Part shown: positions 1 through 43,910 of the stretch, piece after piece
Layout of the letters: each line of letters opens with the position of its first letter
How positions within the stretch are numbered: position 1 is the stretch's first letter
Assembly (NCBI GenBank): GCA_003162935.1
Contig: PLUW01000071.1
Location: 300 to 44,209 of the forward strand
Direction of reading: 5' to 3'
Length of the DNA: 43,910 bases
Source of the DNA: Acidobacteriaceae bacterium
GTDB lineage: Bacteria > Acidobacteriota > Terriglobia > Terriglobales > Acidobacteriaceae
Translations under genes and position numbers: made by a program
Notes under the pieces: model-generated
The model's database searches: none
The model's input: only the letters and a program-made list of their open reading frames with translations
What the model was told of the DNA's origin: nothing

Positions 1-22
1 CGGAAGTATGTACTTTACGCAA
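1..22 (+). repeat. Left terminal inverted repeat of the IS element
   Basis: Exact reverse complement of 2471-2492. Confidence 0.92.
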
Positions 23-208
23 CGCTGATAGCAAAATCTCAGGCTCTACTCTCTCCGCTCCCTTTTTACTTCGGCCAGCCCTCTGGCGGCTTCTTCTTCG
101 TGAGGGACTGCCTGACGGCTTGCTTCCACTCGCCTTTTAACTTCAAGACGTTTGGCTTCGGGCCGGGTGAGGACTTTGGCCTATCCGATCTCGGTTTCGC
201 TTTCTTAT

Positions 209-661
209 TCATCGCTTCTCCCGCTTGGTATTTATGTAGATCGCATCGTACGGCCTTGCATGTATCTTGATGCAGGTCATGTGTATCTTCTCAAAATTCT
301 GGCACTCTGGAAGCCCGCTGACGACTTCAAAATAGTAATCTTCGTTTGAAGTCAGACGTACGCACGTTGCCCAGCTCAAAAAGCACGTCAGAGATAAGTC
401 AATGCGCTGCCCATTTATCATGCTGTGAGCATCCGCCTTACATACATCGACTCGCCCCCGTTCGTCGTCGTCTCCGAGATTGAAACACCCCGTCACGCCA
501 ACCGTCAGCTTATTCAGATGGTTCACCTGATGTACCGGGGCAGATTTGATCTCTTTGCCAGACAACGCCTTAGTTTGCGGAGAAGTATTGCTACTAGTGA
601 AACCCCAGAGTAGTAGCACAACAACTATCGCGGTAATCGCTAATGCGGCTATAACCTTCAT
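209..661 (-). CDS. Small membrane-anchored/secreted hypothetical protein (IS passenger)
   Basis: Likely start MKVIAALAITAIVVVLLLWGF (N-terminal hydrophobic segment). The ATG overlaps the transposase TGA as ATGA (658-661). Cys-containing C-terminal region; no family recognised. Confidence 0.6.
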   Translation of the reverse strand: MKVIAALAITAIVVVLLLWGFTSSNTSPQTKALSGKEIKSAPVHQVNHLNKLTVGVTGCFNLGDDDERGRVDVCKADAHSMINGQRIDLSLTCFLSWATCVRLTSNEDYYFEVVSGLPECQNFEKIHMTCIKIHARPYDAIYINTKREKR

Positions 662-1614
662 TGTGTTCGGCTTGACTCGCGATACATGAGCCGCTTTCCT
701 TCTGCTGCTTTCATTGCCAGCACCGTGCGCTCCCCATCGTTCAACATCCGCGTGTTCCACATGAAATCGAACTGCCACAGGTAGCGGTGCAAATATTCGC
801 GGCTGACGTTGTGATAGATTCCCACGATGCCGCGCTTTACGAGAGCATGGCTGCTTTCCGCTGTGTTCGTGTGAACGTCTCCGCGTGCAAATTCTTTCGT
901 TGAATGCGCGACGGTATCATGCCCACCTACGTATTCTTTTCCGAGACCACGGTAGGCCGCAAATTCATCCGTGACAATGCGAGAGCGACGGTCTACTTCC
1001 TCTCGGATCGCTCCTTTAAGACTTGCCGCCGTAACATCAGCTACGATGCGGCGGCGAATCTCGCCTTGACGCTCTACAGCACAAAACACCGGAATCTTAC
1101 TCGTAGAGCGACCCACTCCGCTCATACCCTTATAGCGAGTCTTGCGCGGACCAATGTAGGTCTCGTCGCACTCAACCGTTCCCATGAGCTTCGGAGCATC
1201 GGGGTCGGGAGCCATCGCAAACCGGATGCGGTTCATAAGGAACAGGGCTGACTTGTAGCTGATCTGGCAATGCCGCTTGATTTCTAGAGCCGACACGCCT
1301 TTCTTGGAGGTACACGCACGCCAGAACGCATAGCACCAGTGCCGAAGCTCAATCCGCGATTCCTCATACACCGTCCCGATCCGTACCGTGTACTGCTCTT
1401 GGCAGTCCCGGCAGCGCCACAGGTAACGGCGATTGCGCTTTCCTGTCTTGGCATCTTTCATCTTGTAGACTTCTACGCTGCCACACTTGATGCACGCGGG
1501 ATCGTTTCCCCAGCGCTGTTTCTCTAAGAACTCAACCGCTGCCAGTTCGTCGGAACAGGCCAGCGGAATGTTTTCGATCACCGCTGATTTCGAGAGATTG
1601 TGTCCTGTTTTCAT
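658..1614 (-). CDS. IS1595 family (ISXO2-like) transposase
   Basis: 318 aa with N-terminal zinc ribbon (CIKCGS...WRCRDCQEQYTVRIGTVYEES) and catalytic-domain motifs VECDETYIG, VTDEFAAYRGL, HTNTAESSHALVKRGIVGIYHNVS. Confidence 0.93.
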   Translation of the reverse strand: MKTGHNLSKSAVIENIPLACSDELAAVEFLEKQRWGNDPACIKCGSVEVYKMKDAKTGKRNRRYLWRCRDCQEQYTVRIGTVYEESRIELRHWCYAFWRACTSKKGVSALEIKRHCQISYKSALFLMNRIRFAMAPDPDAPKLMGTVECDETYIGPRKTRYKGMSGVGRSTSKIPVFCAVERQGEIRRRIVADVTAASLKGAIREEVDRRSRIVTDEFAAYRGLGKEYVGGHDTVAHSTKEFARGDVHTNTAESSHALVKRGIVGIYHNVSREYLHRYLWQFDFMWNTRMLNDGERTVLAMKAAEGKRLMYRESSRTQ

Positions 1615-1657
1615 GTTTCAATCTTAATACTGTACGCAAGTTGTGTCAAGTATAAAA

Positions 1658-2455
1658 TTAGCCTTTCGTGAGCCAATCTGGCATTTTCATCGGATGGCCG
1701 TCCCAATACGAGAAAACTGCTTCTTTCAGGCTGGGCGCAGTATCCATGAGTTCTTTAACATTGTCTGGACCGATGTGCATCACGGATTTGTTACCTTCGT
1801 GGATAAGCTTCATGTTCACTTCGCGCCCTACACCGGCGGATGAACTCGCTGCCTCCCTGAAAATGAATGCCGCCAAAAGCATCACTATATCTTTCGGCTG
1901 GCCGTGCTTATACAGGCGATCCGCCAAATAATCCGCTACAACCTTCCCGCTGCCCCATGCGGTATAGAGGGTTTCTGGGACTACAATTGCGCCCTCCGTT
2001 CTGTACAAAATAGGCACCGTGCCCGCCCTAATGGGTGCAAAAACGATGATGAGAAAAATAGGTTCATCTTTGACATATCGTTCATGGATCAGCCTCAAGC
2101 TGGCTTCCAATACCGCTCCATGATCCCCGAAAAAGTCAGCTTTTTCATCGGCCGCCGCATTCTCTAGGGATGTGTGAATTTCTACGAATGCTTTCGTCAG
2201 AATCGCGGTTGGCCCAGCCCCGGCAATGAAAATTTGGTACAGATCAAGTTTGGGAGGTTTGATGGCGACGTTAAAACTGTAAATTTTATCGACAGACCGT
2301 TTCTGCAGCCATCCATCAGTTTCTTCCCGATCAGCGCACAGAAGAATTCCGTTCTCTCTAGCTCTAAATGCTGCCACAAGGGTCATGCGCGGCCTTCCTG
2401 AAAGCCGCTTAGCTTCGGGTCGTGGGATAATGGGACGCGGCTTAGGAGGGATCAT
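1658..2455 (-). CDS. Proteasome beta-subunit-like Ntn hydrolase (IS passenger)
   Basis: MTLVAAFRARENGILLCADREETDGWLQKRSVDKIYSF resembles the proteasome beta/HslV N-terminus. Counting the Thr after Met as 1, Asp falls at 18 and Lys at 33. The start could be 2455 (MIPPKP...) or 2386 (MTLVAAF...). Confidence 0.65.
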   Translation of the reverse strand: MIPPKPRPIIPRPEAKRLSGRPRMTLVAAFRARENGILLCADREETDGWLQKRSVDKIYSFNVAIKPPKLDLYQIFIAGAGPTAILTKAFVEIHTSLENAAADEKADFFGDHGAVLEASLRLIHERYVKDEPIFLIIVFAPIRAGTVPILYRTEGAIVVPETLYTAWGSGKVVADYLADRLYKHGQPKDIVMLLAAFIFREAASSSAGVGREVNMKLIHEGNKSVMHIGPDNVKELMDTAPSLKEAVFSYWDGHPMKMPDWLTKG

Positions 2456-2470
2456 AGTGAGATTCCTCCC

Positions 2471-2492
2471 TTGCGTAAAGTACATACTTCCG
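2471..2492 (-). repeat. Right terminal inverted repeat of the IS element
   Basis: Exact reverse complement of 1-22. Confidence 0.92.
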
Positions 2493-2648
2493 ACTACCAT
2501 TATAGTTTGGGTTGTCAAGTGGGGAACTGTTTCCGCGACAGGTCAGCGCAAGGAGACGGAGCTGCTTAACGGGAATTAAGCCTCCCCGGCGTCTGCCCAA
2601 CGTGCCGCAAGGTACGCGGCCAAGCGGCCAAGTGGTACTATTTCCCGC

Positions 2649-3413
2649 GTGGGGGATTCCGTTTGCGTTCCGAGTTCTGCGTCGGCCGTCCCAGCCGCGA
2701 GGGTTAGCTCGCGCCACTCTGCGCTTGTCCGCGTCACTCACTGGATCACCGCCCTATGCTTTCTTGCCCTGCTCGTCAGCGGCGGTGAAATTGTAATCTC
2801 TCACCCCCGCTTCTATTGGGGCGAGACCGGCAACGATTTGACTTCAACGTTGTTCAAACTGCCGATCCCGGCGTCGCGGAAATTGGTGCCGACGGGCTAC
2901 GGGTTCGTACTGCCGGACCAGAATGGATGGAGCCGGTATCTTCATTTTCAATCCGCCTGGATTGTGGTTTTGACCGGCCTGCTGTACATAATCTTTGGAT
3001 TCGTGACAGGGCACTTTCGAAAGAACTTGGCCCCCGATAAGGCCGAACGGTCGTGGCGGGCGTTTTCGATGGCGCTTGCCAGCCATTTGCGCTTCGAGCG
3101 GCCAAGTGAGGCGGAAGCGTGGTCGTATAACCTGCTGCAACGGCTCGCCTACCTGTTCGTGATCTTCGTTCTTTTTCCGTTCGTCATCTGGACAGGTCTG
3201 GCGATGTCTCCCGCTTTTGTTTCCGCAGTTCCGGCGGCCGTCAATGTGCTCGGCGGCCAGCAGTCGGCGCGCACACTTCACTTCTTCGTATCTCTGGCGC
3301 TCGTGCTCTTTCTGCTGATCCACGTTGGGATGGTGTGGTTTGCCGGATTCAGGAGCCGCATGCGGGCAATGATCACGGGCCGGGTTGCCAGTACGCACAC
3401 GGAGCGCACATGA
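2649..3413 (+). CDS. Cytochrome b561/b6-type membrane protein (redox partner)
   Basis: Multi-TM protein with VRVTHWITALCFLALLVSG, YLHFQSAWIVVLTGLLYIIFG, TLHFFVSLALVLFLLIHVGMV (heme-ligand His pattern). Overlaps the following oxidoreductase gene. Exact start uncertain. Confidence 0.8.
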   Translation: MGDSVCVPSSASAVPAARVSSRHSALVRVTHWITALCFLALLVSGGEIVISHPRFYWGETGNDLTSTLFKLPIPASRKLVPTGYGFVLPDQNGWSRYLHFQSAWIVVLTGLLYIIFGFVTGHFRKNLAPDKAERSWRAFSMALASHLRFERPSEAEAWSYNLLQRLAYLFVIFVLFPFVIWTGLAMSPAFVSAVPAAVNVLGGQQSARTLHFFVSLALVLFLLIHVGMVWFAGFRSRMRAMITGRVASTHTERT

Positions 3414-4168
3414 GCGGAATTTCTCGCCGCAAGCTGATCACCACCGGAATCGCCGCGGCGGCCGGCGTCGCGGGCCTGGGAGTCGCTGATCGCATGGCGC
3501 AGAAGTACGGGCTGGTTCCGCCCGATCACGGCGGAATCTGGGGTCTCGGCGAAACCCTGACCTACGCTTCGCAGCGCATGCTCACGAGGCACTCATTGGC
3601 TCGCGAGTTTACTCGGGACAAGATCTCGAAGCCTCCGTTCGCGAACGAACTTGCGCCCCCGAGTGAAGAGTTCAAGCGCCTGCAGGCTGGGCGATTCGCG
3701 GACTGGCGGCTCTCCATCGACGGTATGGTTGCCCGACCCGCATCGTTTTCACTCGACCAGCTTAAGAGCTATCCGGCCCACAGCCAGATCACGATGCTGC
3801 AGTGTGAGGAGGGCTGGTCGTACATCGCCGAGTGGATCGGCGTGCCTCTCTCACAAATCCTGCAGGCGGTGGAAGTCCACCCGCAAGCCAAGTATGTTGT
3901 CTACTTCTCGATCGAGCCCGACTGGTGGGATAGCGTTGACATGGCCGACGCTCTGCATCCTCAGACTTTCCTCGCCTATGGGCTCAACGGCGATGAACTC
4001 CCAGTGGGGAATGGCGGGCCGCTTCGCCTGCGGGTGCCTCGACAGGTCGGATACAAGAGCGTGAAGTTCATTACCCACATGACGGTCACCGACAATCTGA
4101 AAACTTTCGGCAAGGGTCTGGGCTCGGCGTCTCCCGAAGGAGGCTATGCCTGGTACGCGGGCCTCTGA
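3410..4168 (+). CDS. Tat-exported molybdopterin-dependent oxidoreductase (sulfite oxidase/YedY-like)
   Basis: Tat-like SRRKLITTGIAAAAGVAGLG; TMLQCEEGWSYIAEWIGVPLSQIL (Mo-ligand Cys region), GGPLRLRVPRQVGYKSVKFI. Confidence 0.88.
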   Translation: MSGISRRKLITTGIAAAAGVAGLGVADRMAQKYGLVPPDHGGIWGLGETLTYASQRMLTRHSLAREFTRDKISKPPFANELAPPSEEFKRLQAGRFADWRLSIDGMVARPASFSLDQLKSYPAHSQITMLQCEEGWSYIAEWIGVPLSQILQAVEVHPQAKYVVYFSIEPDWWDSVDMADALHPQTFLAYGLNGDELPVGNGGPLRLRVPRQVGYKSVKFITHMTVTDNLKTFGKGLGSASPEGGYAWYAGL

Positions 4169-4226
4169 CAGGTTGGGTTCAGGGTGTCGGTAGTGGTGCA
4201 CTTTAAAAAGCAAGCGATCAGAAAGT

Positions 4227-4276
4227 GGAATTACTGCTGCCAAAAGCAGGTCCTTCGCTCCGCTCAGGATGACAAG
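4227..4276 (+). repeat. Dispersed repeat, family A (copy 1)
   Basis: About 45/50 identical by eye to 21431-21480; core AAAAGCAGGTCCTTCGCTYCGCTCAGGATGACAAG. Confidence 0.8.
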
Positions 4277-4313
4277 ACTATTGGAGATGACGTCACCGGC
4301 AGTGAAAATGCGC

Positions 4314-4342
4314 TTGACAGACCAATCGGTCGGTAATAGTAT
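4314..4342 (+). promoter_or_regulatory. Sigma70-like promoter for the riboswitch/thrC transcript
   Basis: TTGACA (4314-4319), 17-bp spacer, TAGTAT (4337-4342), upstream of the riboswitch. The spacer contains the dyad GACC-AATC-GGTC. Confidence 0.6.
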
Positions 4343-4379
4343 CTGTATCCAAGTTTGCTCTTCATTGAGCAAATCGGAA

Positions 4380-4490
4380 TTTCATGCAGAGTGGCTGAGG
4401 GACGAGCCCTAGGACGCCACGGCAACCGGAATGAGATCATCTATCTCAATCGCAGGTGCCAACTCTCGCCCGGTAACGGGGACCATGAGA
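4380..4490 (+). ncRNA. SAM-I type riboswitch (S-box)
   Basis: Core AGAGTGGCTGAGGGACGAGCCCTAGGACGCCACGGCAACC; P3 TGAGAT/ATCTCA; GGTGCCAACTC; CCCGGTAACGGGG; P1 TTTCATG (4380-4386) pairs with CATGAGA (4484-4490), one G-U. Confidence 0.9.
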
Positions 4491-4526
4491 TTCGGGTACG
4501 CGAAAATTTGATTCGCACTTCCCGAG

Positions 4527-4554
4527 CCTCTTTTCCCATTTTTTGGAAAAGGGG
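4527..4554 (+). promoter_or_regulatory. Possible riboswitch expression-platform hairpin
   Basis: CCTCTTTTCC (4527-4536) pairs with GGAAAAGGGG (4545-4554), one T-G wobble, 8-nt loop. Downstream sequence is only moderately T-rich. Confidence 0.4.
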
Positions 4555-4616
4555 ATTTCTATTCAGTGGGGTATTTTTACCCGGCTCGTCCCGCAGTCAC
4601 AGAAAGAAGCAGCAAG

Positions 4617-5915
4617 ATGGGAACGAGCACGTACGAACTCCGCTGCCGCGAATGCGGCAAAACTTGGGGCAATCAGCCCCGCAGTATCTGCGAAGACTGT
4701 TTCTCGCCGCTCGAAATCACCTACGATTACGATTCGCTTCGACCGCGCATCTCGCGCGAACTGTTTGCCTCGCGTGCTCCGAATATTTGGCGCTATCGCG
4801 AGTTGCTGCCGCTGCCGGCGGGCTTTCAGCCGTCGCTGCCCGTAGGGTTCACCCCGCTGGTTGGCGCGCCGCGACTGGGCGCGAAGATTGGATCGCGACG
4901 GCTGCTGATTAAGAATGACGCCGTCTGCCTGCCCACGTTGAGTTTCAAAGACCGCGTGGTCGCCGTGGCTTTGGCGAATGCTCGCAGCTTCGGCTTCGAT
5001 ACCGTCGCTTGCTCTTCCACGGGCAATCTGGCGAATTCGGTGGCTGCGCAGGCGGCCCGCGAAGGATTGAAAGCCTGGATCTTCATTCCATCCGATCTCG
5101 AGCCGGCGAAGATTCTGGGCACGCAGGTGTTTGGCGCGGAGCTGGTGCGCATCAACGGCAGCTACGACCACGTCAATCGCCTGTGCTCGCAGATCGCCGA
5201 TGAACCTCTTTCCGGCGAACGCGGCTGGGGATTCGTGAACGTGAATCTGCGTCCTTATTATGCTGAGGGATCGAAGACGGTGGGCTATGAAATCGCCGAG
5301 CAACTCGGCTGGCGCTTGCCCGATAACATCGTGGTGCCGATGGCTGGCGGATCGCTCATCACGAAGATCAAGAAGGCGTTTGATGAGCTGATTCTGCTCG
5401 GGCTGGTCGATCCAAAGCCGGTGAAGTTTTTTGGCGCGCAGGCTTCGGGGTGCTCGCCGATTTCGACGGCGATCAAGCAGTACAGCAGCGAGATCGAACC
5501 GCAGCGTCCGAAGACGATTGCACGGTCGCTGGCGATTGGCAATCCGGCCGATGGGCATTACGCTTTGAGGGCCATCACTAAGAGTGGTGGATGGGCGGAA
5601 GACGTTTCCGATCCCGAAGTGGTCAGCGGCATTCAGTTGCTGGCCGAGGCGGAAGGCATCTTCACCGAGACGGCGGGCGGGGTAACGGTGGGCACGGCGC
5701 GCAAGTTGATTCAGCAAGACCGCATTCTGCCGGATGAGACGACGGTGCTCTGCATTACGGGCAACGGACTCAAAACCACCGACGTTCTGGCGGATCAATA
5801 TCAGGCGGAAACACCGATCGCTCCGAAGCTGGCGGAGTTCGAGGCTTATCTGGCGGCGAAAGCGGGGGCGTTGCCGGCAGCGGTTGCGGCGGCTTCGACG
5901 GCGGCGTTTGCTTAG
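4617..5915 (+). CDS. thrC: Threonine synthase-like PLP-dependent enzyme
   Basis: N-terminal zinc-ribbon-like YELRCRECGKTWG...CEDCFSPLEI; LSFKDRVVAVALANA PLP-lysine motif; ACSSTGNLANSVAAQAAREGLKAWIFIP; VPMAGGSLITKI; ETAGGVTVGTARKL. Confidence 0.9.
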   Translation: MGTSTYELRCRECGKTWGNQPRSICEDCFSPLEITYDYDSLRPRISRELFASRAPNIWRYRELLPLPAGFQPSLPVGFTPLVGAPRLGAKIGSRRLLIKNDAVCLPTLSFKDRVVAVALANARSFGFDTVACSSTGNLANSVAAQAAREGLKAWIFIPSDLEPAKILGTQVFGAELVRINGSYDHVNRLCSQIADEPLSGERGWGFVNVNLRPYYAEGSKTVGYEIAEQLGWRLPDNIVVPMAGGSLITKIKKAFDELILLGLVDPKPVKFFGAQASGCSPISTAIKQYSSEIEPQRPKTIARSLAIGNPADGHYALRAITKSGGWAEDVSDPEVVSGIQLLAEAEGIFTETAGGVTVGTARKLIQQDRILPDETTVLCITGNGLKTTDVLADQYQAETPIAPKLAEFEAYLAAKAGALPAAVAAASTAAFA

Positions 5916-5920
5916 AAACG

Positions 5921-6017
5921 GTCGTTGGTCGCTAGTCGCTGGTCTTGGGGGCACAAACGCTTCCGGACTTTGATCGTGGGGCGGGTTTCTAACGACTCGC
6001 GACCGATGACCGACGAC
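5921..6017. repeat. Imperfect palindromic dispersed repeat, family B (copy 1)
   Basis: Arms GTCGTTGGTCGCTAGTCGCTGGTC and GACTCGCGACCGATGACCGACGAC; same style as 14635-14725. Confidence 0.65.
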
Positions 6018-6060
6018 GGATTCATCGTTTTATTTTTGGGCGATATGCCAGGAGGTTTTT

Positions 6061-6342
6061 ATGAGCATCACGGTTCAAATTCCCACCGCTTTGCGGCGGC
6101 TTACCGCTGGAACGCCGCGCGTTGTTTGTTCGCCAGCCAACCTCAGCGAGCTGTTTTCGGAACTCGACTCGCAGTTTCCCGACCTGAAGCCCCATCTGCG
6201 GGATGAAGCGGGAGAGACGCGGCGGTTCCTGAATATTTATGTGAATGAGGAAGACATACGCTTTCTGGGCGGTGCGTCGTATGCGTTCCAGGACGGCGAT
6301 GAGGTGCTGCTGGTGCCTTCGATCGCGGGCGGGTCGCAGTAG
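6061..6342 (+). CDS. CysO/MoaD/ThiS-like sulfur carrier protein
   Basis: 93 aa; MSITVQIPTALRRLTAG...RRFLNIYVNEEDIRFLGG...DGDEVLLVPSIAGGSQ, beta-grasp with near-C-terminal Gly-Gly. GGAGG RBS just upstream. Confidence 0.88.
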   Translation: MSITVQIPTALRRLTAGTPRVVCSPANLSELFSELDSQFPDLKPHLRDEAGETRRFLNIYVNEEDIRFLGGASYAFQDGDEVLLVPSIAGGSQ

Positions 6343-6459
6343 CTCCACAGCAGCTTGTGATCCTGCGGTTCCCAAAACCGCTTGCCTGCATCGGTTGAGT
6401 ACCTTCGCACAATATCTGCCGCGCTCGCTTCCGAGGTTCCGTAGCTCCGTGGTATAATC

Positions 6460-6473
6460 TAACCAAACGGTTA
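6460..6473 (+). promoter_or_regulatory. Putative TetR operator
   Basis: TAACC-AAAC-GGTTA dyad between a TATAAT (6453-6458) and the ATG of the TetR gene. Confidence 0.6.
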
Positions 6474-6478
6474 ATTCT

Positions 6479-7186
6479 ATGAAGGCATCGGTCGCACGGA
6501 GCGGCGAAAGCGCGCGCTCTCGCGCTGGCAAGCGCTCTGGGACTCCGCGCGTAGGAAGTCATCGTTTGGGGACTCGCGGGCGTCCGGAAGAGAGCCGGGC
6601 GGCGATCTTGAAAGCGGCGGTGGCGGAATTTGCCGAGTACGGGATCGCGGGAGCGCGGACGGATGCGATCGCGCGGGCGGCGCATGTCAACAAGGCGCTG
6701 CTTTATTACTATTTCAAGGACAAAGACGCGCTCTACGAAGCGGTGATGGACCATGTGTTCGGCGGGCTGCGGGCACGGGTGATGCCGGTGCTGGAAAGCG
6801 AACTGGCTCCGCGGCAGAAGATGCTGGAATATGTGGCGGCGTATTACGACTACATCGCTGCAAACCCGCGGTTTCCGCGGGTGGTGCAAGCGGAGTGGAT
6901 GCGGCCGGGCGCGGGATCGTCGCGCATGCAGCGCGTGGCTCGGGAACATTTCCGTCCGATCTTTGAGAAGGTGGCTGGGGTTTTGCGGTTGGGGATTGAA
7001 GCGGGGGAGTTCAGGGCGGTGGATCCTATCGATTTTCTGCCTTCGGTGGCGGCGATAATAGTGTTTTACTTTAGCGCGGCGCCGGTGATCAAAGCGCTGG
7101 CCAAAGTGGATGCGTTGTCGGAATCGCGGATTCGGGAGCGGCGGGCTTTTGTGCTGGATTTTATTTCGGCGGCGCTGTTTCGATGA
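6479..7186 (+). CDS. TetR/AcrR family transcriptional regulator
   Basis: HTH: RAAILKAAVAEFAEYGIAGARTDAIARAAHVNKALLYYYFKDKDALYEAV. Confidence 0.93.
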   Translation: MKASVARSGESARSRAGKRSGTPRVGSHRLGTRGRPEESRAAILKAAVAEFAEYGIAGARTDAIARAAHVNKALLYYYFKDKDALYEAVMDHVFGGLRARVMPVLESELAPRQKMLEYVAAYYDYIAANPRFPRVVQAEWMRPGAGSSRMQRVAREHFRPIFEKVAGVLRLGIEAGEFRAVDPIDFLPSVAAIIVFYFSAAPVIKALAKVDALSESRIRERRAFVLDFISAALFR

Positions 7187-7258
7187 TTGCCGCACCTTCG
7201 CTCGGCTTGGACGGGCGGGGCGCCCGTCCCCACACAACCTGTTGCATGGAGATTGGCG

Positions 7259-8323
7259 ATGAATGCTCGGAATAAATTTCTGATTGTTTTGGCGATCATT
7301 CTTGCGATCGCCTCGGGGTACTACTTTTTCTCGACTCCCAGCGGGAACGATCTGGTTTTGGTGGGGACCGTGGATGCAAACCAGATCGTAGTGAGTCCGC
7401 AGATCCAGGGGCGGATCTCGAAGCTGCTGGTGGAGGAAGGGACGCAGGTCAAGCAGGGAGATTTGATTGCTTTGCTGGACCCTTCGGAGTTGGAAGCGGA
7501 GGAGCGAGCGGCGGCGGCTACGATCACGAGTTTCCGGTCGCAAGTGAGCGCGAATGAATACACGCAGAAGTCGACAAAGGGATCGACGACGAGCGATGTG
7601 TCGAACGCGCAGGCGAAACTGCAATCGGCGCGAGCGCAACTGGCGCAGGCCGAAGCCACTCTGACGCGAGTGGAGAGCGACAGCCGGCGGACGATCGGAT
7701 TGGCGCAGGCGGGCGTGGCGTCGGATCAGGACCGGGTGCAGGCGGAAATGAACCTTAAAGCGCAAGAGGCCAGCGTGCAGTCGCTGAAGGATCAGGTAAC
7801 GGCGGCGCAGGCGGACTTCGATTCGGCGGTAGCGCGGACGAACCAGGCGACGGCGGCGCAGAGCACGGTGGCATCGACGCGGGCGCAGGTGGAGAACGCA
7901 ACGGCGCAGTTGAAGGAAAGCGAAGTCCGGCTGGGATATACCAAGATTTATTCGCCAGTGACCGGGACGGTGCTGGTGCGGGCGGCGCGGGAAGGGGAAG
8001 TGGTGAGCGCGGGACAAGCGATCGTGACGGTGGTGGATTTCAGCGACACTTGGGCCTTTGCGGCGATTCCGGAAACCGACGCCGATCATATCGGACTGGG
8101 AGACACGTTGCGCGTGCGGCTGCCAGGCGGAACGGTGGTTTCGGGGAAAGTCTTCTATAAGGCGGCAGAGGCGGATTTTGCCACGCAGCGCGATGTGGGG
8201 CGGCGGAAGCGGGATATACGGACGATTGCTTTGAAAGTGCGGTTGGAGAATCCGAAGGGAGCGTATGTGCCCGGGATGACGGCGGAAGTGTTGATTAGTC
8301 CGCAGCAGTTGAAAGGGAGTTAG
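7259..8323 (+). CDS. HlyD/EmrA-like membrane fusion protein
   Basis: N-terminal TM, VGTVDANQIVVSPQIQGRISKLLVEEGTQVKQGDLIALLD, coiled coil, GYTKIYSPVTGTVLVRAAREGEVVSAGQAIVTVVD. Confidence 0.92.
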   Translation: MNARNKFLIVLAIILAIASGYYFFSTPSGNDLVLVGTVDANQIVVSPQIQGRISKLLVEEGTQVKQGDLIALLDPSELEAEERAAAATITSFRSQVSANEYTQKSTKGSTTSDVSNAQAKLQSARAQLAQAEATLTRVESDSRRTIGLAQAGVASDQDRVQAEMNLKAQEASVQSLKDQVTAAQADFDSAVARTNQATAAQSTVASTRAQVENATAQLKESEVRLGYTKIYSPVTGTVLVRAAREGEVVSAGQAIVTVVDFSDTWAFAAIPETDADHIGLGDTLRVRLPGGTVVSGKVFYKAAEADFATQRDVGRRKRDIRTIALKVRLENPKGAYVPGMTAEVLISPQQLKGS

Positions 8324-8370
8324 AGAGCAGGTTTCAAAGTTTCAAGGTTTCAAAGAACAGAGACACATTT

Positions 8371-9465
8371 ATGGCTGAGAACTCGAATAAGCCGAACGGA
8401 AGCGCCGCGAACGGCGGGAGTGTTGCGGCGTCCGAACTTAGCCTGCGGAGCCAGATCGCGGCGGACGCTTCCAACGCGATTGAAGTCGACCACATCGTGA
8501 AGAAATACGGGGATTTCACGGCGGTCGACGATATTTCGTTTGCGGTGAAGGACGGAGAAATCTTTGGACTGCTGGGGCCAAATGGAGCGGGGAAATCGAC
8601 GCTGATCCGGATGATGACCACGCTGATTCCGATTACATCGGGCACGGCGCGGGTGGCGGGACACGACGTGGCGCGCGATCCGAATGCGGTGCGGCGGACG
8701 ATTGGAGTGATTCCGCAGGCTTTGACCAGCGATCTGGATTTGACGGTGGAAGAGAATCTCAATATTTACGCCAAGCTGTATGACGTTCCGGCGAAGCGGC
8801 GCAAGGAAGCGATCGACGAGTTGCTGGAGATGGTCGATCTTACGAAGTGGCGGGACGCGCAAACGAAGACACTGTCAGGCGGGATGCGGCGGCGGTTGGA
8901 GATCGCTCGGGGGCTAGTGCACAGTCCCAAGATTTTTTTTCTGGATGAACCCACAACCGGACTCGACCCCGTGTCGCGCGTGGCCGTGTGGGAGATGCTG
9001 ACGAACATTAAGGCCAAGCGTCAACTTACGATTCTGATTACCACGCATTACATGGACGAGGCGGACCGGCTTTGCAACCGGATTGCGATTGTCGATCACG
9101 GAAAGCTGGTGGCTTTGGATACTCCGGAGGCGTTAAAGGCCAGCGTGCCGGGATCGAATGTGATTGAAGCACAGTTTGAACATGCGCCGGCCGATTGGGA
9201 AGAGCGACTGCGGGGATTGCCGGGGGTGACGTCGGTGCAGGACGAGAGCGGGGGGATGTTCCGAGTGCTGACGGACAACGGGTCGGGCACAACCACGGAT
9301 CTTGTCGAGATGGCGGTAGTGTTGGGAGTGGGGTTGAAGACGCTGACGGTGCAGAACACGACGCTCGACGATGTGTTTGTGCACTACACGGGGAGGCAGT
9401 TGCGCGATGAACTGGTGAAGGCGCACGCGTTTGTGATGCCGCCGAGTCCGGGGTTGCGGCCATGA
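8371..9465 (+). CDS. ABC transporter ATP-binding protein (DrrA-like)
   Basis: Walker A LGPNGAGKST, signature LSGGMRRRLEIARGL, Walker B IFFLDEPTTGLDP. Confidence 0.96.
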   Translation: MAENSNKPNGSAANGGSVAASELSLRSQIAADASNAIEVDHIVKKYGDFTAVDDISFAVKDGEIFGLLGPNGAGKSTLIRMMTTLIPITSGTARVAGHDVARDPNAVRRTIGVIPQALTSDLDLTVEENLNIYAKLYDVPAKRRKEAIDELLEMVDLTKWRDAQTKTLSGGMRRRLEIARGLVHSPKIFFLDEPTTGLDPVSRVAVWEMLTNIKAKRQLTILITTHYMDEADRLCNRIAIVDHGKLVALDTPEALKASVPGSNVIEAQFEHAPADWEERLRGLPGVTSVQDESGGMFRVLTDNGSGTTTDLVEMAVVLGVGLKTLTVQNTTLDDVFVHYTGRQLRDELVKAHAFVMPPSPGLRP

Positions 9466-10574
9466 ACCGGATGATGGCGATTATCGAGCGCGAGATGCGG
9501 AAGTTTTTCCGGTCGCCGGCGCTGATGTTCGCGTCGATGGTCTTTCCGCTGGTGCAACTGATCGTGCTGGGCAATGCGTTTGGCGGCAAGATCCGCGACG
9601 CGAAGATGGGCGTGGTGGATGAGGACCATGGGACACAGGCGATCCGGATCAAGGAAGCGTTCGATGCGGTGCGGGCAAATATGCGAACGTTTGTCACGAT
9701 CCCCTACGACAACGAAGTGCAAGCGCGGGAGGACGTGCGCAACGGGAAGATTCAGGGAGCGGTAATTATTCCTCCGCAGTATTCGAAGATGGTGTACGAG
9801 AAAAACCATCCGCGCATCGCATTGATCGTCGACAACAGCGACAATTTCATGAGTTCGACGTTTGAGTCTGAAATGGCCGACCTTACGAACGCATTGAATC
9901 AGCCGGACGTGACGCCTCGGTTGCTGCAGCAGACGGCGCTGGAGGTGGTGGAACTCTATCCGTATATCGAGTACATGAAGTATCTGTTGCCGGGTTCGAT
10001 CACGCTGGCGATGTTTGTGTCGGTGATGATCGGTGGCGGGATGTTGTATATCGACGATAAGGCGCGCGGGGTGCATGAGGGGTACTTAGTAACTCCAATT
10101 AGTAAGGCCGAGCTGGTATTTGGGCTGATCGGGGCCGGAGCAATCAAGGCGGTGATGACTGGGGTGGTGATTACCGTGGTCGGGTCGCTGCTGGCTGGCG
10201 TGGGGACGATCTTCAACCCGGGTACGATCGTGGGACTGGTGGTAATGATCGGCCTGACTTCGGTGGCGCTCAATTCGATGATGTTCCTGTTGATGGTGCG
10301 AATCGAGGATCCGCTGGTGCCGCGCGCGATGTTTGGAATTCTGAATACGCTGCTGTTTTTTCCTAGCGGAGCGATTTATCCGATACAAGCATTCCCGGCG
10401 TGGTTGCAGGCGATTGCCAAGGTAGATCCGTTTACGTTTGCGGTGCATGGATTCACCTGTTTGCTGCTGAAGGAAACGGGGTTGACGGCGATTGTTCCGG
10501 ACATGATCTATTTGTCGATCTTCGCCGTGGTAACGCTGGCGCTGGCGGTGCCGTTGTTTAAGCGGACCCTGTAG
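9462..10574 (+). CDS. ABC-2 type transporter permease
   Basis: Starts in a 4-bp ATGA overlap with the ATPase; MAIIEREMRKFFRSPALMFASMVFPLVQLIVLGNAF; C-terminal TM cluster. Confidence 0.93.
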   Translation: MNRMMAIIEREMRKFFRSPALMFASMVFPLVQLIVLGNAFGGKIRDAKMGVVDEDHGTQAIRIKEAFDAVRANMRTFVTIPYDNEVQAREDVRNGKIQGAVIIPPQYSKMVYEKNHPRIALIVDNSDNFMSSTFESEMADLTNALNQPDVTPRLLQQTALEVVELYPYIEYMKYLLPGSITLAMFVSVMIGGGMLYIDDKARGVHEGYLVTPISKAELVFGLIGAGAIKAVMTGVVITVVGSLLAGVGTIFNPGTIVGLVVMIGLTSVALNSMMFLLMVRIEDPLVPRAMFGILNTLLFFPSGAIYPIQAFPAWLQAIAKVDPFTFAVHGFTCLLLKETGLTAIVPDMIYLSIFAVVTLALAVPLFKRTL

Positions 10575-10668
10575 ACCGGTCCACCGCCTAGACGCCAAGG
10601 GGAAAAATCAAAAACTTAATCACAGGGGAGACGGGGAGCACAGGGGAGATCTTGTGCTCCTAAGTACG

Positions 10669-11649
10669 CTACGGGATCTGTGGCGAGGCCGGGGTGCGCT
10701 CGGGGTGGGCGAATGGGATGGGGCGGGGAGAATTGGCGGACAGGCTGAAAACGAGGTTGGTAGTCAGTGAACGAGTTTGCAATGGGCCTCCGAAGCGAAG
10801 GTGGGTGCGGACGGTGGAACGGACATTGAGGCGAAGCCAGATGAAGCATCCGATACGGCTGAGGTGAACTTGCTCGGGGCTTAGCCGCGCGGTGTAACTG
10901 GAGGTGATGCGAGCCATTTCTGCCAGGTCGTTCATGGGGCCGAATTCAGCGTCGCTCGGCCGGGGCAGTTGGCGCATGGCGTCGAGTTGATGGGCAATCC
11001 TCTTGCGTCCAGCAACGCAGGGCTGAGTGCGGCAGTCGAGAACTCTCTCGATGGCATAGAGAGCGGCGTGGTCGACGCGCTCTCCGAAGGCGAGGTAGAG
11101 AGTGTTGGTCGAAGCGACATAGTTGATGGGAAGCATCTGGAAAGCTTCGAGGATGGGCAGCGGAATGCTGCCCGGGCTCTGAATCGTGGAGGGATCGAAG
11201 GACGAGGCCACGGGGCATCCCCATTGCAGGGCGAGGGCGGTGGTGACTTCCTGTTCCGAAGCAAAACCGAGTTTTTCGATCCAATCGCCGATTTTTCCGT
11301 AACGGGCGCGGCGCTGGGCTTCGAGGGCGGCGCGCACTTCGAGGTAGGTTAGCTTGCCGCGAGCCACCATGAGGAGGCCGAGGGGAATGCGGTGGGGCGG
11401 CGGCGGCGACGGAGCCAGGGTACGCAAGCGAGAAAGCTGGCCGATCAAAGCAGTTTCCAGGCATTGCGGCCGGCAATAGAAGACGCCCTGGAGGAAAGTT
11501 CCGCTGGGACGGCGACGTTTGCGGAATCGCTGCCAGAGCGAGTGCGGGCCGGCGCAGGACGCAAGCGCGCACGGTGGATCGGCGGATTCCTGGTTGCGGG
11601 TTTTGATCCAGTTGGCGGTCCGGATTAGCGGCTTGAAAAAGTCTGGCAT
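10669..11649 (-). CDS. Standalone MshEN / GspE N-terminal-like domain protein
   Basis: Two tandem motifs: IPLGLLMVARGKLTYLEVRAALEAQ and KIGDWIEKLGFASEQEVTTALALQWGCPV. No Walker/ATPase motifs seen. Confidence 0.65.
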   Translation of the reverse strand: MPDFFKPLIRTANWIKTRNQESADPPCALASCAGPHSLWQRFRKRRRPSGTFLQGVFYCRPQCLETALIGQLSRLRTLAPSPPPPHRIPLGLLMVARGKLTYLEVRAALEAQRRARYGKIGDWIEKLGFASEQEVTTALALQWGCPVASSFDPSTIQSPGSIPLPILEAFQMLPINYVASTNTLYLAFGERVDHAALYAIERVLDCRTQPCVAGRKRIAHQLDAMRQLPRPSDAEFGPMNDLAEMARITSSYTARLSPEQVHLSRIGCFIWLRLNVRSTVRTHLRFGGPLQTRSLTTNLVFSLSANSPRPIPFAHPERTPASPQIP

Positions 11650-11858
11650 CGGACAGTCCTCCGATAAGAGAAGATCATTGCGCTTCGTGCGTGTGAGACT
11701 CTCGGCTCTCCGGCATCAGATCTCAGTCAAACCCTCAACCTAGAGTGCGCGGAGAGCCAGAGTACGCGGAGAGGTTTTGCAAGCCGATTTCCTGTGTAAA
11801 TCTCAGCGAGCTCTGCGTTCAAACTCTTGACCTCATTGACTCTGGGCGCGGACAGCCC

Positions 11859-12749
11859 TCAACCGGGCGCTCCGGCGGCAGGCGCGGGATCGACTACGCC
11901 AGTGATGCGCAATCCGTATTTGCCGTCGACGACGACGACTTCGCCCTGGGCGATGAGGCGTCCGTCGAGCAGCAAGTCCACGGGCGAGTGGAGCTTGTTG
12001 TCGAGTTCGACTACGACTCCGGCGCTGAGGGCAAGCACATCGCGCAGCAGCATGCGGCGGCTTCCGAAACGAAGTTTGACGTCGAGGCCGACATCCATGA
12101 GGCGGCGGTAGCTGGACGATGGAGGGGCCTGGGGCAAAGACGATTCTTGCGGACGCTCCGCCGGCTGATCTCGCGGCTGAAGCTCCGCGGCGAGGGCTGG
12201 GCTGACCTGAATTTCGAAGGCGATGATTTCATGGGCGGTCGGCGAGCCGGCTGCGGCTGCGTTCGCGGTTTGGAAGCAGACGATGGCGTCCGAGGACCAG
12301 GAGGGCGCGGCGGAGGCGGAGAGATGAAGCTGCACTTCGCCGCCGGCGCTTGGTGCGAGAGCGGTGGCAGCAAGGCCGGCGACCTGGCGCAGCAGTTCCT
12401 CCAGGGCTTCCTTGCTTTCCGCCGAGATGGATTCGGCCGAAGGGGCTTCCGTCGCGGTCTCGGCGGCGTCGGTTTCACCAAGGAACTTCCGGGCGAGGCT
12501 GGCGCCGGAGGCAACCGGCAGACGCAAGGTCATTTCGCCCCGGATGGCGCCTCCGGCCACGACCGTGTACCAGAGATCGGAATCGGCGGCGGGCAGGGGT
12601 TGGTTGGAGAATTCGAAGGTACCGGGTTTTCCCGAAACCTGAGAAAGCAAATCTTGCAGACAGGTTTTCCAGGCTTCGCACCAGTGGCGAAGTTCGATGC
12701 GGAGTTCGGGCGCCGGATGGTTCGCGGCGGCGTTGGCTGTGTCCGTCAT
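11859..12749 (-). CDS. FliN/FliY-like flagellar motor switch protein with N-terminal extension
   Basis: C-terminal SpoA domain: LMDVGLDVKLRFGSRRMLLRDVLALSAGVVVELDNKLHSPVDLLLDGRLIAQGEVVVVDGKYGLRITGV. The N-terminal ~190 aa may be CheC/CheX-like. Confidence 0.85.
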   Translation of the reverse strand: MTDTANAAANHPAPELRIELRHWCEAWKTCLQDLLSQVSGKPGTFEFSNQPLPAADSDLWYTVVAGGAIRGEMTLRLPVASGASLARKFLGETDAAETATEAPSAESISAESKEALEELLRQVAGLAATALAPSAGGEVQLHLSASAAPSWSSDAIVCFQTANAAAAGSPTAHEIIAFEIQVSPALAAELQPRDQPAERPQESSLPQAPPSSSYRRLMDVGLDVKLRFGSRRMLLRDVLALSAGVVVELDNKLHSPVDLLLDGRLIAQGEVVVVDGKYGLRITGVVDPAPAAGAPG

Positions 12750-12801
12750 ATTTTCACCTGCATCGTTTCACCCTGCATCGCACCAGGACGTGTTTCCCGA
12801 C

Positions 12802-13776
12802 TCATGGTGCCCCCGCGGTGGAAGCGGAAGTCTTGAGCGAGAGGACGCGAGCAGCGCGGCAAGCGTTGACCCGCACCGGACTAGCGGAACCGAGCGGCAC
12901 ATCCTCCACGGCCAGAGCGGCCGGCTCGGAGGCGTTTCGGGAAAAGGGAAGCAACTGGCCGGGCGCGAGGTTGCTGAGTTTCTCCAAGGGCACTTGCAGG
13001 CCGGGCATGGAGAGTTCCACCGGGAAGAAGCACTGGAGAAGCCTTTTCTGAATTTGCCCACGGGCTTCGGCGGGGCTGCGGCGGCGTTGGTGGCTGAAGT
13101 CGGCCGACATTTTTCTGAGCAGCGCGTTCGAAACCACGGCCGGGACGGCGAGGTTGAGGGTGCCGCGGGTTTCCGCCATTTTGATTTCGAAGCTGAGGCC
13201 CAGATTTTTTTCTTCGGGGGGCATCAAGCGCTGCGTTTGCAGGATGGGCTGGCGCGCGCCGAAATTGAATTCCAGCGCAATCGCGTTCCAGCTGTTTTGC
13301 AGTTCGCGAAGCATGATGCGAACGATGCCTTCCAGAACCTGTTCTTCGATTTCGGTGAGGTCGCGAGCGGCCGCGCTGTGCGTGCCTTCCCCTCCCAGCA
13401 AGATGTCGATAAGGGGAAAGGCGATGGCCAGATCGAGCTGGAGGACGGCGATGGCGCCGGCGGGGGCGAGATCGCAGGACGCAAGGTAGGTTTGCTCCGG
13501 GATGCGCTGCAGGAACTCGCGAAAGGTGAGGTGCTCGGCGGAGACCAGACTGACGCCAAAAGCGATGCGCAGATATCCGCCAATGGCGGTGGCGAGGTTG
13601 CGGGCAAAAGCTTCATGGAGCTGATTGATGGCGCGCAACTGGTCGCTTCCGATCTGTCCCGCCTGGCGGATGTCCCAGGGCTGGACAACGGGGCCGGTGG
13701 CGCCGGCGGAGGCATTGCCGGCGCGCGCGGCGCGTACCATCTCATCGATTTCCTGCTGGTTCAGAACCTTTTCCAT
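12802..13776 (-). CDS. fliM: Flagellar motor switch protein FliM
   Basis: MEKVLNQQEIDEMVRAAR N-terminus; LRAINQLHEAFARNLATAIGGYLRI; IDILLGGEG; SpoA C-terminus. Confidence 0.94.
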   Translation of the reverse strand: MEKVLNQQEIDEMVRAARAGNASAGATGPVVQPWDIRQAGQIGSDQLRAINQLHEAFARNLATAIGGYLRIAFGVSLVSAEHLTFREFLQRIPEQTYLASCDLAPAGAIAVLQLDLAIAFPLIDILLGGEGTHSAAARDLTEIEEQVLEGIVRIMLRELQNSWNAIALEFNFGARQPILQTQRLMPPEEKNLGLSFEIKMAETRGTLNLAVPAVVSNALLRKMSADFSHQRRRSPAEARGQIQKRLLQCFFPVELSMPGLQVPLEKLSNLAPGQLLPFSRNASEPAALAVEDVPLGSASPVRVNACRAARVLSLKTSASTAGAP

Positions 13777-13829
13777 TGCGTGCTCCCGCGTGTCGAATCA
13801 TTCCATCGGAACCACCCTCCGCCAATTTC

Positions 13830-14612
13830 CTAGGTGCTGCCCGCGGCTTTGCCTCGGGCGGCGGCGGGCGCGGTCAGGAAATTGAGCCGGGCACGCAGCC
13901 GGACCATCGCCAGGGAATGAATCTGCGAGACGCGCGATTCGCCAATGCCGAGCGCGGCTCCAACTTCCTTCATGGTGAGTTCTTCGTAGTAGTAGAGCGC
14001 CAGCACACGCTGTTCCTTTTCCGGCAATTCGGAAACTGCCTGCTCCAGCAATTGCTTCGTCTCCGAGCGCAGGCACTGAAAAAACGGCGTCTCCTCGGGT
14101 TTCGCGGGAATGTAATCGGTGAGGTTCTCCTCTTTGCCGTCGCGCGGCGACTCGACGCGCAGGCTGCCGACTTCGAGACCGTCGAGCTCGGCGAGCAGCG
14201 CTTGCAGTTCACGCAGGCCGATCCCCATCTCCCGGGCGAGCTCATGTTCGTCGGGCGCGCGTCCGAGTTTGCCGGAAAGTTCGGCAAAAGCGGAATCGAC
14301 CAGGCGGCCTTTGCGGCGCAATTCGCGCGGACTCCAGTCCAGTTCGCGCAGGCTGTCGAGAATGGCGCCCCGGATGCGGAACTTGGCATAGGAACTGAAC
14401 TGCACCTGCTTGGACAGATCGAACTTATTGAGGGCATCGATCAGTCCGACTACGCCGGCGTGGACGAGATCCTCGAAGGGCACGTGGCGGGGCAGCCGCT
14501 CGTGAATGCGGCGCGCGATGTAGCGGACCTGCGGTAGCTGTTCCGTCAGGATGCGATCGCGTTCGGCATCGGTCTGCACCCGCTGATAGGCTTCGGCGGC
14601 ATGGTTGGTCAT
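13830..14612 (-). CDS. fliA: Flagellar sigma-28 factor FliA
   Basis: FEDLVHAGVVGLIDALNKFD...FSSYAKFRIRGAILDSLRELDWSPRELRRK; ALYYYEELTMKEVGAALGIGESRVSQIHSLAMVRLR. Confidence 0.95.
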   Translation of the reverse strand: MTNHAAEAYQRVQTDAERDRILTEQLPQVRYIARRIHERLPRHVPFEDLVHAGVVGLIDALNKFDLSKQVQFSSYAKFRIRGAILDSLRELDWSPRELRRKGRLVDSAFAELSGKLGRAPDEHELAREMGIGLRELQALLAELDGLEVGSLRVESPRDGKEENLTDYIPAKPEETPFFQCLRSETKQLLEQAVSELPEKEQRVLALYYYEELTMKEVGAALGIGESRVSQIHSLAMVRLRARLNFLTAPAAARGKAAGST

Positions 14613-14634
14613 GAGAATGGCCTGCTTTCGTTAA

Positions 14635-14725
14635 GTCGTTGTTAGTCGTCGGTCGTTAGTCGTTTGCTCCTGCTTATCGTTTGCATCCGATGCACCGAAC
14701 GACTGACGACTCACGACCAACGACG
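14635..14725. repeat. Imperfect palindromic dispersed repeat, family B (copy 2)
   Basis: Arms GTCGTTGTTAGTCGTCGGTCGTTAGTCG and CGACTGACGACTCACGACCAACGACG, between flhA and fliA. Confidence 0.65.
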
Positions 14726-14762
14726 TACTCCAATGGATAGCGACCTTTTTTCATCGCAGCTT

Positions 14763-16886
14763 TCATCGGACCGTACCCAGCGACTGCACGGGAACCATGG
14801 GAGGAATTTCCAGGGGAGAGAGCACAACAACTTTGGGGAGGAAGGGTTCGAGCAGGCGGCGCAGATGAAAACGCGCGGGCGTGCCGCAGAGCAAAACCGG
14901 CGCGGTCTGGGCTACCTGCTCTCCCGCCAGCTGGCGCAAGCCATCGAGGATGCGGCGAACGAATGAGGGCTGCAAACCAGAGGGCTGCAATCCCGTGCCG
15001 GTCGCGGGCGGCGCCTGCGGGTTGAAGGCGCGGCTCAGTTCTTCTTCAATGCTGTGATCGAGCGTGAGCACGCGCAGGCCGCCGTCGTCGGAGAGCAGCG
15101 GGCGGACGAGCGCGCGGCCCAGACCCTGGCGGGCCGCCTCGACCAGCATTACCGGATGCTTGTTAGTAGCGGCGGCGTCGAGCAGCGTTTCCAGGATGCT
15201 GGGCAGGTCGCGAACCGAAACCTGCTCGCGCAGAAGTTGCTGCAACACTTTTTGCACTTCTCCGAGGCTGAGTATCTTGGGAACCAGTTCTTCGACCAGC
15301 TTGGGGTGGCTTTCACTGAGCCGGTCGAGCAGGCGCTTGGTTTCCTGCCGGGTCAGCAATTCGTAGGCGTGCAGACGGATCACTTCGGCGAGGTGGGTGG
15401 AGAGGACCGAAGTCTGGTCGACGACGGCATAGCCGGAGGTCAGCGCCTGCGATTCCAGGGCCCGGTCAATCCAAAGCGCGGCGACGCCGAACGCGGGCTC
15501 GCGGGTCGGCGTTCCGGCCAGCGGGGGCGGGTTGAGTTCGGAGCTAATGGCGAGGACCTTATCTTCGAGCATTTCCCAGCGGGCGATTTCGACGCCGCGC
15601 AGCGAGATGACATATTCACGCGGTTTGAGGCGGACGTTGTCGGTGATATGAATGGGTGGAACGATGAAGCCGAGCTGCACGGCCAGCGAGCTGCGCAGTG
15701 CCTTGACGCGGGCGAGCAGCTGTCCGCCTTGCTGCACGTCGACCAAGCCGACCAGGGCATAGCCGACTTCGAGTGAGAGTTCGTCGAGTTTGAGCAGATC
15801 TTCGATGGAGTCGGACTTGGCGGCCTTCTTGTCTTTCTCGCCCGTGGCGGCGGGCAGCGCGCCCGGGTCGGCAACTTCGATGACCCTGCCGTCTTTGTCT
15901 TTCAGGGGCTTGGGCAGGCGCGCGGCGAGCAGCAGGACGACGCCGGCAATGGCGAGGAAGGAAACCTTCGGCAGCCCGGGGATGCAAGCGAGCGCGACCA
16001 TAACGCCGGCGGCGATCTGCAGCGAGCGCCGTCGCGACAGCAGTTGCGTGCCGAGATCGGCGGAGAGGGTGGCGTTCGAGGAGGCGCGGGTCACCACCAT
16101 GCCTCCCGCCATCGAGACCAGAAGCGAAGGGATCAGGGTGACCAGGCCGTCGCCGACCGTGAGCACAGTGTAGGTCTTGAGCGCCTCGCGAAAGGGGATG
16201 TCGAGTTGGAAGACTCCAATGAGAAAGCCGGCCAGGATGTTGATGCCGGTGATCAGAATGGTAGCGATGGAATCGCGCTGGTTGAAACGCGCGGCGCCGT
16301 CCATGGCCCCGTAGAACTCGGCTTCGCGGGCTGTTTGTTCGCGGCGGGCGCGCGCCTGATGTTCGTCGATGAGTCCGGCATTGAGGTCGGCGTCGATGGC
16401 CATCTGCTTGCCGGGCAGCGCGTCGAGAGTGAAGCGCGCGGTGACTTCGGCGGTGCGCACCGCGCCGTGGCTGACCACGATGTACTGGATGGCGATGAGG
16501 GCAATGAAGAGAACGAACCCGACGATGTAGTTGCCGCCGACGACGAATTGCCCGAAGGCTTCGATGACGCGTCCGGCGGCCCCGGCGCCTTCGTTGCCGT
16601 GCAGCAGGATGCGGCGGCTGGACGCGAGGTTCAGTGACAGGCGGAACAAGGTGAGCAGAAGCAGCAGGCTGGGGAAAACGGAAAACTGCGCCGGGCGAAG
16701 GATCTGCAGCGCCGAGAGCAGGACCAGCACGGACGCGGCAAAACTGGTGGCGAGCAGGAGATCGAGCGCCATGGCCGGCAACGGCACGAGCATGACGAAC
16801 ACCAGGCTGACGGCGGCGATGGGAACGATCCATTCGACGAATTGATTGCGGGTGAGAGGTCCGGGGGCGGCGGCGGGGGTAGGCAT
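14763..16886 (-). CDS. flhA: Flagellar biosynthesis protein FlhA
   Basis: 707 aa; PLPAMALDLLLATSFAASVLVLL, LFRLSLNLASSRRILLHG, FTLDALPGKQMAIDADLNAGLIDEHQARARR, GDGLVTLIPSLLVSMAGGMVVTRAS. Confidence 0.97.
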   Translation of the reverse strand: MPTPAAAPGPLTRNQFVEWIVPIAAVSLVFVMLVPLPAMALDLLLATSFAASVLVLLSALQILRPAQFSVFPSLLLLLTLFRLSLNLASSRRILLHGNEGAGAAGRVIEAFGQFVVGGNYIVGFVLFIALIAIQYIVVSHGAVRTAEVTARFTLDALPGKQMAIDADLNAGLIDEHQARARREQTAREAEFYGAMDGAARFNQRDSIATILITGINILAGFLIGVFQLDIPFREALKTYTVLTVGDGLVTLIPSLLVSMAGGMVVTRASSNATLSADLGTQLLSRRRSLQIAAGVMVALACIPGLPKVSFLAIAGVVLLLAARLPKPLKDKDGRVIEVADPGALPAATGEKDKKAAKSDSIEDLLKLDELSLEVGYALVGLVDVQQGGQLLARVKALRSSLAVQLGFIVPPIHITDNVRLKPREYVISLRGVEIARWEMLEDKVLAISSELNPPPLAGTPTREPAFGVAALWIDRALESQALTSGYAVVDQTSVLSTHLAEVIRLHAYELLTRQETKRLLDRLSESHPKLVEELVPKILSLGEVQKVLQQLLREQVSVRDLPSILETLLDAAATNKHPVMLVEAARQGLGRALVRPLLSDDGGLRVLTLDHSIEEELSRAFNPQAPPATGTGLQPSGLQPSFVRRILDGLRQLAGEQVAQTAPVLLCGTPARFHLRRLLEPFLPKVVVLSPLEIPPMVPVQSLGTVR

Positions 16887-17986
16887 CAGCGGCGTCCTCT
16901 TTTTTCTGCGGCGGCGGCGGCGGCGCGGGCGCGAGCCTCGGCGCGGTAGACGGCCGCCAGAATTTCGGCAATGACGGTATAGAGTTTCGCGGGAATGCTC
17001 TGTCCCACCTCGACGGTGCGGTAGAGGGCGTGCGCGAGCGGCTTGTTCTCAACCATGGGAATGTTTTCCCAGCGCGCGATTTCCTTGATCTGCGCGGCCA
17101 GCAGGTTGCGTCCCTTGGCGACGACGATGGGCGCGGGCAGATCGGGGCGATATTCGAGCGCGACGGCGTAGGCGGTGGGATTGGTGATGACCACGGCGGC
17201 GCGCTTGGTGTCCGCGAGCATGCGGCGGCGGCGCACCTGGCGCTGCAGCCGCCGAATGCGGCCTTTGATGATGGGATTGCCTTCCGTTTCCTTGTATTCG
17301 TCTTTCATTTCCTGCCGGCTCATTTTCAGTTCGCTCGAAAGGTGCTGGCGCTCGAAGAAGTAGTCGAGAACCGACCAGAGAAGAAGCACGAGAGCGGATT
17401 TCCAGGCGACTTCGAAAACGCGGCTGCCGGCAAAGCCAAGCATGGCGTGCGCCGAGCGGCCCGGGAGCGCCATGAGCAAAGGCCAGTCGCGGCGCAGGCA
17501 GCCGACCGATACATAGGCGACGACGGCGGCGGGCAGCAGAGACTTGATCAGTCCGCGCAGCGCGGTAATCGAAAACAGTTGGCCGAGCTTGGCCGCCGGG
17601 CTCATGCGTGAAAGGTTGGGCGCGAGCGAGGTGGGAGCGAAGACCAGGCCTCCCTGCGCCAGCGCGGAAGAGAGCGCGGCCACCCATCCCAGGGCCAGCG
17701 CCGCGCCCACGGCGACGAAGAGTCCGGAGTGGCTCCAGACCGGAGGCAGCGCATCCATGCGCAGATTGCCGGAGATGGCGCCGTCTTTCATCGAAAATTC
17801 GAGGCAGTCGCGAAAAAAGCCGCGCCAGGCCAGAGGAAAGCTCGACAGCAGGGCAAAGAGAACGAAGACGGCGGCCATGCCGGAAGCGGCGCCGATGAGA
17901 TCGCGGCTGCGCGCGACCTGTCCTTTTTCGCGCGCCTTCTGGCGCCGCCGCGGAGTTGCCTGTTCGGTCTGGTTGGCTTCGGCCAT
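16886..17986 (-). CDS. flhB: Flagellar biosynthesis protein FlhB
   Basis: EQATPRRRQKAREKGQVARSRDL; MSRQEMKDEYKETEGNPIIKGRIRR; autocleavage NPTAYAVALEY (NPT variant of NPTH). Confidence 0.96.
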   Translation of the reverse strand: MAEANQTEQATPRRRQKAREKGQVARSRDLIGAASGMAAVFVLFALLSSFPLAWRGFFRDCLEFSMKDGAISGNLRMDALPPVWSHSGLFVAVGAALALGWVAALSSALAQGGLVFAPTSLAPNLSRMSPAAKLGQLFSITALRGLIKSLLPAAVVAYVSVGCLRRDWPLLMALPGRSAHAMLGFAGSRVFEVAWKSALVLLLWSVLDYFFERQHLSSELKMSRQEMKDEYKETEGNPIIKGRIRRLQRQVRRRRMLADTKRAAVVITNPTAYAVALEYRPDLPAPIVVAKGRNLLAAQIKEIARWENIPMVENKPLAHALYRTVEVGQSIPAKLYTVIAEILAAVYRAEARARAAAAAAEKRGRR

Positions 17987-18039
17987 AAATCAGCTCTCGG
18001 TTCTCAGTTGTCAGTTCTCAGTTTTCGGTTCGCAGTGAG

Positions 18040-18837
18040 TCAGTGCGCGAGTTTCAGAATCCTTTCCGAGGCGTCGAGGGCACGGCCAAAGCGGGCATCG
18101 AAGAAACGCGGCCAGAGGGCAACTCCCCCGCACAGCAGCGCCAAGCCCAAAAGATTCTTGATCGAGATGCCAACAAACAGAACGGGCAATTGCGGCGAAG
18201 CCTTGCCGATAAAACCAAGCGCGGCATCGGCAAACAAGCTCGCGACCACGACCGGCGCGGCGATCTGCAGACCGGCCACAAACATGCCCCCGGAAAATTC
18301 GAAGAGCGCGTGCACTGCCGGCCAGGTAAGAGAAAAGTGGCCGGGCGGCAGATACTCGAAGCTGCGCCCGAGTCCACGCAACAGCCAGTGTGGGACGCCG
18401 AGCTGAAGAAAGAGCAGGAGCACGATCAATTCGTAGAAAGTGGAAAGTACTCCGGAATCGGCCTGACTGTTGTCGGGATTCATGAGGCTGGCGAGGGAAT
18501 ATCCCATCTGCACGCCGCATACCTGACCGGCAATCTGTCCGGCCTCGAAGATGAGCTGGAGGGTCAATCCGAGAAGGAACCCAATGGCGAATTCGCCGGG
18601 CAAAATCACGAGGAGCGCGGCCGGGGAAATCGCGGCCGGAGGCGCGGGAACCAGCGGCGCCATGAACGCGGTGAGCAGAAAAGCGAGTCCAACTTTGACG
18701 CGAGGGGGGACAGCGGCGCTGCCGAAGAAGGGCGCAACCACCAGCAGGCCGGTGACGCGCGACCCGGCGATCATCCAGGCAGCGACGGTGCGCTCGAGGG
18801 GCAGGGCAAACGGCATCGCTATGGGCATCTGGAGCAC
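18040..18837 (-). CDS. fliR: Flagellar biosynthesis protein FliR
   Basis: R.TGLLVVAPFFGSAAVPPRVKVGLAFLLTAFMAP; FLLGLTLQLIFEAGQIAGQVCGVQMGYSLASLMNP. Confidence 0.94.
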   Translation of the reverse strand: MLQMPIAMPFALPLERTVAAWMIAGSRVTGLLVVAPFFGSAAVPPRVKVGLAFLLTAFMAPLVPAPPAAISPAALLVILPGEFAIGFLLGLTLQLIFEAGQIAGQVCGVQMGYSLASLMNPDNSQADSGVLSTFYELIVLLLFLQLGVPHWLLRGLGRSFEYLPPGHFSLTWPAVHALFEFSGGMFVAGLQIAAPVVVASLFADAALGFIGKASPQLPVLFVGISIKNLLGLALLCGGVALWPRFFDARFGRALDASERILKLAH

Positions 18838-18860
18838 AATTACCTCAACCGCGACAAACT

Positions 18861-18890
18861 ACAGATCCCTCGCTGCGCTCGGGATGACAA
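18861..18890 (+). repeat. Dispersed repeat, family A (divergent copy)
   Basis: ACAGATCCCTCGCTGCGCTCGGGATGACAA, matching the core of 4242-4276 and 21446-21480, between fliR and fliQ. Confidence 0.55.
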
Positions 18891-18910
18891 TTTCTTACTT
18901 CGCCATCGAT

Positions 18911-19180
18911 TCATCGGACAAAAGGGTGAAAGTCGGACCACAGGCCGATGGTGAAAAACATCAGCTTGCGCAACATCCAGGGAAACAACACGAGGATGGC
19001 CCCCGCCATCACCGCCAGACGCGGCACGTGGGACAAAGTCTGATCCTGCAACGAAGTCAGCACCTGCGCGACATTGACGAGCAAGCTGACGAACACCGCG
19101 ATCAACAGCAGCGGCGCGCCCATCAGCAGAGCCATCTGCAGGGTGTGGCGGAACAGCGCGACAACTTGTTCTGTGCCCAT
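18911..19180 (-). CDS. fliQ: Flagellar biosynthesis protein FliQ
   Basis: 89 aa, two TMs; LLIAVFVSLLVNVAQVLTSLQDQTLSHVPRLAV. Confidence 0.94.
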   Translation of the reverse strand: MGTEQVVALFRHTLQMALLMGAPLLLIAVFVSLLVNVAQVLTSLQDQTLSHVPRLAVMAGAILVLFPWMLRKLMFFTIGLWSDFHPFVR

Positions 19181-19189
19181 ACGCGCCTT

Positions 19190-19957
19190 TCAGGAAAAAC
19201 TCCGCATCAGGGAACCGATGAGCAGGTTCCAGCCGTCGACCACGACGAACAAAAGAATCTTGAGGGGGGTGGAAATAATGACCGGCGGCAGCTGCATCAT
19301 GCCGATCGATGTGGTGATGGCCGCGGTCACCAGATCGATGACGATAAAGGGCAGAAACAGAGCGGCGCCGATGCGAAAACCGACCTGCAGCTCGCTCAGG
19401 AGATAGGCGGGCGCGACGATGCGCATGCCGAGATCCTCCGGACGCGCCGGACGCGGCTCGTGCGCCAGTTCGACGAAAAGCGCGAGGTCTTTTTCGCGGG
19501 CGTATTTCAGCATGAAATGGCGCATGGGTACGATTGAGCGATCGAGAGCCGCCATCATGGTGATGTGTCCGGCGTCGAGCGGGACCACGGCATCGTTGTA
19601 GATGGCGGCGCCCACCGGCTGCATGAGGAAGAACGTGAGGATAAGCGAAAGCCCGATGAGCGTCTGATTGCTGGGCGTGGTCTGGGTGCCGAGCGCCTGG
19701 CGGAGAAAATGAAAGACGATGAGCAGGCGCACGAACGGAGTCATCGACAAAACGATGGCCGGAATCAACGTCAGCAGCGTGAGCAGTACGACGATGTTCC
19801 AGGGAGCGGAACTGCCGGGGGCGGACCCGCCAGGCAAGAGACCCGGCAGCGACAAGTCGGGCGCCGCCCGCGGGTGCGCCCAGAGCGGGGCGGCGGTGGC
19901 TACGAGCAAAACCAAAAGCAATCGGAGGAGACCGATCGAACTGCGCCGTGAGCGCAT
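19190..19957 (-). CDS. fliP: Flagellar biosynthesis protein FliP
   Basis: Signal peptide; LLTLLTLIPAIVLSMTPFVRLLIVFHFLRQALGTQTTPSNQTLIGLSLILTFFLMQP; LPPVIISTPLKILLFVVVDGWNLL. Confidence 0.96.
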   Translation of the reverse strand: MRSRRSSIGLLRLLLVLLVATAAPLWAHPRAAPDLSLPGLLPGGSAPGSSAPWNIVVLLTLLTLIPAIVLSMTPFVRLLIVFHFLRQALGTQTTPSNQTLIGLSLILTFFLMQPVGAAIYNDAVVPLDAGHITMMAALDRSIVPMRHFMLKYAREKDLALFVELAHEPRPARPEDLGMRIVAPAYLLSELQVGFRIGAALFLPFIVIDLVTAAITTSIGMMQLPPVIISTPLKILLFVVVDGWNLLIGSLMRSFS

Positions 19958-20328
19958 CAGCTGGCTTCTCCGGATTCTGCGGCCGGGGCGGATTCGTCCG
20001 GCAGCCGTGCCAGAAGGGTGACCGAGCCGGGGCTGGAGCCGATCAGAAAGCGCTGGCGCTCAAACTGGATGATGGAGATGAAGCGGCGGTCGCCGAGAGC
20101 AGCGCTCTCACGAACGCGGAGCGCCTTGCGTGGGCCGCGCGCACGAGAGATCAACGATCTCAAAGTTGCGGAGCGCGCGAGCTCTTTGATACGGCTGGCG
20201 GCGAGCGCAAAAAAGCGCCGCGAGTCGGGTACTGTGTCCGCCCGCGTGGCTTCCACGTTTGCCAACCCTGTCGGTGCATAGTCCCATCGGGGGCGTTCCT
20301 CCGCGCTGGTGATCGTCCGGGGTTCCAT
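19957..20328 (-). CDS. fliO: FliO-like flagellar protein
   Basis: Between fliN and fliP; LRVRESAALGDRRFISIIQFERQRFLIGSSPGSVTLLARL resembles the FliO cytoplasmic domain. No N-terminal TM visible. Confidence 0.7.
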   Translation of the reverse strand: MEPRTITSAEERPRWDYAPTGLANVEATRADTVPDSRRFFALAASRIKELARSATLRSLISRARGPRKALRVRESAALGDRRFISIIQFERQRFLIGSSPGSVTLLARLPDESAPAAESGEAS

Positions 20329-20622
20329 CTAGGCCAACTCCGTCAAGCGCACGGCCAGTTGGTTGTTCACGACTTCAAACTCGCTCCAGGCGATCAATTC
20401 GTCGTTGACACGCAGGGGAACGTCTTGCCCCACGGTCCAGGGCGTGGCGACGATGCGGCCGTGTTCCAGCTGAACGAGATCGCTGACGGTGAAGTTGGGG
20501 ACGGGGATCTCGACGGTGAGCAGGCAGGGCAGAGCTTCGACGCGCTGCCATTTTTCCTCGAGGGGTTCGGCAACAGGATCGGCGGACGGCGCAGATGGCT
20601 TCGCTTGGGCAGCGGCGGCCAT
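20329..20622 (-). CDS. fliN: Flagellar motor switch protein FliN (short SpoA)
   Basis: VEIPVPNFTVSDLVQLEHGRIVATPWTVGQDVPLRVNDELIAWSEFEVVNNQLAVRLTEL; next to fliO. Confidence 0.85.
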   Translation of the reverse strand: MAAAAQAKPSAPSADPVAEPLEEKWQRVEALPCLLTVEIPVPNFTVSDLVQLEHGRIVATPWTVGQDVPLRVNDELIAWSEFEVVNNQLAVRLTELA

Positions 20623-20712
20623 TACCCTTGCCTCTTCTGCGTCCGCGCGATCGACAGCCGGAATATTTCCGTCCGCATCATTTGCATTGGCACCGTGTGC
20701 ATCTTGCAGCGC

Positions 20713-21201
20713 TTACATCTGAACCAGAAATTCGGTGAAGTACACATTCTCGACCGCCAATTGCGGCACTCGTTCCTGCAGGGCTCGCAGGAGGTCGTCC
20801 TTAAGCTGGCGTTTGCCCTCGGCCTTGAGCATTTCGTCGGGTTGCGCGGTGGCCAGGACGGAGAGGATGGTGTCGCGCACCGCCGCCGTGGGCGTGGCTT
20901 CCGCCGGGTTGCGGGGGAGCGGGTGTGCCAATCCGAGGGTGATGCCGACCCGCAGGTAGGCACGCTGGCTGGAGCCGTTGAGATTGCCGCTGAGATTCAC
21001 GACAAAGGTTTCGAGGGGGAAGGTGGATTCCACGGCGGTGGAGGACGCGCTGGTCGAGCGCTGGGGGCCGAGCCACAGGTAGATGCCGGCAGCCCCGAGA
21101 GTCAAAGCAAGCATCGCGGCCACTCCGCCCCTCTTACTTTTATGGGGGCTTTTCTTTTGGGGCGCGCTCTTGGGTGCGGGAGTGACTTCCAGATCCGGCA
21201 T
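20713..21201 (-). CDS. fliL: Flagellar basal body-associated protein FliL
   Basis: Single TM (GGVAAMLALTLGAAGIYLWLG), FPLETFVVNLSGN...RAYLRVGITLGL, VRDTILSVLATAQPDEMLKAEGKRQLKDDLLRALQ...VYFTEFLVQ. Confidence 0.92.
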   Translation of the reverse strand: MPDLEVTPAPKSAPQKKSPHKSKRGGVAAMLALTLGAAGIYLWLGPQRSTSASSTAVESTFPLETFVVNLSGNLNGSSQRAYLRVGITLGLAHPLPRNPAEATPTAAVRDTILSVLATAQPDEMLKAEGKRQLKDDLLRALQERVPQLAVENVYFTEFLVQM

Positions 21202-21430
21202 GCTGCGGATGGTTGCAAGCAGCGTGCCGCGCCTCACATCGGTACAAACCAAAAGGCGGTGGAGGGAAATGGGCTGGAATCAGGGAATTGAAGACATGCA
21301 ACCGGCTCACCGAGAATCAGCTGCCGCGATGCTCCAGGTTTCTGAGTACGCTCTCATGAAAAGAGTCAAACATAAGCCGAGGACGGGTTCCGCAGCGATT
21401 AAGATTCGCTCGGTTTGCGGCCCAGGAAGT

Positions 21431-21480
21431 GGGATTGCTGCGGGCAAAAGCAGGTCCTTCGCTTCGCTCAGGATGACAAG
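21431..21480 (+). repeat. Dispersed repeat, family A (copy 2)
   Basis: About 45/50 identical by eye to 4227-4276. Confidence 0.8.
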
Positions 21481-21517
21481 TCTTAGTGATGACGACCAAC
21501 CTGCTCCACCACCGATA

Positions 21518-22387
21518 TCAGCCTCCGCTGGCCACGATGGCGTCAGCCACCTTTGCCGCCTCGAGGGCAACCCGCACGTCGTGGGTCCGAATGATGTGCG
21601 TGCCCTTCAGGATCAAAGCCGTTTCTGCAGCCAGAGTGCCATAGAGGCGCTGGGCAACCTCGGCGTCCTTGCCATCGCTGGCCAGCATGCGCCCGACAAA
21701 CGATTTTCGTGAGACTCCTGCAAGCAACGGAAATCCCATCTGCTGCAATTCCGCGAAGTGCGCGAGCAGCGGATAGTTTTCCTCGAAACGCTTCCCGAAT
21801 CCAAATCCGGGGTCGAGTACGAGGTGGTCGCGCTTGACGCCGGCCAGGGTCGCGGTTTCGGCCCACTGCCGCAGATCGCGCTTGACCATCAGCACCGGAT
21901 CGCCGATCGGCGGCAGGGCAGGCCACTCTTCCGGGCGTCCGCGGGTGTGCATCAGCACCGCTCCGATCTTCAATTCCGCCAGGGTCTTCGCCATCTTCGG
22001 ATCCCAGCGGAATCCGCTCACGTCGTTGACCACTTCCGCGCCGAGCTCCACGGCCGCGCGGGCCACACTTGCCTTGTAGGTATCGACGCTGACCACGGCA
22101 TTCGGTCGCCGCCGCTTCAAATCCCGAATCACGGGCAGCACTCGCCTGCGTTCCTCTTCCTCCGAGACGAGCTCCGATCCGGGGCGCGTCGATTCGCCAC
22201 CCACATCGACGATGGTTGCGCCTTCGTCGAGCAGATGCTCGGCGCGGAGCACGGCTTTTTCGGCATCGATGTAGAGTCCGCCGTCGGAAAAGGAATCGGG
22301 GGTTACGTTGACGACGCCCATGATCAGAGTGCGCCGCCCTAACTCAAGGACACGAGAGCCCACATTCCACTGAAAGATCGCGCGCAT
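21518..22387 (-). CDS. folP: Dihydropteroate synthase
   Basis: LIMGVVNVTPDSFSDGG; GATIVDVGGESTRPGS; LDPGFGFGKRFEENYPLL; LAGVSRKSFVG; RTHDV. Confidence 0.97.
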   Translation of the reverse strand: MRAIFQWNVGSRVLELGRRTLIMGVVNVTPDSFSDGGLYIDAEKAVLRAEHLLDEGATIVDVGGESTRPGSELVSEEEERRRVLPVIRDLKRRRPNAVVSVDTYKASVARAAVELGAEVVNDVSGFRWDPKMAKTLAELKIGAVLMHTRGRPEEWPALPPIGDPVLMVKRDLRQWAETATLAGVKRDHLVLDPGFGFGKRFEENYPLLAHFAELQQMGFPLLAGVSRKSFVGRMLASDGKDAEVAQRLYGTLAAETALILKGTHIIRTHDVRVALEAAKVADAIVASGG

Positions 22388-22440
22388 GCTGCGGCTATTC
22401 TAGAACGAGTCCGGTTTTTGCGGGTGTTACAATCCACTGC

Positions 22441-24027
22441 ATGTCTCGCGGGCTTTCGGTTGCGGGTTTCGTTTTCTTGGTCTTTGCGATGCTGGCGCCG
22501 CTGCTGGCCGCACCGGTTCCACCGGCGCCGGTCCAGTCGCTGGAGCAACGCATTACCGGCGTACTCAATGCCCCGGACCTGGCGCGGGGATTCTGGGGAA
22601 TCGAAATCGTTTCTCTGGCAACCGGCAAGACGCTGTACTCGCAGAACGCCGACAAGCTCTTCACGCCCGCTTCGAATACGAAGCTCTTCACCACCGCGGC
22701 CGCGCTCGCCCTGATCGGTCCCGATTACAAATTCCGCACCACCGTCGAAACCACCGGTACGCTCGACCGCTACGGCCGGCTGAACGGAGATCTCGTTCTT
22801 GTCGGCCATGGCGACCCCAACCTTTCGGGGCGCGAACTTCCCTACGATCTCAAGACGCAGCGGAACGAAGATCCGATTCAGGCGCTGGAATCGCTGGCCG
22901 ACGCGCTGGTGCAAAAAGGCGTGAAGTTCATCGACGGCGACATCGTGGCGGACGATTCTTATTTTGCTTTCGAACGCTACGGCGAAGGCTGGAGCCAGGA
23001 CGACCTCGTTTGGGCCGACGGCGCGCCCGTCTCTGCTTTGACCATTAACGACAACGTCGTCTTCGTGAATATTCTTCCGGCCGATCGTCCGGGCGAGAAG
23101 GCCTTTGTCAGCGTCACGCCTTTCGCCGAGTACTACCGGCTCGACAATCGGATCATCACGACTCCCGCGGGCACGGGACGCAAGTTTTTCGTCAACCGCG
23201 AGCCGGGATCGACAGTTCTCACGCTCTGGGGCAACATGCCGCTCGATGATGCGGGCGCCAACGAAGCGCTGGCCATCGAAGATCCGGCCGAGTTTGCCGC
23301 TGGGTTGTTCCGCCGGTTGCTCGAGAAACGCGGCATTGTGATCTACGGGAATCAGCGTACGCGCCACACCGAACTGGCCGCGCTTTCCACTTTCAGCGTG
23401 ACCGCCATCGCGCCATCGCATGGAGGCAGCGATGGCCCAGCGCGTGCCCGGAAGCCCGATCCGCCGATCACGCTGGCCAGTTACGAATCGAAGCCGCTGC
23501 TACAGGATATTCGCGTGATCAACAAAGTCAGCCAGAATTTGCACGCCGAACTTCTGCTGCGCCTTCTGGGGCGCGAGCGCGGCAACGCCGGGACGATCGA
23601 AGGCGGCCTCGAAGTTCTGCGCGGATTTTTGACGCAGGCAGGGATCTCGAGCGACCAGTACGTTTTTTACGACGGATCGGGACTTTCGCGGCAAAACCTG
23701 GTGGCTCCCCATGCCATTGTTCAGCTGCTGCGTTATTGCTCGACGCAGCCTTGGGGAGCAGACTATAAGGCGACCTTTCCGATTGCCGGCGTCGATGGGT
23801 CGCTGACCGAACGCCTCGTGTCGCCGCGGCTGCACAATCGCATCATGGCGAAAACCGGCTCGCTGGGCGGGGTGAAGGCGCTCTCGGGGTTTGCGACCAC
23901 CGATGGGGGAGAAGTGGTGGTCTTCTCCATTTTGTCGAATAACTTCAATCTTCCGGCGAAACGAGTTACGGACGCGATCGATGAGTTGGTGCAGGCGATT
24001 GTGGAGGATACGCCGGGGGGCCACTAG
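22441..24027 (+). CDS. dacB: D-alanyl-D-alanine carboxypeptidase/endopeptidase (PBP4, S13 family)
   Basis: Signal peptide; FTPASNTKLFTTAAALALIGPDYKFRT (SxxK); YDGSGLSRQNLV (SxN); MAKTGSLGGVKALSGFA (KTG). Confidence 0.95.
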   Translation: MSRGLSVAGFVFLVFAMLAPLLAAPVPPAPVQSLEQRITGVLNAPDLARGFWGIEIVSLATGKTLYSQNADKLFTPASNTKLFTTAAALALIGPDYKFRTTVETTGTLDRYGRLNGDLVLVGHGDPNLSGRELPYDLKTQRNEDPIQALESLADALVQKGVKFIDGDIVADDSYFAFERYGEGWSQDDLVWADGAPVSALTINDNVVFVNILPADRPGEKAFVSVTPFAEYYRLDNRIITTPAGTGRKFFVNREPGSTVLTLWGNMPLDDAGANEALAIEDPAEFAAGLFRRLLEKRGIVIYGNQRTRHTELAALSTFSVTAIAPSHGGSDGPARARKPDPPITLASYESKPLLQDIRVINKVSQNLHAELLLRLLGRERGNAGTIEGGLEVLRGFLTQAGISSDQYVFYDGSGLSRQNLVAPHAIVQLLRYCSTQPWGADYKATFPIAGVDGSLTERLVSPRLHNRIMAKTGSLGGVKALSGFATTDGGEVVVFSILSNNFNLPAKRVTDAIDELVQAIVEDTPGGH

Positions 24028-24141
24028 CGCGGATCGTGTGTCGGCGGCGCGCCGAAGCCGAGCGCAACTCGCTAGCTGGCTGCGTCTCAAGCAACTGAGT
24101 GCCAATGTTTGGAAGGGAACTGTCGGAATTAGTTTGCTCAG

Positions 24142-24172
24142 AAAAAAGGCCCCAGGGCGAACGCCTGGGGCC
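24142..24172 (-). terminator. Rho-independent terminator
   Basis: Minus strand: GGCCCCAGG-CGTTCGC-CCTGGGGCC followed by TTTTTT, downstream of the minus-strand gene ending at 24205. Confidence 0.88.
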
Positions 24173-24204
24173 GTGATCACAATGTGTGAAGCTGTATCTG
24201 CAGT

Positions 24205-26109
24205 CTACTGGCTAGCGGCAGTCTTATATTCGGCTGAACCGATCGCCGTCCCCCAACTCCCTGATGTAGGGGCGTACTGGGCCGCGAACCATAACAAGCC
24301 AACGGTCGAGCTGCTGAAATCGGGCGAGGTGGCGGTGTAGTCTCCCCAGCGCCCGGAAACTCCCGATCCCCCGCCCTGCACCAGGAAAATGCCAGCACCG
24401 TCCATGAGGCTGTCGCCATAGGTAACGCGCCGGGAGGTATAGACCATACTCGGATAAACGGCATCCGTGGAGTAGTCGAATACCATCACCACGTTGTTTT
24501 CCGGGTCTGGCTGGAGTGTCGCGTAGTAGGCCGAGCCGTTGTTGCTCCAACCGCCGCACAGGAAACAGTCTTCCTGGCGCTCCTCCACCGCCGTCAGCTG
24601 ACCGTTATTGCCAGTTACGGGATGCACATCGAACCAGATGGGGCCAGCCACAGCCGGACTTGTCCCGGATACTCCCGTATTGAAAGAACCGAACAATTCG
24701 CCTGCGTTGTACTTGACTTGTCCGGAAATAAAGGTGTAGTCGGTATCGACGCAAGGAGTCGATCCGGCCTTGCAGTTCGGTCCGCTGGCATTGGGTGGAG
24801 TCGAGTAATTGTGGACAGTGCTGATGGTTTTGCCGACCAAGACCGGGCCATTGCTGACGCCGTTCAGGAACTGAAAGGGATTGTTCGGGTTCGGGTTGGT
24901 GCCGCCGGTGGGGCCGGATTCGGACCACACGACAAGCCCGTTGCACCCGCCGGAGCAGGCCCCGCTGCCCCAGTCATAGTTGTAGGAGTTGGTCCAGAAG
25001 ATCGAGCTGGGATTGGTGGTTTTTGACGTAACGTTGTCAGGTTGCAGGGTATCCACCAAGGTTCCGTTAATATTCAACCCGTCCATATACCAGTAGCTGT
25101 ATCCGCCCCCGCTGTAGAGCTCATCCTTGGGCAGGATGTAGATTATGTTGTTGTTGTAACTATCGCCATGGCAGTCGTTCGCGCCGCTCCAAAGATTGAG
25201 GCCAATGTAGATGCCTCCCTTGGTAGCGTGGGGTCCCCAGTCGGTGTTGTCTTGTCCGAGTGTGGGGAAGTCCGGGCACACACCACTCGCCTGTTGGAGG
25301 TTATTGGAATAGACATACCAGGCTCCTGTCGGATTATTGGTCTTGCTGACCGCCCAGGCTACGGCCCCAACGTTGGGGCTGCCACTGGCGTTGCCGGTGT
25401 TGGTCTCGGTGAGTTCCAACACAAAGTAGCGGCCCGAGTCCCAATCGTAGAAGGCGCGAGGGTCTGTGGTGTAGGTACCCGAAGCCAGGCCGAAGAACGT
25501 GTCGGCGGCTTTGGGGAAGCCGCTCTGCAAATTGCCGCTCTTGTCGTAGACGGCCACGTAGTTGTTCACCATCTGCAGGATGTATTTCGGGCCCACTGCG
25601 AGCGACATGTCCGGCGGATCGCAGCAGACTTCACTCTGCGCATAAAAGCTACTATGCGAACCCACCGACTGCGGAGAAACGGCGATGGCAGGACCGGCGC
25701 TACGGGCGCTCGATGGCAATGAACCGATTTCGCCCGCCGCGGCTCGCTTCGCAACCAGCTTCTTGAGCGCCTGGTATTCGTCCTCGGTCAAACCCGAGAG
25801 CGGACGATCATGATCTTCCTCCGGGGATGCAAACGAACTGGCCTGCGGCACCTCGCTCATGTCGACTGAGCGGGCCGCCAACCCGGAGCCCATGCCCTGG
25901 TCTCGGGCCGCAACGGCTCCCTTTCCCGTATGATCCGCGACCGCACCGGGCAGGCCCCGCTGAAGGGCCGATTGCAGCGCGCTATCAGATATGCCGGCAG
26001 CCTTTCCCTGGGCCGCCGCTGGGGTCGCTGAAAAACTGGCAAGTAGCATCGTGATCGCTACCGCACTCAGGCCCGGTAACAAGTGAATTCCCTTTCCCTT
26101 GTCGGACAT
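24205..26109 (-). CDS. Large secreted protein of unknown function
   Basis: Signal peptide MSDKGKGIHLLPGLSAVAITMLLASFSATPAAAQ; AGGAGG RBS upstream of 26109; EVCCDPPDMSLAVGPKYILQMVNNYVAVYDKSG; GRWGDYTATSPDF. Confidence 0.85.
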   Translation of the reverse strand: MSDKGKGIHLLPGLSAVAITMLLASFSATPAAAQGKAAGISDSALQSALQRGLPGAVADHTGKGAVAARDQGMGSGLAARSVDMSEVPQASSFASPEEDHDRPLSGLTEDEYQALKKLVAKRAAAGEIGSLPSSARSAGPAIAVSPQSVGSHSSFYAQSEVCCDPPDMSLAVGPKYILQMVNNYVAVYDKSGNLQSGFPKAADTFFGLASGTYTTDPRAFYDWDSGRYFVLELTETNTGNASGSPNVGAVAWAVSKTNNPTGAWYVYSNNLQQASGVCPDFPTLGQDNTDWGPHATKGGIYIGLNLWSGANDCHGDSYNNNIIYILPKDELYSGGGYSYWYMDGLNINGTLVDTLQPDNVTSKTTNPSSIFWTNSYNYDWGSGACSGGCNGLVVWSESGPTGGTNPNPNNPFQFLNGVSNGPVLVGKTISTVHNYSTPPNASGPNCKAGSTPCVDTDYTFISGQVKYNAGELFGSFNTGVSGTSPAVAGPIWFDVHPVTGNNGQLTAVEERQEDCFLCGGWSNNGSAYYATLQPDPENNVVMVFDYSTDAVYPSMVYTSRRVTYGDSLMDGAGIFLVQGGGSGVSGRWGDYTATSPDFSSSTVGLLWFAAQYAPTSGSWGTAIGSAEYKTAASQ

Positions 26110-26451
26110 TCTTATCCTCCTAAAATTTGGTGTTATTTCGTTTTGCGTTGGCTCCGCAGAATCGCCGCAGCATGAGGTGCCCGCTTGACATAAACCGCCG
26201 AACCCAGGCTGGCGAAACCAATCTCGGCCGCGTGCCATCCTCTTGACTTGAAACCCCGTAAACAAGTACCTGTCTGAGGAAGAAGGACAACTATGACAGG
26301 TAGTAGGGCGCATTATGTCTCGGGTTTCGCTCGCTGTCAAGAAAAATCACCAGCGGACTTTTGCAGTTGAGTATGTCGTGTATCTGCGGAACTCGGCACT
26401 GGTCCCGCTTTTCGGCGGCAGTCCGCTTTGCGGGCGATGCAACTCGGGAGT

Positions 26452-27666
26452 TTACCCGAGAATCCCCATCTTCTTTCCCACGCGCTGCAACACTCCAAGC
26501 GCCTGCTGTAGTTCTTCTTTCGTGTGCGTGGCGGTCATGATGGTGCGGATACGGGCTTTACCTTCGGGGACCGTCGGAAAGGCGATGCCGGTTCCGAGTA
26601 CTCCTTCTTTGAATAACTCGCGGGAGAAAGCCATGGTCAAGCGTCCGTCGCCGATGATGATGGGAGTGATTGGGGTTTCGCTGGCGGGAGTGGTTTGGCC
26701 TCCGATGTTGAAGCCGAGCAGGCCGAGTTCTTTTTTCCAGAAGCGGGTGTTGGCCCAGAGTTGCTCCATCCACTGTGGTTCGGTTTCGAGAACGTCGAAG
26801 GCCGCAATGCAGGTCGCGGCAACGGATGGCGGATGCGAGGTAGAAAACAGAAATGGGCGCGCGCGGTGGCAGAGAAAATCGATCAGATCGCGAGTGCCAC
26901 AGACGTATCCACCGAGAGCGCCGATCGCTTTTGACAAGGTGCCGACCTGAATGTCAACGCGCCCGTGAATTCCGAAGTGATCGACGGTGCCGCGGCCCTG
27001 GCGGCCCAGGACGCCGGAGGCGTGGGCGTCATCGACCATCATGATGGCTCCGTATTTTTCGGCGGCATCGCAGAGGCCGGGCAGCGGGCCAATGTCGCCG
27101 TCCATGGAGAAGACGCCGTCAGAGATCAGCAGCTTCTTTCCCGGCTCGTTCTTCACGCTCGCGAGTTGCTCTTCGGCGTGGGCCACATCCTTGTGGCGGA
27201 AGACCAAGATCTTTGCGCGGGACAGGCGGCAGCCATCGATGATGGAGGCGTGATTGAGTTCGTCGGAGATGATGTAGTCGTCTTTGCCGAGGAAGGACGA
27301 AACTGTGCCTGCATTGGCTGTGAACCCCGACTGGAAGACCACGCAGGCCTCGACGTTCTTGAAGCGCGCGATTTTTTCTTCCAACTCCATGTGAATCTTC
27401 ATGGTGCCGGCGATGGTGCGGACGGCGCCCGACCCTACGCCGTATTTGCGCGTGGCTTCGAGGGCGGCTTCGCGCAGCTTGGGATGGGTGGTAAAGCCGA
27501 GATAATTGTTCGAGGCGAGATTGATAACGCGCTTGCCGTCGAAAGTGCAGACGGGCGCCTGTTCGTCATCGAGGACTCGCAGTTTGAAGTGAGTGCCCTT
27601 CGCTTTGAGTTCGTCGAGTTGATCGGTGAGGAATGAAAGCGGATTGGTGCGCGTGGCAGTGGGCAT
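26452..27666 (-). CDS. kbl: Glycine C-acetyltransferase / 8-amino-7-oxononanoate synthase family
   Basis: NLASNNYLGFTTHPKLREAALEATRKYGVGSGAVRTIAGT; SDELNHASIIDGCRLSRA; VDDAHASGVLGRQGRGT; GTLSKAIGALGGYV. KBL versus AONS not certain. Confidence 0.9.
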   Translation of the reverse strand: MPTATRTNPLSFLTDQLDELKAKGTHFKLRVLDDEQAPVCTFDGKRVINLASNNYLGFTTHPKLREAALEATRKYGVGSGAVRTIAGTMKIHMELEEKIARFKNVEACVVFQSGFTANAGTVSSFLGKDDYIISDELNHASIIDGCRLSRAKILVFRHKDVAHAEEQLASVKNEPGKKLLISDGVFSMDGDIGPLPGLCDAAEKYGAIMMVDDAHASGVLGRQGRGTVDHFGIHGRVDIQVGTLSKAIGALGGYVCGTRDLIDFLCHRARPFLFSTSHPPSVAATCIAAFDVLETEPQWMEQLWANTRFWKKELGLLGFNIGGQTTPASETPITPIIIGDGRLTMAFSRELFKEGVLGTGIAFPTVPEGKARIRTIMTATHTKEELQQALGVLQRVGKKMGILG

Positions 27667-27768
27667 GGCTTACCTCGGGTCAGCTGCTTAGAGCTTAATC
27701 AGTCTAATACCGGCACGGCAAGTTTGTGAGGGTGGAAGATCGAAAGACGAGACTAGTGTTTGAGGAAA

Positions 27769-28716
27769 TTAGGGCGTGGCATATTCCGGCGACTGCGGCG
27801 GACGATTCAGCGCGAGCCCGCCGTTGCTGACAGAAGAGGGAAACTTGATGGAAACGGCGTCCTGACCGTGGAATCGGATGGTCACTCTGGTTTCAGCTTC
27901 GACGGCATCGCCATTCAGCGCATGTTGAGTGTAGTGCCAGAACCGGACGGCCTGAACCGCAGCCTCGGCCAAAATCCGATTGCCGCTCAATACGTGAATT
28001 TCCTTAACCCGGCCATCGGTTGCGATCACAACCTTCATGGCGACTTCGCCGGCAAGTTTGGTGTCCGGGGTGGCCGGATAAATGACACGGCCCGGCGGCG
28101 CCTCCGCCACCTGCATGCGGCTTGAACTTTGGCCGCCGTCCTCTTTAAAGAAAGTGACTCGGACATTGCCGTAAGGCCGCGGATTCCATGAAACCACCGG
28201 CGCGACCACCCCTGGAGCCGATGCTGGCAGGGGCATGATCCCAGCTTGGTCGTAGTTCTTTAGAATCCAACGACCGGCGAACGCGAGCAACGACACCGCC
28301 AGTACAAGGCTGGCAGCAACGCCGATCCAACGCATTTGCGGATTTGCGAACTTCGCCGCATGAAGACGGATTGAACTGGGCTGGAGAGGCTCTTGCCGCG
28401 TAAGTTGGTGGGGAAGATCAATTCCCCAAACTTTTGTTTCGTACGCCACTGACTCGATGCCGGCCTGCATCTCACCGGGACCGAGTTCCTTGGTCCAAAT
28501 CACCCGGAACTGAGATCTGTTTTTCCCCCGCTGTAACGTGATGGTCTGACCGGTCTGTAGCGGATTGTGTAATCCGCCCAACCGTCCCCCGATGGGGCTG
28601 ATGTCCAGCGTATGGGCAAGCTGAGCCGCGGCGCTATGATCAGTCTCGTTGCCGGGCCAGACTCGCAACGGCAGCACCATTCGGGTGCGCTGATAACGTT
28701 GTACTCCTGGAGGCAT
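27769..28716 (-). CDS. PilZ-like domain / TM / TonB C-terminal domain protein
   Basis: N-term RYQRTRMVLPLRVWPGNE...LDISPIGGRLGGL (PilZ-like); TM WIGVAASLVLAVSLLAFAGRWIL; GEVAMKVVIATDGRVKEIHVLSGNRILAEAAVQAVRFWHY (TonB C-term). Confidence 0.8.
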   Translation of the reverse strand: MPPGVQRYQRTRMVLPLRVWPGNETDHSAAAQLAHTLDISPIGGRLGGLHNPLQTGQTITLQRGKNRSQFRVIWTKELGPGEMQAGIESVAYETKVWGIDLPHQLTRQEPLQPSSIRLHAAKFANPQMRWIGVAASLVLAVSLLAFAGRWILKNYDQAGIMPLPASAPGVVAPVVSWNPRPYGNVRVTFFKEDGGQSSSRMQVAEAPPGRVIYPATPDTKLAGEVAMKVVIATDGRVKEIHVLSGNRILAEAAVQAVRFWHYTQHALNGDAVEAETRVTIRFHGQDAVSIKFPSSVSNGGLALNRPPQSPEYATP

Positions 28717-28869
28717 CGACTACAGACTACGTCCATTCGGTTGGCGCACCAAGTTACCTAGGTTATCGGCATCCGCGAAGCGGCCATCTGCAGAAAGCGA
28801 ACCGGCATCGGGGCGGTAGACGGCAACGCGGCTTGTGTCGGGGCCACGCCCGGTGTTGGGGTCTCTGCG

Positions 28870-31476
28870 CTAAGGCCCGTTTTGCAACGCCGCTCGCAAT
28901 GCGGCTTCCACACGTTTCAGGTGCTCTGGCGCCAGTTTCTTCCGGTTCGTGGTGAGATAGAAGACATCGATCGCCATTTGCCCTTCGGTATCGATGAGGG
29001 CAATTTCGATGTTGCACTTGTGATTTGCAAAGCAGGAGGCGACGGTGTGCAAAAGCCCCGGGCGGTCCTGTGCGACCACCTGTACCAGTGTGCTGTTGGA
29101 AGAGCATTGGTCGTCGAACTGAATCGACGTCTTGATCTTGACCTTGGGAGTACCTTTCTTCTCCTCGGCTTGCAGGCGGCTTTTCAGCATGGGTTCCAGA
29201 TCTGCTTCTCCCATCAAGACGTCGCTGATGCCGCGCTTGAAGCGCTCCCATTCCGAGAGATTCAGTTCCAGAGTCCGGAAGCGGTCGGTGAAATAGAATG
29301 CGTCGACGACGGTTCCAGCCAAGTTCGAAAACGCTGTCGCCTTCACGATATTCATACCCCATGCGGCCAAGGCTCCGGCCACCTTGCCGAAAAGAAAGGG
29401 ACGGTCGTTGGTAACCAGGGTCAGTTCGAACCAATGGCGGCCGCGCTTGAGATCCAACTGGATGGGATGTTTCCCCAGGTTTTCCGACATTTCCAGATGA
29501 TGAAGCACTTCGCTGGCGGCATAGGTTTTCAAGTAGCGCTGCGGCAAGCCCTCCAGAAAAGCCTTCACTTTTTTGCCGGCGGTGGGAGCCAGAGTTCGCA
29601 GGCGGGTCATTTTCTCGTCGTTGGCATCGGCATCCAGGTGGAGTCTCTGGTCCACGTTGCGATTCAGTTGGTTCGCGGCGGAAATGTACAGTTGCCAGAC
29701 ATTCTCAGCTTTCCAGGGAGTCAGGGCGTCGGGATTGACCGCCTTGATGTCCGCGTAGGTAAACAGGCAGAGCATCTTCAGCCGTTCGGGAGTTCCCACT
29801 TTGTCCGCGAATGCAGCGACGGTTGCCGAATCGAAGATATCGCGGCGGAGCGCCGCCGACATTTCCAGGTGATTGCCAATCAGAAAGAGCACCGTTTCGC
29901 GCTCCGACGGCTCCAGATCCAGACGCTCCAGGCATCGTTCCGCAATCGCCAGGCTGCCCACGACGTGATTGTCGGAAGGTTCCCCTTTGCCGGTGTCGTG
30001 CAACAGGAGAGACAAGTAGAGCAATTCTGGCTGCTCCAGTTCGGCGAGAATCTCGGCATAGTGCTTTTCCCATTCCGAGCGCGCCTGCCGCAGCCGGTGC
30101 AAGTTCTCGATTGCCAGGAAGGAGTGTTCATCGACGGTGAAGCGATGATAGAAGTCGCGCACCACCAGGGCATCGATCGCTTTCAGTTCCGGCAGGAGCA
30201 GCGTAAGCAAGCGCAGCGAATGCATGGCGCGCAACGCCTGGGCGGCATGCGGTTGGGCCAGGATTTCACCCAAGTACAGCCACAGCTCCGCTCCTCTCGG
30301 CGGCGTGGCTGCCAGGGATGGCAGCACGCGCTCAATCTTGTTTTCCGTGGTCGTGCTCAGCCGCACGTCATGATGGGCGACGAAATGGAAAAGCCGGAGC
30401 AGGACCTCGGGATCTTGCAGGGCGGACGACTGACGCAGGAAAACCAGGCCATCGACCACGGAAAAGTCGGCGTCGGAGACTCGCGACCGCAAGTTGTGAA
30501 AGTGGCGCGAAAGCGGGGACCAGGCCGCCGGGATTTCGTCCAGCAACTGGGTTGCGGTGCGATGAATCGAGCGGGCGTGGCCGAAATAAATCCGCATCCA
30601 GTCGGCGGCCGAGAGTCCTTGCGAATCGTACATTCCGATCCCGAGTTTGGCGGCTTCTTCCTGTGCCTCCCAGGACAGAAGGTTGTCGTCTCGACCGGAG
30701 CGAAGGTGCAGGAAGCACCGCACTGACATCAGAAAATCGAGTGCGGGCTCGAACTGTTTGCGCACGGCGGCGGACAGCGGTGAATTGGGATCCGGCCAGT
30801 CGTGCAGCTTGTCGATGGAGGAGAGCAGGCTGAGCCACAGCGCCACATTGCAATCCCGCAGACCGCCGGGGGTGTCCTTGACGTTCGGTTCGAGATGGAA
30901 AACCGTGTTGCCGAACTTTTCATGGCGCGAGCGGGTAACGTCATCCAGCCGCTGCAAGAGAGACTGTGCCTCTCGCGTCATCAACTTTGGAATAATTTTG
31001 TCGTGCAACCGCGCGAAGAGATCGGCATCGCCAGCGAGATAGCGGCAGTCCAGCAGCGAGATGGCGAACTCGACATTGGCGGGATCGAAGCGGTCGCACT
31101 CTTGCAGGGTGCGGGTAGCCGGGCTCACCTTCAGGCGCAGATCCCACAGCCCCTGCGAAAACTCTCGAATCCTATCTTTGAAAGCCTGCTCGGTTTCACG
31201 GTCGGCGTGAAGAAACAGCAGATCGAGGTCAGAGTGGGGAAACAGCCACTTCCGCCCGAATCCCCCCAGGGCGACCAGTGTGAAATTCCGGGGGCCTCGT
31301 TCCTCTGGATCGATCATTTCCGTCCAGAGACGGAGAGCAATCTGTTCCACCAGCGCAGTCCGCTGGGTGACGGCTGCGCAGCCATTTCCGGTGGACGCAA
31401 ACTCTTGCCGAATTCGCGCCGATTCCTCGGCGTAAAGATCGCGTAACTCGCTGCTCGATGAGCTTGCCGTGGTCAT
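28870..31476 (-). CDS. glnD: [Protein-PII] uridylyltransferase / UR enzyme
   Basis: LGGFGRKWLFPHSDLDLLFLH nucleotidyltransferase; SLLLHDTGKGEPSDNHVVGS HD motif; two C-terminal ACT regions. Confidence 0.95.
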   Translation of the reverse strand: MTTASSSSSELRDLYAEESARIRQEFASTGNGCAAVTQRTALVEQIALRLWTEMIDPEERGPRNFTLVALGGFGRKWLFPHSDLDLLFLHADRETEQAFKDRIREFSQGLWDLRLKVSPATRTLQECDRFDPANVEFAISLLDCRYLAGDADLFARLHDKIIPKLMTREAQSLLQRLDDVTRSRHEKFGNTVFHLEPNVKDTPGGLRDCNVALWLSLLSSIDKLHDWPDPNSPLSAAVRKQFEPALDFLMSVRCFLHLRSGRDDNLLSWEAQEEAAKLGIGMYDSQGLSAADWMRIYFGHARSIHRTATQLLDEIPAAWSPLSRHFHNLRSRVSDADFSVVDGLVFLRQSSALQDPEVLLRLFHFVAHHDVRLSTTTENKIERVLPSLAATPPRGAELWLYLGEILAQPHAAQALRAMHSLRLLTLLLPELKAIDALVVRDFYHRFTVDEHSFLAIENLHRLRQARSEWEKHYAEILAELEQPELLYLSLLLHDTGKGEPSDNHVVGSLAIAERCLERLDLEPSERETVLFLIGNHLEMSAALRRDIFDSATVAAFADKVGTPERLKMLCLFTYADIKAVNPDALTPWKAENVWQLYISAANQLNRNVDQRLHLDADANDEKMTRLRTLAPTAGKKVKAFLEGLPQRYLKTYAASEVLHHLEMSENLGKHPIQLDLKRGRHWFELTLVTNDRPFLFGKVAGALAAWGMNIVKATAFSNLAGTVVDAFYFTDRFRTLELNLSEWERFKRGISDVLMGEADLEPMLKSRLQAEEKKGTPKVKIKTSIQFDDQCSSNSTLVQVVAQDRPGLLHTVASCFANHKCNIEIALIDTEGQMAIDVFYLTTNRKKLAPEHLKRVEAALRAALQNGP

Positions 31477-31568
31477 GCTGGTTGATCCGGGCCAAACCGC
31501 ACGCCCTTAGCAGCGTACTTGTTGGGGATGCGAAATCGATCGATGCTCCGGGAGTGCCTCCGGCAGCG

Positions 31569-31907
31569 TCATAGAGCGCCTTCTCCGCGTTCATCATTAC
31601 GGATCCGGATGACCTCCTCCACGCGCGAGAGAAAGATCTTTCCGTCCCCGATTTTGCCGGTGCGGGCTGCCAAGGAGATGGCCTGCACCACTTTCTCAAC
31701 CATGGTGTCGGCGATCACCAGTTCTAGCTTAATCTTTGGAATGAGATCGACGGTGTATTCCCGTCCCCGATAGAACTCGGTGTGCCCCTTCTGTCTTCCG
31801 TGGCCGCGGGCCTCGAGCACGGTCATTCCCTCGACCCCAATCTCGTGCAGCGAATTCTTTACGCTCTCCAGCTTGGAGACTTGGATGATTGCTTCGACTT
31901 TAGTCAT
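31569..31907 (-). CDS. glnB: Nitrogen regulatory protein PII
   Basis: 112 aa; EFYRGREYTVDLIPKIKLELV T-loop; TGKIGDGKIFLSRVEEVIRIRNDERGEGAL. Confidence 0.96.
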   Translation of the reverse strand: MTKVEAIIQVSKLESVKNSLHEIGVEGMTVLEARGHGRQKGHTEFYRGREYTVDLIPKIKLELVIADTMVEKVVQAISLAARTGKIGDGKIFLSRVEEVIRIRNDERGEGAL

Positions 31908-31919
31908 CGCCGGTTCAGC

Positions 31920-33509
31920 CTAGTAATTCTCTTTCTCCCGCAGCATCGCGGATTCGGTTCCCAATCCCACGGGCGTGCCCGCGGAAGAAATTACGTATTC
32001 CGGATACGCGGAGATTCCATGCTCATGCAAGTCTAGACCGTAAAGTTCTCCTTCGGCCGACACACGCAGCGTGCCGGTCGCGTTCACCAGGTACATAACT
32101 GCGTAAGCAACCACAAAAGTAGCGGTTGTAATGATGAGGCTCCCGAGCGCCTGCGCGAGCAGCAACTGTACGCTACCTCCGTAAAACAGGCCCTTCAGAG
32201 CGCCGGAGTTGTCTGGCGCAACCGGGCCGGTGGATCCGTACTTTCCGCAGGCAAACAAGCCCAACGAGAGAGTTCCCCAGATTCCGCACAGACCATGCAC
32301 AGGAACCGCGCCGATGGGATCGTCAATGCGCAGCCACTCCAGCAATTCGACGCCGGCGACGACGAGAACCCCAGCCACGCCGCCCAGAAGAATCGCTCCA
32401 GTTGGACTCACCCAGTAACAGGGACAAGTGATGGCCACCAACCCAGCGAGGAATCCGTTGATGGTAAAGCTCACATCCCACTTCCGATTCGGGATGTACG
32501 CGTAAATCATTGCCGTCAAGCCGGCAGCGCAAGCGGCCAGCGTGGTGTTGGTCGCCACCCGGCCGATGCCCTCGAAATCCATGGCGGAGAGCGTGCTCCC
32601 GGGATTGAAGCCGTACCAGCCGAACCACAAGAGCAGGCCGCCGGTGGCGGCAATCGTCAAGTCATGCGGCAGCATGGGACCGCCGCCGTCACGCTTAAAT
32701 CTGCGGCCGAGCCGCGGACCCAGAACGATGGAGCCGGCCAGCGCGATGACACCTCCGATGGTATGCACGACGGTGGATCCAGCAAAGTCGTGAAAGCCTG
32801 TCCCCAGAGACGGAAAGAGGTGACCGTCGCTGCCCATCAAGGCGAGGAAACCGTCAGGCCCCCAGGCCCAGTGACCGATGATTGGGTAAATGAAACCAGA
32901 GACGGCGAAGCTGTACAGCAGGTCGCCGACAAAACCGGTGCGGCCGATCATGGCTCCGGAAGTGATGGTGGAGCAGGTATCCGCAAAGGCAAACTGGAAG
33001 AGCCAGAATGCCAGAAACGACACTCCAGTCGTCTCGTAGGTTGCCGGCACGTCTTTCAGGAAGAACCAATGGTAGCCAATGAAGCCATTGCCGTGGCTGA
33101 ACATGAACGAGAAGCCGAAGGCATAGAACAGGAGGCCGCACAGGCAGGTGTCGACGATGCATTCCATGAGGACGTTCACCGTCTCGCGGGAGCGGCAGAA
33201 GCCGGCCTCCAGCATGGTGAATCCGACCTGCATGCCGAACACCAGGAACGCGGCGATCAGGGTCCATACCGTGTTAATCGGATTGACGATGTTGGCGGCT
33301 TTGACCTCCGCATCGGCCGCATACACCCGCCCAAAGAACAAGCCTGAAACTGTGATGATGAGAAGCAGAACCACGACGACGCCCATCGCCTTGCCAAGGA
33401 GCAAAAGCTTCCCATAGCGTTGCCACTCCGGATCTCGCAGACGGATGGCCAGACGAAAAAATCTCTTCGCGAGAGACAGTTTCCTCCGTTGCCGCGGGAA
33501 GGCAGACAT
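31920..33509 (-). CDS. amtB: Ammonium transporter
   Basis: FGMQVGFTMLEAGFCRSRETVNVLMECIVDTCL; DFAGSTVVHTIGGVIALAGSIVLGPR; DDPIGAVPVHGLCGIWGTLSLGLFA. Confidence 0.96.
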   Translation of the reverse strand: MSAFPRQRRKLSLAKRFFRLAIRLRDPEWQRYGKLLLLGKAMGVVVVLLLIITVSGLFFGRVYAADAEVKAANIVNPINTVWTLIAAFLVFGMQVGFTMLEAGFCRSRETVNVLMECIVDTCLCGLLFYAFGFSFMFSHGNGFIGYHWFFLKDVPATYETTGVSFLAFWLFQFAFADTCSTITSGAMIGRTGFVGDLLYSFAVSGFIYPIIGHWAWGPDGFLALMGSDGHLFPSLGTGFHDFAGSTVVHTIGGVIALAGSIVLGPRLGRRFKRDGGGPMLPHDLTIAATGGLLLWFGWYGFNPGSTLSAMDFEGIGRVATNTTLAACAAGLTAMIYAYIPNRKWDVSFTINGFLAGLVAITCPCYWVSPTGAILLGGVAGVLVVAGVELLEWLRIDDPIGAVPVHGLCGIWGTLSLGLFACGKYGSTGPVAPDNSGALKGLFYGGSVQLLLAQALGSLIITTATFVVAYAVMYLVNATGTLRVSAEGELYGLDLHEHGISAYPEYVISSAGTPVGLGTESAMLREKENY

Positions 33510-33663
33510 CTTATTGCTCCTTAGCAGGTTTTGGGGAACTACACTTCACGAGCGCTGCTCGCCTTCTACCCTAGCCTCAGGCGCAGACGAACTTGGCAAA
33601 ATGGCGGTGAATCATGCGCGACGGCAAGAACCAATCCGCTCTCCGTCCAATGCATAGTTCTTA

Positions 33664-34055
33664 TCACACGAATAAGAAATATCTCTGCACTTTAAATTTA
33701 TGGAGAACATAAGCGGGATTTATTCCCGCCGCACTCGAGATCGTGAGGTTCGCCACTGCGGCCAAACATGAGTGGGTTGGTCGGCGAACCCTCTGCAGAT
33801 TGTGCCCCATCCTGAAGCAGGAAGTTCGTGATCGCGGATCGCAGATCTCTATCCGGGCAAGCCTACGGGTCCGACCACTCTGAGTTCGAAGCTCGGTGAT
33901 CGTTATGGCGGCGGATCCCGTGGCAGCGGTGGCGCTGGCCGTCAGGGTCAGCGTACTGCCGCTCGTGGCAGGATTGGGGCTGAACGCTGCCGTCATGCCG
34001 TTGGGTAAGCCCGTCGCCGAAAGAGTGACGTTGCCGCTGAAGCCGGATCATCCGC
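33664..34055 (-). pseudogene. Remnant of an Ig-like-repeat secreted protein
   Basis: Minus strand reads GFSGNVTLSATGLPNGMTAAFSPNPATSGSTLTLTASATAATGSAAITIT in one frame, but no N-terminus or continuous long ORF remains. Confidence 0.65.
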
Positions 34056-34215
34056 TTCGTGCTATCCGGGCTATGAAAAAGTCGAGAGCAGTGTGCTACA
34101 GTTTGTCGAAATCTCTGGTTGCGGTTTCAGGAAGCGGTTATTCCACTCGAGATGTCACCGCAAATCGGCGGTTGTGGTGGCGGTCGAAGACTTTACAGGG
34201 AAGGATGACGAGGAC

Positions 34216-35985
34216 ATGGGTGGGCGGTTTCCAGGTGTTTCTCGGCGTGAGTTCTTTAGGTATCCGCTAGCAGCATCGGCGATAGCGTTACTCGAACGAG
34301 CGGGTTTTGGGCGGACTCGATCGGGCAATCAGACACTTCCGGTACAGGAACAGTCGGATCTGTTGATCCGCAATGCGCGAGTCTACACCGTAGAAAAGGA
34401 TCGCCCGTGGGCCCAAGCCGTCGCGATTAAGGGCGACCGAATCGAATGGGTGGGAGCCGATGGCGACGCACTTGGACGTGTTTCGTCAAAGGCAAAGGTA
34501 ATCGATGCCGGGGGCCGGCTCGTATTACCGGGTTTCATCGACAGCCATAACCACATTGACTCGGGTTCCGATCCCGACATTCTTTCGCTCTTCGGCGCAC
34601 CGTCTCTCAGCGAGATACAGGAAAGGGTCAGAAAATTCTCCAGCGAACGGCCGGATCTGAAGTGGATACAAGCGGAAGGGTGGAATTATTCGATCTTTGG
34701 CGATGGCGGCTTACCAAGGAGCAGCGACCTCGAAGGGTTGACTGGGGGACGTCCCGCTTTCCTTGTTGCTTACGACGGCCACACGATTTGGGTGAATAAG
34801 GCAGCCCTTCACGAGTTTGGAGTCACCAAGAACAACCACTCGCCTGATGTACAAAAAGATCCACACACGGGAGAGCCCACAGGAATTCTCATAGGTTTTT
34901 CAAGTGGCGTCTCCGAGGGATATCTAAAACATCTGCCTTCCCGCTCCGATACGCAGGAATACCAGAGCCTGCAGACAAACTTCGCCATGGCCTCGGGATT
35001 TGGTATTACCACGGTCATAGAACCCCAGTGCACGTTGCAGCATCTGAAAATGTACGACCACGCGCGCCAACGCGGCGAACTTCCGGTTCGCATGCAGGTT
35101 GCCCTTTATCATCGGCAGCACACGCCCGCGAGCCAGATCGATCACTTCAGCCAAGTACGACACACTTTCAATAACGACGACAAACTGCGCATTTCCGCTG
35201 TAAAGCTGTATAGCGACGATGTGATTGAACCGCACACCGCGGCCATGCTGGCCCCTTACACGGATCGCCCAGGCGCTACGGGCAAACTGCTCTGGGCTCC
35301 GAGCGAGTTCAACGATGTGGCGGCAAGGATTGACCGGCTAGGATTCCAGATTTTTATCCATGCGACTGGCGACCGCGGAATACGAACGGCGTTGGATGCG
35401 ATTGAGCATGCTCAGCGGGTGAACGGTCGCCGTGACTGCCGCCATCAAGTCATTCATGACGAGTGCCTGTCGCCTCAGGACATACCGCGCTACCACGGTT
35501 CAGGGATCGTTGCCTGCATGCAGCCCCGTCACTGTGCGCCGGACATTACCGGTCAGTGGGCGGCGGCCGTCGGGCCTGAACGTTCCAAGTACGCTTGGCC
35601 ATTTCGGAGTCTCCGCGATTCCGGCGCGATTCTGGCCTTTGGTAGCGACTGGGACGTGGCGGAGATGGACCCACTCATTGGCATCTACACAGCACTCACC
35701 CGAAAAGGCTTGGACGGGAAGCCAGAAGGTGGCTGGATTCGAGATCAGACGATCGACTTGGAGACTGCGATTCGCGGCTACACGATCAACGGTGCTTACG
35801 CAAACTTCGCTGAGGCAAACCGTGGTTCGATTGTTCCCGGAAAATATGCCGACCTAATTATGTTGTCCGACAATCTGTTCTCGATACCACCCGAGAAAAT
35901 TAGGGATGCGCACGTGCTTTTGACCTTAGTCGGTGGACGGGAGATATATCGCTCGCCGGACGGCCATTCCATTCTTCAAAAGTAA
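34216..35985 (+). CDS. Amidohydrolase family (YtcJ-like) protein with Tat-like leader
   Basis: SRREFFRYPLAASAIAL leader; DLLIRNARVYTVEKDRPWAQAVAIKGDRIEWVG; RLVLPGFIDSHNHIDSG; AFGSDWDVAEMDP; PGKYADLIML. Confidence 0.9.
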   Translation: MGGRFPGVSRREFFRYPLAASAIALLERAGFGRTRSGNQTLPVQEQSDLLIRNARVYTVEKDRPWAQAVAIKGDRIEWVGADGDALGRVSSKAKVIDAGGRLVLPGFIDSHNHIDSGSDPDILSLFGAPSLSEIQERVRKFSSERPDLKWIQAEGWNYSIFGDGGLPRSSDLEGLTGGRPAFLVAYDGHTIWVNKAALHEFGVTKNNHSPDVQKDPHTGEPTGILIGFSSGVSEGYLKHLPSRSDTQEYQSLQTNFAMASGFGITTVIEPQCTLQHLKMYDHARQRGELPVRMQVALYHRQHTPASQIDHFSQVRHTFNNDDKLRISAVKLYSDDVIEPHTAAMLAPYTDRPGATGKLLWAPSEFNDVAARIDRLGFQIFIHATGDRGIRTALDAIEHAQRVNGRRDCRHQVIHDECLSPQDIPRYHGSGIVACMQPRHCAPDITGQWAAAVGPERSKYAWPFRSLRDSGAILAFGSDWDVAEMDPLIGIYTALTRKGLDGKPEGGWIRDQTIDLETAIRGYTINGAYANFAEANRGSIVPGKYADLIMLSDNLFSIPPEKIRDAHVLLTLVGGREIYRSPDGHSILQK

Positions 35986-36038
35986 AGAGTTACAATGGGT
36001 TCCGCGGTTGGCAAGAAACTACTTCCCAGCGTGGGGTT

Positions 36039-36169
36039 TGCAGAGAAACTCTGCGGAATTTCTCTGCACCCCAGACTGTCTGGCGGAGTACCCAGTCTTG
36101 CGCTAACATTTCTCCGCCCGAATTCCCTGCTAACAGGGAATCTGCGATTTTTAGGCCCGAAAAATCGCA
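36039..36169. repeat. Cluster of three intergenic hairpins
   Basis: TGCAGAGAAA/TTTCTCTGCA (36039-36068), ATTCCCTG/CAGGGAAT (36122-36141), TGCGATTTTT/AAAAATCGCA (36143-36169); all stems perfect. Confidence 0.8.
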
Positions 36170-36179
36170 CTTCTTTTCT

Positions 36180-36490
36180 CTAGTAGGCGCATTCTGCTGG
36201 GATTGGCAGTCGACTGTGAAAAACAAACACTGCAGCATCAGATTTTAGGAACGAGAGTAGCTTCTCGGTGACGCGGTTTTCAATCTCTCGCGCCGGCAAA
36301 CGAATCGGGCCATTGAGTTTCGTAGCAGGGTTCTTGATGGAAAGTTGCGAAACATAATAGCGGTATCTCCGTCGCTTCTTGAAGGTGAAAGATGGCGTGA
36401 AGCGGTTGCCAATCTTGTCGGATCCGTTCTCCGGTGACTTCCCGTTCAAACTGAGCGAAGGAAAGCAGAACATTGCCGATAACATCGCGC
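36180..36490 (-). pseudogene. Degenerate site-specific serine recombinase
   Basis: NVLLSFAQFEREVTGERIR (36415-36486 region) in one frame, then TFKKRRRYRYYVSQLSIKNPATKLNGPIRLPAREIENRVTEKLLSFL (from 36386) in another; the intervening recombinase domain is missing. Confidence 0.8.
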
Positions 36491-37093
36491 TCACGTGATT
36501 GTCGGAGACATTGCCTGCCTTGAGATTCTGTGCACGGCTCACGGGGCAGCAACATCTGCTCTGGGTTCGTGTTGCCTGTAGCAGAGTGTATGGACAACGG
36601 TTTTAGCTTGGTGTCTATGGTGTCCATTCGCCGTGCCTCAGGTAATTCTTGATTTTGAGTCACCCGCCCTCCCAATTCGTGCGGACGGAGCCCGGCAGTC
36701 GACGCCCGAGACGATGATATTGCACTTTTCGGTAAATCCCTGCACATGGACAGCGTGTTCCCCGCGATTTTTCTTGGGCCCTCAATTGGCCGGGAGTACA
36801 ATCGGGTCGCGGCTTCTCTCCCTCCCCGAGAACACGCTCCACCTCCAAGGAGGCGAGTCGTCTCGCATGAGCCTTCCCGCAAGAAAAATCGTGAGACCTA
36901 CGAGATTTCACGTCCTCGAAGGCAACCACAATACGCAGGATGAAGTATGATGCTTTGGCGAGTTGCAGTGCGGCCATCAATCATGAAGATTGCGCGGTGA
37001 AAGGATCCACAAGATAGGGAGTTTTTAAAACAATCCTGGACTCTTTGAGTTACTCACCTTCACCACCGACGCGAGACCGGAAAGGGCAGCAAC

Positions 37094-38692
37094 ATGGAGA
37101 AATACGGTTTACTAACTAAGGTATGCATCTTGTGTGTAATTGTTGCAGCAACGGCAATCCCCTCACCCGCGCAGACCTTCAGCAGTTTATTCACCTTCAA
37201 TTACGCCGAGGGTGCCAATCCGAACGGGGCGCTGGTGCAAGCTACTGACGGGAATCTCTACGGGACAACCTGGGCCGGCGGTCACGGTTATGGCGTTGTT
37301 TTTGTAATCGACTCGGGAACAGTTACTCCACTGCACAGTTTCGAATCCAGTGACGGCGCCTTCCCGAACGCAAGCCTGGTGCAGGCTTCCAACGGAAACT
37401 TTTATGGAACAACTTACGGTGGAGGGGCCAACGGCCAGGGCACAGTTTTCGAAATCACCTCAACAGGCGCGATTACTACGTTGTACAGCTTCAGTTCCTC
37501 CGACGGGGCCTACCCGTGGGCAGGGCTGGTGCAGGGCATGGACGGGAACTTCTACGGGACAACTTACAAAGGCGGGGCCAATGACTATGGGACGATTTTC
37601 AAGATCACGCCCACGGGCACGCTGACCACGCTGCACAGCTTCAGTTCCACCGATGGCAGCTTCCCGAATGGGAGCTTGTTGCAAGTCACGAACGGAAATT
37701 TCTACGGAACAACCGACAATGGCGGGACCTACAGCTATGGCACGGTCTTCGAGATCACGCCCACGGGCACACTAACCACGCTGCACAGCTTCGACTGGAC
37801 TGACGGTGCCACCCCGAACGTGGCCTTGGTAGCCAGCAGTGGGAACTTCTACGGAACAACTTGGGAAGGCGGAGCGGACGGCTATGGCACGGTTTTCCAA
37901 ATCACTCCCGCAGGCAAACTGACCACACTACAGAGCTTCAACTGGACTGACGGCGCCATGCCATACTCAGAGGGACTGGCACAAGGCACCGATGGGAACT
38001 TCTACGGGACAAATCAGGTATCCAGTAACTACGACTGTGGCACCATCTTTCAAGTCACCCCAGGGGGGGGGCTGACCACGATCCATAACTTCGACTACAC
38101 CGACGGCTGCGGTGCGGACTCAGGGCTGACGCAAGCCACCAACGGCGCTTTCTATGGGACGAGTTGGGCGGGTGGGACCGACGGCTATGGCACAGCTTTC
38201 AGTCTGTCGATGGGCCTCGCTCCGTTCGCGCAACCGCGTCCAAGCATGGGCGTGGTGGGCACCGCTGTGACGATCCTAGGAAACAATTTGACGGGCACTA
38301 CTCAGGTTAGCTTCAACGGCACAGCCGCGACCCACAAAGTCGTCTCGGCGACTGAGATTACGACCAAGGTTCCCTCCGGTGCGACCACCGGGGCCCTGAC
38401 AGTGACCACGCCCAGCGGAACGCTCAGCAGCGGGACATTTTTTGTGACGCCACAGTTTAAGAGTTTTATACCGGGCATAGGCCGAGTGGGGACGCAGGTG
38501 CAGATCACCGGGGCCAGCCTCACACAGACCACTGCGGTGAGCTTTAACGGTGTGGCCGCGTCTGAGTTCACTGTCGACTCCGACAAGAAGGTAACCGTGA
38601 CCGTTCCCACCGACGCAACCACGGGAACAATCTCGATCACCACTGCGGGGGGGACAGCCACGAGTGTAAAGAGCTTTACGGTGAAAGACTGA
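37094..38692 (+). CDS. Secreted GloVer-type tandem repeat protein with two IPT/TIG-like domains
   Basis: Signal peptide; seven ~50-aa repeats of pattern TLHSFxxxDGxxPNxxLVQxxxGNFYGTTxxGGxxxYGTVFxITPxGxLT; two C-terminal IPT-like repeats. Confidence 0.9.
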   Translation: MEKYGLLTKVCILCVIVAATAIPSPAQTFSSLFTFNYAEGANPNGALVQATDGNLYGTTWAGGHGYGVVFVIDSGTVTPLHSFESSDGAFPNASLVQASNGNFYGTTYGGGANGQGTVFEITSTGAITTLYSFSSSDGAYPWAGLVQGMDGNFYGTTYKGGANDYGTIFKITPTGTLTTLHSFSSTDGSFPNGSLLQVTNGNFYGTTDNGGTYSYGTVFEITPTGTLTTLHSFDWTDGATPNVALVASSGNFYGTTWEGGADGYGTVFQITPAGKLTTLQSFNWTDGAMPYSEGLAQGTDGNFYGTNQVSSNYDCGTIFQVTPGGGLTTIHNFDYTDGCGADSGLTQATNGAFYGTSWAGGTDGYGTAFSLSMGLAPFAQPRPSMGVVGTAVTILGNNLTGTTQVSFNGTAATHKVVSATEITTKVPSGATTGALTVTTPSGTLSSGTFFVTPQFKSFIPGIGRVGTQVQITGASLTQTTAVSFNGVAASEFTVDSDKKVTVTVPTDATTGTISITTAGGTATSVKSFTVKD

Positions 38693-38781
38693 CGCTGCGC
38701 GTACCAGGGACGGATGCGTTTTTTCAGCGACTCGAAATATCCCAAGAGAATGTGACTGCGGGAACAGATGAAAGGACTTAT

Positions 38782-39963
38782 ATGAAAGTTCAGTTTGATT
38801 ATTTGAAGACCTACATCCGGCTGGCGATGGTGCTGGTGATCGGTTTCAGCACCCTATGCGCGAGCGGGCAGGACCAGGAGTTGTCAAGAGCGGCGATCCC
38901 AAAGCCGGCCAAGCGGCTCATTGGCGATTACAGCTATTCGAGTCGGACTCAGACACCGCCCTACAGCTCGGAGCAAATCCCTTACGCCAAATTGACGCAC
39001 ATTATTCACTTCTGCCTCGGCTTTTATTCCGACGGCTCGCTCTATATTGCCGGTGGCCCCAATGGCCTTCTCGAACCCAATCTTATCCGCCAGGCACATA
39101 AAAACGGCGTCAAAGTACAGATCGGCGTCTGCGGCCCCTTTAATGACTTTGATGACAATCCCAATGGGATGGCCACACTCATTGGCAACGTAGAGGCGTT
39201 TGTCAACGAGCACGGATACGATGGCGTGGACATCGATTGGGAATATCCCACAATGGCGGAGACCAATAACTTCTACAGTCTGATGGCGGATTTGCGGGCG
39301 GCGCTTCCTTCTCCGACCTACTTGATTTCCGCGGATGTCCCGCCTTGGGGAAACGGCGGCAACGGGTATGCCATCCCCCAAGTGGACCAGTTCGTCGATT
39401 TCTTCAACATTATGATGTACGAGTGCGCTACGTCCGGGGAGTCGGATGGGCAGCTGAATGCAGAAATCTTTTGGGATCCGACCAATCCCGACCCATGGGA
39501 GTGCCAGCCGGGAGGCGCCGCCAACGAGGCAGTCAACATATTCCTCCAGGAAGGGGTCGCGCCCTCACAGCTCAACATGGGCACCCCTTTCTACGGTTAT
39601 CTCTATTCAGATGTGTCGGAATTATTTGGAGAATGCCCGCCCGCAGACCAGACGAAAGACGGAGCCTGCAAGGGCATTTCGGCTCACAACTACGGAACCT
39701 TTTTCAAACAGCGAATCAATCAAAAGGGCTGGCATACCTATTACGACCCGATTGCGCTGGTGCCGTATATGCTGCGCGTGGACGGCACGCCGGGGTTCAT
39801 CACGTACGACGACGAGGTTTCGACTTACACCCGCGTGTGGTACTCCGACTGGCAGTGGAATCTGGGCGGAGTGTTCATGTGGTCGATTGATGCTGACTAC
39901 GACGGCCAAACGCAGGATCTGCTCGATCAGGCGTACTTGGCCAGTCTGCCCCCGGTCAACTGA
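38782..39963 (+). CDS. Glycoside hydrolase family 18 (chitinase-like)
   Basis: GYDGVDIDWEYPT (DGxDxDxE); LTHIIHFCLGFYSDGSLY; FFNIMMYECAT; GGVFMWSIDADYDGQ. Confidence 0.92.
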   Translation: MKVQFDYLKTYIRLAMVLVIGFSTLCASGQDQELSRAAIPKPAKRLIGDYSYSSRTQTPPYSSEQIPYAKLTHIIHFCLGFYSDGSLYIAGGPNGLLEPNLIRQAHKNGVKVQIGVCGPFNDFDDNPNGMATLIGNVEAFVNEHGYDGVDIDWEYPTMAETNNFYSLMADLRAALPSPTYLISADVPPWGNGGNGYAIPQVDQFVDFFNIMMYECATSGESDGQLNAEIFWDPTNPDPWECQPGGAANEAVNIFLQEGVAPSQLNMGTPFYGYLYSDVSELFGECPPADQTKDGACKGISAHNYGTFFKQRINQKGWHTYYDPIALVPYMLRVDGTPGFITYDDEVSTYTRVWYSDWQWNLGGVFMWSIDADYDGQTQDLLDQAYLASLPPVN

Positions 39964-40024
39964 TACGCGGCCCGGGAAGGCAGGGTCAGCGACCATGAGT
40001 TCATCGATCTGTTGAATCACCCGC

Positions 40025-42097
40025 CTAACGGCGGATTTCGGGCGAACACACCGGAAAAATTGTTAGCCGCAAGTGAGTCGAACCGTAAGGGGCAAGCGAG
40101 GCGTGTTCGACGACCGCACTTACCTTGCTTGCTGCTATCTCCGGCAACGGAGGAGTGAACAGTTGTTTCGGATTGTCCGGGTTGCGCTGAAGTTCCCAGT
40201 CTTCGATCTTTCGCACCGGGACAACTAACTCGATGGAAGGGTATTCCCAGGGGTTGTCGGCTTCGGTTGGAGGCGTTGCGTTGTTCTTAAGTTTGACCTC
40301 TCGCGGCAAGAGCGCAGGAGCAACGGCAATTCCATAGTTCCAAGCGCTCTCTGGAGTTGCTTCCCAACTCGGAAAGTCCTCCGTCGTGTACTTTGGTTCC
40401 ACGCGCGGCGTCCATTTCTCCTTGATCGGCAGCGAATACACCAATGGGCCGCGCTCGATTCCGATTCCGCTCTGCGGCCAATGCGTGATGCCGATTCGCA
40501 TCGGAAGAGTCAAGATCACCGTGTCGCCTGGAGCGAACTTTCGATCCAGGATCAAAAAGCCGTTGGCGTGCCGAGAAGCCTGAGTGGCAGCGCCATTGAT
40601 GGCGACACTCGGTGCCTCGCACCACGCCGGTATGCGCAAGGATAGAGGAAACGTCACCGGCCGGTCGGCATCGATCTTGAAGTGAATTTGTTCCTCGAAC
40701 GGATACCGAGTGGTCTGCGTAATTGCGATTTGCTGTTTATCCGGTCCCACGGTGGTTGTTACTTTCGAAGGGCCGTAGAGAACCGCGGCGAGTCCGCCGT
40801 CGTTGGTCTTCATCCACATACGAATGACGTAGTTGGAGAAGATGCGATGCACGTTGCCGCCGCAACAGGCGCCCTCTTTTCCGGGGTTCGGCTGAAAGGC
40901 CATGAGGAAGCCGCCGTGTGCCATCACGTTGTGGTCAGAGTCCAGCTTCGCAAGAAACTGATTCGGACATGAAAAGTACTGCAGCGCCTTCCAGTCTTTG
41001 CGAATTGCGCCCATACCGGCATTGAAACACGCCCGCTCCACGCGATCTGCCCACACGGCTTGTCCGGTGGCCATGAGAATGTGGCCCCAAGACCAGGAAT
41101 GATCGGCGATGTCGCAGGTTTCGTGGGAGTCGAGCGAAGTTACAGTCCGGTAGTCTTCTGAAGTCGACGGGACACCGTCGATCAGCATGTGGTGGTCAAA
41201 GATGCGGCGCTGGGCGGCAAGCGCAAACTTCAGATACTCATCCTTCCCTGTATAGCAGTAGAGAATGGCGGGGAGTTTCGCCACCTCGATATGGGTGACA
41301 CCATGCGAGTTAATAGGAGTCGCCGCGTAGACGCGCAGTTCCGAGAGATCGCCATGTTCCGGATCGGCAGCGCCCTTCATGTACTCTTTCCAGGCAGTTT
41401 CGGCCATCTCAAGTAGACGGTGGTCGCCGCTGCGCTGGTAACACCACAAGATGGACTCGATGTTGATTACGTTCCGAGTGGGCGACCCATAGGAAGCTTT
41501 GTCGAGCAGATAGTGCTTCTGCATTTTGGCTACAATGTCTTCGCTCGTGATAGCACCTTGGGCTAGCCGGGCATCGGAGAGGGCCGACAAAGCGCGAAAG
41601 AACAGAGCGTGCGGCCAGCGATGAAAATCGCCGTTGGGATCCTGGAAGAATTTGGGCCCAAGATAGCCATCCTCGGAGGCGTGCGCCAGCGTGTAGTCAA
41701 TGCGGGTACGAACCAGTTCCATAAGGCGCTGGTCCCCGAGAACCACGGCCAAACGGGTGGCGCCGTCCACCCAATACGCCGTTTGTTCCCATGGCCACCA
41801 GGATTCGGCGGTTTCCTCGCCAGCCCAGTACGCCCGGTTGAATGGAGATGAAACCTCTGGCAACTTGGAAGCGAGTTGCGATGCTTCCCTCTCGAGGTGC
41901 GTGCGGAGCCAACCGGCAGGCCTCACGGCTCCAGGGGGCAAAGCATGCAGCGCAGCATACGAGCGGCCATCCGGGCTTGTTTCTGCTCCCTCGAGTGCAG
42001 AACTTATACCCATGAGCATTGCCGAACTCAAGGCTGCAAGGCGAAGGAATTCCCGGCGGTCCATTTCGCATTCCGTGCGGCACCGCTCGTTTTCCAT
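40025..42097 (-). CDS. GH127-like (DUF1680, beta-L-arabinofuranosidase family) Tat-secreted protein
   Basis: Tat leader MDRREFLRLAALSSAMLMGI; EDGYLGPKFFQDPNGDFHRWPH; DSHETCDIADHSWSWGHI; GACCGGNVHRIFSNYVIRMWM; RBS AAAGGAGCC upstream of 42097. Confidence 0.85.
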   Translation of the reverse strand: MENERCRTECEMDRREFLRLAALSSAMLMGISSALEGAETSPDGRSYAALHALPPGAVRPAGWLRTHLEREASQLASKLPEVSSPFNRAYWAGEETAESWWPWEQTAYWVDGATRLAVVLGDQRLMELVRTRIDYTLAHASEDGYLGPKFFQDPNGDFHRWPHALFFRALSALSDARLAQGAITSEDIVAKMQKHYLLDKASYGSPTRNVINIESILWCYQRSGDHRLLEMAETAWKEYMKGAADPEHGDLSELRVYAATPINSHGVTHIEVAKLPAILYCYTGKDEYLKFALAAQRRIFDHHMLIDGVPSTSEDYRTVTSLDSHETCDIADHSWSWGHILMATGQAVWADRVERACFNAGMGAIRKDWKALQYFSCPNQFLAKLDSDHNVMAHGGFLMAFQPNPGKEGACCGGNVHRIFSNYVIRMWMKTNDGGLAAVLYGPSKVTTTVGPDKQQIAITQTTRYPFEEQIHFKIDADRPVTFPLSLRIPAWCEAPSVAINGAATQASRHANGFLILDRKFAPGDTVILTLPMRIGITHWPQSGIGIERGPLVYSLPIKEKWTPRVEPKYTTEDFPSWEATPESAWNYGIAVAPALLPREVKLKNNATPPTEADNPWEYPSIELVVPVRKIEDWELQRNPDNPKQLFTPPLPEIAASKVSAVVEHASLAPYGSTHLRLTIFPVCSPEIRR

Positions 42098-42793
42098 TTC
42101 GGCTCCTTTCTTGCTTTTGCCAGAACGATGATGGCTCGATGCCAGAGTCAAATCCTGCAGGTCTGCTCTAGAAGCTGAATCTTCTGGACCGGCAACCCTG
42201 TTTCGGGCAGTGGGGCCGCAAGCATAGAGCGTCAACTACGACTGCCTAATTTAATTAAAACGATTCAAACAAGCAAACTCTTTAATTTGTTAGAGCGGCC
42301 CGTCACACACACCTGTGGTTCGGATCGAAAGGTTCGGCTGTGCAGATTCCACCGGCTTCCGCCGTTTCTTCAAGCGGGGCGCTCTTTCCTAATGCATTGA
42401 CGATGCCAATTGCCGTTCTTCGCCAACTTCGCCGTTAGCAAAGGCAAAGCCTCAGAAGCTAACATCTTCTTGGTCTCCTTCGTTCGAAAAAGAGCACACG
42501 AGCGCCTCCGTGCGGGCTGCAATGGAGGAAACTCGTGGAACTGGTTCGCGCCTTTGCCGCCGCAAAATGTTTACAGATCCTGATCGCGAAGCTGGGCGAC
42601 GACCATTTTGGCGGTCATCTGCGCGCCTGCGCGCCAACGCAGGCCGGGGTCCACCAGCGATGGTGGAAACGCTCTAGCGCATCTCCGGCGCAGCTACGGC
42701 CAGCGGGGACCTATTTCGCAAAACCTCCGGCTATCGGCGGCGCTAACCGATACGCAGGTTATGTTAGAAAGGAAAGTTACGGGAGTCATTCCA

Positions 42794-43910
42794 ATGTTCC
42801 AGTTGAATCGTCGCGCTCTACTTCGTTCTGGCCTGCTCCTTTCTGCCGGCAACCTCTTCCTCAATCCTCGTTTTGCAGTCACCCAGGCTCTGCTCGGCGC
42901 CACAGCGCAGACGGAGAATGGAGGCCCGATCCATGCCATGTCGGCGAGCGATCTCGCTCCGCGGGAGCAACTCCTCCTTGACTTCAACTGGCGTTTCTTG
43001 CAGGGCCACGGTTGCGACCCCGCTCGCGATCTCGGCCTGGGTTCCACGCAGGGGGATTTTAATAAGACTGGCGGGTTTGAATTCGCTTTGGCAAAGTACA
43101 ACGACGCGAGTTGGCGGGCTTTGAACCTGCCTCACGATTGGGCGGTTGAACTGCCCTTCGTCCACGACAAGGCGCTGGAGGATCATGGCTTCAAGCCGCT
43201 GGGACGAAGCTATCCCGAGACCAGCGTGGGCTGGTACCGCCGCGTCTTCGACGTGCCCAAGAGCGACCAAGGCCGGCGCGTATTCCTCGATTTCGATGGC
43301 GTTTTTCGCAGCGCGCTGGTTTTTTGCAATGGCAATTTCATCGGCCGCAACGACAACGGCTACGTCCCGTTTCGCTTCGATCTGACCGATTTTCTTTTCT
43401 ATGGGGAGAAGAACTGCATTACGGTTCGCGTGGATGCGTCGTTGGGCGACGGCTGGTTCTACGAAGGCGCTGGCATCTATCGCCACGTTTGGCTCACCAA
43501 GACCTATCCTCTGCGCCTGGGCCAATGGGACACGGTTGTACGTACAGAAGTACAAGGAAATAACGCAACGTTGAAACTCAGCACCGTCGTCGAAAATGCC
43601 GGGAACGCCGCAGAAAGCTGTCGCGTGCGTTGGCAAATTCTGGATGCGGCAGGAAAAACAGTGTCCACTACCGAATCGCCGGTCGCGGAAGTTGCCGCGG
43701 ACGGAAAGCAAAGCTTCAGCGCGATCGCAAAGCTCGGACATCCGGCCCTGTGGTCACCGGAAGAGCCGAATCTCTATTGCGCCGTCGCTTCTGTCGACGC
43801 CGGCGGCAACACCCGCGACCGCGACCAGGCCGTCTTCGGCGTGCGCACGCTGGCTTTCGATGCGGACCGTGGCTTTTTCTTGAACGGTATAAGCACACCA
43901 ATCCAAGGCA
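42794..43910 (+). CDS. Glycoside hydrolase family 2 (beta-galactosidase-like), truncated by window end
   Basis: Open frame from ATG 42794 to the window edge (absent from the supplied ORF track): MFQLNRRALLRSGLLLSAGNLFL...LLDFNWRFLQG...WRALNLPHDWAVE...ETSVGWYRRVFDVPK...VFLDFDGVF...DGWFYEGAGIYRHVWLTKT...LWSPEEPNLY. Confidence 0.93.
   Translation, partial: MFQLNRRALLRSGLLLSAGNLFLNPRFAVTQALLGATAQTENGGPIHAMSASDLAPREQLLLDFNWRFLQGHGCDPARDLGLGSTQGDFNKTGGFEFALAKYNDASWRALNLPHDWAVELPFVHDKALEDHGFKPLGRSYPETSVGWYRRVFDVPKSDQGRRVFLDFDGVFRSALVFCNGNFIGRNDNGYVPFRFDLTDFLFYGEKNCITVRVDASLGDGWFYEGAGIYRHVWLTKTYPLRLGQWDTVVRTEVQGNNATLKLSTVVENAGNAAESCRVRWQILDAAGKTVSTTESPVAEVAADGKQSFSAIAKLGHPALWSPEEPNLYCAVASVDAGGNTRDRDQAVFGVRTLAFDADRGFFLNGISTPIQG

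Follow-up and report, generated by a model that had tools for sequence, protein, structure and literature searches.

A putative proteasome-like threonine hydrolase carried as an exchangeable passenger by IS1595 and IS1 transposons of Acidobacteriota

The locus

The window analysed here is a stretch of 43,910 nt from an Acidobacteriaceae bacterium (assembly GCA_003162935.1, contig PLUW01000071.1, positions 300–44,209 of the forward strand), and it opens with an intact IS1595-family transposon of 2,492 bp, hosted by a soil acidobacterium, that carries the ORF of interest. The features of the element are listed below.

1–22 (+): left terminal inverted repeat (TIR), CGGAAGTATGTACTTTACGCAA, complementary to 2471–2492 at 22/22 positions
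209–661 (−): third ORF, 150 aa from ATG 661, with a hydrophobic N-terminus (from the ORF translation)
658–1614 (−): IS1595-family transposase, zinc ribbon and DDE domains (PF12762, 4.9e-33; PF12760, 4.8e-11; NF033547, 5.1e-52)
1658–2386 (−): short form of the predicted hydrolase (242 aa; Met followed by Thr1, with Asp18 and Lys33), from homologues and triad, model, fold search and profile search against the PDB
2387–2455 (−): in-frame Pro/Arg/Lys-rich leader, MIPPKPRPIIPRPEAKRLSGRPR, from its frame-specific composition and from similar leaders in element-borne homologues
2393–2399 (−): Shine–Dalgarno-like AGGAAGG, 6 nt ahead of ATG 2386 (from the sequence)
2463–2470 (−): Shine–Dalgarno-like GGGAGGAA, ahead of ATG 2455 and abutting the right TIR (from the sequence)
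2471–2492 (−): right TIR, a perfect 22 bp match to the left repeat
2493–2500 (+): target-site duplication ACTACCAT, right copy (from the sequence); the left copy lies outside the window

The transposase, the TIRs and the 8 bp duplication are all those of the IS1595 family. ACTACCAT stands on both sides of the element, the left copy being parted from the TIR by two assembly N that sit exactly at the boundary between window position 1 and the left flank (L072). A search of the genome found only these two copies of the TIR, which indicates that the element is present once; the same TIR type also bounds two homologue loci elsewhere (L201 and L202). Apart from the hydrolase, the transposase and the third ORF the element carries no gene, and an alpha subunit or HslU unfoldase partner is absent from it. 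The third ORF matched no known family, and its slot is taken by variable, unrelated passengers in other, related elements.

Read from 2455 to 1658 on the minus strand, the ORF translates as MIPPKPRPIIPRPEAKRLSGRPR, then Met (ATG 2386–2384), then TLVAAFRARENGILLCADREETDGWLQKRSVDKIYSF. The initial annotation had described it as a transposon passenger with the catalytic layout of a Thr-type N-terminal-nucleophile (Ntn) hydrolase, and translation bears out both its coordinates and its residues: counted from the internal Met at 2386, Thr1, Asp18 and Lys33 are where they were placed, and a start at 2455 sets a leader of 23 residues ahead of that Met. The description as a passenger likewise holds, given the perfect 22 bp inverted repeats and the IS1595-family transposase around the ORF.

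Elsewhere in the window, a SAM riboswitch lies at 4379–4491 (+; RF00162, 68.4 bits), and the ORF downstream of it (4566–5915) looks to be of the threonine-synthase type.

Homologues and catalytic residues

Taken alone, the window protein scores below every family cut-off, its E-value of 0.035 against PF00227 in a single-sequence search falling under the Pfam cut-off, so that a single sequence would not have decided the assignment. Direct searches returned no close relatives, either at E 1e-3 from genome contigs, plasmids or the phylum or from viral contigs, and the hydrolase was unmatched by defence-system models. Relatives were reached solely through a family profile, which was seeded with four relatives recovered through weak PF00227 matches among genomes from this bacterial family, rebuilt from these and their successors, and searched across the phylum Acidobacteriota. 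By this profile search, with the genome of origin counted, the family is present in 8/396 genomes of the phylum and in 67/398 genomes of the same bacterial family; the named records of the homologues belong to Acidobacteriota (Acidobacteriaceae, Terriglobia and Acidobacteriales). PF00227 is matched by 45 of the 59 members aligned, at best with 1.2e-10, and nearly all copies of the family are uninterrupted ORFs.

Within the first 11 aligned homologues, which are 16–26% identical to the window protein, exactly four columns are invariant, namely Thr, Gly, Asp and Lys. The alignment of 59 homologues (~20% identity) has Thr as the nucleophile in 58 and Ser in one, directly after the start codon, together with equivalents of the proteasomal Asp17 and Lys33. 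Asp is present in 59/59 and is residue 17 in 58, position 18 in the window protein being unique in the set and due to a one-residue insertion; Lys, at positions 30–34, is counted in 57, which is a lower bound. One homologue (L155) was counted as lacking Lys, yet by eye it has one at 31, shifted by the alignment; another (L208) has no Lys at the triad position, so at least one homologue is without it. G145 occurs in all 57 ungapped rows. The homologues thus conserve the three positions on which the initial annotation had rested its reading. A similar T...D...K spacing would arise by chance in one sequence in a few per cent of cases (a rough estimate) and is weak evidence alone; it gains significance because the same residues are near-invariant columns in 59 divergent homologues. 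The copy at L162:7683–8582 begins GTG-Ser in place of Thr, Ser being still a possible N-terminal nucleophile.

Predicted fold

For the window protein, AlphaFold gave a model (pLDDT 73.6, pTM 0.75) that was built on 9 sequences and has its C-terminal 15 residues below pLDDT 50. This model shows the alpha-beta-beta-alpha arrangement of the proteasome beta fold, with two sheets and both expected helix pairs (H1–H2 and H3–H4), including helices at residues 60–79 and 89–104. In agreement with the Ntn-type fold proposed from the sequence, the best 50 PDB hits listed by Foldseek were exclusively 20S proteasome and Anbu chains (prob 1.00, E ~1e-9), with TM scores up to 0.77 by target length. The family profile matched 346 PDB sequences at E < 0.01, the best being Anbu (6.7e-17), followed by an archaeal beta subunit and by further beta subunits. 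In the profile alignment the family Thr sits on the mature Thr1, and the mature protein would begin at this residue. Judged by eye in the same alignment, the window protein has no evident counterpart (AASSSAGVGRE) of Asp166, an auxiliary residue of proteasome beta, and GSG stands at the position of Ser129.

Model fold and conserved residues support the reading as a Thr-type Ntn hydrolase, its activity being a prediction. We therefore consider it probable (about 0.8) that the product of the ORF is a proteasome-like N-terminal-nucleophile hydrolase of the beta/Anbu type, and that its gene is a passenger of an IS1595-family transposon.

Start codons and the upstream leader

Two routes to a free Thr1 had been put forward at the outset, initiation at 2386 with removal of Met and initiation at 2455 with the leader as an autoprocessed propeptide, and the homologues favour the former. 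In a scan made without a start-codon requirement, the codon before Thr was ATG, GTG or TTG in 63/63 resolvable homologues, two apparent exceptions being cases in which a Thr two residues upstream of the true Thr had been picked. Within the 59-member set ATG accounts for 40 of these codons, GTG for 18 and TTG for one; each of the 18 Val codons at −1 is GTG, as against 26% of Val codons in the same genes (P = 2e-11). In several leaderless members a stop codon immediately upstream in the same frame forces a start at −1, and a Shine–Dalgarno-like sequence precedes codon −1 in 48/59, including the window copy (AGGAAGG), with L206 and L195 among the copies that lack a recognisable one. Considering that start codons at −1, upstream stops and Shine–Dalgarno sequences all point to initiation there, translation from 2386 with subsequent loss of Met has the better support as the way in which Thr1 would be exposed.

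The frame upstream of Thr has features of its own. It is open for at least 25 codons in 42 of 58 loci (versus 10 and 21 for the other frames), and Pro, Lys and Arg make up 43% of the leader translation, whereas the other frames reach 19% and 23% and the gene body 14%. A leader is open in 40/43 element-borne copies, as against 4/12 others (Fisher P = 5e-5); between homologue pairs, in a codon-position test, the leaders are divergent and gapped. An upstream frame that is open, constrained in composition and typical of transposon-borne copies makes a second, longer product likely, and we suggest that a form starting at 2455, with its own Shine–Dalgarno sequence, is probably made too. An RNA hairpin masking the Shine–Dalgarno sequence of the internal ATG, an idea that came from GGCTTCC...GGAAGC in a few copies, was rejected, the folding of 43 element-borne copies giving a mean z of −0.2.

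Association with transposons across the family

An IS1595- or IS1-type transposase lies within 2 kb at 40 of the 60 homologue loci, 3′ of the hydrolase in 39, and at none of 59 control loci, the flanks of which were shorter (~1.5 kb). The assignment to IS1 is based on PF03400 (5.9e-6, above its cut-off). The hydrolase and transposase genes usually converge, tail to tail (22 IS1595, 12 IS1); five cases have the tandem order seen in the window. Elements of at least three TIR types hold the hydrolase between inverted repeats with 8 bp duplications, the 5′ end of the hydrolase lying just within one repeat in most of them, and three loci devoid of a transposase are still bounded by such repeats. 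One of these, L202:7028–8438, is a non-autonomous element of 1,411 bp with the window TIR type and the 8 bp duplication CAAGAAAA; it contains the hydrolase and a 129-aa ORF and no transposase.

A tree of 56 hydrolases requires several switches between element types, its long branches leaving the details unsure; L153 from an IS1 element, for example, clusters with L161 and L162 from IS1595 elements. Viewed from the side of the transposases, the hydrolase is found at 7/60 loci (4/30 IS1595, 3/30 IS1), and a sister element at L223:808–3067, whose transposase is 77% identical and whose TIR type is that of the window, has a HARE-HTH-like and a Cys-rich gene in the places that the hydrolase and the third ORF take in the window element. 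These two observations rule out the hydrolase as an obligate part of the element; it rides in IS1595 and IS1 elements as a recurrent, exchangeable passenger.

Two copies outside elements have neighbours of another kind. A leaderless, non-transposon homologue (L152:5997–10264) has on one side an SOS mutagenesis cluster of the ImuA/ImuB type and on the other, ~10 bp downstream, an SRAP gene, and at L154 a uracil-DNA glycosylase gene adjoins the hydrolase. A link to DNA damage is possible, two cases being too few to build on.

Comparison with known systems

Anbu (PDB 5nyj, 5nyw), the best profile match and one of the best fold matches, has in common with the window protein the Thr/Asp/Lys set, a Met-Thr start without a propeptide (in the predicted short form) and C-terminal helices beyond the core; unlike Anbu, the window protein, ~17% identical over the model, is transposon-borne. 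Anbu-like homologues from the same bacterial family (e.g. L062, L063, L065, L067–L070) form a separate group with its own sequence pattern. With 20S proteasome beta and HslV (PF00227) the window protein shares the fold and the Thr1-Asp17-Lys33 arrangement, but the identity is very low, and both its scores below the cut-offs and the lack of partner genes (alpha subunit or unfoldase) in the element set it apart from 20S proteasome beta or HslV proper. Moreover, proteasome propeptides have Gly at position −1, where the present family has a start codon.

Fuchs, Alva and Lupas (2021) distinguished 22 proteasome-like families (WPH, PMI-1 to -6, PHI, PPH and others; PMC8665760), and our family, set against them by the text of that paper, resembles them as a group of prokaryotic proteasome relatives that are divergent, retain the triad and have helices added or lost. 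The proteasome-like families PPH and AAH are spread by phages; gene context was uninformative in that survey, the main one of proteasome homologues, and its text mentions neither transposons nor Acidobacteria (PMC8665760).

The window element resembles IS1595 and IS1 elements with passengers in its transposase domains, TIRs, 8 bp duplications and extra genes between the repeats. Passenger genes in IS1595 elements are known, and the family was reportedly defined in a 2009 paper. In the open-access literature we found no published description of a proteasome-like hydrolase as a recurrent passenger swapped between two transposon families, a negative that does not prove that none exists. Both proteasome-like hydrolases and passenger genes belong to known kinds, and what appears to be new, as judged from the literature searched, is their combination and the exchange between transposon families.

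Alternative readings

A main start at 2455 would make the 24 residues before Thr an autocatalytic propeptide, removed on assembly as in proteasome beta. The strong Shine–Dalgarno sequence at 2463–2470, the biased composition of the leader, its prevalence in element-borne copies and the copies without a Shine–Dalgarno sequence at codon −1 (L206, L195) are in keeping with such processing; a propeptide, however, does not require the start codon found at −1 in all resolvable cases, residue −1 is Met, Val or Leu and not the proteasomal Gly, and leaderless homologues occur. Propeptides have, moreover, been reported in proteasome beta and HslV only (Fuchs et al., 2021; PMC8665760). We consider a propeptide unlikely, while granting it real weight. 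A question of another kind concerns the reaction, since connectase, a ligase and a proteasome homologue that is monomeric and shares the nucleophile, is among the relatives of the fold (PMC8665760), so that the fold does not dictate the reaction or imply peptidase activity. A connectase-like ligase or transpeptidase would hand the Thr1 acyl intermediate to an amine and would not act as a peptidase. Connectase, however, lacks H1–H2 and carries two additional helices inserted between S3 and S4 (PMC8665760), whereas the window model has both helix pairs and no such insertion, and its best matches, by profile and among the best 50 Foldseek hits listed, are Anbu and the proteasome; a ligase is accordingly improbable.

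Slightly less probable again is that the element carries, as junk cargo, a homologue devoid of catalytic activity, with a structural role or akin to alpha subunits. Proteasome alpha subunits are inactive, the earliest database hints pointed to them, and passengers of elements often decay; against this, the catalytic residues are the best-conserved columns at ~20% family identity, almost every copy is an uninterrupted ORF, and the start codon at −1 is kept throughout. A coincidental T/D/K spacing in a protein unrelated to Ntn hydrolases would be compatible with a single sequence that scores under all family cut-offs, and is contradicted by the homologues, the profile search and the fold search to a degree that leaves it scarcely credible.

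Proposed function

Returning to the reading as a proteasome-like Ntn hydrolase, we infer from sequence and model that the protein is an active threonine hydrolase, probably a peptidase and probably oligomeric. Translation would begin at ATG 2386 and Met removal would free Thr1, the hydroxyl of which, activated via Lys33 and Asp18, would attack an amide bond. The substrate is most likely a peptide, and the reaction would probably take place inside a homo-oligomer like those of Anbu or HslV. The other product, from 2455, would bear a basic, proline-rich tail ahead of Thr; this long product may have no activity before its tail is taken off, or may serve in targeting or regulation. That unrelated elements have captured the gene repeatedly, and that its catalytic residues are conserved, argues that the hydrolase activity itself may well be under selection.

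More speculatively, and with considerable doubt on our part, IS1 and IS1595 transposons of Acidobacteriota may share an exchangeable, self-assembling Thr hydrolase module with two in-frame starts, one giving a form with free Thr1 and the other a form that its basic, proline-rich tail keeps inactive or directs to DNA or the transposase. Such a module would act on the transposase or on host proteins for the benefit of the element, in the control of transposition or in counter-defence.

Finally, known proteasome homologues either are housekeeping proteins or are carried by phages, and their purpose is mostly obscure. A divergent, catalytically conserved branch that resides on DDE transposons, and that has been picked up repeatedly by two element families, provides a testable genetic context, in which it may be asked whether the hydrolase affects transposition, host fitness or defence. 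In addition, the natural set of N-termini, leaderless outside elements and leader-bearing inside them, offers a way to study how Thr1 may be exposed without a classical propeptide.
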